Part shown: in pieces, positions 1-64,000 of the stretch
How the letters are laid out: each line of letters begins with the position of its first letter
Numbering within the stretch: the first letter of the stretch is position 1
Assembly (NCBI RefSeq): GCF_000384335.2
Contig: NZ_KQ031382.1
Coordinates: 3,111,545-3,175,544 of the forward strand
From: Hyphomicrobium sp. 99
Lineage (GTDB): Bacteria > Pseudomonadota > Alphaproteobacteria > Rhizobiales > Hyphomicrobiaceae
Length of the DNA: 64,000 nucleotides
Direction of reading: 5' to 3'
Notes under the pieces: model-generated
Databases searched by the model: none
What the model was told of the DNA's origin: nothing
Seen by the model: the letters and a program-made list of their open reading frames with translations, nothing else
Program-made: the position numbers and the translations under genes

Positions 1-3000
1 GGCGAACCGCGCGAGATAATTCGGCCCACCCGCTTTGGGACCGGTGCCCGAAAGCCCCTCGCCTCCGAACGGCTGGACGCCGACCACCGCGCCGATCTGA
101 TTGCGGTTGACGTAGAGATTGCCGACCCGCGCATTCTCCGCGACGTAGTCGGCGACGCTTTCGATCCGGCTGTGAAGTCCGAGCGTCAGCCCGTACCCGG
201 TCGCATTGAGCGCCGCGACGACCTTATCCAGGTTCCCGCGCTCGTATCGGATCATGTGCAGGATCGGCCCGAACACCTCGTGATCGAGCTTGCTCAACCG
301 GTCGATCTCATAGAGCGACGGCGTGACGTACGTCCCGGCCCGGCAGGCTTCCGGCATGGCAAGATCGATGATCTCGCGGCCCTCGCGCTGCATACGAACT
401 TTATGGCTCTCGAGAGCATCCTGCGCCGCTTCGTCGATAACCGGGCCGATGTCGGTCGCGTAATCGTAAGGATCACCGACATCGAGCGCCTCGATGGCGC
501 CCGCCAGCATCGAGCGGATGCGCGGCGCGTTGTCGTCCTGCACGAATAGAACCCGAGCAGCTGAACATCTCTGACCGGCGCTGTCGAAAGCCGACCGCAC
601 CGCGTCACGCACGACCTGCTCCGGGAGCGCCGACGAATCCGCGATCATCGCGTTGATACCGCCCGTCTCGGCGATGAACGGCACGATGGCGCCCCGGCGA
701 TCGGCAAGCGCCCGCTGAATGGCCCAGGCAGTTTCGTTGGAGCCCGTGAAAGCCACGCCCTGAATGCGCGCATCCTTGACGATGGCTTCGCCGAGCTTCC
801 CGCCGCCCGTTACGAGGTGCAGTGCGTCGCGCGGGATACCCGCCTCATGCAGCAGTTTGACCGCTAGAAAACCCGCAATCGGCGTCTGCTCGGCGGGCTT
901 GGCAACGACGGTGTTTCCAGCGGCAAGTGCCGCTGCGACCTGCCCGACAAAAATCGCGATGGGAAAATTCCAAGGCGAAATGCACCCGAAGACGCCGCGG
1001 CCTCTGAGCGTGAGTGTATTTTCCTCCCCCGTCGGCCCTTTGAGCAAAACGGGATCGGAAAAAAGGCGGCGCGTTTCGATCGCATAATAGCGAAGATAGT
1101 CGACTGCTTCGCGAACCTCGGAATGCGCCGCTTCCAGCGTCTTCCCGGCTTCACGAATAAGCGCGGCCATCAGAACCGTGCGATCCCGCTCGAACAGATC
1201 GGCGGCGGCTTCGAGAATCCGCGCGCGTTCCGGCGCATCGGTTTTCTCCCATCGCCGCGACGCATTCACCGCCGACGAAATCGCATCCTCGAGGTGCTGC
1301 GGCGTCGCCAGCCGCACCGTCCCGATCCTGTCGCGATGATCGTGCGGCGACAAAGAGATAGCAGCCGAATCTCCTCCCGCAGTGATCGCGCCGTTGACGA
1401 TCGGCCCGGCCAAGAACGGAGACTTGAGGACCTTCGCGATGTCAGCTTGAAGTCCGTCGCGCACGCTCTGCTGAACCAGCGCCAACCCGGCGCTATTTTT
1501 TCGCTCGGGCAGAAAAATGTCCCGCGGCCGCGCGATCAGTTTGACGCGCTCGCCCGAGGTGAACTCTCGATCCGCAATCTCGACAGGGTCGGCAATGATC
1601 TCGGAAATCGACATTTCCTCATCGCCCAGCCGATTGACGAACGACGTGTTGGCGCCGTTTTCGAGCAAGCGGCGCACGAGATATCCGAGCAGCTCCTCAT
1701 GGCCGCCCACCGGCGCATAGATTCGGCACGTTCGCCCGAACTTGCCCTCGCCGACGACCTGCTCGTAGAGCGCTTCGCCCATGCCGTGCAGACGCTGATA
1801 TTCAAATTCCACCTGACCGCCCGCGACGGACGCCGCCGCGATCGTGTGAGCATTATGCGTGGCAAACTGCGGGTAGAAGGCGACCGGGTCCGAAATCAGC
1901 AGGCGCATCGCAGCGAGATAGGAAACATCCGTGTGCAGCTTGCGCGAGAACACCGGATAATCTTCGAGGCCGCGCTCCTGGGCCCACTTGATCTCGCTGT
2001 CCCAATAGGCGCCCTTGACGAGGCGCACCGGAATGCGCTTGCCGGTCTTCTCGCTGAGACGCCGCAACCACCGAAGCATCGGAATGGCCCGCTTCCCGTA
2101 GGCTTGAACAGCAATGCCCAGACCGTTCCACCCCTCGAGGTGCGGGCTGACAAGCGTTTCGCCGAAGACATCGGCCATAACGTCGAGCCGGTCCTGCTCT
2201 TCGGCGTCGACTGTCAGACCCAAACCCTTCGCACGCGCCGCCCGCGCAAGCGTCAAGAGCAGCGGCGCAAGCTCCGACCGCAGGCGATGTTCTTTGCCGG
2301 GTTCAAAGCGCGGATGAAGCGCGGAGAGCTTCACCGAGATCGATGGCCGATCAAAAATCGCATCCGCGTGCGGCGTCGCGAAAGGCCCTGCATCCGCGCC
2401 GACGGCATCGATTGCGAGCATATATCGTTGGAAATACCGTTCCGCGTCCTGCACGGTTCGGGCCGCTTCTCCGAGCATGTCGTAGGAAAACCGATACCCC
2501 TTGTCGGCGAATGCGCGCGACCGCGACAGCGCTCCCTCGATCGTCGAGCCGAGCACGAATTGCTCGCCCAGCAGTCGGACGGCCTGGCGGATGGCGAGCC
2601 GGATGGTCCCCTCGCCCGAACGCGCGACAAGACGCTTCATCGCTTGGAAGGGGTTTGCGCCCTTGGCTTCCCTGAGCCGCATGATGCGACCGGTCAGCAT
2701 CAAGCCCCACGTCGAGGCATTGACGAACAGGCTTTCGGAGTGGCCGCGATGTTTCTCCCACGCCCCGCCTGAAATCTTGTCGGCAATGAACGCGTTTGCC
2801 GTTTCAGCGTCCGGAATGCGCAGTAGCGCCTCGGCGAGGCACATGAGGATCACGCCCTCGTCTGTCGCCAAGCCGTATTCGTGCATGAACGCGTCAATGC
2901 CGGCATGGCTCGACTTGTCGGCGCGTGCCGCATGCACCAGGCGCCGCGCGACGTCCGCAGTCCGCCGCCGCTCGTCTTCGGTGAAGAGCGCGCGTTCGAT

Positions 3001-3111
3001 CAGGGCGCCGACGAGCCGCGGCTCGTCCATGAGATACTGCGCGGCGAACTCGTCCCGTGGTGGGAGACCCCGCTGTGTCACGCTATCCTCACGCCGCAAT
3101 GTCGCGACCAT
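1..3111 (-). CDS. putA: Bifunctional proline dehydrogenase / delta-1-pyrroline-5-carboxylate dehydrogenase (partial, 3' end outside window)
   Basis: PutA oxidises proline to glutamate in two steps: an FAD proline dehydrogenase, then an NAD-dependent P5C dehydrogenase. The reverse-strand frame is open for 1037 codons from ATG at 3111 and runs off base 1. An N-terminal helical region is followed by the PRODH barrel (roughly residues 190-480, with RLVKGAYWDSEIK and the YQRLHGMGE motif). The aldehyde dehydrogenase half has the cofactor segment PWNFPIAIF, the catalytic SAGQRCSAA cysteine near base 570 and the late GEGLSGTGPKAGG motif. No N-terminal ribbon-helix-helix autoregulatory domain is visible, so it resembles the short type A PutAs; only a few C-terminal residues may be missing, unless it carries a type B extension. 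It is divergent from panC. Confidence 0.96.
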   Translation of the reverse strand, partial: MVATLRREDSVTQRGLPPRDEFAAQYLMDEPRLVGALIERALFTEDERRRTADVARRLVHAARADKSSHAGIDAFMHEYGLATDEGVILMCLAEALLRIPDAETANAFIADKISGGAWEKHRGHSESLFVNASTWGLMLTGRIMRLREAKGANPFQAMKRLVARSGEGTIRLAIRQAVRLLGEQFVLGSTIEGALSRSRAFADKGYRFSYDMLGEAARTVQDAERYFQRYMLAIDAVGADAGPFATPHADAIFDRPSISVKLSALHPRFEPGKEHRLRSELAPLLLTLARAARAKGLGLTVDAEEQDRLDVMADVFGETLVSPHLEGWNGLGIAVQAYGKRAIPMLRWLRRLSEKTGKRIPVRLVKGAYWDSEIKWAQERGLEDYPVFSRKLHTDVSYLAAMRLLISDPVAFYPQFATHNAHTIAAASVAGGQVEFEYQRLHGMGEALYEQVVGEGKFGRTCRIYAPVGGHEELLGYLVRRLLENGANTSFVNRLGDEEMSISEIIADPVEIADREFTSGERVKLIARPRDIFLPERKNSAGLALVQQSVRDGLQADIAKVLKSPFLAGPIVNGAITAGGDSAAISLSPHDHRDRIGTVRLATPQHLEDAISSAVNASRRWEKTDAPERARILEAAADLFERDRTVLMAALIREAGKTLEAAHSEVREAVDYLRYYAIETRRLFSDPVLLKGPTGEENTLTLRGRGVFGCISPWNFPIAIFVGQVAAALAAGNTVVAKPAEQTPIAGFLAVKLLHEAGIPRDALHLVTGGGKLGEAIVKDARIQGVAFTGSNETAWAIQRALADRRGAIVPFIAETGGINAMIADSSALPEQVVRDAVRSAFDSAGQRCSAARVLFVQDDNAPRIRSMLAGAIEALDVGDPYDYATDIGPVIDEAAQDALESHKVRMQREGREIIDLAMPEACRAGTYVTPSLYEIDRLSKLDHEVFGPILHMIRYERGNLDKVVAALNATGYGLTLGLHSRIESVADYVAENARVGNLYVNRNQIGAVVGVQPFGGEGLSGTGPKAGGPNYLARFA

Positions 3112-3279
3112 AATTTTCTCGCTGATAAAGGGGCACACTCAACGCGATTCGCCCACCGGTTGATATTACCAGATTGCTAGCCCCGCGCCTGCGGCCGAAA
3201 GCCGAAGCCCCCTTGTCCCCTTGACGGACTCCCCAAAATTCCGCCACGACTGCCCCAAAATCCAATCGGGGCCTGAACT

Positions 3280-4131
3280 TTGTCTGAAATCATCAAAGTC
3301 GTTCGCAACGTACGCGACCTCCGAAAGGCCACCTCAAAATGGCGGCAACGCGGCCAGAGCATCGCCCTCGTCCCGACAATGGGTGCCCTCCACGCAGGCC
3401 ACCTCGCACTCGTCAAGCTGGCGAGAAAGAAGGCCGACAGAACGGTCGTTTCGATTTTCGTCAACCCGACCCAGTTCGGGCCGAATGAAGATCTCTCGCG
3501 GTACCCGCGCGACGAGGCGGGCGACTTGCAAAAGCTCGCTGACGCCGATGCCGATCTCGTCTGGGCCCCGGATGTCGAAGAGATGTACCCTGAGGGCTTT
3601 TCGGCGGGCGTCCGCGCCGGGAGCGCGGGGAAGGACCTCGAAGGCGAGTTTCGCCCGTTTCATTTCGATGGCGTGGCAACGGTCTGCACGAAGCTCTTCA
3701 ACCAGGTGACGCCCGACATCGCGATCTTTGGCGAAAAGGACTACCAGCAGCTTGCCGTGCTGAAACAGGTCGTTCGCGATCTCAATATGCCCCTGAAGGT
3801 GATAGGGGCCCCAACCAAGCGCGATAGCGATGGCCTGGCGCTTTCATCTCGCAATGCCTATCTAAGCGATGCAGAACGCAAGATTGCCCCCGCGCTAAAC
3901 GCCGTTATTTCTGCACTCGCTGAAGACGTCGCAAACGGAGCGGACGTGGCGTCCGGTATTGCCAACGCCAAGCGCAAGCTTGCTGCTGCCGGATTCACGA
4001 AAATCGACTACGTCGAAGTCCGCGACGCAGAAACGCTGGCTGTCCCCCCCGCCGGAGATGGCCGCGACCTGCGTGTCCTCGCCGCTGTTTGGCTCGGCAA
4101 GACACGTTTGATCGATAACGTCGCAGTTTAA
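3280..4131 (+). CDS. panC: Pantothenate synthetase (pantoate-beta-alanine ligase)
   Basis: Cytosolic enzyme that joins pantoate and beta-alanine using ATP, the last step of pantothenate (vitamin B5) synthesis. The 283-residue protein has the family length. It shows the nucleotide-binding PTMGALHAGH segment (residues 32-41, HxGH), IFVNPTQFGPNEDL, IFGEKDYQQL and the KMSKS-like SSRNAYLS motif. The start is TTG at 3280, preceded by CGGGG about 8 bases upstream; no better in-frame ATG precedes the conserved N-terminus. panB is not adjacent. The gene is divergent from putA across 168 bases that hold the promoters but no gene, and parE follows in the same direction after about 170 bases. Confidence 0.97.
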   Translation: MSEIIKVVRNVRDLRKATSKWRQRGQSIALVPTMGALHAGHLALVKLARKKADRTVVSIFVNPTQFGPNEDLSRYPRDEAGDLQKLADADADLVWAPDVEEMYPEGFSAGVRAGSAGKDLEGEFRPFHFDGVATVCTKLFNQVTPDIAIFGEKDYQQLAVLKQVVRDLNMPLKVIGAPTKRDSDGLALSSRNAYLSDAERKIAPALNAVISALAEDVANGADVASGIANAKRKLAAAGFTKIDYVEVRDAETLAVPPAGDGRDLRVLAAVWLGKTRLIDNVAV

Positions 4132-4304
4132 GGCGTTTGCCGAGTTGCCGCGCCGCCACAAGTCGCAAACGCGATGGTGGCGAGGCACCCGGCTCGGGCT
4201 ATAAGGAACCCTCAAGATTCGCTTCAGCGGCTCTGGCTGTCGTGCGTGTCCCGCCGCTTCGTTTCGAAGGCATGGCCACGCCACCGCACGAACAAGGGCT
4301 GCAC

Positions 4305-6311
4305 ATGAGCCGATCACAAACAGACCTCTTTCCGGAATTCGATAGCGAAATGACTGAGAAATCGTCGCGTGCCCGCAAACCTGTCGAGAGCGCCTACAGC
4401 GAGCAGCATATCGAGGTGCTTGAGGGCCTGGAGCCCGTCCGGCGCCGCCCTGGCATGTACATCGGCGGCACCGACGAAAAGGCCATGCATCACCTCTTCG
4501 CCGAGGTGATCGATAACTCGATGGACGAGGCCGTCGCGGGCCACGCGACATGGATCGAGGTCGAACTCTCGGCCGACGGCTTTCTGTCAGTCACGGATAA
4601 CGGCCGCGGCATCCCGGTCGGCCCGCACCCGAAGTACAAGAACAAGAGCGCGCTCGAAGTCGTTCTCACCGTGCTGCACGCCGGCGGCAAGTTCGACTCG
4701 AAAGCCTACAACACGTCGGGCGGCTTGCACGGCGTCGGCGTCTCGGTCGTCAATGCTTTGTCCGAAACGCTCGAAGTGCAGGTGGCGCGCGACCAGCAGC
4801 TCTACCGTATGGTCTTCTCGCGCGGCGAACCGCAAACCAAGCTCGAGAAGCTCGGCTCGATCATGAACCGGCGCGGCACGAAAGTCCGCTTCAAGCCGGA
4901 TGAGAAAATCTTCGGCAAGGGCTGTGCTTTCAAGCCCGCCCGCCTGATGAAGATGGCCCGTTCGAAGGCCTACCTTTTCGGCGGCGTCGAAATCCGCTGG
5001 AAGTGCGATCCTGAACTCATCAAGGATGAAACGCCTGCGGAAGCAATCTTCCATTTCCCGGGCGGCCTGAGCGACTACCTGACGGCGTCGATCGACGGCC
5101 AAATCCAGGTGACGAAGGACATCTTCTCGGGCCGGGTGGAAAAGGAAGCCGGTCACGGCTCGGTCGAATGGGCGGTTGCCTGGATCGCCAACGAGGACGG
5201 CTTCTCGTCCTCCTACTGCAACACCATCCCGACTGCCGAAGGCGGCACGCACGAGAACGGCTTGCGCCAGGCGCTGTATAAAGGCCTCAGAGCCTACGGC
5301 GAACTCGTCGGCGCCAAAAAGGCCATCCAAATCACGTCGGAAGACGTGATGGGAACGGCGGCCTCCATGCTGTCCGTATTCATCCGCGAGCCCGAATTCC
5401 AAGGCCAGACGAAGGACAAGCTCGCATCCGCCGAAGCGACAAAAATCGTCGAAACGGCGGTCCGCGACGCCTTCGACCATTGGCTCGCCGACAGTCCGCA
5501 ACAGGCAACCAAACTCCTCGAATGGACGATTGATCAGTCCGAAGAGCGCCTGAAGCGCCGCCGCGAGAAGGAAGTGGGCCGCCAGTCCGCCACGCGCAAA
5601 TTGCGCCTGCCGGGCAAGCTCGCCGACTGCTCGATCCAGCAGGCGGCAGGCACCGAGATCTTCATCGTCGAGGGTGACTCGGCCGGCGGCAGCGCCAAGA
5701 GCGCGCGCGATCGCGAAACGCAAGCAGTGCTGCCGCTCCGCGGTAAAATCCTGAACGTCGCGAACGCCTCATCGGCCAAGCTTTCGCAGAACCAGCTGCT
5801 CGCCGATCTCATCCAGGCGCTCGGCGTCGGCACCGGCACCAAATATCGCGACGAGGATCTGCGCTATGAGCGCGTGATCATCATGACGGATGCCGACGTG
5901 GACGGCGCGCACATCGCCTCGCTGCTGATCACATTCTTCTATCAGGAGACGCCCGAACTCGTCGAAAACGGCCATCTCTTCCTGGCTGTCCCGCCGCTCT
6001 ACAAGATCTCGGACAAGAGCGACGTCGCCTATGCGCGCAACGAAGCACACCGCGACGAGCTCATCGCCACCCACTTCAAGAACAAGAAGCCGAAGGTTAC
6101 GCGCTTCAAAGGCCTTGGCGAGATGGACTTCAAGGATCTCAAAGAGACGACGATGGACAAGCGGCGGCGAACGCTTCTGCGCGTCGGCATCGGCGAAGGC
6201 GAACGGAGCGGATTGGCCGATGTGGTCAACGCGCTCATGGGCTCGAAGCCCGAAGCGCGCTTCCGCTTCATCCAGGAACACGCCGCATTCGCGAAAGACC
6301 TGGATATCTAG
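4305..6311 (+). CDS. parE: DNA topoisomerase IV subunit B
   Basis: ATPase subunit of topoisomerase IV, which with ParC decatenates daughter chromosomes. The GHKL ATPase domain has EVIDNSMDEA (catalytic region near residues 67-76), DNGRGIPVG and the ATP-lid GGLHGVGVSVVNAL. The Toprim part has EGDSAGG and the metal-binding DADVDGAHI. At 668 residues, with a short QTDLF-type N-terminus and no GyrB-specific insertion, ParE is favoured over GyrB. The frame is open upstream to 4137. I chose ATG at 4305 because AAGGG lies 7 bases before it and family homology begins there; ATG at 4272 is the alternative. A 378-codon open frame on the opposite strand is a codon-bias shadow. Confidence 0.96.
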   Translation: MSRSQTDLFPEFDSEMTEKSSRARKPVESAYSEQHIEVLEGLEPVRRRPGMYIGGTDEKAMHHLFAEVIDNSMDEAVAGHATWIEVELSADGFLSVTDNGRGIPVGPHPKYKNKSALEVVLTVLHAGGKFDSKAYNTSGGLHGVGVSVVNALSETLEVQVARDQQLYRMVFSRGEPQTKLEKLGSIMNRRGTKVRFKPDEKIFGKGCAFKPARLMKMARSKAYLFGGVEIRWKCDPELIKDETPAEAIFHFPGGLSDYLTASIDGQIQVTKDIFSGRVEKEAGHGSVEWAVAWIANEDGFSSSYCNTIPTAEGGTHENGLRQALYKGLRAYGELVGAKKAIQITSEDVMGTAASMLSVFIREPEFQGQTKDKLASAEATKIVETAVRDAFDHWLADSPQQATKLLEWTIDQSEERLKRRREKEVGRQSATRKLRLPGKLADCSIQQAAGTEIFIVEGDSAGGSAKSARDRETQAVLPLRGKILNVANASSAKLSQNQLLADLIQALGVGTGTKYRDEDLRYERVIIMTDADVDGAHIASLLITFFYQETPELVENGHLFLAVPPLYKISDKSDVAYARNEAHRDELIATHFKNKKPKVTRFKGLGEMDFKDLKETTMDKRRRTLLRVGIGEGERSGLADVVNALMGSKPEARFRFIQEHAAFAKDLDI

Positions 6312-6322
6312 ACTTGTCTTAG

Positions 6323-6361
6323 GCCTCGGCGGCCGGCTCCCCGAAGGGGAGTCGCCGAGGC
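6323..6361. repeat. REP-like palindrome, copy 1
   Basis: Imperfect palindrome just after the parE stop. The outer arms are GCCTCGGCG and CGCCGAGGC, and the inner arms GCTCCCC and GGGGAG enclose a GAA loop. It shares the core CCGGCTC-n-GAA-n-GAGTCG with six other intergenic copies in this window (near 36.7, 36.73, 37.3, 38.07, 56.1 and 56.15 kb). The outer stem sequence differs between copies while base pairing is kept, which indicates selection or origin at the structure level. Confidence 0.8.
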
Positions 6362-6390
6362 CCACAAAAGACTCAACGAGGACAACAAAA

Positions 6391-6417
6391 AAGGGAGCGC
6401 AAATCGCTCCCTTTCTT
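6391..6417. terminator. Bidirectional rho-independent terminator between parE and desaturase
   Basis: A perfect 9-bp stem AAGGGAGCG / CGCTCCCTT (6391-6399 with 6405-6413) has a 5-base loop, TTTCTT on the plus side and an A-run on the other side that gives a T-run on the minus strand. It serves both convergent genes. Confidence 0.88.
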
Positions 6418-6432
6418 ATTATTCAGCCCAGA

Positions 6433-7857
6433 TTATTTGCCGTCGCGCAGAGACGCCTCGTTCTCCCGTGCAATGGCACCAGCGTCGCTCACCTTGGCGT
6501 ATTCGAGCGTTTCGGTATCGACGTAGACGTCACCATCTGGCTTCGGCGCGTACCTTTCGCCCAGCACCTCGATAACGGTCGGATTGCGTTCCTCGACCTT
6601 GCCATGAGGCGAGTTGAAGTAGCCCTCAACGACGACCCCCTTCTCGCGATAATCCGAATCCTGCAGCAGCAGCTCGTGCAAGCCCTTGAGTTTGTAATGG
6701 GGCACAGAGGCGAAGACGTGATGCGGGAGGTGATAATCCATGCCGAACGGAAAGACCGCGTAGCGAATGAACGGATTGACGAGAAACACCCGGGTGTTCG
6801 TGTAACGTCCGCGATCGGCATTTCCGTGCTGCACCCACTGGCGCATGATCATGAATAGCGGGAACGCCGTAAACAGAGGCAGTATCCAGAGCAGGCCAAA
6901 ATACGCCCACGCTGGGCCCCAGCCCGCGACTTCGATCCCCGTAAGAGCGGAGTAGAGGATCGCCATATAGAGGATGCGGCTGATGTTCGTCGTCCGATGT
7001 GAGATCACCGTCTCGACGTGCGCATGCGGCAGCTTCTCCTCATCGAGAAAATAGAAGTACGCAACAGCCACGGCCGTCGTCACGCCAAGCGCCGCGAAGG
7101 CCCACGCGCCATGTCCCAACTTGATGAGCGTGATCGCAGCGGCAGGCGCCGTCACAGCGTAAATGACGCCCATCAGCGTCGGCAGCCGTTCGCCCTTACG
7201 CTCGCGGTCCATATACGGGTTGTTGTCGGTACCGAGCGCGCTGTAACGGGCCCGAACCAGCATGTAGCGGAAGAGGTTCGGCAGCCAAAGCTGCTTCCCG
7301 AGTTCCTTCAGCATCTCGAAATGCGTGATGGGGAAATCGAGATCATGACCGCTTTCGTTGAGCTGGGCCCAATCGGGATCACGAAGCGGATCGTTGATGA
7401 ACTGGTGATGCGCGAGATGGTGCAGCCGGTATTGGAACGTCGACGTATAGATCGGAAACCCGCCGAGCCAGTCGGATGCCAATTCGTTCAGGATCTTGTT
7501 TTCGAAAAGAATGAAGTGGGTGCCTTCGTGAATGACACCGCCAAACTGGTGTTGCGACGCGCCGACCACCGCGATGCAGAGGAGCGTAGCGGGAATGTTC
7601 CACCACCAGCCGAGGCCCGCCGCTGCGACCGCGCCGTAGCTCCAAATCGTCAATCCAATCGATGCAGCGATGACGAGATAGACAAACGCGATATGGCGGA
7701 AATTCGTGTAGTTATCCCGCTTTTTGAGTTCTCGGATGGCGTCGCCGCGACGGACGCCCCGCGGACGGTCTGCGGCCTTCCCTGGCGCAGGTGCACCAGC
7801 AGTTTCTCGCGCGGCAATGCCTGCAGCATTCAATGCAGAACCAGCATTCAAAGTCAT
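6433..7857 (-). CDS. Fatty acid desaturase family membrane di-iron protein
   Basis: Membrane-bound desaturase/hydroxylase of the DesA (COG3239) type. Three histidine boxes are visible in the 474-residue protein: HEGTH (110-114), HHLAHH (146-151) and HLPHH (376-380), with hydrophobic segments near 55-105, 235-265 and 305-345. This is the classic eight-histidine di-iron site of membrane fatty acid desaturases and related hydroxylases. The first 45 residues are Ala/Arg-rich and probably cytosolic. The substrate cannot be read from sequence; acyl-lipid desaturation is the default inference. It is a single gene with its own terminator shared with parE and no electron-transfer partner beside it. 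Confidence 0.88.
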   Translation of the reverse strand: MTLNAGSALNAAGIAARETAGAPAPGKAADRPRGVRRGDAIRELKKRDNYTNFRHIAFVYLVIAASIGLTIWSYGAVAAAGLGWWWNIPATLLCIAVVGASQHQFGGVIHEGTHFILFENKILNELASDWLGGFPIYTSTFQYRLHHLAHHQFINDPLRDPDWAQLNESGHDLDFPITHFEMLKELGKQLWLPNLFRYMLVRARYSALGTDNNPYMDRERKGERLPTLMGVIYAVTAPAAAITLIKLGHGAWAFAALGVTTAVAVAYFYFLDEEKLPHAHVETVISHRTTNISRILYMAILYSALTGIEVAGWGPAWAYFGLLWILPLFTAFPLFMIMRQWVQHGNADRGRYTNTRVFLVNPFIRYAVFPFGMDYHLPHHVFASVPHYKLKGLHELLLQDSDYREKGVVVEGYFNSPHGKVEERNPTVIEVLGERYAPKPDGDVYVDTETLEYAKVSDAGAIARENEASLRDGK

Positions 7858-8224
7858 CTATCGACCCTTGCGAATTCAACGGGGCTTAAGCAATCGGCAT
7901 CTCCCCTTTGGGGACGCGGCTTGCTACTCACCCAACCGATGTATTCTGCTTCAGACTCAGGTCCGCCGGCACATCGTACGGCATTGAATATTGATCCAAA
8001 AGTCAATTTCGCTAATACGACAAATAGCCTTCTTGTTTGGACGGTTAGTAAAGCTCTTTTTCGAGCGGACCTACACACCTCGCTACGAATGAGACCGCGC
8101 TGCTGCGATTCGTCCGCAGGCGTGCCTCACACTCGTCCAATATCACCGTGTAGGCATCGGTTTCGACCGTCCTTCACATCAAGCACAGCGATAAACAAGG
8201 ACCGCCGAAACATTCGGCACATTT
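7858..8224. other. Intergenic region, no gene seen
   Basis: This stretch is somewhat A+T-richer than its surroundings, especially near 7985-8050. It must hold the promoter of the minus-strand desaturase and perhaps the old promoter of the aquaporin pseudogene. I see no convincing ORF, hairpin or RNA gene. Confidence 0.5.
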
Positions 8225-8752
8225 ATGCTAATGTCGGCCATCCTGGGCTCAGCATTTTACTCCTTCGGAGCCCACGGGCGCTGCCGGCATTTTCGGCGTG
8301 GCTTTCTCCATCGGCATAACTGTCATGCTGACCGCTTTCGCCATCGGCCATGTGTCCGGCGGACATTAAAATCCGGCCGTAACGCTCGGTCTCGTTGCAG
8401 GCGCCCGTTTCCAGCTTGGAACAGCGGTGTTCTACATTCTGGCTCAGTTCATCGGAGCGTTCGCTGCTTGCGGAATCTTCTCGCTCGTCGGGCACACGAG
8501 CCCAACGTTCGCAGCCAACGGCTAGGGCCAGCTCTCGATGCTCAAGGCGAGCCTGCCCGAGGTGTTCATCCTCGAGACCGTGCTGATGTCGATCCCGATC
8601 TCCAATACGTCGGTCAACCCGGCCCGAAGCTTCGGACCGGCCGTCTATGCCGGCGGCGAGCCCCTCTGTCCCAGGTTTGGGTGTTCTTTGCTGCTCGCAT
8701 CCTGGGCGGCATCATTGGAGGCCTATTCGGGAAATGGCTCCTCAAGGACTAA
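8225..8752 (+). pseudogene. aqpZ: Degenerate aquaporin Z
   Basis: Remnant of a water channel. The first NPA region reads GHVSGGH-stop-NPAVTLGL, with TAA (8367-8369) exactly where the family has Phe before NPA. The frame goes on through ILAQFIGAFAA to a second stop TAG (8523-8525), where the family has Tyr in SNGYG. After ILETVL the sequence jumps to MSIPISNTSVNPARSFGPAV, so about 35 codons of the middle membrane segments are missing. A frameshift near 8665 is then needed to read SQVWVFFAARILGGIIGGL, the normal C-terminus. Another frame change lies near 8280 in the first helix. Two nonsense codons, at least two frameshifts and a deletion make a functional channel very unlikely. Confidence 0.92.
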
Positions 8753-9053
8753 GCCGTCCGTGGCGATACGGGGCGGGCTGCCTATTTCGCTCGCCCCGAT
8801 CCCTCCCCTGTGACACAACCTCGCGGGCTCAGCCCCCTGAACTGGCGAGTTTCCCTTGCGCTTGGGCGGGATGTATGCGAGCACCCAAACGTGCCGGAGC
8901 GCAGGGGATCGATTTGCGCATTTTTTAAATGCTTTTGATCCGCACTCCTATTCGGCTTAGGTCCTTTCGGCACCCGCCCCCTGCGCTCTCGAAAGACTGT
9001 CTGACGCCGAGTGCGCCGGACCATCCGAGCTGTGCAGATGGAGATACTGACTT
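8753..9053. other. Intergenic region / long 5' leader of the DEAD-box helicase
   Basis: No gene is visible in these 301 bases. A T-rich stretch at about 8921-8937 could belong to a promoter. The segment next to the helicase carries GGAG about 11 bases before the TTG start. RhlE-type helicase genes in Proteobacteria often have long, cold-responsive leaders; whether this one does is inference. Confidence 0.4.
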
Positions 9054-10814
9054 TTGGAAACCAAGACGTTCGCTGACCTAGGGCTGTCGCCCAAGGTTCA
9101 AGCAGCCATTACGGCTGCGGGTTACGTCAGCCCCACACCGATTCAAGCCGCCGCCATCCCGGTTGCCGTTACCGGAAGAGACGTGCTCGGCATCGCCCAG
9201 ACGGGCACCGGAAAAACGGCATCGTTCGTCCTCCCGATGATCACGCGCCTCGAAACGGGCCGCGCGCGGGCGCGAATGCCCCGTTCACTGATCCTCGCGC
9301 CGACGCGAGAGCTTGCCGCCCAGGTCGCGCAAAGCTTCGAAAAATACGGCGTCAATCACAAGCTCCAGGTCGCGCTTCTCATCGGCGGCGTGTCGATGGA
9401 CGATCAGGTCAAGAAGCTCGATCGCGGCGTCGACGTTTTGATCGCCACCCCCGGCCGGCTGCTGGACCATTTCGGGCGCGGCCGCGTCATGCTGATGGGT
9501 GTCGAAATCCTCGTCATCGACGAAGCCGACCGCATGCTCGACATGGGCTTCATCCCGGACATCGAGAAGATCTGCAAGCTTCTGCCGCCACGGCGCCAGA
9601 CGCTGTTCTTCTCGGCGACGATGCCGCCCGAGATCACGCGGCTCGTCAATCAGTTCCTGAACAATCCCGAGCGTGTCGAAGTCGCAAAACCCGCGACGAC
9701 CGCGAAGACCATCACGCAGAATTTCGTCTATTGCCCGAACGGCGAAGACTGGGCGAAGCGGGAAGTCCTGCGCGATCTGATCCGTGGCAACAACGTCAAG
9801 AACGCCATCATCTTCTGTAACCGGAAGCGCGACGTTGCCGTTCTTCACAAATCGCTGACGAAACACGGCTTCAACGCCGGCGCTCTTCATGGCGACATGG
9901 ATCAGTCGAGCCGCACTGAAACACTCGACAAATTCCGCGCAGGCGAAATCATGCTGCTCGCAGCTTCCGATGTCGCTGCACGCGGTCTCGATATCCCGGA
10001 AGTCTCCCACGTCTTCAATTTCGATTTGCCGTGGGCCGCCGATGACTACGTTCACCGCATCGGGCGAACGGGTCGCGCCGGACATGAGGGACACGCCATT
10101 TCTCTCGTGAGCCCCGATGACCTGAAGTTCTGCAAGGACATCGAGAAGGTAACGACCGAAGCGCCCGTATGGCTTGGCGATCCTCCGACCGAAGAAGATA
10201 TTGCAGGCGCCGGCAAACGCCGCCGCGGTCGCGGCGGACGCGGCCAAAGCTCAAGCCCCGACAAATCGCGGCGGCCGCAGCAAGGCTCCCATCGCGGCGG
10301 TCGCGCCCCGGAGCATCGGGCCCGCTCGTCCGAACAGCCGGCGCGGTCAGTCGAACAGAGCGCCCACCAGCCGGAACCAAGGCATCGTCAACCGGAACAT
10401 CCGGCCAGTCAGCCTGATCAACCTCAGGCAGCGGCGGCCGAGCATCCGCATCACGAGCGCAGACGCGCACCGCGTCCGGAAAGAGCACCGCAACCGCAGC
10501 ACGCCGAGCAACCGAGGCCCGACCATCCAAGGTCAGAGCAGCCACGCCCAGAGCAGGCCAAACGGTCCGCTGAGACCGCGCGGCGTCCTCAGCGTTCGCG
10601 ACCAGCTCCAGCACCTGATGCATGGACCGATCAGCCTGCACCCGCACAACGGTCGGCTCGCCAAGAGCGGCCCGAAAAGCGGGATGGTGCAAAGGAAGCT
10701 CCGCGCAAGCCGCAGCCATCCCACAAAGGCGACGAACGCCTGGGCTTTGCCGAGAACGTGCCCGCGTTCATGCGAAAGCCGCCCCGTCCGATGAAGGTCC
10801 CCGGACGCGGCTAA
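9054..10814 (+). CDS. DEAD-box ATP-dependent RNA helicase, RhlE-like
   Basis: RNA helicase probably acting in ribosome maturation, RNA decay or cold adaptation. The core (residues 1-380) has the Q-motif (PTPIQ), Walker A AQTGTGKT (48-55), PTRELA, TPGRLLD, DEAD box VIDEADRMLDMGF, SAT, and helicase C motifs ARGLDIP and HRIGRTGRAG. The RhlE-like N-terminus FADLGLSPKV supports the subfamily. Residues 390-586 form a basic, Pro/Gln/Arg/His/Glu-rich tail with RG-type segments and near-repeats of QPRPEQ, probably disordered RNA-binding sequence. The start is TTG at 9054 after GGAG; the ATG at 9037 is out of frame and stops quickly. The gene ends 7 bases from the convergent TfoX-like gene. Confidence 0.94.
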   Translation: METKTFADLGLSPKVQAAITAAGYVSPTPIQAAAIPVAVTGRDVLGIAQTGTGKTASFVLPMITRLETGRARARMPRSLILAPTRELAAQVAQSFEKYGVNHKLQVALLIGGVSMDDQVKKLDRGVDVLIATPGRLLDHFGRGRVMLMGVEILVIDEADRMLDMGFIPDIEKICKLLPPRRQTLFFSATMPPEITRLVNQFLNNPERVEVAKPATTAKTITQNFVYCPNGEDWAKREVLRDLIRGNNVKNAIIFCNRKRDVAVLHKSLTKHGFNAGALHGDMDQSSRTETLDKFRAGEIMLLAASDVAARGLDIPEVSHVFNFDLPWAADDYVHRIGRTGRAGHEGHAISLVSPDDLKFCKDIEKVTTEAPVWLGDPPTEEDIAGAGKRRRGRGGRGQSSSPDKSRRPQQGSHRGGRAPEHRARSSEQPARSVEQSAHQPEPRHRQPEHPASQPDQPQAAAAEHPHHERRRAPRPERAPQPQHAEQPRPDHPRSEQPRPEQAKRSAETARRPQRSRPAPAPDAWTDQPAPAQRSARQERPEKRDGAKEAPRKPQPSHKGDERLGFAENVPAFMRKPPRPMKVPGRG

Positions 10815-10820
10815 GGTTCA

Positions 10821-11225
10821 TCATGTCTTCGGCTTGCCTGCACGCTTCGCCGTTCCGGCGACGCGTGCCGGCTTGGCCTTTCGGCCCGCTTGCGAAGCAG
10901 CATGTTTCGCCGCCGCGACTGAAGCGGATGCCCATTCCGTGAGTTCATCGGCATCATCGAGAAGGCGCTCGGGAAGCCGCCAGTAGGAATGAAGCGCCGC
11001 GCTGCCATTCTTCGTCATGTACGAGAACGCGCGCGAATGCTCCGCCTCGAACACCGGCCGCGTAGCCTCCGACGTTTTGAGATAGATCACGCCGTCATCG
11101 ATGATGGCGAAGAAGATGCCATCGAAATAAACCCCAACGCCGCCGAACATGCGCCGCCCGGAAACCGAGCCGGCGCGCTCCAGCGCATCTTTCAGAATTT
11201 GGAGAATTTCGTCGTTGGCGGACAT
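10821..11225 (-). CDS. TfoX N-terminal domain protein
   Basis: A 134-residue protein with the TfoX N-terminal fold: RRMFGGVGVYFDG near the start, then the FAIIDDGVIYLK beta segment and an aromatic-rich YWRLPERLLDD region. The last 35 residues are Lys/Ala/Arg-rich, suggesting nucleic-acid contact or disorder. TfoX (Sxy) activates competence genes in gamma-proteobacteria, but stand-alone N-terminal-domain proteins in alphaproteobacteria have no established role. It starts 25 bases after sufA on the same strand, so it may be the last gene of the suf operon. Confidence 0.88.
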   Translation of the reverse strand: MSANDEILQILKDALERAGSVSGRRMFGGVGVYFDGIFFAIIDDGVIYLKTSEATRPVFEAEHSRAFSYMTKNGSAALHSYWRLPERLLDDADELTEWASASVAAAKHAASQAGRKAKPARVAGTAKRAGKPKT

Positions 11226-11249
11226 GACCTTTTCACGCCCGCGATCGCA

Positions 11250-11621
11250 TCAAGCCTCTGCGGGAGCAAATCCTGGGGGCGTCGCCGGTTCGAGATTGAC
11301 GCTCTCGCCGCAACCGCACGCACTCTTCTGGTTCGGGTTGTTGAACACGAACTGCGAGGAAAGCTTGTCGGTCTTATAATCCATCTCGGTGCCGAGCAGA
11401 TACATCATCGCGGCCGGATCGATGAGGACGACCGCGCCTTTGTCTTCGATGATTTCGTCGAACTTCCCGATCTCTTCAGCCCACGTCATGGTGTATTCCA
11501 TGCCCGCGCAGCCACCCTTCTTAATGCCGATTTTGAGGGCTTTGACGCCGGGTTTCTGCGCGATGAGCGCAGCAACGCGCGCCGCGGCGGCATCCGTCAG
11601 GGTCATCACTTTTGGCATCAT
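11250..11621 (-). CDS. sufA: A-type Fe-S cluster carrier (SufA/IscA family)
   Basis: Small scaffold/carrier that receives Fe-S clusters from SufBCD and passes them to apo-proteins. It has the HesB/IscA core with the first cysteine in KKGGCAGMEY and the paired C-terminal cysteines in SACGCGES, the three expected ligands. The frame is open to 11675 (141 residues). I chose the ATG at 11621 because family homology begins around MTLTDAAAARV; ATG at 11618 and 11606 are also possible. It lies last but one in the suf operon, about 90 bases after sufT, with the TfoX-like gene following. Confidence 0.92.
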   Translation of the reverse strand: MMPKVMTLTDAAAARVAALIAQKPGVKALKIGIKKGGCAGMEYTMTWAEEIGKFDEIIEDKGAVVLIDPAAMMYLLGTEMDYKTDKLSSQFVFNNPNQKSACGCGESVNLEPATPPGFAPAEA

Positions 11622-11711
11622 TCTAAGCGAGGGCACGCGAGCCTCCGTATCTTCGAGTCGTGGCAGCAGCCACACTATATGGGAATTCAGCCGCCAAAAG
11701 CGAGGGTGTCC

Positions 11712-12191
11712 TCAAAACATGCCGACGGCGAGGCGTGCCTCGTCCGACATGCGGCTTTGATCCCAAGGCGGATCGAACACGATGGCAACCTTCGTCTGGG
11801 CGACGCCCGGAACCGCGTTGACGGCATTCTCGACCCAGATCGGCATTTCGCCGGCGACCGGGCAGCCGGGAGCCGTCAAGGTCATGGTGATCGCGACATT
11901 GCGGTCGTCATCGACATCGACCTTGTAGATCAATCCAAGCTCGTAGATGTCGGCCGGGATTTCCGGATCGTAAACGGTCTTGAGCGCAGCAACGATATCG
12001 TTCGTCAGCCGCTCGATCTCTTCCGGTGGCAATGCAGTGGCGGACGAAGATCCGTTTCTGTCCTCCGACGTCGCAATCTCAGATGCGGGATCGGGCGCAA
12101 GGCCACCATCAGGAGGCGTCGTTGGCGGCGCATCGAGCGCTTCGACCGCCTGCTTGACAGCTGCCCGGTCATCAATCTGCTTCCCGTCCAT
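11712..12191 (-). CDS. sufT: SUF system maturation factor SufT (DUF59/MIP18 family)
   Basis: Member of the MIP18/DUF59 family, which helps load Fe-S clusters onto target proteins. The C-terminal 100 residues show VYDPEIPADIYELGLIYKV, the TMTLTAPGCPVAGEMP cysteine loop and the VFDPPWDQSRMSDEAR ending typical of SufT. The first 55 residues are a Pro/Asp/Ser-rich linker with little structure. Its position between sufS and sufA in the operon (11-base gap to sufS) supports the SufT assignment rather than PaaD or another DUF59 branch. Confidence 0.93.
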   Translation of the reverse strand: MDGKQIDDRAAVKQAVEALDAPPTTPPDGGLAPDPASEIATSEDRNGSSSATALPPEEIERLTNDIVAALKTVYDPEIPADIYELGLIYKVDVDDDRNVAITMTLTAPGCPVAGEMPIWVENAVNAVPGVAQTKVAIVFDPPWDQSRMSDEARLAVGMF

Positions 12192-12202
12192 GCGGAAGCT
12201 CC

Positions 12203-13486
12203 TCAGGTGAAAAGGTCATGAGCTTTGGTGAGCGCGGCAACCAGCGCATCAGCCTCGGCTTTTGTGTTGTACAATGCGAAGGAGGCGCGGCAGGTTGCCG
12301 AAACCCCGAGCCGCTCCATCAGCGGCTGCGCGCAGTGATGGCCGGCCCGGATCGCGACGCCCGAACGATCAATGATCGTCGAAACGTCATGCGGATGCAG
12401 GCCATCGATCGTGAATGAGAAAATCGCGCCTTTGCCGGGAGCGGTTCCGTAAGGCTTCAGCCAAGGCAACTCACCAAGACGCCCCGCCGCATACGCGCCA
12501 AGCTCCGCTTCGTAACGCGAGATCTTCTCGCGGCCGATCTGCATCATGTAATTGAGCGCCGCGCTTAAACCAATCGCTTCAACGATGGCCGGAGTGCCGG
12601 CCTCAAACCTGTGCGGCGGCTGGTTGTAGGTCACGTTGTCGAGCGTAACGCTCTCGATCATATCGCCCCCGCCCTCGTAAGGCGGCATGGCGGCGAGATG
12701 TTGCCGCTTGGCATAAAGCACGCCGATGCCCGTCGGCCCGTACGTCTTATGCCCGGTAAACACGTAGAAATCGGCATCGAGATCGCGAACGTCCACGCCC
12801 ATATGCACGGCAGCCTGGCTGCCATCGATGAGCACCGGCACGCCCTTCGCGTGCGCGATCCGAATGATCTCTTTCACCGGATTGATCGTGCCCAGCACGT
12901 TCGACATGTGCGTAACGGCGACGATCTTCGTGCGCTTCGTGATCAGGCTTTCGAGCTTTTCGATGATCAACTCGCCGCTATCGGTCATCGGCGCCCACTT
13001 CAGAACGGCGCCCTTGCGTTCGCGCAGGAAATGCCACGGCACGATGTTCGCGTGGTGCTCCATGATCGTGATGAGGATCTCGTCCCCTTCACCGACCCGC
13101 GGCTCTCCAAACGAACGCGCGACGAGGTTGATGGCGCTCGTCGCATTGCGCGTGAAGATGATCTCGTCCTGATGCTCGGCATTGAGAAAGCGGCGCACGG
13201 TCTCACGCGCCGCCTCATAATGCTCCGTCGCGGTGTTCGACAGGTAATGCAGCCCGCGATGCACGTTCGCGTATTCGAAGCGATAGGCGTGATCCATCGC
13301 CTCGATGACGGAGAGCGGCTTCTGCGCCGACGCCCCGTTGTCGAGATAGACGAGCGGACGATCGTTCACCTCGCGAAAGAGGATCGGAAAGTCCGCACGA
13401 ATGCGCTCGACATCGTAGGGCGCACCCGTCAGGCCGGCCTGCGAGGCGGTGCTTCTCGCTACATCGATCGACGTTTCGCGTCCCAT
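12203..13486 (-). CDS. sufS: Cysteine desulfurase SufS
   Basis: PLP-dependent class V aminotransferase-fold enzyme that takes sulfur from cysteine for SUF cluster assembly. Seen motifs are VYLDNGASAQKP near the start, the ATEHYEAAR segment, the PLP lysine in FTGHKTYGPTG and the catalytic cysteine in IRAGHHCAQPLM, which marks the SufS group (type II). ATG at 13486 follows the sufD stop by 4 bases; the frame is open further upstream inside sufD but without homology. The product is 427 residues, near the family norm. This genome carries a second, different desulfurase in the operon's head gene. Confidence 0.95.
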   Translation of the reverse strand: MGRETSIDVARSTASQAGLTGAPYDVERIRADFPILFREVNDRPLVYLDNGASAQKPLSVIEAMDHAYRFEYANVHRGLHYLSNTATEHYEAARETVRRFLNAEHQDEIIFTRNATSAINLVARSFGEPRVGEGDEILITIMEHHANIVPWHFLRERKGAVLKWAPMTDSGELIIEKLESLITKRTKIVAVTHMSNVLGTINPVKEIIRIAHAKGVPVLIDGSQAAVHMGVDVRDLDADFYVFTGHKTYGPTGIGVLYAKRQHLAAMPPYEGGGDMIESVTLDNVTYNQPPHRFEAGTPAIVEAIGLSAALNYMMQIGREKISRYEAELGAYAAGRLGELPWLKPYGTAPGKGAIFSFTIDGLHPHDVSTIIDRSGVAIRAGHHCAQPLMERLGVSATCRASFALYNTKAEADALVAALTKAHDLFT

Positions 13487-13490
13487 GTGC

Positions 13491-14828
13491 CTATCCGCGT
13501 GGCGAGCGGCCGAGCCACTGCATCGCATAAGATGCCAGCGCCTCTCTCAGCCCCTCGTGCTCAACCTTGTCGAGCGCTTCACCAATGAACGATTCGATCA
13601 TCAACGCGCGAGCTTCCTTTTCAGGAATGCCCCGCGAGCGGCAGTAGAACAGAAGATCGGCATCGAGTTCCGCGCTCGTCGTACCGTGCCCGCAAACGAC
13701 ATCGTCCGCGTAGATTTCGAGTTCGGGCTTTGAATCGAACTCGGAATCTTCCGATAGCATCAGCGCTTGCGACATCTGCTTGCCGTCGGTCTTCTGCGCA
13801 TCGGGCCGAACGATGATCTTGCCCTGGAACACGCCGCGTCCGTGACCGTCGAGAACACCCTTGAACAGCTCCCGGCTTTCGCAACGCGGGACCGCATGAT
13901 CGACGACGAGCGTCGTGTCGACGTGTTCCGAATGACGAGCGAGATAAGCGCCCGAAAGGTCGAGCTTAGCTCCTTCGCCCGCGAAAAGAACGTTGCTCCC
14001 GTGACGGGCAAAGCCGAGACCCGACGAGAACTGGAAGCCGCGGTAGCTCGCATCGGCCGACAGCGTCACTTCGCCATTCGAAAGATGCAGCGACTTGCCT
14101 TCATCGACCGCCACCTTCACGTGATTGAGCGTCGCGCCTTTTCCAACCGAGACCTGGGTCAGAGTGTTGAGGTGCGCGTCTCGCACTGCGCCCGGCAGCA
14201 CGACGTCCGCTTCGATGATCGTCGCGTTCGAACTCTCACCGGCAGTGATCAGATTGCGGACGGTGACCGCATTGGCCTCCGACCCGGCACGCACAAAAAT
14301 CATGAGAAGCGGCTTGGCGACCGACGCGCCCTTGGCGACTTCAACGATCGCGCCATCCGTCATGAAAGCCGTGTTGAGCGCTTCGACAGCGTCTCCGCCC
14401 TCGGGCGTCGAAGCCAGGCTAAGAACAGTCTCTTCGGACGCGGACTGAAGCGCCTTGCCGATTGTCGAGACCGTCAACCCGGTCGCGTCGGCAACGTCGC
14501 TCAAGTCTGCGCGATGGTGGCCGTTCACGAAGACGATGCGATGCGCATCGACATGAGCCAACGGCCCGAGCGCAACGATAAGCTCGGCGATGGTCAGCGG
14601 CGTCTTATCCTCGACGGCGGGCGGAAGCACCTCTTTGAGGTTCGCGCGGAGATCGGTGTATTTCCATTCTTCGATGCGCCGGTGCGGGAGCCCGAGCCCG
14701 CTGAACGCGCCGATAGCCTGCGCACGGAGAGCCTTCACCGCGGCGCTGCCCGGAAGCTTTGCGGCGGCCGCCTCGAAACTCTCCGAGATGGCCTGCTCCG
14801 CCTTGGTCTTCATGACTGCTACGTTCAT
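13491..14828 (-). CDS. sufD: Fe-S cluster assembly protein SufD
   Basis: Partner of SufB in the SufBC2D scaffold complex. It has the SufB/D beta-helix core followed by the conserved C-terminal stretch HGTTSAELDADLLFYCRSRG and the EARALMIESFIGEAL helix. The N-terminal region includes the RRIEEWKYTDLR motif typical of SufD. Start choice is ambiguous: ATG at 14828, or GTG at 14834 that overlaps the sufC stop (GTGA). Either gives translational coupling to sufC. The length of about 446 residues is normal. Confidence 0.95.
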   Translation of the reverse strand: MNVAVMKTKAEQAISESFEAAAAKLPGSAAVKALRAQAIGAFSGLGLPHRRIEEWKYTDLRANLKEVLPPAVEDKTPLTIAELIVALGPLAHVDAHRIVFVNGHHRADLSDVADATGLTVSTIGKALQSASEETVLSLASTPEGGDAVEALNTAFMTDGAIVEVAKGASVAKPLLMIFVRAGSEANAVTVRNLITAGESSNATIIEADVVLPGAVRDAHLNTLTQVSVGKGATLNHVKVAVDEGKSLHLSNGEVTLSADASYRGFQFSSGLGFARHGSNVLFAGEGAKLDLSGAYLARHSEHVDTTLVVDHAVPRCESRELFKGVLDGHGRGVFQGKIIVRPDAQKTDGKQMSQALMLSEDSEFDSKPELEIYADDVVCGHGTTSAELDADLLFYCRSRGIPEKEARALMIESFIGEALDKVEHEGLREALASYAMQWLGRSPRG

Positions 14829-14830
14829 GT

Positions 14831-15586
14831 TCACGCTGCCTTGTTCGTAAATTCAGCGTAGCCGGATTTCTCCAGTTCGAGCGCCAGCTCCTTGCCGCCC
14901 GTCTTCTGAATGCGTCCGTCTGCAAGCACGTGGACCTTATCCGGCACGATGTAATTCAAGAGCCGCTGATAGTGCGTGATCACGAGGAACGCGCGATCCG
15001 GCGAACGAAGCGCGTTGACGCCATCCGAGACGATCCGCAACGCGTCGATGTCGAGGCCGGAATCGGTTTCGTCGAGTACGCACAGCGTTGGCTCGAGAAG
15101 GCCCATCTGCAGGATTTCCGAGCGCTTCTTTTCGCCACCCGAGAACCCGACGTTGACCGGACGCTTCAACATGTCGATGTCGATGTTGAGCTTCGCGCCC
15201 TTCTCCTTCGCCAGTTTCAGGAAGGCCGGCGTTGTGAGTTCCGCTTCGCCGCGTTTCTTGCGAACGGCGTTGAGCGCCGTGCGGAGGAACGTCAGCCCGG
15301 CGACGCCCGGAATTTCCATCGGATACTGGAATGCGAGGAACACGCCCTTTGCGGCGCGCTCATCAGGCAACATCTCGAGGATGGACTCGCCATTCCACAG
15401 AATGTCGCCGTCGGTAACTTCATAGCCGTCCCGCCCCGCGAGCACATAGGCGAGCGTGGACTTGCCGGACCCGTTCGGGCCCATGATGGCGTGCACTTCG
15501 CCTTTCGGCACCGTGAGCGAAAGCCCCTTGAGGATCTCCCGATCCTCGTCCTCGAGCTTCACGTGCAGGTTCTTGATCTCAAGCAT
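14831..15586 (-). CDS. sufC: Fe-S cluster assembly ATPase SufC
   Basis: ABC-type ATPase that drives conformational change in SufBC2D. The 251-residue protein carries Walker [10 protein letters not shown], the ABC signature FSGGEKKR, Walker [16 protein letters not shown] (the D-E-T-D-S-G-L-D form is typical of SufC) and an H-loop histidine in [10 protein letters not shown]. It lies between sufB (33-base gap) and sufD (overlapping or adjacent start). Confidence 0.97.
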
Positions 15587-15619
15587 CTTCCGTACCTTTG
15601 TAAGTAATCCGGGATTTGA

Positions 15620-17089
15620 TTAGCCGACCGAGCCTTCAAGCGAGATGCCGATCAGCTTCTGGGATTCGGCCATGAACTCCATCGGCAGCTGCTGCAGCAC
15701 GTCGCGAACGAAACCGTTGACAACGAGCGCCACCGCCTCCTCCGACGAAAGACCGCGCTGGCGGCAGTAGAACAGCATGTCGTCCGAGATCTTCGACGTC
15801 GTCGCCTCGTGCTCGAAGTGCGCGCTCGAATTCTTGGCTTCGATGTAGGGCACGGTGTGCGCACCGCACTTGTCGCCGATCAGCAGCGAGTCGCAGTTCG
15901 TGAAGTTGCGAACGCCCGTCGCCTTCCGGTGCGCCGACACGAGACCGCGATACGTATTCTGCGAATAACCCGCCGCGATGCCCTTCGAGATGATGCGGCT
16001 CGACGAGTTCTTGCCGAGATGGATCATCTTCGTTCCGCTGTCGACCTGCTGATAGCCGTTCGAAACCGCGATCGAATAGAACTCGCCGCGCGAATAGTCG
16101 CCGCGCAGGATGCAGCTCGGATACTTCCACGTAATGGCGGAACCCGTCTCGACCTGCGTCCACGAAATCTTCGAATGATGGCCGCGGCAGTCGCCGCGCT
16201 TCGTCACGAAGTTATAGATGCCGCCCTTGCCCTGAGCGTCGCCCGGATACCAGTTCTGAACCGTCGAGTATTTGATCTCGGCATCATCAAGCGCCACGAG
16301 TTCGACGACAGCCGCGTGCAGCTGGTTTTCGTCGCGCATCGGCGCGGTGCAACCTTCGAGATACGAAACGTACGCCCCGCGATCGGCGATGATCAGCGTG
16401 CGTTCGAACTGTCCCGTCTGCTTCGCATTGATGCGGAAGTACGTCGAAAGCTCCATCGGGCAGCGCACGCCTTCCGGCACGTAGACGAACGAGCCGTCGG
16501 AGAACACGGCCGAGTTCAGCGCCGCATAATAGTTGTCCGACTGCGGAACGACCGACCCGAGATACTTCTTCACGAGTTCGGGGTGCTCGCGCACGGCTTC
16601 CGAGATCGAGCAGAAAATCACGCCGGCCTTCTTTAGTTCGTCCTTGAACGTCGTGACGACCGACACGCTGTCGAACACGGCATCGACCGCGACGCGCGAT
16701 CCCGTCACGCCCGCAAGAATTTCCTGCTCCTTGAGCGGAATGCCGAGCTTTTTATAGGTCTCGAGCAGCTCCGGATCGACTTCGGCAAGGCTCTTCGGAC
16801 CCTCGGTCGATTTCGGCGCCGAGTAGTAATAGAGATCCTGAAAATCGATCTTCGGATAGTGGACCTTAGCCCAAGTCGGCTCCGTCATCGCCTTCCAGCG
16901 AGTGAACGCTTCGAGCCTCCAAGTCAGAAGCCACTCCGGTTCGCCCTTCTTGGCCGAGATGTAGCGCACGGTCGATTCATCGAGGCCTTTCGGCGCCTGG
17001 ATGCTATCGATCAGCGTCTCGAAACCGTACTTGTACTGGTCGACATCGATCTTCCGAACGTGATCGATTGTCTCCTGAACAGCAGCCAT
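15620..17089 (-). CDS. sufB: Fe-S cluster assembly protein SufB
   Basis: Main scaffold subunit on which the SUF cluster is built. The 489 residues match family length. Seen motifs are [12 protein letters not shown] near the N-terminus, [40 protein letters not shown] and the C-terminal [20 protein letters not shown], with the conserved cysteine in the last block. It is the second gene of the operon, 54 bases downstream of the regulator-desulfurase fusion. Confidence 0.97.
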
Positions 17090-17143
17090 TTCCTCGTCTC
17101 TCTTTCAATGCCGCCAACGAGCGGCCCTTCAACCAATTCACTT

Positions 17144-18715
17144 TTAAGCAGCGAGCGCGGGCGCTCCTGCGATCGTCGTCCACGCAGCGAGAAATGCCGC
17201 GATATCTTCCTTAGTCGTCGCCGGTCCGAGACTGATGCGGATCGTGCCCGCGGCAATGTCGTGACCAAGTCCCATCGCTTCGAGAACGTGGCTCGCGCCG
17301 ACTTTGCCGGATGAGCAAGCCGATCCGGCGCTTACAGCGATTCCGGCGAGATCCAATCTGATGACCAGCGTTTCAGCGAGCTTGCCGGGAAGCGCCAAAG
17401 CCGTCGTATTCCCGAGACGCGTCGCGCCTTCGCCGATGATCACCGTCTCGGGACTGATGCGCTTGACGCCTGCCTCGACTTCATCCCGCAATGCCTGGAT
17501 GGCCGCCGCCGATTTGAGATCGCGAAGCGCGGCTTCGGCTGCAGCACCAAATCCCGCGATGGCAGCGACGTTTTCCGTCCCAGCGCGCCGCCGTCTCTCC
17601 TGGCCGCCGCCTCGAATTGCGGGAACGAGATCTACATGGTCACGAATGACCAGTGCACCAACACCTTTAGGGCCACCTAATTTGTGCGCGGAGAGCGCCA
17701 GCGTATCGACGCCGAGCGACGCGAAATCGATCGCCATCCGGCCCGCCGCCTGCACCGCGTCCGTATGCACCGACAGGCCTCTCGAGCGCGCAAGCTCGGC
17801 AATTTCCGCAACCGGCTGCACGATGCCGGTCTCGTTGTTCGCCAACTGCAGCGCGAGAAGCGACGGACCCGCGAATTCTCGCGTCAAAACACTCTCGGCG
17901 AATTCATCGAGGTCGACGATGCCGTTCACATCGAGCGGCAGCATAACAACGTCACTGCGAGCCGCGCGAACCGGAGCGAGAATGGAATCGTGCTCCGTGC
18001 CGCTCGTCAAAATCGTCGCCCACGGCTGCGCAACAATCCAGTTGTTGGCTTCCGTCGCTCCGCTGGTGAAAACGATCTCTGAAGGCTTGGCGCCGACAAG
18101 ACGCCCGACGCTTTCCCGCGCACTCTCGATGACGGAACGGGCACGCCGGCCTTCGGCATGAACAGATGACGGATTGCCCGCGACATCGAGCGCCGCGATC
18201 ATCGCAGCCTTCGCCTCAGCCCGGAGCGGCGCCGTCGCGTTGTAATCGAGATAGGTTCGCTTGCCCGTGGTTCGCGCGGCAGCGGCTGTGAACAACGGAC
18301 CCGATGAATACCGCCCGCCGGTGATGACGTCTGCGAGATTAACCGACGACAGGAAGTGTCCCATCGACTCACTCAGCGCGGTCCAAAGCCAGTGTGTGAC
18401 ACATGGCGTCGCGGCGGAGCACCGCGGATCATTGTGCGAACAGCGCGTAAAGCGGGTGTCTTCCTCGACCGCTTCCATCACCGCGGCGATCGAGATCTCG
18501 GCGGCAGGCTTCGCGAGCCGGTATCCACCCGAGCGGCCGCGGGCGCTCTCGACGAGGCCAGCGCGGCGAAGGGGCACGAAAAGCTGTTCCAGATAGGCGA
18601 GCGGCAGGCTCTGCCGCTCAGCGACGACCGACAGCGCTATGGCGCCTTCATCGGCATGCCCGGCGAGATCCGCCATGGCCATGACCGCGTACCGGCCTTT
18701 GGTCGTCAATTCCAC
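17144..18715 (-). CDS. Fusion of IscR-type Rrf2 regulator and cysteine desulfurase
   Basis: One uninterrupted frame encodes two proteins that are normally separate. Residues 1-135 are an Rrf2/IscR regulator: ELTTKGRYAVMAMADLA, then a winged helix ending RSGGYRLAKPA, then three cysteines at 92, 99 and 105 plus His108, closely matching the [2Fe-2S] ligands of IscR (C92, C98, C104, H107). Residues 150-523 are an IscS/NifS-type class V desulfurase: TYLDYNATAPLR, PLP lysine 345 in SAHKLGGPKG and catalytic Cys467 in SAGSACSSG. I chose GTG at 18715 because GGAG stands 9 bases upstream and the cysteine numbering then fits IscR; ATG at 18763 is the longest alternative and would read across a palindrome. 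The product could sense cluster status while feeding sulfur to the operon it heads; that coupling is inference. Confidence 0.9.
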   Translation of the reverse strand: MELTTKGRYAVMAMADLAGHADEGAIALSVVAERQSLPLAYLEQLFVPLRRAGLVESARGRSGGYRLAKPAAEISIAAVMEAVEEDTRFTRCSHNDPRCSAATPCVTHWLWTALSESMGHFLSSVNLADVITGGRYSSGPLFTAAAARTTGKRTYLDYNATAPLRAEAKAAMIAALDVAGNPSSVHAEGRRARSVIESARESVGRLVGAKPSEIVFTSGATEANNWIVAQPWATILTSGTEHDSILAPVRAARSDVVMLPLDVNGIVDLDEFAESVLTREFAGPSLLALQLANNETGIVQPVAEIAELARSRGLSVHTDAVQAAGRMAIDFASLGVDTLALSAHKLGGPKGVGALVIRDHVDLVPAIRGGGQERRRRAGTENVAAIAGFGAAAEAALRDLKSAAAIQALRDEVEAGVKRISPETVIIGEGATRLGNTTALALPGKLAETLVIRLDLAGIAVSAGSACSSGKVGASHVLEAMGLGHDIAAGTIRISLGPATTKEDIAAFLAAWTTIAGAPALAA

Positions 18716-18735
18716 GTCGCTGATCTCCGGACTAT

Positions 18736-18755
18736 CGTTGCCCCAAGTGGCAACG
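18736..18755. promoter_or_regulatory. Palindrome next to the suf operon start, candidate Rrf2 operator
   Basis: A perfect inverted repeat CGTTGCC-n6-GGCAACG lies 20 bases upstream of the chosen GTG start of the IscR-desulfurase fusion. Its place in the 5' leader suits autoregulation by the encoded Rrf2 domain. It does not spell the E. coli IscR consensus, so the assignment is inference. Confidence 0.5.
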
Positions 18756-18842
18756 GAATCCAAACCTTGCGCCCGGCACCCCGGACTGTGCTAAGAGAGC
18801 CGCCCTGATCCAATGCCTGTTGTAAACGAGCCAGGACCCATA

Positions 18843-18859
18843 TTTCGAACGGTTCTAAA
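18843..18859. promoter_or_regulatory. Irr-box/ICE-like palindrome upstream of the suf operon
   Basis: The 17-base palindrome TTTCGAA-CGG-TTCTAAA differs at one arm position from a perfect TTTNGAA-n3-TTCNAAA. It resembles the iron control element bound by Irr in Rhizobiales, where suf operons are known Irr targets. It lies 128 bases before the operon's first start codon, and also 130 bases before the divergent hydrolase. Confidence 0.6.
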
Positions 18860-18988
18860 GTTATGGAAATCCTGAGCGCCGGAGTCAAGGATTGAGATTC
18901 AACCCACAAGGATTTGATCGCTCGGAGGCCATCCATTGGCTCCGTAGCTGCCCTGAAGCCAATTGACCGAAAGATCGAGTAATCTCTG

Positions 18989-19771
18989 ATGCCTGAACTC
19001 ATTATCAACGGCCCAGGCGGTCGCCTGGAAGCCCGGTATCACCACGAAAGCAACGGCGACAGCCCGATCGCGCTAATTCTGCATCCCCACCCCCAATTCG
19101 GGGGCACGATGAACAACCAGGTCGTCTACTCCCTTTACCATACCTTCGCGGCGCGGGGATTTTCCGTCCTGAGGTTCAATTTCCGTGGCGTCGGACGCAG
19201 CCAGGGCGTGTGGGACGGCGGACCGGGCGAACTTGCCGACGCCGCCTCCGCGCTCGATTGGCTGCAGCAGGTCAAACCCGACGCCAAGACGTGCTGGATT
19301 GCCGGCGTGTCGTTCGGCACCTGGATCGCCATGCAGCTTCTGATGCGGCGCCCCGAAGTCGATGGCTTCATTTGCGTCGCACCGCCATCCAACCTTTACG
19401 ACTTCTCCTTCCTCGCGCCCTGCCCCTCCTCGGGCCTGATCATCAACGGCGACATCGATCGCGTCGTCCCGACGGCATCGGTCGCCGAAATGGCAGCAAA
19501 GGTTAAGGTGCAAAAGGGAATAAAGATCACGCACGAAGTCGTGCCCGGCGCCAACCACTTCTTCGAGAACAAGACCGAAGAACTCGGCAACATCGTCGGA
19601 TCATATCTCGATGACCGGATGATCCAGTTCGAGCAGGATCGCGAGCGCAACAAGGAACGCGAACGGGAACGTGAGCGCGAACGCCAGCGCCAGCGTGAAC
19701 TCGAGCGCATGGAATCCCAGAGCACCCCAGCAGCAGCTGCTGCCGGTGAGGACGATAGCGACGAGGAATAA
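18989..19771 (+). CDS. Alpha/beta hydrolase with a charged C-terminal tail
   Basis: Small serine hydrolase of the dienelactone-hydrolase-like group (COG2945 type). Seen features are the HPHPQFGGTMNN oxyanion region, FRGVGRSQG, nucleophile elbow GVSFGTW, acid-bearing NGDIDRVVP and the catalytic histidine in PGANHFF, together forming a full triad. After residue 215 comes an almost pure Arg/Glu helix (about 30 residues, repeating RE pairs), then an acidic Ala-rich end. The substrate is unknown. It is divergent from the suf operon and convergent with anmK (18-base gap). Confidence 0.88.
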   Translation: MPELIINGPGGRLEARYHHESNGDSPIALILHPHPQFGGTMNNQVVYSLYHTFAARGFSVLRFNFRGVGRSQGVWDGGPGELADAASALDWLQQVKPDAKTCWIAGVSFGTWIAMQLLMRRPEVDGFICVAPPSNLYDFSFLAPCPSSGLIINGDIDRVVPTASVAEMAAKVKVQKGIKITHEVVPGANHFFENKTEELGNIVGSYLDDRMIQFEQDRERNKERERERERERQRQRELERMESQSTPAAAAAGEDDSDEE

Positions 19772-19789
19772 GCTCGTCGCCGAGCCTTT

Positions 19790-20911
19790 CTACTGAATCA
19801 CATGAGCGGTGGGATCTGCCCGCAGTCCCCCGCTCATCGGTGCTGAGACCCCGGTCGTCCCGGGATATGTAATCGGCAAACCGCGAATGGAGCGGACCGC
19901 CAGATAGGCCCACGCCTCCGCTTCAAGAGCGTCTCCGTCGAACTCCACGGTCTCCGCCGGCACGACGGCGTTTTGAACCTGCTCCGCCAGCATCCGCATG
20001 ATGGCGCGGTTCTTCCGGCCACCGCCGGAAACGATCCAAAGCTCAGGCTCCACAGGCATATGCTCGCGCGATTTGGCAATGGCGCGCGCCGTGAAAGCGG
20101 CAAGCGTCGCGGCTCCGTCTTCGACCGAGAGATGGTCGATCAGATCCGTGCCGAATGTGTTTCGGTCGAGCGACTTCGGCGGCGTGTCCACGAAGTATCC
20201 GTGGCTCAGAAAAATCCGGACGATCTCCTCGTCGACATTGCCGTGAGCCGCGGTCGCGCCCCCCGCATCGAGATGCGCGCCGGTTTTCCGGGCCATCCAA
20301 TCGTCGAGCAACGCATTCCCCGGCCCCGTGTCGAATGCCACGAGACTGCCCTCGCGGCCGATCCAAGTCACATTCGATACCCCGCCGATATTCACGACGG
20401 CGACCGGCCGTTGCGGCAGCTTGGCCGTCAGCGCCCGATGATAAACGGGAACGAGCGGGGCCCCTTGCCCACCCGCATCGACGTCGGCCCCACGGAGATC
20501 GTAAACGACGGGACAGCGCGTCAAATTTGCGAGCAGGCCACCGAGGCCTAATTGCACGGTCAGACCCGCCTCGGGCTTGTGAAGCACGGTTTGGCCGTGA
20601 AACCCGATCACGTCGATCGACGCCCCGTCGATGCCTGCGTCCTTGAGATACTGGCTGACGGCGACGGCATGACACTCGGTCAGGGCCCGCTCGGCCTCTT
20701 CCAGCGAGTGAAAACGGTCAGTCCGGGACGTGAGGCCGCGGGCATCGGCAATCGCATTGTTGAGCATCCGCCGCATGCCATCGTCGTAGGGATAAGTCCG
20801 CGCCTGGCCGCGGAGAACCACGTCTTCTCCGTCCGTCTCCAGAAAAGCGACGTCGATCCCGTCGAGCGACGTCCCGCTCATAAGGCCAATCGCCCGCACC
20901 AACTTGCTCAT
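19790..20911 (-). CDS. anmK: Anhydro-N-acetylmuramic acid kinase
   Basis: Phosphorylates and opens 1,6-anhydro-MurNAc released in peptidoglycan turnover, giving MurNAc-6-phosphate. Conserved motifs are AIGLMSGTSLDGIDVA at the start, GFHGQTVLHKPE, DTGPGNALLDDWM and VSGGGRKNRAIM. The 373-residue length fits the family. The frame is open to 21007, but I chose ATG at 20911 with GAAGGTG just before it, because homology begins with SKLVRAIGLMSG. It is divergent from tyrS (86 bases between starts). tyrS and anmK adjacency is common in Proteobacteria. Confidence 0.95.
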   Translation of the reverse strand: MSKLVRAIGLMSGTSLDGIDVAFLETDGEDVVLRGQARTYPYDDGMRRMLNNAIADARGLTSRTDRFHSLEEAERALTECHAVAVSQYLKDAGIDGASIDVIGFHGQTVLHKPEAGLTVQLGLGGLLANLTRCPVVYDLRGADVDAGGQGAPLVPVYHRALTAKLPQRPVAVVNIGGVSNVTWIGREGSLVAFDTGPGNALLDDWMARKTGAHLDAGGATAAHGNVDEEIVRIFLSHGYFVDTPPKSLDRNTFGTDLIDHLSVEDGAATLAAFTARAIAKSREHMPVEPELWIVSGGGRKNRAIMRMLAEQVQNAVVPAETVEFDGDALEAEAWAYLAVRSIRGLPITYPGTTGVSAPMSGGLRADPTAHVIQ

Positions 20912-20997
20912 AGGCACCTTCCCGTGCATGGTGCCGCCGCCCGCGATATGGCTCGATGTGAAGCCCGCGGCCACCGAAGCGGAAGCCAAGAATTGCG

Positions 20998-22257
20998 ATG
21001 ACGACACCGAAATCCGAATTTCTCAAGATTATGACCGAGCGCGGCTTTGTTCACCAGGGCTCGGATCTGGAAGGCCTCGACAAATTGGCGTGCGAGAACC
21101 GCGTCGTGGCTTATGTCGGCTATGACTGCACCGCGCCGTCGCTGCATATCGGACATCTCCTGTCGATCATGATGCTGCGTTGGATGCAGACGACGGGTGC
21201 CGGCAAACCTATCGCCCTGATGGGCGGGGGCACCACGCGCATCGGCGATCCCTCCGGCAAGGACGAGACGCGCGTATTGCGGACGGTCGAAGAGATCGAA
21301 GCCAACAAGGAAAGCCTCAAGCAGGTCTTCGCGAAATTCCTTCAGTTCGGCGAACGCAAAACCGACGCCCTGATGGTCGACAACGCCGAATGGCTGGCGC
21401 CGCTGAACTACATCGGCTTCCTGCGCGACGTCGGACGCCACTTCTCCGTCAATCGCATGCTGACGATGGACAGCGCGAAGCTGCGGCTCGAGCGGGATCA
21501 AGAACTGTCCTTTATCGAATTCAACTACATGCTGCTCCAGGCCTACGACTTTGTGGAACTCAACCGCCGCTATGGCTGCAACTTGCAGATGGGCGGATCG
21601 GACCAGTGGGGCAACATCGTCACCGGCATCGACCTTGGCCGCCGAATGGGCGCCAAGGAACAGCTCTACGCGTTGACCTGTCCGCTGCTGACGACCGCGT
21701 CCGGCGCGAAGATGGGCAAGACTGCCGCCGGTGCCGTCTGGCTGAACGAAGCCCAGCTTTCGACCTACGATTACTGGCAGTTCTGGCGAAACACGGAAGA
21801 CGCGGACGTTGGCCGCTTCCTCAAGCTCTTCACGTTCCTGCCGCTCGAAGAAATCGCGAAGCTCGAACGCCTTTCGGGTTCCGAAATCAACGAAGCCAAG
21901 AAAGTTCTCGCAACGGAAGCGACAGCGCTTCTGCACGGTCGCGAAAAGGCCGAGGCTGCGGCCGAGACCGCGCGCAAAACCTTCGAGCAGGGAACGCTCG
22001 CCGCTGATCTGCCGACGATCGAAATACCGAGCGCCGACCTGGACGCCGGGCTTGGCGTTTTGACGGCCTTCGTGAAGGCGGGGCTCGTCGCATCCAACAG
22101 TGAAGCGCGCCGCCAGGTCCAGGGCGGTGGTCTCAAAGTGAACGATCAAGCCGTGACGAGCGACAAGGCAACCCTTGGAAAGGCGGACGCGGATGCAAAT
22201 GGCGTCATCAAGCTTTCGCTCGGCAAGAAGAAGCACGTTCTTCTGAAACCGGTCTGA
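20998..22257 (+). CDS. tyrS: Tyrosyl-tRNA synthetase
   Basis: Class I aminoacyl-tRNA synthetase that charges tRNA-Tyr. The signature HIGH appears in SLHIGHLLS and the KMSKS equivalent in AKMGKT. The tyrosine-binding region includes [10 protein letters not shown] and [12 protein letters not shown]. The C-terminal 70 residues form an S4-like RNA-binding domain ([17 protein letters not shown]). At 419 residues it is full length. It ends 20 bases from the convergent AsmA-like gene. Confidence 0.97.
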
Positions 22258-22277
22258 TCGCTAAATCGGTAGCCCGC

Positions 22278-25200
22278 TCAATGGTTGGTCGTCGTCGATG
22301 ACCAACCGTCGACGGCCGGCGCGTCCACCTTCGGAGCCTGAGCCTTCGCCTTGGCCTTCGCTGCGGGCTTAGGCTTCGCTTTGGGTTTGTCGCTCGCGTC
22401 AGCCGGATTTGGCGGCGCGGCGCGGATCCTGTCTTCGATCGGCTTTTGCGGTGTCCGGTCCTCGCGCACCTGAATGGTTGGATCCATCGACGTCATCTGG
22501 AAGATGTCCCGGAATATTCCAGGCGCGACCAGAGAGAACGGATTGACGATAACCTGAGGGTCCGACGTCGGCCCCTGCACGGCGAATGTCATACCGACAA
22601 TGCCTTCGCCCTGCGAGCCCGACAGGATTTGTCCGAGCAAGGGAATATCGCCCAGCGCACCGTTCAATCCCTGCAACGGGATATAGGTGCCCCCAATATT
22701 CACGCGCTTCGTCCGGAAATCGACCTTGCCGCGAAGCGTCGCCCCGAGCAGTGGTCCCTTCAAATACGATTCTTGCAGCACGAACTGTCCGTATCCGACA
22801 GAGAACGGCGCACGCATCCGCGTAAAATCGAAAACCTCACGCGTGACATGGCGATTGCCACCTATCGCCGGACGGCCCTCGTCGGCGCTGCTGACGACTT
22901 CGGTAACGATCGGATCGCCGAGAATCCTGAAATCATCGACCACGAGAACGCCGGTCTTTTCCGCCGGTCCCGCGCCGTCGAGCCCGACATCGAGCTGCAT
23001 GCGGCCGCCCTGCATATTCGGGTAGAAGTTCACGAGCTTCATCACTTGGCCCGCGTCGCTCGACGTCACGACGAGCCGCCGCCCGCCCTGGCCTTGATCC
23101 AGCTTCGCCACGAGCGGTGCTCCGCCATCGAGCGTGCCCTTGGCATCGAGGCCTGCGAGATCTCCGTTGCGCGTCTCGATCGCCATCTTGAGATTGCGCA
23201 GCGATACATCGGAACTGCCGATGACGTTCGCGAGATCGACCGTCACGTGCGCGCCGGCAGACGCCGCCGGCTTGTCTTTCCGGCCCGGACCATCGCCGAC
23301 ACTGAATAGCGAACGGAAGAAGTTCCGCCCGTCGAAATTCGACCCGGCGATTTTGATCGTCCAGAAATCATCTTTGCTCCGCGACCCGCTAAGGTCGAGG
23401 CGCGAGATGACGTTCAGATTAAGCCCTGGAAAATTGAATTCTTTGATCTTGTTGTCGGTGCCGATGACGATGCGCCCATCGGCGGCGATATCGTCGCTGA
23501 CGACTTTGAAATTCTGCAATTCCGTATCGCGACCCTGCGCGGTGACGATATCGGCGTCGAGGCTCGCGGTCCGCCCCGGAGCCTTGCGCCATTGCAAATG
23601 ATCGAACGTGAGTTCGGCATCCGTCAAATCGGCATGCAGCTTGATTGCGGGCTCCGGCCGGTCGCCTTTCTGAAGCGAAACTTCGATCGGCACGACGCCG
23701 TGAACGATATTGTTGACATCGAGACCGAGCTGCGTGCGATCCGCCTCGTCGAGCTTCGCGACGATCTTGAGCGGTGGCTGCTGTCCAGCTGCCGGACCGA
23801 GAAGCCGCTGACCGACGACCTTTGCCGGAACGCCATTGATGAGCAGGTCGCCCTTCGCATCGAGCGAGGTATCGGTGAGGTTCAGATCGAGCGTAAAACC
23901 CTGGACGTCGAAACGGCCCGCAACCTTGCCGAAACGCCCGTCCGAAACGCGAGCTTTACCGGTGATGGTCATGTCATCGCCGCTGACGCCCGGGAAGAAC
24001 GGCAACTTGATCAAGAGCTGCGCATCGATCTTGCCCTCTCCCGCCTTGGGCAATGGAGAAGCATCGCGGACGGCCCGCACCGGAAGTTGCTCCATCGCTT
24101 CGAGGAACGGAGCGAGTTCACCCGCGGCCGAAAAGCCGATCTCGCCGTTGGGGCGAGGCCCCATGATGTCGTCCGTCGTCAGGTGCCCGTTCTTGAGCGG
24201 CAGCTGGCCACCGTTCGCCAACGCGACAGCGCCTTCGGGCACAGTAATGTCGAGAGCGTTGTCATTGATGCGGATCGCCATGCTCGGCGCTGTAATCGCC
24301 GGCATGCCGGGCAACGGCGTAAACACGGCATCACTCGCCTCGAAACTCGCGCCGACGCGTTCGAGCTCAGTCGAAACGGAACCTGGTTCGATGCCGCCGA
24401 CGTTGCTGTTCGTATAGCGAAGCGTTCCACCCTTGAAGTTGACAGCCGATACGTTCTTGCCAACCCATTCGCGCGTCCCCGACGCCACCGCATTCGGCCA
24501 TAGCGCCTTAAGCGTCGCGAGCGGCATCGGCGAAACGGCGAACTCGGCCGACACGCTCTGACCTTGCGGACCCGCTTGGGTCGTCGCCTTGATCGTCGCC
24601 TCTCCCCCACCGCCCGCGAGGTGGAATTCGGTCAGATCGATGAAACCCCGCCGGGGTATAATTGTGCCACGCGCCGACCACTTGTCGATTGTGACTGGAG
24701 GCACGTTGAATTCCGCCGCCTCGAGGACTCCGTTCTTGCCGTCGAGCGCGAACTGCCATTGCGGCGGGTCCGATCCCTGCGAGACGTCTGTCATGTTCCC
24801 AGTGAACATCATCGTGCCGTCGCCCCATTTCACCGGGCTCGGCTGCAGCTCCCAGTGCCGGGCCTTTCCGTCGAACGTCAGCTTGAAGAGACCGGCGGTA
24901 ACCTCCATCGGGTGAACCAGATACGGAAGGCGCACGCGGCCTTGTCCGACTTCGACGGCAAGCTCGCCGCTTTCGATCTCACCAACGCTCGAAAGCTGGA
25001 CGGTGGCATCGCCCGAAACCGGGAATTCGAAATTGCCGAGCAAGGCAAGCGGGGGCGCCGCAGCCGCGAGCGTCGATGGAACGAGGTCGCGGATGGTTGC
25101 CTTCACATCGAGCTTGCCGGTTTGAACATTTTCGTCCGTCAGAAACGATACGGACCATGCCCCCTTTGGAGACGCGACAGTCGCGCGACCGGAAATGACG

Positions 25201-26075
25201 CTACGCCGCTCGGCGTGATTGAAATCGACGCTTGCCTCATCAATCCGCCAGGAACTGCGCTGGCCCTCATAGTCGACAACGACGGTCGCGTTCGAAAGGC
25301 CGAATTCCGTCAGATACGACGTAGCATCCAACCGCTTCCTCGCCCGGCGGGACGACTCGCTCAGCATCTTTGCGAGATTGACCTTCGTTCCAGCTTCGAC
25401 CGCATGAGGCGTCACGACCGTCGTTCCCGACCCGGCAGGCGCCGCCGGCGGTGCGGCAGCGCCAGTGCCGTCCGGACGCACCGGAGTGGGCTTCGGGACT
25501 GCCCGCTCGAACACGAATCCGGATTTCTCGGAATAGGCGAGCGCGATGATCGGATCGATCAGCTCGATACGCGCAGGAACAATTCTCCCACGCGCCAGCG
25601 CCGCCACGGAAATGTTCACGGCAGCAAGGGGCGACGACAGCACGACATCCCCGCCTTGCTCAAGGACGCTGACGTCCCGGAGCCGGAATTCCAGCTCCCC
25701 GCTCGGACCAAGCCGCAGCTCGGCGCCATCGATCCTCACCGAACTCGTGACGAGTTCCGCGTTGATGCCGCGCTCGATCGGAGAGACGACGAAGTCGAAA
25801 GCAATCGGGCCGTGCTTCAGCCGCACGTAAAGAAGGCCCGTCGCCATCATTGCGAGCAGCGTCAGCGGCACGACCAGATAGAAGAGGACGCGGCAGCCGT
25901 TAAAGAAGTGGCGCAGCCCCGTGGCCATCGCGCCGTCTTCCTCGGGCATTGCAAGGTTCGGCGGTGCCGTAGCCACGCGCCGCGAAATCGCAGTTCGTGG
26001 CACGCCATTTTGCTGCGCGCTTTGGTCGGCGTCGCGCCGATTTGGAGGGCGCCCGCCGGTTGCCAGTTTCGTCAA
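22278..26075 (-). CDS. Large AsmA/YhdP-like inner-membrane-anchored periplasmic protein
   Basis: A 1265-residue protein with a disordered 50-residue N-terminus, one membrane helix (about 62-84) and a very long periplasmic part. The latter is rich in short beta strands and ends in the AsmA-like C-terminal region (VRLGGT-like repeats, VNIGGTYIPLQGLNGALGDI, then GIVGMTFAVQGPTSDPQVIVNP). This architecture matches DUF3971/AsmA-2 proteins such as YhdP, which help move phospholipids to the outer membrane. The end is an Ala/Lys/Pro tail. The start is TTG at 26075 with GAGGAG 5 bases before it. It is convergent with tyrS and divergent from bcp. Confidence 0.88.
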   Translation of the reverse strand: MTKLATGGRPPNRRDADQSAQQNGVPRTAISRRVATAPPNLAMPEEDGAMATGLRHFFNGCRVLFYLVVPLTLLAMMATGLLYVRLKHGPIAFDFVVSPIERGINAELVTSSVRIDGAELRLGPSGELEFRLRDVSVLEQGGDVVLSSPLAAVNISVAALARGRIVPARIELIDPIIALAYSEKSGFVFERAVPKPTPVRPDGTGAAAPPAAPAGSGTTVVTPHAVEAGTKVNLAKMLSESSRRARKRLDATSYLTEFGLSNATVVVDYEGQRSSWRIDEASVDFNHAERRSVISGRATVASPKGAWSVSFLTDENVQTGKLDVKATIRDLVPSTLAAAAPPLALLGNFEFPVSGDATVQLSSVGEIESGELAVEVGQGRVRLPYLVHPMEVTAGLFKLTFDGKARHWELQPSPVKWGDGTMMFTGNMTDVSQGSDPPQWQFALDGKNGVLEAAEFNVPPVTIDKWSARGTIIPRRGFIDLTEFHLAGGGGEATIKATTQAGPQGQSVSAEFAVSPMPLATLKALWPNAVASGTREWVGKNVSAVNFKGGTLRYTNSNVGGIEPGSVSTELERVGASFEASDAVFTPLPGMPAITAPSMAIRINDNALDITVPEGAVALANGGQLPLKNGHLTTDDIMGPRPNGEIGFSAAGELAPFLEAMEQLPVRAVRDASPLPKAGEGKIDAQLLIKLPFFPGVSGDDMTITGKARVSDGRFGKVAGRFDVQGFTLDLNLTDTSLDAKGDLLINGVPAKVVGQRLLGPAAGQQPPLKIVAKLDEADRTQLGLDVNNIVHGVVPIEVSLQKGDRPEPAIKLHADLTDAELTFDHLQWRKAPGRTASLDADIVTAQGRDTELQNFKVVSDDIAADGRIVIGTDNKIKEFNFPGLNLNVISRLDLSGSRSKDDFWTIKIAGSNFDGRNFFRSLFSVGDGPGRKDKPAASAGAHVTVDLANVIGSSDVSLRNLKMAIETRNGDLAGLDAKGTLDGGAPLVAKLDQGQGGRRLVVTSSDAGQVMKLVNFYPNMQGGRMQLDVGLDGAGPAEKTGVLVVDDFRILGDPIVTEVVSSADEGRPAIGGNRHVTREVFDFTRMRAPFSVGYGQFVLQESYLKGPLLGATLRGKVDFRTKRVNIGGTYIPLQGLNGALGDIPLLGQILSGSQGEGIVGMTFAVQGPTSDPQVIVNPFSLVAPGIFRDIFQMTSMDPTIQVREDRTPQKPIEDRIRAAPPNPADASDKPKAKPKPAAKAKAKAQAPKVDAPAVDGWSSTTTNH

Positions 26076-26242
26076 CTCCGCTCCTCAAAACCCCCACGGA
26101 CCATGACGGCCCGGTCCCCCGTGCTGTTGCCGGGAACGGACAGAAAAAAGCTTTCAAAAAGAAAGTCTAAATCCCCTGGCCTCCGCTCTCTCGACGTGCC
26201 AGCTACAGTTCCGAAAAACGACAAAAGAAAGGCACATTTAAG

Positions 26243-26710
26243 ATGATCGAGGACGGAAAAAAAGCACCTGACTTTGCCCTGCCCGATGACAACGGTGGAG
26301 AGGTTCGCCTATCCAAACTCAAAGGCCGTCCGGTCGTCGTCTATTTCTATCCGAAGGACGACACGTCGGGTTGTACACAGGAAGCAAAAGACTTCTCTTG
26401 CCTCGCAGGTGAATTCGCGGCCGAGGGAGCCGAAGTCATCGGCATCTCCCCCGACAGCCCGAAGAGCCACCAGAAATTCAAATCCAAGCACGATTTGCAG
26501 GTTCGCCTTCTCGCCGACGAGCAGAAGGACGTCGCGACCGCCTATGGCGTCTGGGTCGAAAAATCGATGTACGGGAAAAAGTACATGGGCGTCGAACGCT
26601 CGACCTTCCTGATCGACAAATCCGGCAAACTTGCCCGGAGTTGGCGCAAAGTCCGCGTCCCCGGCCACGCCGAGGAGGTCTTGGAAGCCGTCAGAGAACT
26701 CAAAAGATAA
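26243..26710 (+). CDS. bcp: Thioredoxin-dependent thiol peroxidase, Bcp/PrxQ family
   Basis: Cytosolic peroxiredoxin reducing hydrogen peroxide and organic peroxides. The peroxidatic cysteine is Cys44 in DDTSGCTQEA, and the Thr and Arg of the active site (PKDDT, VERSTF) are present. E. coli Bcp has its resolving cysteine 5 residues later; here that site is Lys49 and the next cysteine is Cys53, so the resolving mechanism may differ. The length is 155 residues, as usual. It is divergent from the AsmA-like gene and is followed by a 237-base gap before bactofilin 1. Confidence 0.95.
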   Translation: MIEDGKKAPDFALPDDNGGEVRLSKLKGRPVVVYFYPKDDTSGCTQEAKDFSCLAGEFAAEGAEVIGISPDSPKSHQKFKSKHDLQVRLLADEQKDVATAYGVWVEKSMYGKKYMGVERSTFLIDKSGKLARSWRKVRVPGHAEEVLEAVRELKR

Positions 26711-26947
26711 CCAAGCTGGCGCGAATAGCGGCACCGTTGATCTTCCGCCACACTTCTCCACCAAGAATTATGCTTTCTGCGGCAATGCAGCGAGTTTCCG
26801 GTGGAAATTGTCTGCCGCTACGATGGACTGGGTCGCCAAAAGTGCTACGCGAATCAAACGCGCTCGCCGCAGATTTAAATGTTGTAATGCGTTGAGACCG
26901 CTCTGGGTGCGGATCGTTGCTTAAGTTGTGTAAGAGGGGAAGACCAT

Positions 26948-27478
26948 ATGTTGCCAAATTTTCGCCGTTCCGAGGCCGATTCAAAATCGCAGCCGACCGG
27001 CTCCGCCGCGGAAACGAGCCACACACCCGCGTTCCAGCCGCGTCCCTTCCTGACCGTACCTCGCGCCGTCGCAACCGAAGGACCGAAATCCGTCTCGGTG
27101 ATCGGCGCGGATCTGACCATAACCGGCAATCTCATCTGCAAGGGTGAAGTCCAGGTCGACGGCATCGTCGAGGGCGACATCCAGGGCAGCAACGTTGTTG
27201 TCGGCGAACACGCAACGGTCACCGGCAGCATCTCCGGCGAGGAAGTCATCGTCCGCGGCCACGTCGTCGGATCGGTGCGCGGCCGCCGCGTCATGCTGCA
27301 GACGACGAGCCAAGTCGAAGGCGATATTTTCCACCAATCGCTGTCCATCGAGCAGGGTGCTCTGTTCGAGGGCAAATCGCGCCGTACCAAGGAAGACCCA
27401 CGCACTGTGGCGGCGCCGAAATCCGAGCCGATCGGCTTCGTTGTGCCGCCCCGGCTGCCACCCGAACTGCCGAATTAA
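26948..27478 (+). CDS. Bactofilin 1
   Basis: Bactofilins self-assemble into nucleotide-free filaments that localise cell-wall enzymes and shape stalks, buds or curvature. The 176-residue protein has a Pro/Ser-rich N-terminus, a central right-handed beta-helix core (about 46-145) built from repeats such as GEVQVDGIVEGDIQG and SQVEGDIFHQSLSIEQGA, and a short Pro-rich C-terminus. ATG at 26948 follows GAGGGGAAG about 7 bases upstream. A second bactofilin lies near 58.3 kb. No peptidoglycan enzyme is adjacent here. Confidence 0.93.
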   Translation: MLPNFRRSEADSKSQPTGSAAETSHTPAFQPRPFLTVPRAVATEGPKSVSVIGADLTITGNLICKGEVQVDGIVEGDIQGSNVVVGEHATVTGSISGEEVIVRGHVVGSVRGRRVMLQTTSQVEGDIFHQSLSIEQGALFEGKSRRTKEDPRTVAAPKSEPIGFVVPPRLPPELPN

Positions 27479-27485
27479 TTCACGT

Positions 27486-27550
27486 CCCCAGACTCTAAGT
27501 CCACTCTAAGACCGCACTCTAAGACCCCAGACTGCAAGACCTCAGACCCC
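27486..27550. repeat. Imperfect tandem repeat of an ACTCTAAGACC-like unit
   Basis: About five degenerate 11-15-base units (variants of ACTCTAAGACC, ACTGCAAGACC, AGACCCCAAGG) lie head to tail just after bactofilin 1. They sit between two convergent genes and carry no ORF. Role unknown. Confidence 0.6.
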
Positions 27551-27573
27551 AAGGCCCTTTCCCCCAAGGGCCT
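27551..27573. terminator. Hairpin between bactofilin 1 and YhaN-like gene
   Basis: A stem AGGCCCTT / AAGGGCCT (27552-27559 with 27566-27573) has a C-rich 6-base loop between two convergent genes. There is no clear T-run on either side, so terminator strength is uncertain. Confidence 0.55.
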
Positions 27574-27576
27574 AAC

Positions 27577-29829
27577 TCACCTTTCCGGCCGCCAGTTTGT
27601 AACTGTGAGTCGACGGCCGGGAAGGATTTCAAAAGCTCTCTCCCGGCACGTCAGAACGATGATCTGCGGAACGCTCGTAGCGGCCGCAAGCTCGGCGCAC
27701 ACGGCGGCGAGACGAACGTCGTCGGAATAAGCCAGCGGATCATCGACGACGAGCGGCACACCTCGGCCGCTCTCGGCAAGGATTTCAGCAAATGCTAGCC
27801 GCACGAGGAGCGAAAGCTGCTCGCGCGTGCCATCGGAAAGCGCGCTCACATTCTCCGCACCATTAGCGCGACGCAAGGCAGCGACTGCGAAATCGTCTTG
27901 GAACGTCAGTTCCGACGAACCGAACACGCGCTCGAGATGCCCAGAGAGCCTGCGAGAGATCGGCGCCGAGTAGGCTGCCTTCGCGCGCGCTTCGATCTCG
28001 CCCAGCGTTCGCTCCAGTAGCCGGAGCGCTTTCGCTTCGTGGCTCAATCGCTGTACCTCGGCCTCGGCGCGCTCGAACTCGCCCTCGTGCGCCGCAAGTT
28101 CGCTGGCCCGGCCGCTTTCGTCGAGAGCCTGTTGCGCACCTTTCGTGTGTGCGAGCTCGTTCTTCAAGCGCTCGATTTCGCTTTTACGGCTGGCTTCGGC
28201 ATTTCGCGCGCTCGCGATCTCGCCGTCGAGCTTGCGAAAATCATCGTCACTCATCGCCTGGGCGCTGAGCGCGTTGAACGTCAGGCGTGCGTCCATGGCT
28301 GCCGACTTCAAGCGTTCGACATCGCCTTCCGAGTGAACAGCCTGATCAGCCACCAACACCGCCTCGATCTCCGCGATGTCGCTTGCAAGCGCATCAACGC
28401 CCCGGGGAGCGATGTCGGAGAGCCGAGCGCGCGCACCCGAGAGATTCGCTTGTTTCTTCGTGCGCGCCGAGCTTCGCGCACGCGCTTCCTCGATCGTCGC
28501 CGCGCCGATGCGCTTCAGCACGTCCTCCATTTCGCGCGACGCCGCTTCGCTCTTCGTCCGCAGCTCCGCTCCGCGCGCAGCGTGCGCAGTCGAAATGCCG
28601 ATCGTACCAATTCCGGCGATACGGATTTCAAGCGGCTCGACGACGGAAAATTTGCGGCTCTCCTGCAGCGGCGATCCGCCGATCTCGATGCGCCCGCGGC
28701 CGCTCTCTTCAAGCGCGATATCGACCGTCGCGGCGTGGCCCGAAAGTTCCGCTTCAGCGACCGCCCGCTCCTGCTCGAGCGCCACGAGCCGATCGATTAC
28801 GGTCGGCACGGCGGTATCGGCCTCGATTTCCAACGCCCACGTCTCGATCTGCCGGGCGAGGTCGCATGCTGTGGTGTGGGCCGCCCGCTTTGCCGCGAGT
28901 TCCTCCGCTGACTTTTTGCGAGCTGTCAGCGCGCTCGCCGCAGCGGCATGCTCCGCTTCCCGCGCCCGCATCGCCTCGCGCGCGACATCCCGCTCGGAGC
29001 GCGTGGTAATGGCAGTCGCACGCCGCGCCTCGAGCTCGGCAGTCCCCGCACCCGGTGCATGCGAACGAGACTGCGCTTCGAGCTCGCCAAGCCGCGCGGT
29101 CATCGCCGCGATCTGATTGAGCCGCTGCTCCGCCGCTTGCGCAATGGTCCGCGTTTCCTCGAACTGAGCCTTGGCCTCGTCGCGGAGCTTCACGGCAACG
29201 TAGAGCGGTCCATCTTTTTTCGCGGCGCCTCGCGACGGTGTCGCGAGAACGTCCAGCGCACGCTTGGTCCGATCGCGCACACCTTCGAAAACCGCATCGA
29301 ATGCCGCCGTCTCGATCTCGCGGCCGATAACATCCCTGAGGATTGCTCTCTCACCACGATCCTTCACCTTGCCGGAGGGATCGAAATCAGGATTGGGAGG
29401 CGACAACCCCCGCTGCTGGCGGACCCACACCAAGCCGAAACTACCGGGCAGATCGCTGCTTCGGCCGGTCAACTCGGCGAGCCGCTCTTCAGCCTCGGCA
29501 GCGCGCGCAACGCTCGTTCCGGAATCGAGATCGCTCAGGAACGCGCCCGAACCGCGTCCGAACTGTTTGCGAATTCGCCACCGGCGCCCATCCACTTCGA
29601 AGTCCACCTCGACGAGCGGTTCGCCACCGCCGTAAGGGCGCATGTCGTCAAGCACGCCACCGCTCACTTTGTGCCGAACCAGAAACGCAGCCTCGAGCGC
29701 GTGAAACATCGTCGACTTGCCCATCTCATTGGGCCCGCAGAGAACGTTCACGCCCTCGCCGAACGTTTCGATGGCCACCGGCTCGCCAAATCGTCTGAAG
29801 GACGCGACGCGGAGCGCGAGAATTTTCAT
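27577..29829 (-). CDS. SMC-like AAA ATPase, YhaN type (COG4717)
   Basis: Putative DNA-repair ATPase that pairs with the upstream metallophosphoesterase. The N-terminus has Walker A CGPNEMGKST (residues 31-40) after KILALRVASFRRFG. The middle 400 residues are Ala/Glu/Arg-rich coiled coil. The C-terminal lobe has the ABC-like signature SDGTREQLSLL and Walker B PLVVDDPLAYSDD. The frame is open to 30063, but ATG at 29829 is the natural start because it overlaps the partner's stop (ATGA) and begins the conserved ATPase fold. The layout resembles SbcC/Rad50 but is shorter, as in B. subtilis YhaN. The biochemical role of this branch is not settled. Confidence 0.88.
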   Translation of the reverse strand: MKILALRVASFRRFGEPVAIETFGEGVNVLCGPNEMGKSTMFHALEAAFLVRHKVSGGVLDDMRPYGGGEPLVEVDFEVDGRRWRIRKQFGRGSGAFLSDLDSGTSVARAAEAEERLAELTGRSSDLPGSFGLVWVRQQRGLSPPNPDFDPSGKVKDRGERAILRDVIGREIETAAFDAVFEGVRDRTKRALDVLATPSRGAAKKDGPLYVAVKLRDEAKAQFEETRTIAQAAEQRLNQIAAMTARLGELEAQSRSHAPGAGTAELEARRATAITTRSERDVAREAMRAREAEHAAAASALTARKKSAEELAAKRAAHTTACDLARQIETWALEIEADTAVPTVIDRLVALEQERAVAEAELSGHAATVDIALEESGRGRIEIGGSPLQESRKFSVVEPLEIRIAGIGTIGISTAHAARGAELRTKSEAASREMEDVLKRIGAATIEEARARSSARTKKQANLSGARARLSDIAPRGVDALASDIAEIEAVLVADQAVHSEGDVERLKSAAMDARLTFNALSAQAMSDDDFRKLDGEIASARNAEASRKSEIERLKNELAHTKGAQQALDESGRASELAAHEGEFERAEAEVQRLSHEAKALRLLERTLGEIEARAKAAYSAPISRRLSGHLERVFGSSELTFQDDFAVAALRRANGAENVSALSDGTREQLSLLVRLAFAEILAESGRGVPLVVDDPLAYSDDVRLAAVCAELAAATSVPQIIVLTCRERAFEILPGRRLTVTNWRPER

Positions 29830-30956
29830 GGTGCCTCGCGCCGGCCTTCGGCCGCAAATCCCGCGAGACGTAACAGGGCGGTCGCGGCAGCGTCGGATTC
29901 GGCATTTGCCGGATCGGAACTCATGGCCGCGAGATGTTTCGCCGCTTCCAACAGCGGACCGGCCAGACCGAGGCTTTCGAAATCCAGCGAGCCCGACGTC
30001 ACCGTCAGCCTTTTGTCGTCGATCTCCAACCGGCGCAGGCGCGCCGTCCAATCCTCTCGCCACACATCGAGCGCCGCGCGATCCGCAAGCGAGAGGTGAC
30101 CGCCAAGCGAGAGCCGAACGAGCGTCTTGGCGAGCGTGCCAGCTGCCGTCCGAACGTCGCGTTCGATCACGCCGAGTTCGGCAAGCGAATGGACGGCCCG
30201 CTCAAGCCGCAACCACGTGAATTCCGCAGTCGGCACCTTCTCGACACTGACAAGCTGCGAACCCTCAACCGTGACGGCAAGCGCAAAGCCCGGCTCGTTA
30301 TCGGGAAATTGATCGGGCTCCGGCGTCCCCGAATACCAGGTATCAGCGGAAATGCGCGCCGCACCGTGCCAATCGCCGAGCGCCAGATACGCGAGCCCCG
30401 CACGCTTCGCGCGATCGGGCGCCATGCGGAGCGCCGCATCGTCATCGCTGCCGAAACCGCGAACCGAGCCATGCGCGAGCCCAATGCGCGCGGCTCCCGC
30501 TGGCGTCGCGGCCGCGTCCATCCATTCGGTGATATCGCGCCCCGGATCTTTCGATGTCACTGGCGCGGGTAACAGCATCGCGTCATTGCCGAACGCCTGC
30601 GGCGCCGCACGCGAAAGCACGGTGACGTTTGCCGGCACACCGATCCGCGAGACCTGATCCCACACGCCGCTCAACCGCAACGGATCATGATTGCCGGGCA
30701 ACAGCAGCCACGACAGATCGCTTTCCTCAGCGAGTTGTGCGAGCGCGCGCCGGATCTCGACCGTCGCGATCAACTCGGAATCGAAAACGTCTCCTGCAAC
30801 GAGAATGTGCCGTGCGCCACGTTCACGCGCGATCTTGGCCAGCCGCCCGATAATGCCAAGCCGCGCCGCCGCAAGCTCACCCGCAAGGGCTGGCTCGAAA
30901 CGGCGAAACGGCTTTGCGAGGTGCCAGTCCGAGGAATGGATAAAGCGGAAGGTCAT
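29826..30956 (-). CDS. Metallophosphoesterase DNA-repair nuclease, YhaO/SbcD type
   Basis: Calcineurin-like phosphoesterase of the SbcD/Mre11 group. The 376-residue protein shows the metal-binding series SSDWHLAKPF, VAGDVFDSE, LPGNHDPLR, GLAHGSVRGF and LGDWHGAA, which is a complete catalytic set. The C-terminal 150 residues likely form the capping and partner-binding region. It overlaps the YhaN-like ATPase by 4 bases, indicating a two-gene operon equivalent to yhaO-yhaN or sbcD-sbcC. Predicted action is ATP-regulated processing of DNA ends or hairpins. Confidence 0.9.
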   Translation of the reverse strand: MTFRFIHSSDWHLAKPFRRFEPALAGELAAARLGIIGRLAKIARERGARHILVAGDVFDSELIATVEIRRALAQLAEESDLSWLLLPGNHDPLRLSGVWDQVSRIGVPANVTVLSRAAPQAFGNDAMLLPAPVTSKDPGRDITEWMDAAATPAGAARIGLAHGSVRGFGSDDDAALRMAPDRAKRAGLAYLALGDWHGAARISADTWYSGTPEPDQFPDNEPGFALAVTVEGSQLVSVEKVPTAEFTWLRLERAVHSLAELGVIERDVRTAAGTLAKTLVRLSLGGHLSLADRAALDVWREDWTARLRRLEIDDKRLTVTSGSLDFESLGLAGPLLEAAKHLAAMSSDPANAESDAAATALLRLAGFAAEGRREAP

Positions 30957-31032
30957 GAGACGGAGGTTTCGCCGCTTCGTCCGTCAACTTCAAGGCATCT
31001 CTCAACGACGCCCTGCCGTGTGGATAACTTTG

Positions 31033-31572
31033 TCAGAGCGCACGCGCCAGGAACACCAGCTCTCTGGCAGGGCCGATACGAGCGACCTCCGCAAACCCGT
31101 TTCGGTTGTAGAAGCTGACATTCAGCGCGCCAGCGCTGGTTACGACATGTACGCCTCTCGCGCCTTGAACCTTCGCGTCAGCCAGGAACCGATCGACCAA
31201 CTGCTTTCCGATGCCACGATTTCGAAATTCGGGAGCGAGGTTCACATGCAGGTGCGCGGGGAATTGTTTGGTCTGCCCGCGTAAGTCCGCGAAAAATCCG
31301 ATATCGGCAAACCGCGGTGCGTGGGCCGGATCGTCGACCGCGCCTACGAGATAACCAACGACATCTCCCGGCGGCGTCATTGCCAGATACGCGAATTGCG
31401 GATCGTCCCGCAGGTAGCGCCCGAGCCATCGCTCGCGAAAAGCCGCGCGAGATTGCTCGGTCGCGAAGGACTTCGTGTTGCTCGATTCAAAGAAAATCGC
31501 ATCGATGCCGCGCTCGATTTCCGCCGTCAAAGTGACGTCGAGATAGCGGCGGATGTTCACGGCCTCGGGCAT
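31033..31572 (-). CDS. GNAT family N-acetyltransferase
   Basis: Acetyl-CoA-dependent acetyltransferase of unknown substrate. The acetyl-CoA loop is seen in LAPEFRNRGIGKQLVDRFL (the R-x-x-G-I-G form), followed by the VVTSAGALNVSFYNRNGF segment where GNAT proteins end the core. The length is about 180 residues. I chose ATG at 31572 (GAAG 5 bases before); GTG at 31587 is an alternative. It lies between the YhaO-like gene and a lipoprotein gene on the same strand. Confidence 0.85.
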   Translation of the reverse strand: MPEAVNIRRYLDVTLTAEIERGIDAIFFESSNTKSFATEQSRAAFRERWLGRYLRDDPQFAYLAMTPPGDVVGYLVGAVDDPAHAPRFADIGFFADLRGQTKQFPAHLHVNLAPEFRNRGIGKQLVDRFLADAKVQGARGVHVVTSAGALNVSFYNRNGFAEVARIGPARELVFLARAL

Positions 31573-31611
31573 CACTTCGTTTAACACACGGATCTTGCGA
31601 AGGCACCGTGG

Positions 31612-32046
31612 CTAGCCGGCAGCGTCGACCGCTGCGACAAGCTGCTTGCGAAACGGCGGCGGCAAATCGGCGGGGATGGAATCGGGCTGCATGACAGGCC
31701 CGTTCGAGACCTTCACCGCGACCGGCGCGGCGCTAACGTCTGCTGGATTAGGGCCGCCGTAATTGCGGCTGAAGGGTTGGGTCGGGTCGTCCGGCATCGT
31801 GCGAATACGGGCCGACGGCGAAGCTTGAACGGGCAGGCCATCCTGCTCCATCTCGACCGCGGGACCTTGGGCAACATAAACCGGAGGCGCCGAGCCCGCA
31901 TAATAAGCGTCGTTGTCCGTCGCGCATCCCGCCACCGAGACGGCAGCCACCGAGGCCATCAGCGGACCAAGCACACCGCGCAAGGCCTTAACCGGCCATA
32001 GGCCAACGGAGAACACCGACATAGGATACGCCTTCAGCAACGCCAC
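31612..32046 (-). CDS. Putative lipoprotein of unknown function
   Basis: A 144-residue protein with a hydrophobic signal ending in the lipobox VSVAGC (cysteine near residue 41), so it is likely lipid-anchored. The mature part is Pro/Ala-rich and low in secondary-structure signals, with a PPPFRKQLVAAVD end. I recognise no domain. The N-terminus may be over-long: later in-frame Mets at residues 9 and 30 could be the true start. It lies 25 bases downstream of nothing obvious and precedes the GNAT gene on the same strand. Confidence 0.72.
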   Translation of the reverse strand: MALLKAYPMSVFSVGLWPVKALRGVLGPLMASVAAVSVAGCATDNDAYYAGSAPPVYVAQGPAVEMEQDGLPVQASPSARIRTMPDDPTQPFSRNYGGPNPADVSAAPVAVKVSNGPVMQPDSIPADLPPPFRKQLVAAVDAAG

Positions 32047-32139
32047 AAACGCAACAAATCCTCTCGAACTGACCGGGAGTGAAACAGCGAAGCGTTAAAA
32101 CCGCCCTAACGCACGCCCGCTTTTGGAAAGTGATGATCC

Positions 32140-32772
32140 TTATCGGGGAATAAGCCCCGACGCATGGATGCCGTTGAAAACCGCCTGCACCGCGATCGCA
32201 GCGAGCAAAATTCCGAACACACGAATAAGCACGCGTTGAGCAGTCACGCCGAGCAGGTGATTGAGCTGGTTCGCGAGAGCGAGCAGCACCAGCGTCATGA
32301 TCATCACGGTCGCGAGCGACGCCATGACGACCACCAGTCCGAGCGGCTCGCCGTGCGCGTTCGCGGCAAGCAAAATGCCGGCACTCATCGCGCCGGGTCC
32401 TGCCAGCAGCGGAGTCGCTAACGGGAAAACCGCGATGTCGTCCTTGGTCTGCGCTTCCGCACCTTCAGGCGGTGTGAGTTTTATCGCGCCGGCCGGTCTC
32501 GCAAAAATCATATCGAGCGCGATCAACAGCAGCACAATCCCACCCGCGACCTGCAACGCTGCGAGCGAAACGCCGAGTTCACTGAGGATAGGATCGCCGA
32601 ACAGCGTGAATACTGCGAGAATGCACGACGCGATCAGCGTCGCGCGGATGGCTATGGCTCGTCGCATGTCATAGGGCATCTTCGGCGTGAAAGCCGCGAA
32701 CAGCACCGCCGCTTCGATAGGCCCGATCGTTACGAAAAACGTCAGGAAACTTTTGAGCGCCATCTCAGTCAT
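32140..32772 (-). CDS. MarC family integral membrane protein
   Basis: Six-helix inner-membrane protein of the MarC/UPF0056 family, whose role is not established despite the historical antibiotic-resistance name. Seen features are the N-terminal FLTFFVTIGPIEAAVLFAAF, the FPLATPLLAGPGAMSAGILLA motif in the middle (the conserved PLLAGPG block) and six hydrophobic stretches across 210 residues. It stands alone, with 90 bases to the lipoprotein gene and a 225-base gap to usg. Confidence 0.93.
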   Translation of the reverse strand: MTEMALKSFLTFFVTIGPIEAAVLFAAFTPKMPYDMRRAIAIRATLIASCILAVFTLFGDPILSELGVSLAALQVAGGIVLLLIALDMIFARPAGAIKLTPPEGAEAQTKDDIAVFPLATPLLAGPGAMSAGILLAANAHGEPLGLVVVMASLATVMIMTLVLLALANQLNHLLGVTAQRVLIRVFGILLAAIAVQAVFNGIHASGLIPR

Positions 32773-32997
32773 CGTCGCCCGCCTTTGACCTCACAGAAAT
32801 CGCCGCAACGAACCACCGCGCTGCACAGCGAGGCACCGCTTTGCTCAAGCGCTTGGCGGAAAATCCGAGCACTCGATTTGCATGGCTGCTAACAATTTGA
32901 ATTGGCGAATATTCAATATGGACACGGAACGATTCTCACTGAATCATCGTCGTTTCAGGGAGGGCACCCAATCACCTAATTGAAAGGAGATTGCTAC

Positions 32998-33285
32998 GTG
33001 ACCGTACGTGAAATGTCTTGCGACAATGGCTTCAAAGCTCAGCTTGCGGGCTTCAGCCTGACGACTGCTGAGATCCTTTATCGTCTTCCGGATCATCCCT
33101 CGCTTCTCCAAAGCTATATCTGGCAGGAATACGATTCCGCTCCCCGCTTTCCAAAGCTGAAGTCCTTTCTCGACTTCTGGATCGCCGAGATCGAAGGTCA
33201 GCTTTTCAAAGTGACCGTGGCTCACTCTAAGCTTATTCGCCCAGCGGAACTCAGGCTTGTGGGCATGGAATTGAAGCTACACTAG
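32998..33285 (+). CDS. usg: Usg family protein
   Basis: Small alphaproteobacterial protein named for its place upstream of trpF in other species; its biochemical function is unknown. The 95-residue product matches the family throughout: FSLTTAEILYRLPDHPSLLQSY, IWQEYDSAPRFPKLKSFLDFW and VTVAHSKLIRPAELRLV. The start is GTG at 32998, with AAAGGAG 8 bases before it; the longer TTG start at 32980 would read through that Shine-Dalgarno. No trp gene is present nearby, so the usual neighbourhood is lost here. Confidence 0.92.
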   Translation: MTVREMSCDNGFKAQLAGFSLTTAEILYRLPDHPSLLQSYIWQEYDSAPRFPKLKSFLDFWIAEIEGQLFKVTVAHSKLIRPAELRLVGMELKLH

Positions 33286-33453
33286 GGACGATCAAGGCGC
33301 CGCTGAAATTGGTGGGCGCCTGCTCGACTGAAAGCATCCCGGCGGCGCCAGCTCAATCGGCGTACAGGCGCGTTACGGCATCGTAAGTACCGCTTGTCGC
33401 CGGATAGGATTTAGTCTCATGCATGTTGGGGAATCCTAGGGCCCCAAAACTCG
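33286..33453 (+). other. Structured non-coding stretch after usg, candidate small RNA
   Basis: No ORF is convincing. GGCGCCGC near 33296 can pair with GCGGCGCC near 33352, and TTGGGG with CCCCAA near 33426-33447 forms a second hairpin. A strong terminator follows at once. This could be the usg 3' UTR or a separate small RNA. I could not match it to tmRNA, 6S or SRP RNA. Confidence 0.35.
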
Positions 33454-33481
33454 AGGCAGCGCCGGATGCGCTGCCTTTTTT
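33454..33481 (+). terminator. Rho-independent terminator
   Basis: A 9-bp perfect stem AGGCAGCGC / GCGCTGCCT (33454-33462 with 33468-33476) has a 5-base loop and then a run of T. It lies in the plus direction after usg, just before the end of the convergent sensor kinase gene. Confidence 0.9.
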
Positions 33482-33488
33482 ATTCATT

Positions 33489-34544
33489 TCATTTGACCGT
33501 CTTCACCGGGATCGTCACGACGATTGCAGTTCCTGGCGACCGGTCTTCAACCTCCATCTTGCTGCCGAGCTGCGCCGCGAGCATTCCCATCAGTCGATTG
33601 CCGATACCCGACTGCAACGGTTGGGCCGAAGTGCCTTGTTCCGTTACGCCACGCTGCCCAACGCCATTGTCCGCAACGACGAGCTTGTAAACCTCTCCCG
33701 ACCGCTGAAAATTTACAACGATCGTTCCCTGCTTTTGATCGGGGAAGGCATGCTTCGTCGCATTGGTGACGGATTCGTTGATAATCAGCCCCAGCGGAAC
33801 TGCCTTTTCGAGACTGATCGAATGGCTTTCCGCGCGGCATTCGATGGCGATGGGCCGCATCGCAAGCCGCGACAGCCGAAGGTCGGCGCACAATTCGCCG
33901 AGGTACGATTTCGTATCGACGACGACATGATCGTCGCGAAGCTCCAGCCGCCGGTGCACGCGCGCAATCGTCTGCACGCGCTCCGCCGCGGAGAGCAACG
34001 CTTCCCTCGCCTCTTGGTTCGCCGAACGCGATTGCAAGTTCAGGAGCGTCACGACGTTCGCGAAATCATTTCGCGTGCGATGCGACAACTCGTTCAGCAA
34101 CACATCGCGATCTCGAACGGCCGCGGTTGCCCTTTCGTGTTCGATGGCGAAGGACACGAGGCCGACATGTAAAGCCTCGACCACCGACGAGATCGCAAAT
34201 CCGATCACCACGAACAGTGCCAGCGCGATTTGATCTGATGGGTTCAGCACCGCGATCCAGTAGCGCGGATACAGGAAGTAATACGAAACCGCCAACGCGC
34301 TTAAAACGGTTGCGAAAAAACCGTTGCCGCGATCGAGGAATGCACCGGCGACGAAAATTACGGGAATAAAAGCAAGGAATGGATAACGGTTGCCCGCGTC
34401 TTCTCCCCACGTGAGTTGTATCCAAACGACCAAACCCACGAGCGCGATAGTCACCACATAGCGCAACAGAACAGGCATCGTCCGCGAGGCGACGGCGGTG
34501 CCGTGAACTCTCGAAATCCACCTTTGCATGGCCATAAAACGCAA
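33489..34544 (-). CDS. Sensor histidine kinase, HWE/HisKA_2 type with DUF4118 membrane domain
   Basis: The 351-residue protein has four membrane helices (about 25-130) resembling the DUF4118/KdpD-type sensor (NRYPFLAFIPVIFVAGAFLD, then VSYYFLYPRYWIAVLNPSD). A HisKA_2 phosphoacceptor follows with the histidine in NELSHRTRNDFANVVTLL. The ATPase has LIINESVTNATKHAF (N box) and VADNGVG (G1). This kinase class is abundant in Rhizobiales and often feeds general stress signalling. No response regulator is adjacent, so its partner is unknown. Confidence 0.9.
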   Translation of the reverse strand: MRFMAMQRWISRVHGTAVASRTMPVLLRYVVTIALVGLVVWIQLTWGEDAGNRYPFLAFIPVIFVAGAFLDRGNGFFATVLSALAVSYYFLYPRYWIAVLNPSDQIALALFVVIGFAISSVVEALHVGLVSFAIEHERATAAVRDRDVLLNELSHRTRNDFANVVTLLNLQSRSANQEAREALLSAAERVQTIARVHRRLELRDDHVVVDTKSYLGELCADLRLSRLAMRPIAIECRAESHSISLEKAVPLGLIINESVTNATKHAFPDQKQGTIVVNFQRSGEVYKLVVADNGVGQRGVTEQGTSAQPLQSGIGNRLMGMLAAQLGSKMEVEDRSPGTAIVVTIPVKTVK

Positions 34545-34875
34545 CGGAGCAAAAATGGTTCAGACCCATCGGTAGCGTAACAGTTCGCAACCCTTCGGAC
34601 GGCCGGATGCGCAGGCGGGCGTGAATTTGCTTTATGGGGGCATTTCCGGTAGGGTCCGATACCAGTTCGGCAGTTCGATCGGCCTCGACATGGTTCGCAC
34701 GAGGCACCGCCGGTACGATTGAAGCCGACGCTCTTGGGGCTGGCAGTATGCAAGCTGCAAGTTCAGACATCGCGGCGACACCGATCAAGACGCATAATTC
34801 ACCGACCGGTTCACGCTCTGAACCGGCCCCGCACAGGCCGAGGCGACAACCATGCCCGGCAACGAGGAACGCGTC
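34545..34875. other. Intergenic region, no convincing gene
   Basis: It lies between the sensor kinase start and a small ORF. Long frames pass through on both strands but have no family features. An inverted pair ACCGGTTC / GAACCGG near 34802-34825 could be a small hairpin. Confidence 0.4.
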
Positions 34876-35103
34876 ATGGACAGCCGGTTTATTCGCGTCA
34901 CACGGGCCTCGGACAAAACCTGGGCCGTGCTCCGTGGACCGCGCAGCATCTCTCTTCTGCGGTTCGCGATCAAATCGCACGCCGTCGCCTACGCCCGTGC
35001 CGTGTCGCAGGCAGGCAAGCTCACACTGTTCGTCGACGACAGGCACGGCACCGCCATTCGCCAATCGGCGGCCAGCACCACGTATCCGAAAATACTCAAC
35101 TAA
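34876..35103 (+). CDS. Small DUF2188-like protein
   Basis: A 75-residue candidate that starts at ATG 34876 with GAGG 8 bases upstream (an earlier in-frame ATG lies at 34852). It has the layout of DUF2188-type proteins: a strand with a conserved tryptophan (KTWAVLRG), a helix with alternating Ala (HAVAYARAVSQAG) and a closing beta hairpin (LTLFVDDRHGTAIRQ). Function unknown. It lies 84 bases ahead of the FYDLN-type gene in the same direction and may share its transcript. Match is by pattern only. Confidence 0.6.
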   Translation: MDSRFIRVTRASDKTWAVLRGPRSISLLRFAIKSHAVAYARAVSQAGKLTLFVDDRHGTAIRQSAASTTYPKILN

Positions 35104-35187
35104 CCGAACGGCCAACTTTTCACACGGTGTGCATCTCGCTTTGCAGGTGCTCGAAAGCACCAACCAACCCAGCGAGGAACGAAAAAA

Positions 35188-35556
35188 ATGTCTCTGAGTG
35201 TAGCCCAAATTCATGCGGCACGTGGCACCAAGCACACGTGCGGAAACGACGAATGCGGCGAGCGATTTTATGATTTGAACAAGTCGCCGACGGATTGCCC
35301 TTATTGCGGCGTCACCTTCGAGCCGATGGCCGCAAGCACGCGCCACACGTTCGAGATGGAAGTCGGCAAGCGCACACGCGGCAAGGTCTACAAGCTGACG
35401 CAGGCTCCTGAAGTCGAGGAAGTCGCCGAAGCTGAAATCGACGTCGAGGAAGCCGATGACGGCGCCGACACGCCGAACATCCTCATCGAGGATGACGAGA
35501 CCGAGCCAAGCACGGACGACGTTATCGACGCTCCGATCAACAACGACGAAGTGTAA
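35188..35556 (+). CDS. TIGR02300 (FYDLN acid domain) protein
   Basis: Alphaproteobacterial protein of unknown function with a small zinc-ribbon-like head and an acidic tail. The N-terminal 45 residues contain CGNDECGERFYDLN and CPYCG, four or more cysteines spaced for metal binding around the FYDLN motif that names the family. The last 55 residues are very rich in Asp and Glu. A role in nucleic-acid or ribosome-related processes has been suggested by the fold but is not shown. Start ATG at 35188 follows GAGGAACGAAAAAA. Confidence 0.9.
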   Translation: MSLSVAQIHAARGTKHTCGNDECGERFYDLNKSPTDCPYCGVTFEPMAASTRHTFEMEVGKRTRGKVYKLTQAPEVEEVAEAEIDVEEADDGADTPNILIEDDETEPSTDDVIDAPINNDEV

Positions 35557-35784
35557 GCCCGCTTCAACGACGCGACCGGCGGCGGCCTCCGCACAGCGGA
35601 GCTGCCGCCCGCCGCACGCGAAAACATCGCCGATTTCCCAAGGACGAAAGCGCGCGCAATCAAAAAACTGCGTGACGTTCTGGGCCGGCTCTAGGCATAA
35701 GTGCCTCCGGAAAACTGAACCTCCATCCGCGACGATTTCTATTCCGCACGATGGAGCGTATTTCAGTCGCCGACGGAGGGGGCA

Positions 35785-36162
35785 ATGCATCGCTGGTTTT
35801 TTCTGATTTACGTTGCACTGATAGTGCCAGCCAACGCGGCCACGATTGACCAATCCCTCCTCAAACTCGACCCCGAGGAGCGCGCGCATCAGGTGTGCAT
35901 CCTGAAGGGCATCCTCGACATCAATCGCGCGAAAAAATTGCAGCACGTCGATCGGCTGAAAACGAGCATCCTCTCGCGCGCGACATTCGACGGAACAACC
36001 GTCGTCGCCAAGGGCGGAGCCGTGCGCGCCAAAAATCGCTGGTACCAAGTGAAATTCACCTGCGCGGTGACGAAGGATCAAATGAAGGCGACGTCCTTCG
36101 AATACGAAATCGGCCCCGAAATTCCCGAAAGCAAATGGGAGGATGTCGGGCTGTGGAAATAA
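35785..36162 (+). CDS. DUF930 exported protein
   Basis: Exported 125-residue protein with an N-terminal signal (FFLIYVALIVPANA, cleavage after Ala18). The DUF930 region begins LLKLDPEERAHQVC, contains the second conserved cysteine in VKFTCAVT (likely disulfide with the first) and ends in the EIPESKWEDVGLW motif. The family is restricted to Rhizobiales and relatives and has no known function. GGAGGGGGC precedes the ATG. It stands between the FYDLN-type gene and arsC, all on the plus strand. Confidence 0.88.
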   Translation: MHRWFFLIYVALIVPANAATIDQSLLKLDPEERAHQVCILKGILDINRAKKLQHVDRLKTSILSRATFDGTTVVAKGGAVRAKNRWYQVKFTCAVTKDQMKATSFEYEIGPEIPESKWEDVGLWK

Positions 36163-36237
36163 CGCGAGCCTCGGATTGCTGCGCATAAACGGCAGCACGA
36201 AAAGCCCGAAGGACACGGCCCGTATCGGAGCACAGTC

Positions 36238-36651
36238 ATGGCGATCACAATCTACCACAACCCGAGCTGCGGAACATCGCGCAACACGCTCGCGATCATT
36301 CGCAAAAGCGGCGAGGAACCGCGCGTCGTCGAATATCTGAAAACGCCGCCGAGCCGCGACGAGCTCAAACGCCTCATTCGCGAGATGGGCATCTCACCAC
36401 GCGATCTCCTGCGCAAAAAGGGAACGCCCTACGACGAACTCGCCCTCGACGATCCGAAGTTGACGGACGAACAGCTGATCGACGCGATGCTTCAGCATCC
36501 GATCCTCATCAACCGCCCCATCGTCGTAACGCCGCTCGGCACGCGCCTCTGCCGCCCATCTGAAGCGGTGCTCGACATCCTGCCCAATCCCGACATCGGC
36601 GACTTCGCGAAGGAAGACGGCGAAATCATTCCAGCGCGCAAGAAGAAATAG
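36238..36651 (+). CDS. arsC: Arsenate reductase, glutaredoxin-dependent ArsC
   Basis: Thioredoxin-fold enzyme that reduces arsenate to arsenite using glutathione/glutaredoxin. The catalytic cysteine is Cys11 in YHNPSCGTSRNTL. The arginines that bind the arsenate intermediate are present around HPILINRPIVV and RLCRPSE, and ELKRLIREMG is typical of the family. The length of 137 residues is normal. No arsR, arsB or acr3 gene is nearby, so this is a stand-alone copy; some such orphans act mainly in general redox roles. Confidence 0.95.
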   Translation: MAITIYHNPSCGTSRNTLAIIRKSGEEPRVVEYLKTPPSRDELKRLIREMGISPRDLLRKKGTPYDELALDDPKLTDEQLIDAMLQHPILINRPIVVTPLGTRLCRPSEAVLDILPNPDIGDFAKEDGEIIPARKKK

Positions 36652-36671
36652 GCGCAACGGCCAACGCGATC

Positions 36672-36713
36672 GTGATCGGCGGCCGGCTCCGCGAAAGCGG
36701 AGTCGCCGATCAC
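36672..36713. repeat. REP-like palindrome, copy 2
   Basis: The outer stem GTGATCGGCG / CGCCGATCAC and the inner CGGCTCCGC-GAA-GCGGAG give a long hairpin 21 bases after arsC. It has the same core as the copies at 6.3, 38.07 and 56.1 kb. Confidence 0.8.
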
Positions 36714-36726
36714 AACGCAAAAACTC

Positions 36727-36753
36727 CGGCCGGCTCGCGGAACGCGAGTCGGT
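36727..36753. repeat. REP-like palindrome, copy 3 (core only)
   Basis: Only the inner part CCGGCTCGCG-GAA-CGCGAGTCGG is palindromic; the outer stem has decayed. It lies 14 bases beyond copy 2 in the same orientation. Confidence 0.7.
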
Positions 36754-37060
36754 TGCGCCAATCAAACAAGGAACGGGACGGCGGGGCCTCGCTCTCATGT
36801 CTTATGTACTTCGGATGCAGCCTTCGCCGCCCCGTGACAGTGCCAAGTCTTGGCCACGACTTCGCAGCGGCCGAACCGGTAATCGAAGCCGTTCAACAAC
36901 CTGAAAAGAGGCGAACCTCCTTTCGAGCCGTGAGCCCACCAACCTCCCGTGCATCTCGAGTTGGAGCGGGAGTTGAACCGCGACGCCTCATAAGAGGCCC
37001 GCTCGCGGCCGGCAGGACATCCCCAGGCGCGCCGATATCGCTGGCGGCCCGGCACGCTCC

Positions 37061-37110
37061 CATCCGCACGCACACCCCATGCTCGAGTGCACGCCCTTGC
37101 AAGTCGCGGC
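37061..37110. repeat. 50-bp direct repeat, copy A
   Basis: Begins CATCCGCACGCACACCCC and ends GCAAGTCGCGGC. It matches 38266-38315 at 49 of 50 positions in the same orientation. The two copies flank a 1.2-kb segment that holds psiF and more repeats. Function unknown. Confidence 0.85.
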
Positions 37111-37220
37111 GGGACGAGAGGGAGTATGCTGTGCGCGGAACAAGCGGGGATAAGTTTGCGCGTACCAATTTCGCGGAAGGTTAAGCGGCAATCGCCGAAA
37201 GCACGGACACACTTCCCATC

Positions 37221-37320
37221 CGTCATCCTCGAACGGGTGAGCAACGCGATCCCGTTCGGGGATCCAGCGTAAGAATCGCCGAAGGCGCCACATGGAATTT
37301 CGCGACGAGTCTCACGCTGG
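37221..37320. repeat. GTCATCC/GGATCC-type inverted element, copy 1
   Basis: A unit GTCATCCTCGAACG...CGTTCGGGGATCCAGCGT is followed 44 bases later by the start of an inverted copy, ACGCTGG. A REP-like palindrome then interrupts the right arm. Similar units lie at 38.03-38.22 and 50.67-50.79 kb. Confidence 0.7.
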
Positions 37321-37356
37321 CCGGGCGACTCCCGTTCCGGGAGCCGGCCACCCGGC
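37319..37356. repeat. REP-like palindrome, copy 4 (inverted)
   Basis: Reads GGCCGGGCGACTCCCG-TTC-CGGGAGCCGGCC on the plus strand, the reverse orientation of the other copies. It sits inside the right arm of the inverted element at 37221-37320, indicating insertion or recombination between repeat types. Confidence 0.75.
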
Positions 37357-37402
37357 GAAACGCGTTCGGGGATCCGCAAAATTCGCGATATGGCAGAAAA
37401 AA

Positions 37403-37423
37403 AGCCCCGCGGGCGGCGGGGCT
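37403..37423 (-). terminator. Rho-independent terminator of the psiF-like gene
   Basis: On the minus strand, a stem AGCCCCGC / GCGGGGCT with a 5-base loop is followed by a run of seven T. It starts about 20 bases after the stop codon. Confidence 0.9.
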
Positions 37424-37444
37424 GCAGTCGGAACGACCTCGCGA

Positions 37445-37756
37445 TCAGTTTGGCGTCTTGTTGCCCGCCGGTGCACCGTCGGTTTTCGCTGGAGCCGGTG
37501 TCGTGCTGGACTTATCGGCCGCCGGCGATGGCGTCGTCGTAGCCGAGGAGCCTGCCGATGATTTCCCTTTCAGCTCCTTTTTGCATTGAGCGCGGAATTT
37601 GACCCGCTCCTTGCCGTGCAAGCCTTTCGCGTCGGCCTGCTTCGAGCATTCGATCGACTCTGGCGTCTTCGGCTTGGATTTCGAAGCAGCCGCGAAAGTC
37701 GCAGTCGATGTGGCCGCCATCGCAACGGCCGCCAGCATGATCGTGAAAGATTTCAT
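37445..37756 (-). CDS. PsiF repeat-containing exported protein
   Basis: A 103-residue periplasmic protein with a signal peptide (cleavage after ATFA, about residue 22) and one PsiF repeat (residues 35-62: ECSKQADAKGLHGKERVKF, then QCKKEL, two conserved cysteines). PsiF was first seen as a phosphate-starvation-induced protein in E. coli; its function is unknown. The rest is a Ser/Thr/Pro/Ala-rich tail, longer than in the E. coli protein. It sits alone between repeat elements. Confidence 0.87.
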   Translation of the reverse strand: MKSFTIMLAAVAMAATSTATFAAASKSKPKTPESIECSKQADAKGLHGKERVKFRAQCKKELKGKSSAGSSATTTPSPAADKSSTTPAPAKTDGAPAGNKTPN

Positions 37757-38056
37757 CTCGTAATTCCTTTAGCTCTTTAGGACCGTCTACGCTGCACCGC
37801 GCGTCAGTTCCACCACCAGTGCCGCGAGTCGCATTGAATACGCTACCGCCGCGGCGTCCTCGCGTTCTTACTTTTCCGGATTATTGAAACGCGATGCCAC
37901 CCGACTGAGCGAGATAGCGCGCGTTCGGTTGAACGGTTCCCGAATAGGCAGTTCAGAAACCATTCACAATTCGGGTCATCGTTTTGCTGAAAACGTTTTT
38001 TGCTGATGCGCCCGCACGCCCTGCCCTTCCGTCATACCCGACCGAGCGCGGCTCAC

Positions 38057-38097
38057 TGCGCTGGCGGCCGGCTCGCGGAACGCGAGTCGCCAGCGCA
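38057..38097. repeat. REP-like palindrome, copy 5
   Basis: Outer stem TGCGCTGGCG / CGCCAGCGCA and inner CGGCTCGCG-GAA-CGCGAGTCG; this is among the most regular copies in the window. Confidence 0.82.
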
Positions 38098-38119
38098 AAA
38101 CGAAGCCGCGCCGAAGGTC

Positions 38120-38222
38120 GGGGATCCAGCGTAAAACTTGGTCAGAAGACGCAATATCGAACCTCCGGCGCTTCTCACGCTGGATCCCCGAACGCGCCTC
38201 GCTGCGCTCACGCATTCGAGGA
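38120..38222. repeat. GTCATCC/GGATCC-type inverted element, copy 2
   Basis: Perfect 13-base inverted repeats GGGGATCCAGCGT (38120-38132) and ACGCTGGATCCCC (38177-38189) are separated by 44 bases. The right unit continues into CATTCGAGGATG, the inverse of the GTCATCC unit at 37.22 kb. Confidence 0.78.
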
Positions 38223-38265
38223 TGCGAGGGAAGGTTCAGCCGAGTGCTGCCGACTAAGAATTCTT

Positions 38266-38315
38266 CATCCGCACGCACACCCCATGCTCGAGTGCACGCC
38301 CTTGCAAGTCACGGC
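38266..38315. repeat. 50-bp direct repeat, copy B
   Basis: 49/50 identical to 37061-37110; the single change is G to A near the end. It lies 180 bases before the KAP NTPase, at the point where base composition changes. Confidence 0.85.
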
Positions 38316-38496
38316 GAGTTGAAGGGAAGGGGCTTTTTTTCAGAGGAAAATTCAAACCAATCGACGTTCTGTGAACCGACTTTTTTCGAGATGTGCTAGC
38401 TGAGACCTTTATTCGGTGCCTATCGCGGCAAGCTGAGTTCAGCAATTTGCAATTCTTCAGCGTCCCAAGAGCAATTAGTCCAAAATGAGGGCCCAC

Positions 38497-40185
38497 ATGT
38501 CTATCGACGTTCTCAAAAACGAAATCACGCGTTTCCTAGCAAGCACGGAGCCCGAAGTTCTCTGCATCAACGGCAAATGGGGCACCGGAAAGACGCATGC
38601 CTGGAACGATCTGGTACTCAAGTCGAAAGAGGCATTCGGTCTTAAGCAATACGGGTTTATCTCCCTTTATGGAATCAACTCTCCCGAAAAATTGAAGCTC
38701 GCCATTTTGGAGAACACCCTACCTGTTGAGCAGATCGGCGAAAAAATTGACCCAAAGACCATTTGGTCAAATCCCGTTACAAACACGAAGAACCGCTGGC
38801 GAAAGCCCGTCGCATGGCTCGGCTCCCTCGCTGGGATGGTAGATCTTAGCGAGGTTTTTGAGCGACTATCATTTCTGGCTGTGCGAAATCAGATTGTCTG
38901 TCTCGACGACTTGGAACGAAAAGGCGACGACCTAAAAATTAAAGATGTGCTGGGACTTGCAACGTTTTTGAAGGAACAGCGAAATTGCAAGGTCGTTCTC
39001 ATTCTTAACGAAGGCGCCTTCGAAAAAACCGAGAAAGATGACTTCCTCCAATTCTTCGAAAAAACAGTTGACACCCACATCAAGTTTGAACCGACAGCTC
39101 AGGAATGCAGCACCATCGCCCTACCAAACGACACCCGCATTCATGAAGAGCTTCGCAATCATGTTGTCGCGCTCGGTATCACAAACATTCGCGTAATTCG
39201 TCGAGTCGAACGGATGGCACGGCTACTGGAACCGCTACTAGCAACGTATCATCCAAGCGTGTTCTCCAATTTCATGAAAGAGCTCATGCTACTTGGATGG
39301 AGTCGATATTCCGAGGCTGCTCCAAAAATTGAGTTCCTCAAAAATCGTCGAAGCCAACTATATGGCAAAGAGGAGGATGGATCGCCCGACGAAGAATTAT
39401 GGGGCACCATACTAGATGAATACGGGATGCAATATTTCTCTCGCACCTCAGAGATCGTGCTCGAAAGCATTGAGCGCGGATTCTTTATCCCGGACTTAGT
39501 GAACGAAGAAGCTCAACGCCTTGATAGCGGGTACAAAGAAAAGCAAGGAGATGATGATTTCCACAACGCTTGGCGCTTATTTCATGACGGGTTCGATGAT
39601 AATCAGGACGAGGTGATCACGGGCTTGAACGACAGCTTCCGCAAAAACGCAAAGTACATCCGGCCGTTGAATGCCAATTCCACTGTCACGCTATTCAGGG
39701 ACTTGAACCAGGGCAGCCTCGCTGATGAGCTTGTGCAGCTTTACGTGGATAGCCACGGCCCTGAGGTCTTTGATGTGCGCAATCTGTTCTTACCCGATGA
39801 TATTTCAGATGAAGGCTTCAAAAAGGCCGTTACCAAGAAGCAAGCTGAAGTCAAAGACAGCAGGGATCCAAAGCAGGTACTACTAACTATCGCGCAAAAT
39901 AGGTCGTGGTCAGACGAGGATATCGCATTACTATCAGCGATGAGCGAAGATTCCTATCTCCGGCTATTTAAGGACCTCAAAAACGGATCCGAACTGTCTG
40001 CATGCATCAGAATGGCATTATCATTTAAAACTATGGGTGGCGCTGGTGAACTCGAGACCTCAATTGCGGACAAGACGAAAGCTGCACTTATAAAAATCGG
40101 CAATGAGTCTTTACTGAATCGGAGGCGGGTAAAAAAATATGGAATTAACCTGGACTCTAGAGATGATACTCGTGTTTCCAATTGA
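38497..40185 (+). CDS. KAP-family-like P-loop NTPase (possible defence gene)
   Basis: A 562-residue protein with Walker A GKWGTGKT (residues 26-33), Walker B IVCLDDLERKGD (133-144) and a sensor-like VVLILNEGAFEK strand, the order seen in KAP P-loop NTPases. A weak hydrophobic stretch (about 104-115) sits between the motifs where KAP proteins often carry membrane helices. The C-terminal 350 residues are helical and unrecognised. Codon use and base composition are clearly more A+T-rich than in neighbours, and repeats lie upstream, so recent transfer is likely. Relatives include phage-exclusion PifA, making a stand-alone anti-phage role plausible but unproven. I chose ATG at 38497 (GAGGG 5 bases before) over ATG at 38485. 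Confidence 0.82.
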   Translation: MSIDVLKNEITRFLASTEPEVLCINGKWGTGKTHAWNDLVLKSKEAFGLKQYGFISLYGINSPEKLKLAILENTLPVEQIGEKIDPKTIWSNPVTNTKNRWRKPVAWLGSLAGMVDLSEVFERLSFLAVRNQIVCLDDLERKGDDLKIKDVLGLATFLKEQRNCKVVLILNEGAFEKTEKDDFLQFFEKTVDTHIKFEPTAQECSTIALPNDTRIHEELRNHVVALGITNIRVIRRVERMARLLEPLLATYHPSVFSNFMKELMLLGWSRYSEAAPKIEFLKNRRSQLYGKEEDGSPDEELWGTILDEYGMQYFSRTSEIVLESIERGFFIPDLVNEEAQRLDSGYKEKQGDDDFHNAWRLFHDGFDDNQDEVITGLNDSFRKNAKYIRPLNANSTVTLFRDLNQGSLADELVQLYVDSHGPEVFDVRNLFLPDDISDEGFKKAVTKKQAEVKDSRDPKQVLLTIAQNRSWSDEDIALLSAMSEDSYLRLFKDLKNGSELSACIRMALSFKTMGGAGELETSIADKTKAALIKIGNESLLNRRRVKKYGINLDSRDDTRVSN

Positions 40186-40215
40186 TGCGCAGCCAGTCTC
40201 CAGCATCTGCTTCAC

Positions 40216-40818
40216 CTATCCCATCCCCCACCACACGCCCCCACTCCACACCCCAATCTCACCCGCGTCGCCCTCACCCGCCTCCGCCAACTCCACCAGC
40301 TCCGCGTACACCGCTCTTGTGCAGAGCGCTTCCAGCCTCCCGCGCACGAGCACGTAGGGCTTCAGTCCGCCGTCGGGCTCTGACTTCGCGAAACGCAACG
40401 GATGCTCCGCATCCACCGTCACGACGTCATCGACGTTCGTGCGGAGCGTAATCGTCCGCTTAGCGCCCTCGCCCGTCACTGCCATCTCGACGGCGAGGAA
40501 CGGCGCGTCCTCCACCTCGACGTCCACCTTCTCCGCGGGCGTCACGAGATAGGTCCGGCCGTCCTCGTCCTTCCGCAGGATCGAGGCGAACAGCTTGACG
40601 AGCGCGATGCGCCCGATCGGGCTCCCCTGGTACAGCCACGAGCCGTCGCGGCGGATCTTCATGCCGATGTCGCCGCAGTAGGGAGGGTTCCACTTTTCCA
40701 CCGGTCTGACGCTCGTGTCCCCGCCCTCCGACGCCGCGCGCATCAAGGCTTCGAGACCCGAGGGATGTGCGTCAGTTTTGCTGGTCATCTGAGGAACTTG
40801 CGGTTTTTCATTCGGCAT
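40216..40818 (-). CDS. DUF1285 domain protein
   Basis: A 200-residue cytosolic protein of the DUF1285 (COG3816) family, whose function is unknown. Conserved segments are PYCGDIGMKIRRDGSWLYQG, PIGRIALVKLFASIL, YLVTPAEKVDVEVEDAPF and YVLVRGRLEAL. Its divergent position beside moxR is common in Rhizobiales, so it may belong with the MoxR/DUF58/BatA group. The last 25 residues are Gly/Trp-rich. It ends about 30 bases from the KAP gene, marking the right edge of the accessory region. Confidence 0.9.
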   Translation of the reverse strand: MPNEKPQVPQMTSKTDAHPSGLEALMRAASEGGDTSVRPVEKWNPPYCGDIGMKIRRDGSWLYQGSPIGRIALVKLFASILRKDEDGRTYLVTPAEKVDVEVEDAPFLAVEMAVTGEGAKRTITLRTNVDDVVTVDAEHPLRFAKSEPDGGLKPYVLVRGRLEALCTRAVYAELVELAEAGEGDAGEIGVWSGGVWWGMG

Positions 40819-41006
40819 TTACGGTCGCTCCAAGTCGGAGCCTCAATGAGTGCAATATCCTAACGTAACGTTCACTTGACCCTATGAGGGCCGGGCAGGA
40901 TCGTCTACGTTCAAGCTACCGCCGGGAACACCGCTGCTCGGCCGTTGTTTTCAATGGCGTTTTCGCCAACAAGACTGACAAAACGCTGCTGCGCGAGGCC
41001 TCCCTT

Positions 41007-42005
41007 ATGAGCACTGTCGTCGAAACTCACACTGATATCGTGCCGCGGCTCGAAGCCGCTGCCGAGCGCGTGCAGCGCGCGCACAAGGCGGCCGCGACCG
41101 TCATTTTCGGGCAGGATCAGGTGATCGAGCGCACGCTCATTACGATCCTGTCGGGCGGCCACGCGCTGCTCATCGGCGTTCCGGGCCTCGCGAAAACGCT
41201 GCTCGTCGAAACGCTCGGCAAGGTGCTGGGGCTCGACGCCAAGCGCATCCAGTTCACGCCCGACCTCATGCCGTCGGACATCATCGGCTCGGAAGTGCTG
41301 GAGGACGAACCCGGCCGCGGCCGCTCGTTCCGCTTCATCAAGGGCCCGATCTTCACGCAGCTCTTGATGGCGGACGAAATCAACCGCGCCTCGCCGAAGA
41401 CGCAGTCGGCGCTCTTGCAGGCCATGCAGGAGCATCACGTCACCGTCGCCGGACAGCGCCACGATACGCCCGCGCCGTTCCATGTGCTGGCGACCCAGAA
41501 CCCGCTCGAACAGGAAGGCACGTATCCGCTACCCGAGGCGCAGCTCGACCGGTTCCTTCTTCAGGTCGATGTCAGCTATCCCGATCTCGTCGCCGAGCGC
41601 CGCATGCTCTACGCGACGACGGGCAACGAAACGCCGAAGCTCGAAGCCGTCATCTCCGCGCAGGAATTGATGGCGACGCAGCGCCTCGTGCGCCAGATCC
41701 CCGTGCCCGATAAGGTCGTCGAAGCGATCTTGAAGCTCGTGCGCTCCGCGCGTCCCGGCACCGGCGAGAACAGCGACACCGACCGCTTCGTCGCCTGGGG
41801 TCCGGGCCCGCGCGCAAGCCAAGCGCTGATGCTCGCGGTCCGCGCGAAAGCCCTGATCGACGGCCGCCTTGCACCGTCTGTCGATGATGTCGTGGCGCTC
41901 GCCGAGCCGATCCTGAAGCATCGTATGGCGTTGACGTTCGCCGCCCGTGCCGAAGGCGAAGATCTCACTCACATCATCGCGCGCCTCGCCGCGGCCGTGG
42001 AATAA
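41007..42005 (+). CDS. MoxR family AAA ATPase
   Basis: AAA+ chaperone-like ATPase that acts with vWA-type proteins encoded next to it. It has Walker A GVPGLAKT, Walker B LLMADEINRASPK, the ATQNPLEQEGTYPLPEAQLD sensor region and a C-terminal lid. ATG at 41007 has GAGG 9 bases upstream; the frame is open to 40884 without homology. The 332-residue length is typical. It is the first gene of a plus-strand operon with DUF58, BatA/DUF4159 and a second vWA-like protein. Confidence 0.94.
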   Translation: MSTVVETHTDIVPRLEAAAERVQRAHKAAATVIFGQDQVIERTLITILSGGHALLIGVPGLAKTLLVETLGKVLGLDAKRIQFTPDLMPSDIIGSEVLEDEPGRGRSFRFIKGPIFTQLLMADEINRASPKTQSALLQAMQEHHVTVAGQRHDTPAPFHVLATQNPLEQEGTYPLPEAQLDRFLLQVDVSYPDLVAERRMLYATTGNETPKLEAVISAQELMATQRLVRQIPVPDKVVEAILKLVRSARPGTGENSDTDRFVAWGPGPRASQALMLAVRAKALIDGRLAPSVDDVVALAEPILKHRMALTFAARAEGEDLTHIIARLAAAVE

Positions 42006-42016
42006 AAGGAGCGCGA

Positions 42017-43015
42017 ATGGCGGGCCCTCTAGGGCGGACAGGCGGCGGACGCGACGGCGCTGGCCCCGAAAGCCGGCGCGTTCTCGCACTTGAGCGCGAA
42101 GCCGTTTCGCTCGTCGATCGCATGCCCGAGTTGCTGATGGAAGCGGCGCGCATCGCCTCGACGGTCGCGCAGGGCATTCACGGACGCCGACGCGCGGGAC
42201 CGGGCGAAACGTTCTGGCAGTTTCGCCAGTATCAGCCGGGCGAAAACGCGAGCAACGTCGACTGGCGCCGCTCCGCGAGTTCCGATCACCTCTACGTCCG
42301 CGAGCGCGAATGGGAAGCAGCCCACACGCTCTATCTCTGGCCGGACGTCTCCCCCTCGATGGATTTCAAAAGCCATCTCTCGAAGGTGACGAAGCGCGAC
42401 CGCGCGCTGGTGCTCGCCCTCGCATCGGCTGAAATGCTGGTGCGCGGCGGCGAGCGTGTGGCACTTCTCGGTCAAACGCTGCCGACCGCGAACCGCAACG
42501 CCGCAACCCGCATCGCCGAGACGATCGTCGTCAACGCGAAATCCGAGCAGATACAGAAAAGCCTGCCGCCGAATGCCGGGCTCAACCGCTTTGCAGGCCT
42601 CATCCTCTTCAGCGATTTCCTCGCCCCCGTGCATGCGCTCCGCGAACGCCTCGAAGGCTACGCAGGCCACGGCGTCGGCGGCCACCTCGTGCAGATCATC
42701 GATCCGGCGGAAGAAACGCTGCCCTATCACGGCCGCACCGAATTCATGACGCCCTCCGGCAGCCAACGCTGGGTCGCTGATCGCGTTGAAGCCTTGCGTC
42801 CCAAATATCAGGAGCGGTTCGCGGCCCATCGCGCCGAACTCGCCGAGATGGCGAAGCGCTTCGGCTGGTCGCTGCTCACCCATCACACCGATCGCCCAGC
42901 ATCCGAGCCGCTGCTGTCGCTGCTGATGCGCCTCAACGGATCGGCTCAGGGCTATCGCTGGATGTCGTCGAGTTCGGACGCTATCTCGACCGACGCCAAG
43001 GAGCGCGCGCGATGA
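42017..43015 (+). CDS. DUF58 domain protein
   Basis: A 332-residue partner of MoxR. The DUF58 signature lies around QFRQYQPGENASNVDWRRSA and LYVREREWE, followed by a vWA-like fold with DVSPSMDF (a metal-site-like D-x-S-x-S) and LILFSDF. It starts 11 bases after moxR with AAGGAG in between and overlaps the next gene by 4 bases (ATGA), so the three genes are translationally linked. Confidence 0.93.
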   Translation: MAGPLGRTGGGRDGAGPESRRVLALEREAVSLVDRMPELLMEAARIASTVAQGIHGRRRAGPGETFWQFRQYQPGENASNVDWRRSASSDHLYVREREWEAAHTLYLWPDVSPSMDFKSHLSKVTKRDRALVLALASAEMLVRGGERVALLGQTLPTANRNAATRIAETIVVNAKSEQIQKSLPPNAGLNRFAGLILFSDFLAPVHALRERLEGYAGHGVGGHLVQIIDPAEETLPYHGRTEFMTPSGSQRWVADRVEALRPKYQERFAAHRAELAEMAKRFGWSLLTHHTDRPASEPLLSLLMRLNGSAQGYRWMSSSSDAISTDAKERAR

Positions 43016-45990
43016 GCCTCGGCCCGCTCGCCTTCCTCAATCCCTGGCTGCTCGCGGCCCTCGTCACGCTGCCCGTCATTTATTGGCTGCTGCGCGCCGT
43101 GCCGCCGCGCCCGACGCAAGTCGAATTTCCGCCGACGCGCATTCTCGTCGGCCTCGATAACGACGAGAAGACGGCCGAGAAAACGCCGTGGTGGCTGACG
43201 CTGATCCGCCTCCTCGCGGCGACGTTCGTCATATTTGCCCTCGCCGAGCCCATTCTCAATCCGTCGAAAAATTCGAGCCTCGGCGGCTCCGGTCCCGTCG
43301 TCGTCTTCGTCGACAACGGCTGGGCTGCCGCGTCGCGCTGGTCCGAACGCGCGAGCATGATCGACCGCATCATCGGCGAAGCCGAAAGCGGGGGACGCCC
43401 CGTCGTGATCGTACCGACCGCAGCCGCGAGCAAACTCCACAGCGTCAAGATCGAACCGCCGCGCGAAGCCCGCAGCACCGCCGCCGCTCTCACGCCCGAA
43501 CCATTCGATCCCGACCGCGAAGCCGCGTTCGGCGCGTTGCAGTCCGCGTTGTCGGAAGCGGGCGAGAAGAACCCGAGCATCGTCTGGCTGCACGACGGCA
43601 TCGATCACAAATCGCAAGTCGCCGGCATCGCGAAAAAACTCCAAGATCTTGCGGGCAACGGCACGTTCGCCGTGCTCGACGAAACGCACGGCCGCGAAGC
43701 CTTAGGGCTGGTCGCGAACCTCGCCGAGAAGGGCAAGCTCGAAGCCGTCGTCCTCTCTCCCGGCGGCCCCGCGCGCGAAGGCACCGTCAACGCGTTTTCC
43801 GCACGCGGTGAACGCCTCGGCGAAGCCCCCTTCAGTCTCATCGCCGGAGCGACATCGGCGAAAGCGACGTTCGAACTGCCGCTTGAACTCCGCAATCAGG
43901 TCGCGCGCATCGAGATCGCGGGCGAACGCTCGGCCGGTGCCGTCAGCCTCATCGACGCCATGACGCAATGGCATCGCGTCGGACTTCTCTCGGGCGAAAG
44001 CCGCGAAGAAGCGCAGCCGCTGCTCGCGCCGCTCTATTACGTCGAGAAGGCGCTGAAGCCCTATGCGGACGTCGTCGTCACAAAGGATTCAAACCTCGTC
44101 CAGGGCCTCGATTCCGTCCTGAAGCAGAACATCTCGGTTCTGGTGCTTGCCGACATCGGCACGCTCTCGGGTGAAGCGGCCGAAAAGGTCGAAGATTTCG
44201 TCAAACGCGGCGGCCTGCTCGTTCGCTTCGCAGGACCGCGGCTCGAGAAAGCGGGCGACGATCTTCTTCCCGTCGCGCTCCGCACGGGCGGACGCTCGCT
44301 CGGCGGCGCATTGTCGTGGTCGTCGCCGCAGCCGCTCGCATCATTCGACGAGAGCAGCCCCTTCTCAGGCCTCGCCATCCCGAAAGACGTAACGATCAAT
44401 CGGCAGGTTCTGGCCGATCCCGCCGAGCTGACGCCCGACGTCGAGATCTGGGCCCGCCTCAAAGACGGCACGCCGCTCGTCACATCGACGAAACGCGGCA
44501 ACGGCCGGCTGGTGCTCTTCCACGTCACCGCGAATTCCGATTGGTCCAATCTTCCGATCTCGGGGTTGTTCGTCGAGATGCTGCGCCGTCTTTCCACGAT
44601 GGGCGTCGTCGGCGCATCGGCCTCCGAACAAGGCGACGGCACGAAGTCCGCGAAGGCCGATGCGACGCCGAAAAATAGCAGCGACGCGGGTGTCCTTGCC
44701 CCCCTCAAAACACTGAACGGCCTCGGCACGCTCGTCTCGCCGCCGCCGACGGCTGAGCCGCTGAAATCGCCCCAACTGCAATCGACAAAGCCGAGCTTCG
44801 AACATCCCCCCGGCTACTATGGACAGTCGGCGAGCCCGCGTGCGTTCAACGTCCTCAATGCGAAAAGCACGCTCGTGCCCTTCCCACCGCTGACCGCAGG
44901 CGTGACGCGACTGAGCTACGACAACGCAGCGAGCACGGCCCTGAAACCAGCACTCCTCTCAGCGGCGCTTGCGCTTCTCTTCCTCGACATACTCGCCGTC
45001 ATGCTTCTCCAGTCCGGCGGCATGCGCGGGCTCTTCTCGCGCCGCCCCGGCCGTTCGAGAGCGGCAGGCGCCGGCGCAGTTGCACTCATCTTCGCCGTTC
45101 TCGCGTTCGCTGGCGCGGGCGACGGCAGAGCGCAAGAACTGCAGCCGAATTTCCAGGACATACCCCAGCTCGACAATTTCGCGCCGATACCATCGCCGCG
45201 GTCAGGGCCCGACATCGTGCGCTCGGCGCCGACGCCCGCTGACAAAGCCGCCATCGACGCGACGAGCAAGGTGACGCTCGCGTATGTCGTCAGCGGCGAC
45301 CGCGAGACCGACGAGACGAGCCGCGCCGGTTTGCAAGGTCTCGGCCGCGTTCTGCAGACACGCACCGCAGTCGAGCCGGGTGAACCCGCAGCCGTCGACA
45401 TCAGCAAAGACGAGATCGCTTTCTATCCGATCCTCTATTGGCCGGTGCTCGAATCCGCCGAAGCCCTTCCCGACACGACGATCGCCAAGATCGACGCCTA
45501 CATGAAGGAAGGCGGCCTCATCATTTTCGATACGCGCGACTATGGCCAGGGCGGCGCGAATACGCTGCCGCTCGCGGGGCGCGGCGGCACGGCCTTGCAG
45601 CGGCTGTTGAGCAAGCTCGACGTGCCGCGTCTCGAGCCCGTGCCCGAAAATCACGTCGTGACGAAATCGTTTTATCTGTTGCGTTCGTTCCCCGGCCGTT
45701 GGGATGGCGGACAGCTCTGGGTCGAGGCCATTTCGAACAACGACAACGATACGCACAAGGCCCGCGTCTCCGACGGCGTCACGTCCATCATGATTACGTC
45801 GAACGATCTCGCTGCGGCCTGGGCGCTCGATGATCGCGGACGGCCGATGTACCCCGTGGTGCCGGGCGGCGAAATGCAGCGCGAGATGGCGTTTCGCGGC
45901 GGCATCAACATCGTCATGCACGCGCTGACGGGCAATTACAAAGCCGATCAGGTTCACGTTCCCGCCCTCCTCGAGAGGCTGGGTCAATAG
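43012..45990 (+). CDS. BatA-like / DUF4159 membrane protein
   Basis: A 992-residue membrane protein. The N-terminus (residues 1-80) is the BatA aerotolerance-regulator type: FLNPWLLAALVTLPVIYWLLR, then a second helix LLAATFVIFALAEPIL. A vWA-like segment follows (VVVFVDNG, lacking a full metal site). Further helices lie near 648-670 and 686-706, and the C-terminal 230 residues are DUF4159 (EIAFYPILYWPVLES, KEGGLIIFDTRDYG, GGEMQREMAFRGGINIVMHA), a glutamine-amidotransferase-like fold. It probably forms an inner-membrane complex with the MoxR ATPase; the physiological role is unknown. Confidence 0.9.
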   Translation: MSLGPLAFLNPWLLAALVTLPVIYWLLRAVPPRPTQVEFPPTRILVGLDNDEKTAEKTPWWLTLIRLLAATFVIFALAEPILNPSKNSSLGGSGPVVVFVDNGWAAASRWSERASMIDRIIGEAESGGRPVVIVPTAAASKLHSVKIEPPREARSTAAALTPEPFDPDREAAFGALQSALSEAGEKNPSIVWLHDGIDHKSQVAGIAKKLQDLAGNGTFAVLDETHGREALGLVANLAEKGKLEAVVLSPGGPAREGTVNAFSARGERLGEAPFSLIAGATSAKATFELPLELRNQVARIEIAGERSAGAVSLIDAMTQWHRVGLLSGESREEAQPLLAPLYYVEKALKPYADVVVTKDSNLVQGLDSVLKQNISVLVLADIGTLSGEAAEKVEDFVKRGGLLVRFAGPRLEKAGDDLLPVALRTGGRSLGGALSWSSPQPLASFDESSPFSGLAIPKDVTINRQVLADPAELTPDVEIWARLKDGTPLVTSTKRGNGRLVLFHVTANSDWSNLPISGLFVEMLRRLSTMGVVGASASEQGDGTKSAKADATPKNSSDAGVLAPLKTLNGLGTLVSPPPTAEPLKSPQLQSTKPSFEHPPGYYGQSASPRAFNVLNAKSTLVPFPPLTAGVTRLSYDNAASTALKPALLSAALALLFLDILAVMLLQSGGMRGLFSRRPGRSRAAGAGAVALIFAVLAFAGAGDGRAQELQPNFQDIPQLDNFAPIPSPRSGPDIVRSAPTPADKAAIDATSKVTLAYVVSGDRETDETSRAGLQGLGRVLQTRTAVEPGEPAAVDISKDEIAFYPILYWPVLESAEALPDTTIAKIDAYMKEGGLIIFDTRDYGQGGANTLPLAGRGGTALQRLLSKLDVPRLEPVPENHVVTKSFYLLRSFPGRWDGGQLWVEAISNNDNDTHKARVSDGVTSIMITSNDLAAAWALDDRGRPMYPVVPGGEMQREMAFRGGINIVMHALTGNYKADQVHVPALLERLGQ

Positions 45991-46001
45991 AGGCATAGTC
46001 T

Positions 46002-48143
46002 TTGAACTGGTCGATCACATTCGCTCCGCTGCTCCCGTCGCCGGTTCTCATCGGCCTGACGGCGGTGGCTGTCGCGCTGATCTTGGTGATGCTCTTCCGG
46101 CGCTCGCGCGGAGCATTCATTCGCGCCGCCGCGCTGGCGGCGCTCCTTGCGGCACTGTTCAATCCGATCCTGAAGGAAGAGCAGCGCGAGAGCCTCGCCA
46201 ACGTCGCGATCGTCGTGCTCGACGAAAGCCCGAGCCAGAAACTCGCCGATCGCACCCAGCAGATGGAAGCGATCCGGTCCGACTTAGAGACGAAGTTCGC
46301 GAAAATCCCAAACCTCAACATCAAGTGGGTGACGGGCGGCGTCCCCTCCGAGACGGCAGCCGCTGGAACGAACCTCTTCACCGATCTCAACGCCGCATTG
46401 AACGACACCGCGCCCGATCGCATCGCCGGCGTCGTCTTCGTGACGGACGGTCAGGTCCACGATGTTCCAAAATCGGCAGCGGCCCTCGGCTTCGATGCAC
46501 CCGTCCACACCTTGCTGACCGGCAAGCCCAACGAATTCGACCGTCGCATCGAAGTGATCGAAGCGCCGCGCTATGGCCTTGTCGGACAGTCGCGCGAAAT
46601 CCAGGTCGCCGTGCGCGAGACGGGAAGCGCGCCCTCCGCCAATTCCGGCGCAGCGACGCTGAAGGTCCGCCGCGAAGGCCTGCCCGACGAGACGGTGCGC
46701 ACTGAGATCAATCGCAATGTCAAAATCGACATGCCGATCCCGCACACCGGCACGAATATCGTCGAGATCGAATTGCAGCCCGTCGAGGGCGAGCTGACAA
46801 CGGCGAACAACCGCGCCGTCGTCGCCGCGGAAGGCGTGCGCGAGAACCTGCGCGTGCTGCTCGTCTCGGGCGAGCCACATCCCGGCGAGCGGACGTGGCG
46901 CAACCTTCTGAAATCGGACGCCGCCGTCGACCTCGTACACTTCACGATTTTGCGGCCGCCCGAGAAGCAGGACGGCACGCCGATCAATCAGCTGTCGCTC
47001 ATCGCCTTCCCGACGCGCGAGCTCTTTTCGGAAAAGATCAACGAGTTCGACCTGATCATTTTTGACCGGTACGAGCATCGCGGCATCCTGCAGCTGCTCT
47101 ACTACGACAACATCGCCCGCTACGTGAACGAACACGGCGGCGCGTTGCTGATCGCTGCCGGCGACGATTACGCGAGCCCCTACAGCATCTACAAAACGCC
47201 GCTCGCGCCGGTGCTGCCCGCAGCGCCAACCGGGCGCGTTCTCGAGATGCCGTTCAAGGCGAAGGTGACGGCCGACGGACAGAAGCATCCAGTCACCAAG
47301 GATCTGCCCGGCTGGAACGCCGCGCAGGTGGCGGACGCCGCGCCCGAGCCGACGTGGGGAAAATGGTACCGCCAGGCCGAGGTGACGCCCCAGCGCGGCC
47401 GCGTCGTCATGAACGGCGCCGAAGATAAACCGCTCCTCATCCTCGATCGCAAAGGCAAAGGCCGCGTCGCGCTTTTAACGTCCGATCATGCGTGGCTTTG
47501 GGCGCGCGGCTACGATGGCGGCGGACCGCACACCGACCTGCTGCGTCGCCTCTCGCATTGGCTGATGAAAGAGCCGGATCTCGAGGAAGAACGCCTCATC
47601 GCATCCGCCAAGGGACTGAAGCTCACCATCGAGCGCCGCTCGATGGAAGACAAGGTCGGCCCGGTCAAGATTCTCGGCCCCGGCGGCGATACCTCGAACG
47701 TAACGCTCGACTCCGTTCCGGTCGAACCGGGCGTCTGGCGCTCGGCCGTCGATGTGAAGCTTCCCGGACTGTACAAAATTGAAACCGAGGGCCCCGACGG
47801 CGATCTGACGGCGGTCGCCAATGCCGGCGTCGAAGATCCGCGCGAAATGAGCGAAGTGACGGCAACGGATCAGAAAATGAAGCCGATCGCCGATGCGACG
47901 GGCGGCGGCGTTTTCTGGACGAAGGCTTCCGGCGCCCTCTCGTCTGCAACCGATATCGATGTGCCGCGTATCTCAATGATGTCGGCAGCCAAGGTGATGG
48001 CAGGGTCTGGCTGGCTTGGCCTCAAGGATCGTCAAGCCTTCCTGACCCGCGGCGTGAAGTTAACGCCGATGTTCACAGGGCTCGCAGCGCTTTCTGCTCT
48101 GCTCGCCCTGATCGCTTTGGCCTGGTGGCGTGAGGGAAAATAG
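46002..48143 (+). CDS. Membrane protein with vWA and amidotransferase-like domains
   Basis: A 713-residue protein in the same operon. Two N-terminal helices (about 12-50) lead to a vWA-like domain with an apparently intact metal site (VVLDESPSQ, D-x-S-x-S, and VVFVTDGQ), then a class I glutamine-amidotransferase-like region (LRVLLVSGEPHPG, DLIIFDRYEHRGIL, GALLIAAGDDYA) and a final helix near the C-terminus. The start is TTG at 46002 with AGAGG upstream, 11 bases after the DUF4159 gene. It complements the preceding protein, whose vWA metal site looks lost. Confidence 0.86.
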   Translation: MNWSITFAPLLPSPVLIGLTAVAVALILVMLFRRSRGAFIRAAALAALLAALFNPILKEEQRESLANVAIVVLDESPSQKLADRTQQMEAIRSDLETKFAKIPNLNIKWVTGGVPSETAAAGTNLFTDLNAALNDTAPDRIAGVVFVTDGQVHDVPKSAAALGFDAPVHTLLTGKPNEFDRRIEVIEAPRYGLVGQSREIQVAVRETGSAPSANSGAATLKVRREGLPDETVRTEINRNVKIDMPIPHTGTNIVEIELQPVEGELTTANNRAVVAAEGVRENLRVLLVSGEPHPGERTWRNLLKSDAAVDLVHFTILRPPEKQDGTPINQLSLIAFPTRELFSEKINEFDLIIFDRYEHRGILQLLYYDNIARYVNEHGGALLIAAGDDYASPYSIYKTPLAPVLPAAPTGRVLEMPFKAKVTADGQKHPVTKDLPGWNAAQVADAAPEPTWGKWYRQAEVTPQRGRVVMNGAEDKPLLILDRKGKGRVALLTSDHAWLWARGYDGGGPHTDLLRRLSHWLMKEPDLEEERLIASAKGLKLTIERRSMEDKVGPVKILGPGGDTSNVTLDSVPVEPGVWRSAVDVKLPGLYKIETEGPDGDLTAVANAGVEDPREMSEVTATDQKMKPIADATGGGVFWTKASGALSSATDIDVPRISMMSAAKVMAGSGWLGLKDRQAFLTRGVKLTPMFTGLAALSALLALIALAWWREGK

Positions 48144-48180
48144 CGATAAGCAAAGCAAAAAGCAGTAAGGGCACGACGCA

Positions 48181-48966
48181 ATGGGGCACGCTCTCAACAA
48201 TCGGCCAATCGGCGTAATCGGCAACGATGAATTCGGCTCAGCAATCGCCGAGCGCATCGCCGCCTGCCATTTTCATACGGTGTACGCCGCACTTCCCGGC
48301 TCGCCGCCGCCTGTGACCCACGGCGAGCTGCTCGAACAGATCTCCGAACCCGGCGCCGCATTCCAATGTCCGATCGTGCTCGCGGCAATCGAAGACACCG
48401 AAACCTTCCGCCAGCTGCTCATTGGCGACGGCAAGCCGCCCTCAACCGCAGGCCCTCGACCCGGAGCTGTCCTTGTCGATCTCGGCGCCCGCACGCCGCG
48501 TGAATTCCAAGTTTTGTTCGAAGTTCTAGAACAGCGAGACGTGGCGTTGGCGGATGCCGCATTGATCGGCGGACCTGACGCTACGATGCACGGCCGTGCA
48601 AAAATTCTTCTCGGCGGCGACCTCGCCGCTGTTGAAATCGCGGAAAGCGTTCTCTCCCTTCTCGGCAACGTAGAACGCACCGGCCCGCTTGGCAGCGCTC
48701 ACGCCGCAGCTGCGCTGATGGGCTACATCGAAGCCGCCCACGCTGTCGCGCGCGAAGAAGCCCTGGCACTCGGAGCCGCCTGCGGACTGGCCCCCGAGAC
48801 GCTGAAACGCGTCCTCTCCGACGAATCGTCACCACGCGAACTAAATGTCGTCCAGTTGGCGCGACGAGCCGCCCTCGCTCGCCGGATCGCCCGCGACCGG
48901 CGTGGCAGCGCCGACATCATCAACCTCGCCGCCGAAAAAAACGCGCGGAATCGCGAAAATCGTTGA
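48181..48966 (+). CDS. 3-hydroxyisobutyrate-dehydrogenase-like protein with degraded active site
   Basis: A 261-residue protein with the two-domain fold of beta-hydroxyacid dehydrogenases: an N-terminal Rossmann-like half and a helical half (GGPDATMHGRAKILLGGD, VERTGPLGSAHAAAALMGY). The nucleotide loop reads GNDEFGS instead of GxGxxG, and the catalytic lysine of the G-x-x-x-K motif is replaced by alanine, with the following Asn residues also lost. A normal dehydrogenase role is therefore unlikely; a binding or regulatory role is possible. It lies 37 bases after the vWA-type gene. Confidence 0.8.
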   Translation: MGHALNNRPIGVIGNDEFGSAIAERIAACHFHTVYAALPGSPPPVTHGELLEQISEPGAAFQCPIVLAAIEDTETFRQLLIGDGKPPSTAGPRPGAVLVDLGARTPREFQVLFEVLEQRDVALADAALIGGPDATMHGRAKILLGGDLAAVEIAESVLSLLGNVERTGPLGSAHAAAALMGYIEAAHAVAREEALALGAACGLAPETLKRVLSDESSPRELNVVQLARRAALARRIARDRRGSADIINLAAEKNARNRENR

Positions 48967-49053
48967 TGAGCGGCAACACCGGGGCCGAATCAATCGAGCC
49001 GGCGGCGCGACTCACGTAGACCATCGGGACCGGTTGCTCACCCCGAGGCTCCC

Positions 49054-50637
49054 ATGTCGCTTCTCTATCGCATCGTCTACGCCACGCACGCGAATGGCAC
49101 GCATCACAAGCTGGCGCTCGACGCGCTCCAGTCCATGGGACGCGACGACAGCGAAGACTGGACACGCCTCTTCCTGAAGCATGTCGAGCTCTATCTCCAG
49201 GGCTCGAAAGCGCCTGACGTAACGTTCAAGGATTTCAAGAACCACGTTCTGCACGTCTCCGAGAACTACTGGGGCGGCGCGCTGGAGAAGGTGAACGAAT
49301 GGTACGCGAGAACCGTCTTTGAACTCAAAGGCGGCAACTGGCCGGAAGCCGTTTACGCCGCGGGCGTGCTGAGCCACTACTTCACCGATCCTGTAATGCC
49401 GTTCCACACCGGTCAGACGGAAGCCGAGAACGCCGTCCATCGCGCGGCCGAGTGGAGCATCAATCGCTCTTACAATACGCTGCGCGCACTTGGCGAAAAG
49501 CGTTACGGAACCCCCGACATTCGCGTGCCCTCAGGTCCGCGCTGGCTTTCCGAATTGGTTTGCAGCAGCGCCGAGTTCTCGCATCGCTATTACGAAAAGC
49601 TCATCGCCCACTACGACATCAACAAGGGCGCGACACGGCCGGAAGAAGGCCTCGACGACATCGGCAAAAATATCGTCGCCGAGCTTCTGATCTATGCATC
49701 GGCCAGCTTCGGCAAGGTTCTCGACCGCGCAATCGCCGACTCCAACGTCATGGCGCCGGAAGTGACGTTGACGTCCGAAACGTTCCTCAGCCTGACCGAG
49801 ATCCCGCGAAAGTTCATCGAGAAACGGTTGTCGAATGCCGAGGACAAAAAGGCCGTCGCCGCCATTTACGACGAACTCCGCGCGACCGGCACCGTGCGCC
49901 ACGCGCTCTCGGAAGACGACAAGACCATTCGCGATCTGCACTACGCCGAAGTATTGGCGCCAAAACTTGCCGAGCGGAGCGAAGCGCGCGCCGCCCGCAT
50001 CGAAGGACGCGACGATACTGCGCTGGAAATCGCCGTCGCCAAATCGGCTGTCGCCCTGAGCGCAATCTCCGAACAGCCGCCCGCGCTTCCCGATGCGCCC
50101 GCGCCAAGACCGCGAGCCGAAACCATGGCCGCGCAGGCCGAGCAACTGCGCGCCACGGGTCGATCGCCATCTCGGGCTCCGCGGCTAAGAGATGAGCGGT
50201 TGCACGAAGCCAACACGTACCTCACGGCGGATGACGCTCTCGAGGCAGCGCCGTCCATCGGTCCGAAAACGGCCGATCGTATCGCGGCCGTCGGCATCTA
50301 CAGCGTCGGCGATTTCCTCGCACAAGATCCCGAGCAGCTCGCGGAGGCTTTGAACGATCCGCATTTCGACGCCGAAACGCTTCTCGAATGGCAGGACCAG
50401 GCGCGCCTCGTGATGGCGGTGCCGGGCCTTCGGGGCACACACGCTCAGTTGCTCGTCGGTGCCGGATACCGGACGGCTCGGGCCGTCGCCGAAGCCGACC
50501 CAGTCTCTCTATCCGCGAACGTATTGCGCTTCGTCACGACGTCCGCCGGCAAACGCGTTCTCCGCGAAGGCCGCCCGCCCGACATCGAAAAAATCAAAGG
50601 CTGGGTCGCCGTCGCCAAGCAAGCCGTCGCGGCTTAG
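49054..50637 (+). CDS. Zinc-dependent phospholipase C-like protein with C-terminal DUF4332
   Basis: A 527-residue protein. The N-terminal half resembles the zinc PLC / S1-P1 nuclease fold: ATHANGTHHKLALDAL, GVLSHYFTDPVMPFHTGQTE and HRAAEWSINRSY supply several metal-ligand-type His and Asp residues. A Pro/Ala linker (about 345-370) leads to a C-terminal DUF4332 region built of helix-hairpin-helix units (AAPSIGPKTADRIAAVGI, VPGLRGTHAQLLVGAGY), which usually bind nucleic acid or protein. No signal peptide is visible, so it looks cytosolic. Function unknown; the combination suggests nuclease or phosphodiesterase activity guided by HhH modules. Confidence 0.82.
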   Translation: MSLLYRIVYATHANGTHHKLALDALQSMGRDDSEDWTRLFLKHVELYLQGSKAPDVTFKDFKNHVLHVSENYWGGALEKVNEWYARTVFELKGGNWPEAVYAAGVLSHYFTDPVMPFHTGQTEAENAVHRAAEWSINRSYNTLRALGEKRYGTPDIRVPSGPRWLSELVCSSAEFSHRYYEKLIAHYDINKGATRPEEGLDDIGKNIVAELLIYASASFGKVLDRAIADSNVMAPEVTLTSETFLSLTEIPRKFIEKRLSNAEDKKAVAAIYDELRATGTVRHALSEDDKTIRDLHYAEVLAPKLAERSEARAARIEGRDDTALEIAVAKSAVALSAISEQPPALPDAPAPRPRAETMAAQAEQLRATGRSPSRAPRLRDERLHEANTYLTADDALEAAPSIGPKTADRIAAVGIYSVGDFLAQDPEQLAEALNDPHFDAETLLEWQDQARLVMAVPGLRGTHAQLLVGAGYRTARAVAEADPVSLSANVLRFVTTSAGKRVLREGRPPDIEKIKGWVAVAKQAVAA

Positions 50638-50671
50638 CATCGCCTATTTCAAGGCGCGCCTGTTTTTTTTC

Positions 50672-50792
50672 GTCATCCCGGCGAAGGCCGGGATCCATCC
50701 AGGCCGATGGCAACCCGTAGGCCAAACACACGTGAGCGCCCGCTTTCTTGGCTCCGGCAGCTTGGGCGGATCCCCGCCTTCGCGGGGATGAC
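50672..50792. repeat. GTCATCC/GGATCC-type inverted element, copy 3
   Basis: GTCATCCCGGCG...GGGATCC (50672-50696) and its inverted copy GGATCCCC...GGGATGAC (50768-50792) match at 23 of 25 positions and enclose 71 bases. Each arm is itself palindromic. Similar units occur widely in Proteobacteria between genes. Confidence 0.75.
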
Positions 50793-50849
50793 GACGGTAA
50801 TTGCGCCGCCAGGCTTGCCATCTCCGCACAACGGAGCCACAATGCTCTC

Positions 50850-52959
<2,110 letters not shown>

Positions 52960-53006
52960 GCACCATCGATACCCAAACACGAACGAGCTGATGCCGCTTC
53001 GGATGC

Positions 53007-53225
53007 TTAGGCCGCGACCGCGGTCATACGCTCAACGGTTGCCGCAAAATGTCCGCACCAGTCGCTCTTTTCGACAACGGGCCAAGCAGCACGCGTATTG
53101 GCAGACCCTGCTTGAGGAAGGGGCGGATTGAAGCGGCACAATCCGGTATCCTTTTCCTTATGCTTTGCCGCAGCACCTATATGGGTGTCGTAGAATTGGC
53201 AGTTTGCGCAGGCACAAGTGGTCAT
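53007..53225 (-). CDS. Small conserved Cys-rich protein
   Basis: A 72-residue protein with at least five cysteines: CACANCQFYD near the start, GLCRFNPPLPQ, and KSDWCGHF near the end. Spacing and aromatic neighbours suggest a metal or Fe-S site, as in small alphaproteobacterial proteins with the same C-x2-C...C...W-C pattern; function unknown. ATG at 53225 has GGAG 7 bases upstream. The frame opens further to 53306 but lacks support. It is convergent with thiC. Confidence 0.78.
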   Translation of the reverse strand: MTTCACANCQFYDTHIGAAAKHKEKDTGLCRFNPPLPQAGSANTRAAWPVVEKSDWCGHFAATVERMTAVAA

Positions 53226-53385
53226 TGGACAACTCCGTATGCAAAACATGCCCCAAGCGGAGATATAATCGTTAGCGAGGCACTTTGAAATAGTGCGGTG
53301 CGCCATGACGGGACGCGTGGCGCAACCGTCCTTCGCGCGCCATGCACACTAACCCTTTGCCCTGGGCGTCGCCGACAATGCATAA

Positions 53386-53413
53386 AAAAAGCCGGGCAAA
53401 TGCCCGGCTTTTT
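53386..53413. terminator. Terminator after the outer-membrane barrel gene
   Basis: Stem AAAAAGCCGGGCA / TGCCCGGCTTTTT with a 2-base AA loop; it works in both directions. A near-identical copy stands at 54273-54298. Confidence 0.92.
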
Positions 53414-53442
53414 CCAAATCCAATTGGCGCTTCTTGCGACGC

Positions 53443-54165
53443 TTACTTGCCGAGCGCGTATGACACGCCAAAGCGAACAGCGTGCGAAGTCAGGCTCCAG
53501 GCATCTTTGAAGTGGCGGTCCCAATACACCGAGACATCTTCTGTGTGCGATCCGAAGTCCGTGTAGCGATATTCGGTGCGCACCGACCATCGGTCGTTGA
53601 GCGCATATTGCATGCCTCCTCCGACCGTCCAGCCAACACGGGGTTGGTTCATGGAACCTGATACACTTGGCGGATCGCACCAATCGCAGAAGTCTCGGGC
53701 GGAGAATTCAGCGACGGCCAAACCGCCCGTTGCGTAGACGAGCGAATGATCGAAGGCGTAGCCGAGCCGTACCCGTGCCGACCCTTGCCACCCTGTTTGA
53801 GCCTTGTAACCCCAACTGTGGTAAATCGGGTCATACCAAGTATTGCGACCATCGTTGAATTCGACATCGCCCTCGACGCCATAAACGAGGGCCCCGCGTT
53901 GAATGTTATATCCGGCATGACCGCCACCGACGAACGCGGGCTGACTGTCGCCTCCGAAATAGTTCTCGCCCTGCACTTCGTCATAACCGATTTCTTTATA
54001 ATCCACGTGGCCGCGCGAATATCCGGCCTGCAAGCCGACATAGGAGCCCGACCAGTCATAAAGCGGCGAGATGGCGGGTGTTGCGCGAAGTTTTCCGAGA
54101 TCTGCAGCGAACGAGGACGAGGACAAGGCGACAAGCGCCACCGCAGATAAGCACGACCGCTTCAT
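53443..54165 (-). CDS. Outer membrane beta-barrel protein (Omp25/porin-like family)
   Basis: A 240-residue barrel with a signal peptide (cleavage after SSFA, about residue 20). The start of the mature part (PLYDWSGSYVGLQAGYSRG) and the end (YTDFGSHTEDVSVYW, then SHAVRFGVSYALGK with a C-terminal strand) are typical of the small surface barrels common in Rhizobiales (Omp25/31-like). Other strands include FVGGGHAGYNIQRGALVYGVEGDVEF. It may stabilise the outer membrane. A deletion copy of the whole unit lies just upstream. Confidence 0.9.
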   Translation of the reverse strand: MKRSCLSAVALVALSSSSFAADLGKLRATPAISPLYDWSGSYVGLQAGYSRGHVDYKEIGYDEVQGENYFGGDSQPAFVGGGHAGYNIQRGALVYGVEGDVEFNDGRNTWYDPIYHSWGYKAQTGWQGSARVRLGYAFDHSLVYATGGLAVAEFSARDFCDWCDPPSVSGSMNQPRVGWTVGGGMQYALNDRWSVRTEYRYTDFGSHTEDVSVYWDRHFKDAWSLTSHAVRFGVSYALGK

Positions 54166-54272
54166 TTCACACCTTCAAGTGAACATCGATCAATTCGATC
54201 TGATTGATTCGCACGAAATTCTCCACCGGAGATTAAGTCCGGGCACTGACAGCCACGCCAATCGCGCATGAA

Positions 54273-54298
54273 AAAAGCCGGGCACATGCCCGGCTTTT
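54273..54298. terminator. Duplicate terminator of the barrel remnant
   Basis: AAAA-GCCGGGC-ACAT-GCCCGGC-TTTT, almost identical to the terminator at 53386-53413. It belongs to the second, deleted copy of the barrel unit. Confidence 0.85.
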
Positions 54299-54327
54299 CC
54301 AAATCCGCTTATCGCGTCGCGCGGCAG

Positions 54328-54453
54328 CTACTTGCCGAGCGCGTATGAAACGCCGAAGCGAACTGCGTGGGACGTCAGCTTGAACGTATCTCTATTGGGC
54401 CACTCGCCGCCGGTGGTGCAGCCGAAAGCAACGTCGATTTCATAGAAAACCAT
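54328..54453 (-). pseudogene. Remnant of a second outer-membrane barrel gene
   Basis: A 41-codon frame (ATG 54453) ends KLTSHAVRFGVSYALGK, identical in the last 15 residues to the intact barrel at 53.4 kb. Downstream, the terminator is duplicated too. Upstream, 54465-54530 resembles the 5' flank of the intact gene (GATTCGC, GAAATTCTCCA and GAGA-TAAG blocks shared). The central 200 or so codons are missing, so this is a tandem duplication with an internal deletion. A membrane barrel cannot form from it. Confidence 0.85.
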
Positions 54454-54649
54454 CCAATGAACGGCGATCAGTAAAATGATGTGAGCTGATTCGCGGAAAT
54501 TCTCCAGCCGAGACTAAGAGGGCGCTACACTGGAGTTTAGGTGGATCGATGTGCTCGAGCCCCGTCGCTTCCTAGGAAAACCGATGGCTCCCTCACCCGT
54601 TTTGCAGCATCAAAGCACAACGGGAATGCGCAAATCTGGGGGGATGAAA

Positions 54650-55063
54650 ATGGGCTTCAAAACCTATCAGCTCGGCGAACTGCTCGGGATTGCCCTGCTG
54701 CTCGGCTCAGCGGCAATGCAGATCTTTTATCTCGACCCGCTGAAGCGGCAGATCGAATGGCAGCTGGCGACATTCAGTATGCAGCAATCGGCGCAGGTTC
54801 AGACCAAGGCGACGTTCGACACGCGCATCGCGTTGCTCGAAGCGCTCAACGCACCGGCCGACAAGATCAAGGAAGCCGAATCCGATCGCGACAAAACTCT
54901 CGGCCGCTTTCAAACCGCGGACGCAAATATTTCCGATTTCATGATCGAGAAGGAGCGCGTCGAAGACTATTTGCAGCTGATCGTCCTCGCCCTCTTCGCG
55001 CTCGGAACGGTGCTCGCGGGCTTTGGACGGGCAATGGAAATGCGCACATCTCACCACGGCTGA
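54650..55063 (+). CDS. Hypothetical membrane protein with coiled coil
   Basis: A 137-residue protein with one membrane helix near the start (GELLGIALLLGSAAMQIFYL), a charged helical middle (TKATFDTRIALLEALNAP, KEAESDRDKTLGRFQ) and a second helix (LQLIVLALFALGTVLAGFG). The layout predicts a hairpin with a coiled-coil loop. I recognise no family. I chose ATG at 54650 because GGGGGG stands 6 bases before it; ATG at 54644 is directly next to that run. The next small membrane-protein gene follows. Confidence 0.7.
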   Translation: MGFKTYQLGELLGIALLLGSAAMQIFYLDPLKRQIEWQLATFSMQQSAQVQTKATFDTRIALLEALNAPADKIKEAESDRDKTLGRFQTADANISDFMIEKERVEDYLQLIVLALFALGTVLAGFGRAMEMRTSHHG

Positions 55064-55147
55064 GTGCGCGCACGGACGAAATGTGCAGTAAACAGCTCAA
55101 ACGCAGATACCGTCGCCCGCTCCAAGATTCTGTCCAATGGATTTCCC

Positions 55148-55432
55148 ATGCTCGCATTTCGCGTCTTCCTGATGATCGACATCGCGGCGCTTTTTCTCGC
55201 GCTCTACTTCTTCCTCGTCGGCATCGCTGACGGCTCCGTATCATCCTTCAACATCCTGCTTTGGCTGAGCCTGCTCGGCGGCATCTGCGCCATCATCGCG
55301 GTCGGCTACAGCCTCAAGACCAAGGAACGCCGCGCGGCCGCGAATACCGTGCTGGCGGTTCTCGCCCTTCCGTCAATCGCCGCCGCGCTGTTCGTCGTGA
55401 CGCTGCTCATTGCCCAGCCGCGATGGAACTAG
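55148..55432 (+). CDS. Hypothetical three-helix membrane protein
   Basis: A 94-residue hydrophobic protein with three membrane helices (MIDIAALFLALYFFLVGIA, ILLWLSLLGGICAIIAVG and TVLAVLALPSIAAALFVVTL) joined by short charged loops. No family recognised. ATG at 55148 is chosen; the upstream frame to 55064 has no hydrophobic or conserved features. It follows the previous membrane-protein gene by 84 bases and may share its transcript. Confidence 0.7.
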   Translation: MLAFRVFLMIDIAALFLALYFFLVGIADGSVSSFNILLWLSLLGGICAIIAVGYSLKTKERRAAANTVLAVLALPSIAAALFVVTLLIAQPRWN

Positions 55433-55518
55433 CGAGCGTCGCAGAGCCGTCAGTATCGTCGCACACCCCTTTTCAAAGCCCGCAAACAGTGCCAGCTTAC
55501 CTCCATCTTTCAACAACC

Positions 55519-55534
55519 GAGAGGAGGTGATCCG
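55519..55534 (+). promoter_or_regulatory. Full-length Shine-Dalgarno, 12-base match to the 16S tail
   Basis: GAGGAGGTGATCC ends 1 base before the ATG at 55535. Twelve consecutive bases (AGGAGGTGATCC) are complementary to the 3' end of 16S rRNA (GGATCACCTCCT). Such a long match is unusual and is not seen before any other gene here. Its position is closer to the ATG than normal. Confidence 0.85.
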
Positions 55535-55612
55535 ATGTCGAGTGGGATCTTGAGGCGGACGATGTCGTGGTCGCTCAGGCTTGCATCAGGAACTCTCCTG
55601 GATCGCATCTGA
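55535..55612 (+). CDS. 25-codon micro-ORF with a perfect extended Shine-Dalgarno
   Basis: The frame runs from ATG 55535 to TGA 55610-55612 and encodes 25 residues, starting MSSGILRRTMSWSLRLA and ending LLDRI. The peptide is basic and amphipathic-looking. A strong terminator follows at 55660-55692, so the unit is about 170 bases. Either the peptide, the act of translation with a very tight ribosome-binding site, or the RNA itself could be functional. I know no family for it; the precise unit boundaries argue against chance. Confidence 0.6.
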   Translation: MSSGILRRTMSWSLRLASGTLLDRI

Positions 55613-55659
55613 GACCTAAGCGGTAGACATTGCACTCCGCACAGCACGATGATCTCACG

Positions 55660-55692
55660 GGGCCGCTCTCACAGGAGCGGCCCTTTTCTTTT
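55660..55692 (+). terminator. Terminator of the micro-ORF transcript
   Basis: Stem GGGCCGCTC / GAGCGGCCC (55660-55668 with 55675-55683), 6-base loop, then TTTTCTTTT. Confidence 0.92.
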
Positions 55693-56035
55693 GGCGATTC
55701 CGAACGTCTACGGAGCCTTTCCACAGCATTATAAACCGTACGCTGATAAATCGCTGGGTTGTATCCGGGACGCAACACATGCCCGGATTCAGAGCAGGAT
55801 GATTCGTTTTGTCTGGCAGTGGCGCGAGACCTCACATAGCTTTGCGCCAAGTGGGCAGCCGATCGGGGGATCGACTGGGGGAGTGGGTCAAGTCCCACTT
55901 AATGCCGGAAACGCTACACGCCGATCATCAGCGTCGGCCGTAGCGAACGCCCAAAAATAAGCCACTGCGCTGTCTTGCGCTTCGGCCACAACACTTTGGT
56001 TTGCGGCGGGCCCGGGGGGGCCTATCAGGGCGTCC
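55693..56035. other. Intergenic region, nothing identified
   Basis: Several short frames cross this part without family features. GTGGGTCAAGTCCCAC near 55883-55898 is a small palindrome. No RNA gene was recognised. Confidence 0.4.
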
Positions 56036-56072
56036 AAAAAGAAATGGGTGGCACCGCCACCCATTTCTTTTT
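56036..56072. terminator. Long bidirectional hairpin terminator
   Basis: A 17-bp perfect stem AAAAAGAAATGGGTGGC / GCCACCCATTTCTTTTT with an ACC loop. A-run and T-run on the two sides allow termination on both strands; it is placed downstream of the minus-strand deacetylase gene. Confidence 0.88.
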
Positions 56073-56082
56073 TTGCGCGTAC

Positions 56083-56125
56083 TGGCGCTGCCGGCCGGCT
56101 CGACGAAGGAGTGTCGGCAGCGCCA
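56083..56125. repeat. REP-like palindrome, copy 6
   Basis: Outer stem TGGCGCTGCCG / CGGCAGCGCCA with inner CGGCTCGACGAAGGAGTGTCG. The GAA loop and CCGGCTC core match the other copies. Confidence 0.78.
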
Positions 56126-56139
56126 ATCAAAATGCGTCC

Positions 56140-56180
56140 TGCGCTCCCGGCCGGCTCGACGCAGGAGAGTCGGCAGCGCC
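56140..56180. repeat. REP-like palindrome, copy 7
   Basis: GCGCTCCCGGCCGGCTCGAC-GCAGGAGAGTCGGCAGCGC; one stem mismatch. Tandem with copy 6, same orientation, 14 bases apart. Confidence 0.75.
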
Positions 56181-56208
56181 AAAAATGCGCGCGGCCCCAA
56201 TCGATTTT

Positions 56209-57570
56209 TTATTGCCCGAACCAATATTCCCACGCGTCCTTGACCCGTTGAGAAATCGATTTCGTCGGCTGCTGAGGCGCCGTCTCGATAGGCATCATTG
56301 GCGCTGCGGGAGAACTCGCAGCCGTCTTCTCGCCTTCCGCGGAAACCGTTTTGACGGGAGACGCAGTCTCCTGCGCCATGCTCACCGCCGCTGTATGCGT
56401 CGGTGGAACCGTCGCGTTGGCCGCGGGAAGACTGCCCGTCGTGGTAACGACCGGACCCATCGGAGATGGTGGCGATGAAGTCTCCGCAATGGACTTCATC
56501 GGCTGCACCGCCGACTGCTTGCCCGGAACGGAATTCGCTGCCGGTTCGCTCGAAGGTGTCGTCGGGAATGACGGAAGCGCGGGCGCTGCGCCCTCGGAGT
56601 GCGAAGCAGCAGATCCCGCGGTCGTTGCGGCATCAGGCGCTGGCGGCGGCGGCAACCCTTCGGGCTCGCCCCCACTCGTCGCGGATTCCGCTGCAGGCGC
56701 CGGCCCGTCGATCGTCTTGACGATGCTGGAAACCGGCCGCTCGGCGCCCACCTGCGGCAAGCCCTTGGCTTCCTTCTCGATGGCCTGATCGTATTCCGCG
56801 ACCGTCGTCACCGGAAACTTCGCCGTCATGTGGACGATCTTGTATCCCTTCGCCTTGAGCTCGGCGAGGAGCATCGGCACCGCCTTCGCCGTCGTCTTGT
56901 GAATGTCGTGCATCAAGATGATGCCCTTGCCCCTCTTGTCGATCTTCTGCATCAGGGACTTCACGAGATGATCTGCGGTCTGCGGCTTGAAATCGAAACT
57001 GTCGATATCGGTCGAGAACATCGCGATGTTGCGTTTGCCGAGATACGCGACCGCCTCAGGCGTATCGGCGAGCGTTGGAAAACGGAAGAACGGCGCGACC
57101 GGCCCGCCGACGGCGCGACGGACACCGCTGACGCCGCGCTCGATCTCATCCTTGCCTTCGTCGAAAGTCTTGAGCTTGGCGATCGACTTGTGGCTCCACG
57201 TGTGCGTGCCGACCGTATGGCCCGCCTTCGCCACTTCGCGAATGATCTCAGGATAACCGAGCGCCATCTTTCCGATCGAGAAGAATGTCGCCTTCACGCA
57301 TTCATCACCCAGCGCCTTGAGCACGGCCTCAGTCGTATATTTCTGCGGGCCGTCGTCGAACGTCAGGAGGATTTCCTTGTCCTGCAGAAAGTCGTAGGCC
57401 TTGTAGTTATCCATGCCGAAACCGGGACCGCCGGTCGTATCGATTTCGACGGTGCGGGAGACGCCAAGCGTGCCGGCGCGAGGACAGGTCGCATCGTCCG
57501 CAGCACGGGCGGCAGGAACGGCGAGAAGCGCCGTCAGCCCAAATAAGAGACCCACCCGGCAAACAAACAT
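56209..57570 (-). CDS. Polysaccharide deacetylase (NodB homology) with a long Pro/Ser-rich tail
   Basis: Exported carbohydrate esterase family 4 protein, 453 residues. A signal peptide (cleavage after RAA, about residue 23) is followed by the NodB domain (about 60-255): ILLTFDDGPQKYT (catalytic and metal Asp), TVGTHTWSHKSIAKL (metal His pair), FFRFPTLADTP and IILMHDIHKTTAKA. It probably deacetylates peptidoglycan or another envelope glycan. From residue 280 there is a 150-residue Pro/Ala/Ser/Thr-rich segment, then a conserved-looking helix ISQRVKDAWEYWFG at the very end. The tail may span the periplasm or cell wall. Confidence 0.92.
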   Translation of the reverse strand: MFVCRVGLLFGLTALLAVPAARAADDATCPRAGTLGVSRTVEIDTTGGPGFGMDNYKAYDFLQDKEILLTFDDGPQKYTTEAVLKALGDECVKATFFSIGKMALGYPEIIREVAKAGHTVGTHTWSHKSIAKLKTFDEGKDEIERGVSGVRRAVGGPVAPFFRFPTLADTPEAVAYLGKRNIAMFSTDIDSFDFKPQTADHLVKSLMQKIDKRGKGIILMHDIHKTTAKAVPMLLAELKAKGYKIVHMTAKFPVTTVAEYDQAIEKEAKGLPQVGAERPVSSIVKTIDGPAPAAESATSGGEPEGLPPPPAPDAATTAGSAASHSEGAAPALPSFPTTPSSEPAANSVPGKQSAVQPMKSIAETSSPPSPMGPVVTTTGSLPAANATVPPTHTAAVSMAQETASPVKTVSAEGEKTAASSPAAPMMPIETAPQQPTKSISQRVKDAWEYWFGQ

Positions 57571-57793
57571 GTTGTCCTCCCTTATTTTATTAATCGAACC
57601 TAGCAGACTCCAATGCTGTCAGCAGCCCGCCTCGAAAAATTGGGACGAGCACGTCGCTTTCAGGCTTCACCCGCTCAGGCTCATTTTCAGCACAAGTCTC
57701 GCATGAGTCGGGACATTGCCGCACCCGAGTTGCAGCGGAAAAGTTTGGCCCTTAAATTCAATGCACTACAAACAGAAATGAAAAGAGTATCTT

Positions 57794-58105
57794 ATGAAGG
57801 CAATTTTCCGCTCCTCGCTAACGATCGGCGCCATGCTCGGCGCGGCTGCGATGATCGCAACCGCAGCCAACGCGGTGACCCTCGCGAAGCCCGCGGGCGA
57901 AACATCTTCCCATGTTGTGAAAGTCGATCACGACCGCGATGGCCATCGCCACTATCATCCCCGCAAGCCGCGGCACGTCGTGCATGCACCGTTCACGCGC
58001 GTTGAAAGCGGCCGCAGGACGGTCGTCGATGCACCCTTCGTGCATGTCTACAAGGGCCGCCACGGCAAACACATCGTTGCGCCGTTCGTAGACATCCGCA
58101 GATAG
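57794..58105 (+). CDS. Small exported His/Arg-rich protein
   Basis: A 103-residue protein with a signal peptide (cleavage after AANA, about residue 27). The mature part is rich in His, Arg and Lys (VDHDRDGHRHYHPRKPRH) and has a repeated pattern of VxAPF (VVHAPFTRVE, VVDAPFVHVYKG, IVAPFVDI). The three VxAPF units suggest a short beta repeat. No family recognised. It sits between the deacetylase (divergent) and bactofilin 2, so an envelope role is likely by context only. Confidence 0.72.
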   Translation: MKAIFRSSLTIGAMLGAAAMIATAANAVTLAKPAGETSSHVVKVDHDRDGHRHYHPRKPRHVVHAPFTRVESGRRTVVDAPFVHVYKGRHGKHIVAPFVDIRR

Positions 58106-58257
58106 GTCTTACCCGTTTGTCGAATGCCATTGGGCGGGTCGTCGAAACGGCGGCCCGCTCACATTTTAAGCAGTCCGTGCCCGTTAACAATTTTTCCAAA
58201 AATCCTTTTTGGCATCGCGGCGAAACGAGGCTGGCGGATATGCCGACTTGGCCATAA

Positions 58258-58285
58258 TGTACCCAAAGTACACTGCTTAAAGCAG
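58258..58285. promoter_or_regulatory. Twin palindromes upstream of bactofilin 2
   Basis: TGTAC-n5-GTACA (58258-58272) is followed directly by CTGCTT-A-AAGCAG (58273-58285). Both arms are perfect. They lie 48-75 bases before the bactofilin start and may be operators. The binding protein is unknown. Confidence 0.45.
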
Positions 58286-58332
58286 CCCTAGCGGGACGGG
58301 CGATAGCAGTTTCTTATTTTGGGGGTAGTCAT

Positions 58333-58830
58333 ATGTTCAACCGCGTAGCGACGCCGGATTCGCGTGGCACTGAGCCAGTCAAGACACTCACGCCACAGCA
58401 ACAGCCGCCGGTGCCACAAATGAAGACCCCGGCCCCGCCGCTCTTCGGCTCGCCAATTCAACAATCAAGTTCCGTGATCGATGCGCCGACCTCGGTGCTC
58501 GGCCAGGACATCACGATTTCCGGTCAGCAACTCGTCATCAAAACCAAAGGCTCGCTTTTGATCGCCGGACATATCCAGGGCGACGTGCACGGCGAGTCGG
58601 TGACGGTCGGCGAGACGGGAAGTGTTGTAGGCACCATCACGGCGCGCACGATCACGGTGCAGGGTGAAGTCAGCGGCGCCCTCAAGGGCACCTCGGTGAA
58701 CCTCAACGCAACCTCACGCGTCGACGGCGATATCATCAAGCAGACGCTCTCGATAGATGAAGGCGCGCAGTTCGATGGCAGCGTTCGCCGTGCCAAGGAC
58801 GCAGCCGAAGTCACTCCCGATCTCAACTGA
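58333..58830 (+). CDS. Bactofilin 2
   Basis: A 165-residue bactofilin paralogue. A Pro/Gln-rich N-terminal 50 residues precede the beta-helix core (about 55-150): VLGQDITISGQQLVIKTKGS, AGHIQGDVHGESVTVGETGS, RVDGDIIKQTLSIDEGAQFDG. The core ends share the R-V-x-G-D-I-x-x-Q-x-L-S-I motif with bactofilin 1. GGGGG precedes the ATG. It lies between exported and envelope genes, near a deacetylase and RlpA proteins, which is the neighbourhood often seen for bactofilins tied to peptidoglycan remodelling. Confidence 0.93.
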   Translation: MFNRVATPDSRGTEPVKTLTPQQQPPVPQMKTPAPPLFGSPIQQSSSVIDAPTSVLGQDITISGQQLVIKTKGSLLIAGHIQGDVHGESVTVGETGSVVGTITARTITVQGEVSGALKGTSVNLNATSRVDGDIIKQTLSIDEGAQFDGSVRRAKDAAEVTPDLN

Positions 58831-58933
58831 GATCAGAGCGGCGGCCCCGCCGCCGCAACCGCATTTTGAGTGATGCCGGTGACCGTCGCCATCAAGGCAA
58901 TCGTCATCGCATCACTGCGATAATCTTCTTGTT

Positions 58934-59245
58934 TTAAAAGCGCCCGCGTCCTGTCGGATTGACCTCGTCGCACGACTCCTTGATGCGAATGTCGTGGCCG
59001 ATGTACCGGCAAAGCGTTTGCTTGAAAATGGGATCCTGCCGGACCCTCTCCGGCGATGCCTTGAATCCGTACTCGTTGGCCACCTGGGCTACATACTGGT
59101 CCTGGCAGTAGGGCGTCGACAACGGCGATCCCTGCACCATTTGATAACCCCTGTGGCATGCGATCCCTGCTTCCGCTGGCACCGCAAACCCGGCGGCCAG
59201 CAACGCCACGCTCACCCCGATCTTAATGTTCAATCGTAGAGCCAT
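58934..59245 (-). CDS. Hypothetical exported Cys-containing protein
   Basis: A 103-residue protein with a signal peptide ending AEAG (about residue 26). The mature part has four cysteines (IACHRGYQ, TPYCQDQYVAQVANEYG, TLCRYIGHDIRI and ESCDEVNP), probably two disulfides. Small exported proteins of this pattern occur in Rhizobiales; function unknown. Read through NEYGFKASPERVRQDP, it looks soluble. It lies between bactofilin 2 (convergent) and corA (divergent). Confidence 0.8.
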   Translation of the reverse strand: MALRLNIKIGVSVALLAAGFAVPAEAGIACHRGYQMVQGSPLSTPYCQDQYVAQVANEYGFKASPERVRQDPIFKQTLCRYIGHDIRIKESCDEVNPTGRGRF

Positions 59246-59454
59246 GATCGGCCTCCTTTGGAAACTGAATTGTCACACTTCGTGCGTCTCCGTGCAACAA
59301 ATGTGCGTCACGAAACTTAGACGCATGGCCGGGTTGCCTGGCGACAGCTGACATGAAATGGCTGGCGCGGTGATAACTCGCGCTAACGGCAGGCCCCCAG
59401 GCAGGCCGCAAGCGCCGGAAATGTGCGCTCCGAACTCAAAAGGTTTTATCCACG

Positions 59455-60426
59455 ATGATCACTGTCTACGACGCGGTTGGTGGCAAACTGGTCCAGCGGG
59501 ACCGGATGGGTGATCTCTCGACGAGCGTCTGGATCGATCTGATCGAACCGAAAGAGGACGAAGACAAGTACATCGAACAGGCGCTCGGCATTGAGGTGCC
59601 GACCCGATCCGAGATGCGCGAGATCGAGGCGTCGAACCGTTTCTATACCGAGAACGGCGCCTACTACATGACGAGCATCATCCTGCACAACAGCGAGCAG
59701 GACGTGCCGATGACCTCGGTCGTGACGTTCATCCTTTCCGGCAATCACCTCGTGACCGTGCGATACGCGTCGCCGCGCGCTTTTCCCGTTTACATCGCCC
59801 GCGCCGCCAAGGGTGACGTCGATTGCGTCACCGGTGCCGGCGTCATGATCGGCATTTTGGAAATGCTGATCGAGCGGGAAGCCGATCTGATCGAACGCGT
59901 TCAGGACGAGGTCGAGCGCATAGCGCCTCTCGTATTCGGTCAGAGAAATACTTCGAGCGCACCTCAAAGCCGCCGCCTCGAGGTCCTTCTGAAAACCGTC
60001 GGCAAGGAAGGCGACGTCGTCGCGAGAGCGCAGGAAAGCGCGATGTCTCTTCATCGGCTCTCGCTCTATTTTGCGAACGCCGCGCGCGAGCGCAAAGACG
60101 ACCAGCGCGTCGCCGCCCGCATCGAAGCGGCCAATCACGACATCCTATCGCTGATGGAAAGCATGCGCTTCCTCTCGGCGCGGACGAGCTTCCTGCTCGA
60201 CGCGACGCTCGGCATGATTTCGAACGAGCAGAACCAGATCATCAAACTGTTTTCGGTCATGGCGGTCATGCTGATGCCGCCGACGCTGGTCGCATCGATC
60301 TACGGCATGAACTTCCGTCACATGCCCGAGCTTGAATTGGATTACGGCTATCCGCTGGCGCTCATCTTGATGTTCGCCGCGGCCCTCATCCCCTACCTCT
60401 ATTTCAAGAAAAAGGGCTGGCTCTGA
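59455..60426 (+). CDS. CorA family divalent-cation transporter
   Basis: Inner-membrane magnesium/cobalt channel, 323 residues. The cytosolic N-terminal domain carries VWIDLIEPKEDED and a long helical stalk; the C-terminus has two membrane helices with the signature YGMNF (GMN motif) in ASIYGMNFRHMPELEL and the final helix ALILMFAAALIPYLYF. The basic end KKKGW is typical. The protein is full length. It ends 10 bases from the chrA pseudogene on the other strand. Confidence 0.93.
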   Translation: MITVYDAVGGKLVQRDRMGDLSTSVWIDLIEPKEDEDKYIEQALGIEVPTRSEMREIEASNRFYTENGAYYMTSIILHNSEQDVPMTSVVTFILSGNHLVTVRYASPRAFPVYIARAAKGDVDCVTGAGVMIGILEMLIEREADLIERVQDEVERIAPLVFGQRNTSSAPQSRRLEVLLKTVGKEGDVVARAQESAMSLHRLSLYFANAARERKDDQRVAARIEAANHDILSLMESMRFLSARTSFLLDATLGMISNEQNQIIKLFSVMAVMLMPPTLVASIYGMNFRHMPELELDYGYPLALILMFAAALIPYLYFKKKGWL

Positions 60427-60435
60427 TCTCTGCGC

Positions 60436-61404
60436 TCAACGCAGGAGCGTCAGGAGCAATGAAGCGGCCGCCGCAACGCCGAGCGTCGTGATCACTCCGG
60501 CTCGCAACACGAAGAGCAGAAGCGCGGCGAGGACGCCAAGGCCGAGCGCCACGGGATCAAGGCTCGCGATCTCCGGCACCTCGAAATGCAAGGGCCCGAC
60601 CGCCATGGCAAAGCATTTCGTCCGGCTTCAGCCAGCCGTAACCGGCGACGACCGCCTGCGCCATGTAGGCGAGCACCGCGTAAGCGCCGCCGAACGTGAC
60701 GACCGCCAGCTTCGAAAAGAACACCGCCAGATGGGTAAGGACGTGATCGAACCCGAACAGAGCGGCCACAGCGGCAGTAACCAGACGGCGAGCCAGATGC
60801 CCATCGTCTGCGCCGTCGAAGTGAATGGAACCGGCGCGACCTCCGCCGATCGGCTCGCACCGGCATCCGTCACGGACAACAGGCGCCAGTAGCCGACGAG
60901 ACCGGCAGCGAGAATGATCAGCGGAAACGGCACGTTGAAAATGAAGATCGCCAGGAAGGACGCGAGCGCGATCAGCCATTCCGTCCGTCCCTTGAGCGAG
61001 CGCCGCGCGATGCGGATCAAAGCCTCGACGACGATGGCAACCACGGCCGCCTTGATGCCGGTGAAGACCGCGGCGACCACAGGCACGGTCCCGAACGACG
61101 AATAAAGTGCTGCGAGCGTGAGGATGACGAGCGCGCCCGGCACGACGAACAGCAGGCCCGCCGCCAACCCGCCGCGCGTCCCGTGCATCTTCCACCCCGC
61201 GTAGGTGGCGAGTTGCATAGCCTCTGGACCGGGCAGCAGGGTGCAGAAATTGAGGGCGAGCAGATAGGTCCCCTCGTCGAGCCACTTCTTCTGCTCGACC
61301 AGCACCCGGTGCATCAACGCGATCTGACCGGCCGGTCCCCCGAACGACATCAGCCCGATTTGCGCCCAGACCCGCACCGCCTCGCCGAACGATGGATGGG
61401 CCAA
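60436..61404 (-). pseudogene. chrA: Broken chromate transporter
   Basis: The first frame (from TTG 61404) is a normal ChrA N-terminus: GEAVRVWAQIGLMSFGGPAGQIALMH, LLPGPEAMQLATYAGW and so on up to WLAVWLLPL. Near 60768 a frameshift (two extra or one missing base) is needed to go on with AALFGFDHVLTHLAVFFSKLAVVTFGGAYAVLAYMAQ (read in parts) to WLKPDEML. At about 60607 the sequence jumps to AMAVGPLHFEVPEIASLDP and the family C-terminus, so roughly 100 codons including the LAETTPGPL region are gone. ChrA exports chromate; this copy should be inactive. Confidence 0.9.
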
Positions 61405-62057
61405 AGCTTGACCGTCCGGGCCGGCACTGAACTGTTGTTACCCGAGACCTCACCGGAGAACCGCGGGTTCGGACGTTGCGTGATCGGCGTCAAATGTCGA
61501 GCACGGCACCGCCTAGCAGATTGCGTTTCAAAAAGGATCCGGGCCGCGATCTCCTCGCCCTGACAACACCTTAGGCCCGCCAAAAAACGGCGCATACGGA
61601 GCGAAAACCGGGAATTTTTCGCTAGGAGACTGAATAGTAAACATTTTGTGGCGCGAGCCCCGCCCCGATTTCAGTTCCCTTAATGGCAGTCCAATTCTGC
61701 GACCTGGCGTCGCGCAACTTAAAAGTGCAGCTAAAATAAGTTAGAATTTTCCGTGACTTACGAATTATGGTTAAAAGGTGGTATCTGCTATGGGTTGACC
61801 TCCTATCCACAGGGTGCTCGTTGGGCGGGCCAGAACGGGGGGTGACCCCAGTTAGCACGGGCAGCAGGTAGAACCAGGTTCTGGAGTTCTGAAACGGGTC
61901 ATAGGGGGCAATTCACCTTAAGAGCTACTTCTCCCAACATTAACGACGGTGCCGCTTCCGAAGCGGTTGCCCCGTGGTCGCCTGGTGGCGTGCCGCGGGC
62001 GGGGGAAACCGCTCATTCGACCCAGACGACTGCTGCTCTTTTGATAAGGAGTGCACT
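61405..62057. other. Intergenic region upstream of rlpA
   Basis: 653 bases without a convincing gene. 61620-61800 is A+T-richer and likely holds the rlpA promoter(s). The 78-codon minus frame at 61622-61858 shows no domain, signal or ribosome site, so it is not called. Confidence 0.45.
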
Positions 62058-62537
62058 ATGCGTTCAACTATTGCGATCGCCGCGTTCGCGTTCGCTGGGA
62101 TGTCGGCAGCTGCCGTTCCCGCAATGGCGTCCTCGTCGCATCACAAAGCGACGTATCACAAGGCTTCTTACCAGAAGAAAGCCCACTATTCGTCCAAGGG
62201 GTCGCGCAAGCACTACGCTCAGGGCAACGCACGCAAGCACGTCGGCGGCAGCGCTTCGGGCGGTATGGCGTCCTACTACTGGGAAGGCCAGCAGACCGCT
62301 TCGGGCGCCCGTTTCAACCCTGAGGGTATGACGGCTGCTCATCGCACGCTCCCGTTCGGTACGCGCGTTCGCGTCACGAACCAGTCGAACGGCCAGTCGG
62401 TCGTCGTCACGATCAATGACCGTGGTCCCTTCGTCGGCGGCCGCGTCATCGACCTGTCGCGCGGCGCCGCACGGAAGATCAACATGACCGGAGCCGGCGT
62501 CGCCCGGGTCTCGCTCGAGGTTCTCGGCCGCGGCTGA
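62058..62537 (+). CDS. rlpA: RlpA-like septal ring lytic transglycosylase 1
   Basis: A 159-residue exported protein with a signal peptide (cleavage after AMA, about residue 24). A basic His/Lys/Tyr-rich linker precedes the double-psi beta-barrel (about 68-157): GGMASYYWEGQQTASGARF, MTAAHRTLPFGTRVRVTN and VVTINDRGPFVGGRVIDLS, with the catalytic-type Asp/His of RlpA present. There is no SPOR domain, so septal targeting by denuded glycan is not evident. ATG at 62058 has AAGGAG 8 bases upstream. A second rlpA gene follows. Confidence 0.92.
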   Translation: MRSTIAIAAFAFAGMSAAAVPAMASSSHHKATYHKASYQKKAHYSSKGSRKHYAQGNARKHVGGSASGGMASYYWEGQQTASGARFNPEGMTAAHRTLPFGTRVRVTNQSNGQSVVVTINDRGPFVGGRVIDLSRGAARKINMTGAGVARVSLEVLGRG

Positions 62538-62565
62538 ACCTTAAGGTCATAGTCGAACGAACTTC

Positions 62566-62603
62566 GGGAGGCGTTGGGGATACCAATGCCTCCCGACGTT
62601 TTT
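62566..62603 (+). terminator. Terminator between the two rlpA genes
   Basis: Stem GGGAGGC / GCCTCCC, extended by TTGG / CCAA around a GGATA loop, then TTTTT. It separates the transcripts of rlpA 1 and 2. Confidence 0.88.
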
Positions 62604-62658
62604 CCGCCATCGCGAATCAGCATAGTCGTCGGATTGGAGAATATCCGGGGGGATATGC

Positions 62659-63297
62659 GTGCGCGGAAGCATTAGTGTCGCTTATGTTGCCATGTGGGTG
62701 GGCTTGCTCCTTCCAGCCGCGAGCGCCCCGTCGGAAGCCCAGTCTCTACCCGACGCCCTATCCGGCCCCGCCAATAAGGCGGCCCAGGGAAGTTGGACGA
62801 CCGTAACGGCCCCCACCCGGCCGGCAGGTTCATTCGATCACTGGCAAGCCAAAATCACCATCGCGAAGCCATCCTTCGCCGATCCCAAGCAGACAGCCCC
62901 TACGGCCGCGCCCCTTGCCGAGCCCCCGTACGCCCTTCATGGCCCAAACCCGGCGGGCGCCGGTCATACGTTGACCGGCATCGCGTCCTTTTATGGAACG
63001 GGCTCGCGGACCGCGACCGGGGAAGCCTTCAATCCGCAAGATCTGACGGCCGCGCATCGGACCCTACCCTTCGGCACGCGCGTCCGCGTGACGAGGGTCG
63101 ACAGCGGCGATAGCGTCATCGTCCGGATCAACGACCGTGGCCCCTTCAAGCCCGGCCGCGTGATCGACCTTTCGACGAAAGCCGCCGAGAACCTCGGAAT
63201 AACCGGAAAGGGCCTGGCGGCCGTCAAGCTTGAGGTCCTCGACCGCGAAGCCGGTCCGCGAGTGGAAAACGTCGCTCAACGCTCGGAACGCCGGTAA
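62659..63297 (+). CDS. RlpA-like lytic transglycosylase 2
   Basis: A 212-residue paralogue. A signal peptide (cleavage after SEAQ, about residue 28) and a 75-residue Pro/Ala-rich linker lead to the same double-psi barrel (about 108-200): LTGIASFYGTGSRTATGEAF, LTAAHRTLPFGTRVRVTR and VIVRINDRGPFKPGRVIDLS. The core is about as conserved as in RlpA 1, while the linkers differ, so the two probably act at different depths or sites. The start is GTG at 62659; the ATG at 62655 is out of frame. The 3' end overlaps the LprI-like gene by 22 bases, tail to tail. Confidence 0.9.
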   Translation: MRGSISVAYVAMWVGLLLPAASAPSEAQSLPDALSGPANKAAQGSWTTVTAPTRPAGSFDHWQAKITIAKPSFADPKQTAPTAAPLAEPPYALHGPNPAGAGHTLTGIASFYGTGSRTATGEAFNPQDLTAAHRTLPFGTRVRVTRVDSGDSVIVRINDRGPFKPGRVIDLSTKAAENLGITGKGLAAVKLEVLDREAGPRVENVAQRSERR

Positions 63298-63659
63298 GCC
63301 TGCTCGAGGCGGGATTCCAAGACACTGATCTGATCGAGATAGGCGCCCCGGATGCATTCGGTGTCCCGGCCGCAGCTGTCGCGCGCATCCAGAAACTGCC
63401 GCTGATAGTTCCTCAAATCGTTGCGGTCGTAACGATTGCCGTACGCCGCTTTGAGCTCCGAATATAAAGAGCTCATCCGCTCGTCGAGACCAGCCAGCCT
63501 GTCGCTCCGGCAGATCGTCCGTTCAGACGTCGTCTGCGCTCTCCGGCAGTCGAATTCCTGCGCGGCTGCGGGACGAACCGACACCGCGAATAATGTGAGC
63601 GCCAACAGCGATCCTGCCGAAACAGCCGCTGCCAACTTCAAGGTTCCCGTATCCGACAT
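63276..63659 (-). CDS. LprI-like (DUF1311) lysozyme-inhibitor-type exported protein
   Basis: A 127-residue exported protein with a signal peptide (cleavage after AAAQ, about residue 34). The DUF1311/LprI motif is seen: FDCRRAQTTSERTICRSDRL, LDERMSSLYSELKAAYG, and a second cysteine pair DSCGRDTECIRGAY, followed by a helix. LprI of Mycobacterium inhibits lysozyme; other members are uncharacterised. Next to two RlpA genes it may protect or regulate peptidoglycan enzymes (inference). Its 3' end overlaps rlpA 2 by 22 bases. Confidence 0.88.
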   Translation of the reverse strand: MSDTGTLKLAAAVSAGSLLALTLFAVSVRPAAAQEFDCRRAQTTSERTICRSDRLAGLDERMSSLYSELKAAYGNRYDRNDLRNYQRQFLDARDSCGRDTECIRGAYLDQISVLESRLEQAYRRSER

Positions 63660-63889
63660 GTGCCCATCTCCTCAGTTCTCGCGCCTCTCTCGGCGCCGCC
63701 CCACCCCAGCGGTGGACAAGCCGACAATGCGAAAAACCGCCCGGAAACGTGAGGCCGTTAAGCGCCACCCGGCGGTAATGGGAGGAAGTCGGATTATTGC
63801 CCCCGGATTCCGATTGCGTCCGAACGGAAAGAATCGGTAATTTCCGATACCGGCGGCGTCCGTCGCCGGACTTCAAAATCAAGCGGCCA

Positions 63890-64000
63890 ATGAAGAAAGC
63901 TGTCGCCCAGCCTGCGCCCGTAACCACTCGTCCTGAGGCGCTCGAGCGCATCAAGACGGCGATGGTCGAAAAGAAGCTGACGCAGGCGGAACTCGCCGAC
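63890..64000 (+). CDS. XRE-family helix-turn-helix regulator (partial, 3' end outside window)
   Basis: The frame is open from ATG 63890 to the window edge (37 codons). After a 15-residue lead, ALERIKTAMVEKKLTQAELAD looks like the first helices of an XRE/Cro-type HTH domain. Only this part is visible, so targets and the rest of the protein cannot be judged; the start is also uncertain. Confidence 0.7.
   Translation, partial: MKKAVAQPAPVTTRPEALERIKTAMVEKKLTQAELAD

What the first reader, a model, noticed from the sequence alone, without database searches (positions are those of the whole stretch)
17144..18755. IscR-type regulator fused in frame to a cysteine desulfurase at the head of the suf operon
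Seen: one continuous frame joins an Rrf2 domain with IscR-like ligands (C92, C99, C105, H108) to a complete IscS/NifS-type desulfurase (K345, C467). Known: in most alphaproteobacteria the regulator and desulfurase are separate adjacent genes. Inference: a single protein could sense its own product (Fe-S status) and supply sulfur, tying operon control to enzyme occupancy. Loss of a stop codon or a shared ancestral fusion are both possible origins.
Basis: partly seen in the sequence, partly recalled or inferred. Interest (0 to 1): 0.85.

Follow-up and report, generated by a model that had tools for sequence, protein, structure and literature searches.

The report
Fused iron-sulfur regulator and desulfurase
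In Hyphomicrobium bacteria the protein that is expected to switch the iron-sulfur cluster genes on or off and the enzyme expected to supply their sulfur are one single protein, a natural fusion that lets researchers test whether a sensor tied to its own supplier works differently from the usual separate pair.

Summary
One uninterrupted frame (window 17144-18715, minus strand, GTG start, 523 aa) joins a complete IscR-type Rrf2 domain to a complete NifS/IscS-type desulfurase at the head of a suf operon. It is not a sequencing error: all 22 genomes held for the genus have it without a stop. The Fe-S ligands (C92, C99, C105, H108), DNA-contact residues Y41/E43/Q44/R59 and K345/C467 are invariant in 60 aligned sequences, window included. 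Both domains are under equal purifying selection (median dN/dS about 0.15), the linker is not (0.69). No internal start is conserved. Among the other 81 family genomes no intact fusion appeared in the rows listed; 33 loci from them that hold both genes were inspected and none is fused, 29 having a 4-base NTGA overlap in another frame. The simplest history is one frame change at the base of the genus, not simple stop loss. Independent-looking fusions occur in metagenomic proteins. My searches of an open-access library found no description of it. Most likely it is one bifunctional repressor-desulfurase, fixed 1:1. Crosstalk between the halves is plausible but not shown.

The parts
17144..18715 (-). 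fusion gene: IscR-type Rrf2 domain + linker + NifS/IscS-type cysteine desulfurase, 523 aa, GTG start, stop at 17144-17146
   Evidence: 22 of 22 genus genomes
18326..18715 (-). Rrf2 (IscR-type) domain, about residues 1-130; Fe-S ligands C92, C99, C105, H108; DNA-contact residues Y41, E43, Q44, R59
18260..18325 (-). linker, about residues 131-152; variable length and sequence, median dN/dS 0.69, residues 139-150 below pLDDT 50
17147..18259 (-). cysteine desulfurase domain, about residues 153-523; K345 and C467 invariant
18859..18888 (-). promoter-like TTGACT-N17-CATAAC; TTGAC and CATA at this spacing in 22 of 22 genus members, a similar pattern in 24 of 28 loci of relatives with separate genes
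18843..18859 (-). Irr-box-like palindrome TTTAGAACCGTTCGAAA just downstream of the -10
   Evidence: IrrA gene in the genome
18766..18797 (-). conserved 5' leader block CTCTTAGCACAGTCCGGGG...GCAAG
18725..18761 (-). predicted hairpin ending at the GGAG ribosome site; aligned from 20 of 22 genus genomes (not recognised in G005 and G013)
15620..17089 (-). sufB
14831..15586 (-). sufC
13491..14834 (-). sufD
12203..13528 (-). sufS, the second desulfurase of the operon
11712..12191 (-). SUF-associated DUF59 protein (TIGR02945), sufT-like
11250..11675 (-). sufA-like A-type carrier
   Evidence: 135.1 bits, cut-off 136.2

Best explanation
The gene makes one bifunctional protein of 523 residues. Its N-terminal half works like IscR: an Rrf2 winged-helix protein with a (Cys)3(His)1 Fe-S site that regulates the suf operon it heads. 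Its C-terminal half works like NifS/IscS: a PLP enzyme that takes sulfur from cysteine. A flexible linker (17-32 residues between the flanking motifs in the genus, median 24) joins the two. The fusion replaced an ancestral pair of genes with overlapping stop and start. It fixes regulator and desulfurase at 1:1 and rules out making one without the other. Shown by sequence: one frame, both sets of key residues, selection on both halves, presence throughout the genus, retained promoter. Inferred: DNA binding, cluster binding, desulfurase activity, dimerisation (known of both families), single origin, and any benefit of tethering.
For: Both domains are near complete. No stop occurs in 22 of 22 genus genomes, and 120 of 120 listed rows of the first protein search, the window's own included, carry both domains. 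Fe-S ligands, four DNA-contact residues, PLP lysine and catalytic cysteine are invariant in 60 aligned sequences. Median dN/dS is 0.145 for Rrf2, 0.154 for the desulfurase and 0.693 for the linker. No internal start with a ribosome site is conserved. The model shows two folded domains around a low-confidence linker, and the desulfurase matches solved IscS/NifS folds. The three other Rrf2 proteins found in the genome score best against RirA or NsrR models, and the other two desulfurases found are SufS-type. Promoter and Irr-like box are also found in relatives with separate genes. Other fused clades exist in metagenomic proteins.
Against: There are no expression, proteomic or biochemical data. 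Scores for the IscR (150.5 vs 207.55) and NifS (339.9 vs 530.75) equivalog models are below their curated cut-offs. In 21 of 22 genomes there is at least one internal ATG/GTG/TTG within 40 codons of the enzyme motif, three genomes with an SD-like stretch before one, so some separate desulfurase cannot be excluded. No IscR operator was found or tested. In the model, residues 86-91 beside the ligand cysteines and 364-380 are also below pLDDT 50. The spacing of the first two ligand cysteines has one residue more than in E. coli IscR (E. coli spacing recalled).
Confidence: 0.75

Rival explanations
1. Neutral tethering (a form of the best explanation without crosstalk): the protein has both activities, but they do not affect each other. 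The fusion was a harmless accident that replaced the stop/start overlap, and its only effect is fixed 1:1 amounts.
For: Linker is near-neutral (dN/dS 0.69) and of variable length and sequence. The model gives no confident domain packing (pTM 0.69, linker below 50). The overlap seen in relatives would already couple synthesis of the two proteins (inference).
Against: Kept in 22 of 22 genomes, down to 62% identity to the window's protein; similar fusions occur in other clades, which hints at a benefit.
Confidence: 0.45
2. The frame is fused, but the cell makes two working proteins, by internal initiation in the linker region or by proteolysis of the flexible linker.
For: The linker is of low model confidence, as disordered stretches are; 21 of 22 genomes have some internal start codon within 40 codons of the desulfurase motif.
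Against: Internal starts are not conserved in place, one genome (G003) has none, and only 3 of 22 have an SD-like stretch. Proteolysis was not testable.
Confidence: 0.12
3. The Rrf2 half has lost gene control and serves only as a dimerisation or cluster-holding module of the desulfurase.
For: No operator was shown; the IscR model cut-off is not reached.
Against: DNA-contact residues Y41, E43, Q44, R59 and all four ligands are invariant; dN/dS matches that of the enzyme half; no other IscR-like regulator was found in the genome.
Confidence: 0.07
4. Assembly or frameshift error.
For: Two look-alikes outside the genus (L076, L101) do look like this: a scrambled junction, and a frame with ambiguous bases that reads on into sufB.
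Against: 22 of 22 genomes of the genus agree, and 120 of 120 listed homologue rows have both domains.
Confidence: 0.01

Closest known systems
IscR (Rrf2 family), e.g. PDB 4chu, 4hf0-4hf2; Caulobacter IscR (PMC11475020)
   Same: Full Rrf2 domain, (Cys)3(His)1 ligand set, winged-helix contact residues, position at the head of the isc-suf operon
   Different: Not a free protein of about 150 aa: its C-terminal tail runs into a desulfurase; below the NCBIfam IscR cut-off
NifS/IscS-type cysteine desulfurase, e.g. PDB 4ixo, 4isy, 3lvm
   Same: Fold and catalytic Lys and Cys; closest NCBIfam model is NifS
   Different: Carries an N-terminal transcription-factor domain; below the NifS equivalog cut-off
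iscR-iscS gene pair of the isc-suf operon in other members of the family
   Same: Same genes and order; similar promoter and Irr-like box in most relatives examined
   Different: Two proteins from overlapping frames (NTGA in 29 of 33 scored loci) instead of one
Family 2A encapsulin cargo desulfurase (NF041166), also in this genome (L002)
   Same: A cysteine desulfurase with an N-terminal extension
   Different: Extension belongs to the encapsulin-cargo model and the enzyme is SufS-type; no Rrf2 domain reported

Membership tests
Rrf2 family | Pfam PF02082 over its gathering score | tested here: met
   127.1 bits vs 30, positions 1-130 of 132
IscR | (Cys)3(His)1 Fe-S ligands | tested here: met
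   C92, C99, C105, H108 invariant in 60 aligned sequences; ligand set as quoted for IscR
IscR | type 2 DNA-contact residues S40, Y41, E43, Q44, R59 (as listed in PMC11475020, passage) | tested here: met
   Y41, E43, Q44, R59 invariant; position 40 is Ala in the window's protein and Ala or Ser in its relatives, so four of five residues strictly
IscR | NCBIfam TIGR02010 equivalog cut-off | tested here: not met
   150.5 vs 207.55 bits; hence called IscR-type, not filed as IscR
IscR | binds an Fe-S cluster and represses its own operon | not testable with these tools
   needs protein and promoter assays
NifS/IscS-type cysteine desulfurase | Pfam Aminotran_5 and class V fold | tested here: met
   212.9 bits vs 21.5; best PDB folds are IscS/NifS/Nfs1
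NifS/IscS-type cysteine desulfurase | PLP lysine and catalytic cysteine (equivalence to E. coli K206 and C328 recalled) | tested here: met
   K345 and C467 invariant in 60 aligned sequences
NifS | NCBIfam TIGR03402 equivalog cut-off | tested here: not met
   339.9 vs 530.75 bits
NifS/IscS-type cysteine desulfurase | releases sulfur from L-cysteine | not testable with these tools
   needs enzyme assay

The most novel reading that the evidence does not exclude
The fusion is a working sensor-supplier circuit in one molecule. The desulfurase half loads or starves the Fe-S site of its own regulator half in cis, or desulfurase turnover changes the DNA affinity of the regulator half. Suf transcription would then read local sulfur flow instead of the bulk cluster pool. 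The same solution would have arisen several times in bacteria.
Probability: 0.25. Interest if true: 0.88.

Novelty: new variant of a known kind. Interest (0 to 1): 0.62.

Why it matters
IscR feedback is a standard case of a cell measuring its iron-sulfur cluster supply. E. [quoted passage not shown] A fused protein cannot be uncoupled that way. A whole genus lives with sensor and sulfur donor as one polypeptide at fixed 1:1, while relatives keep the two genes apart behind a similar promoter. That is a natural experiment in which the effect of tethering can be tested directly by splitting the gene. It also bears on annotation: the source names seen call this protein for one half only ('Rrf2 family transcriptional regulator', 'aminotransferase class V-fold PLP-dependent enzyme', 'cysteine desulfurase').

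Tried and rejected
Fusions outside the genus in named genomes: L076 (Hyphomonadaceae) has a scrambled junction that keeps what looks like an intact desulfurase start; L101 (Brevundimonas MAG) holds ambiguous bases and runs on into sufB. I treat both as probable errors.

Long open frames as hidden fusions: the 'open_frame_aa' column of the genome search looked as if more genomes were fused (for example G943, G863, G900). I fetched 60 stretches and checked them with the 20 loci by open frame: 0 of 80 loci are fused, some of the 80 lacking one or both domains. The column appears to count frames read through stops.

Where the other metagenomic fusions come from: searching the order of G318 (114 genomes) and the order of G157 (18 genomes) did not find their owners in the rows shown.

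Rfam: no family for the leader (one sub-threshold hit inside the coding region). Covariation of the leader hairpin is weak: 95.3% of cells pair (reached by 87 of 500 shuffles), 2 of 12 pairs change on both sides, covariation score reached by 40 of 500 shuffles. That alignment held 16 distinct sequences from 20 genomes; G005 and G013, where I did not recognise the hairpin, were left out.

Literature: asked for an IscR or Rrf2 fusion with a desulfurase and for Hyphomicrobium with the suf operon. Searches returned nothing. The other listings (1, 6, 4 and 1 papers) showed no title or abstract start on a natural fusion; I saw passages of three of those papers (PMC9973013, PMC11559095, PMC8595263), and none of the passages shown speaks of a natural regulator-desulfurase fusion. 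The rest I saw only as listings. The library holds open-access papers only. From PMC11475020, PMC4618611 and PMC3413700 I saw passages only.

Limits: the tables were cut ('more matches are not listed'), so a fusion in a distant lineage that scores low would not have been shown. In one search some of the 81 other family genomes show only partial or weak matches (for example G061, G108, G110). Only the best 120 of 8000 scored homologues were listed, and 59 of them plus the window were aligned. The tree used 99 rows that I chose from the loci and proteins held; for part of the rows that I labelled 'family' the kinship was not checked, and the same holds for part of the 28 loci. P0133/P0138/P0147 were left out of the tree because their desulfurase is a distant IscS. 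dN/dS used 153 (Rrf2), 87 (linker) and 138 (desulfurase) of 231 pairs, those with dS below 1.5, and dS is near saturation. In one search the close relative L135 was dropped because my motif did not match it.

Full report
WHAT IS THERE. On the minus strand of the window one frame runs without a stop from 18763 (TTG) or 18715 (GTG) to the stop at 17144. The GTG at 18713-18715 is the likely start. Pfam places Rrf2 and Aminotran_5 side by side, each nearly complete. Downstream lie sufB and sufC, then sufD, sufS, a SUF-associated DUF59 protein and a sufA-like carrier (coordinates). The gene heads an ordinary alphaproteobacterial isc-suf operon in which the first two genes are one.

IS IT REAL. The window's genome is rated 100% complete, 1.23% contaminated, in 3 contigs. 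All 22 genomes held for its genus have the fusion with no stop. All 120 listed rows of the first protein search, the window's own included, carry both domains by profile search. Names in that table and include Hyphomicrobium facile, H. denitrificans 1NES1, H. methylovorum and H. sp. 802. An assembly error is excluded.

WHO HAS IT. Of 103 genomes of the family, the 22 of this genus are fused. For the other 81, the best rows listed match the desulfurase part alone, starting at about residue 130 or later of the query, with Rrf2 as a separate match where it is listed; some show only partial or weak matches, and the table was cut. I inspected 34 loci of those genomes by open frame (G117 twice): 33 hold both genes, none fused, and one (G113) lacked Rrf2 in the stretch fetched. 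In a class-wide sample of 387 genomes the only intact full span among the rows shown was the window's own; 26 other rows span both domains in one frame but with one or more stops inside. In a phylum-wide sample of 398 genomes, searched with P0147, 19 of the rows shown likewise span both domains with stops inside and none without. NCBI-named Hyphomicrobium strains outside this clade (H. sulfonivorans S1, LHD-15, D-2, CS1BSMeth3) have separate genes.

HOW IT AROSE. In a tree of 99 desulfurase domains the 22 fused sequences form one clade next to relatives with separate genes (SH-aLRT 80, a modest value). In 32 of the 33 scored family loci the desulfurase frame is shifted against the regulator frame. 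In 29 the start codon overlaps the stop as NTGA and in 3 as TAATG/TGATG; one is different. Removing a stop codon would not join genes in shifted frames; a net frame change was needed. The fused linker (17-32, median 24 residues from the end of the Rrf2 L-x-D-V motif to the Y-x-D-x-N-A motif) is a little shorter than the matching stretch in 27 relatives (median about 33; two values of 137 and 181 come from a mis-set motif and are included, and L135 was dropped). A small indel is therefore enough.

ARE BOTH HALVES ALIVE. In 60 aligned sequences (the window and 59 homologues, 63-91% identical to it) C92, C99, C105, H108, Y41, E43, Q44, R59, K345 and C467 are invariant. The contact residues are those listed for E. 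coli IscR in PMC11475020 (passage); the fifth, S40, is Ala in the window's protein and Ala or Ser in relatives. Pairwise dN/dS (Nei-Gojobori, pairs with dS below 1.5) has medians 0.145 for Rrf2, 0.154 for the desulfurase and 0.693 for the linker. An internal start that would give a free desulfurase is not conserved: G003 has no ATG/GTG/TTG in the 40 codons before the enzyme motif, and only 3 of 22 genomes have one with an SD-like stretch; the other 21 do have some candidate codon. AlphaFold2 gives two folded domains (mean pLDDT 84.3, pTM 0.69) with residues 139-150 below 50, and also 86-91, 364-380 and 521-523; the arrangement of the domains is not established. Foldseek's 50 best PDB matches are IscS, NifS, Nfs1 and selenocysteine-lyase folds; sequence search also finds IscR structures 4chu and 4hf0-4hf2 for the first half.

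IS IT THE ONLY COPY. The window genome holds two other desulfurases among its matches: sufS in the same operon and a 767-residue protein over the cut-off for the encapsulin-cargo desulfurase. Its three other Rrf2 matches score best against RirA or NsrR models, all below cut-off. Within the genus only G007 shows a second NifS-type match of similar strength in the rows listed.

CONTROL REGION. TTGAC and CATA at the same spacing stand in all 22 genus members (window TTGACT-N17-CATAAC), followed by TTTAGAAC-N-GTTCGAAA (a strict pattern in 20 of 22, close variants in the other two). In 28 loci of relatives with separate genes the promoter pattern is found in 24 and the palindrome pattern in 21. The palindrome resembles an Irr box (resemblance recalled; passages of PMC3413700, say that such boxes lie close to promoters and that Irr represses under iron depletion, but print no consensus in what I saw). 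The genome has an IrrA gene (210.7 bits, cut-off 150). The control region thus most likely predates the fusion. I did not find or test an IscR operator.

INDEPENDENT FUSIONS. A search with only the Rrf2 part of L076 and a length filter that excludes free IscR returned 86 proteins, many of them Hyphomicrobium. Besides these there are clean two-domain proteins with short junctions: P0130, P0131, P0136, P0152, P0160, P0162, P0163, P0165 (one clade, SH-aLRT 93), P0134 and P0137 (another, 100), and P0133, P0138, P0147, where the regulator is joined to a distant IscS. A second such search with P0147 returned 38 proteins and no further clear IscS-type fusion. Others in the list have junctions that look shifted and may be errors (for example P0121, P0132, P0158). 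On the tree the 13 non-Hyphomicrobium fusions included need 5 changes, at least 4 forced by well-supported branches, but three of the 13 (P0121, P0124, P0127) are single doubtful cases; the clean groups on the tree amount to two. Their owners are unknown.

HOW IT LIKELY WORKS. Holo-protein represses its own operon when clusters suffice; apo-protein lets it run, and the same molecules supply sulfur. The regulator feedback follows what is described for E. coli IscR (passage in PMC11559095). That the Hyphomicrobium protein does so is inferred. What the fusion adds, if the frame is made as one protein, is a fixed 1:1 ratio. What it might add is loading of the sensor by its own donor; this is not shown.

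VERDICT. Real, genus-wide, most simply of single origin, both halves under selection, and not described in what I searched. The parts are known; the architecture is new to me and testable.

Noticed in passing
18725-18797 (-): Conserved 5' leader with a predicted hairpin (GGATTYCGYCGCC-ACTTGR-GGCGRCG..AGTCC) abutting the ribosome site; recognised in 20 of 22 genus members, its core pattern not found upstream of the regulator gene in 28 loci of relatives. 95.3% of cells pair but covariation is weak; no Rfam match over threshold.
   Followed up: partly
18843-18888 (-): Promoter plus Irr-box-like palindrome shared with most of 28 loci of relatives; IrrA gene at G000:C3:181036.
   Followed up: partly
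L002 259-2559 (+): Same genome encodes a 767-aa family 2A encapsulin cargo cysteine desulfurase over its cut-off.
   Followed up: no
L141-L165 and L168 (class sample); L170-L181 (phylum sample): In many other genomes iscR and the desulfurase lie in the same frame, often split by a single stop: 26 rows and 19. One frame in three is expected by chance and alignment favours such cases; stop read-through was not tested.
   Followed up: no
P0122, P0123, P0125, P0126: Metagenomic proteins with Rrf2 and a hexapeptide-repeat domain, two of them (P0122, P0126) also matching the desulfurase: possible further fusions, some with shifted junctions.
   Followed up: no
P0149, P0150: Rrf2 domain with metallo-beta-lactamase-fold domains, about 350 aa, 21 and 2 member sequences.
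   Followed up: no
P0144, P0167: Rrf2 domain in one frame with SufB/D domains; fusion or assembly error not examined.
   Followed up: no
G007:C1:3506264-3507379: Only genus member in the rows listed with a second NifS-type desulfurase of similar strength.
   Followed up: no
L069, L071, L109, L114: NCBI-named Hyphomicrobium strains without the fusion; the fusion separates this genus clade from other strains filed under the name.
   Followed up: partly
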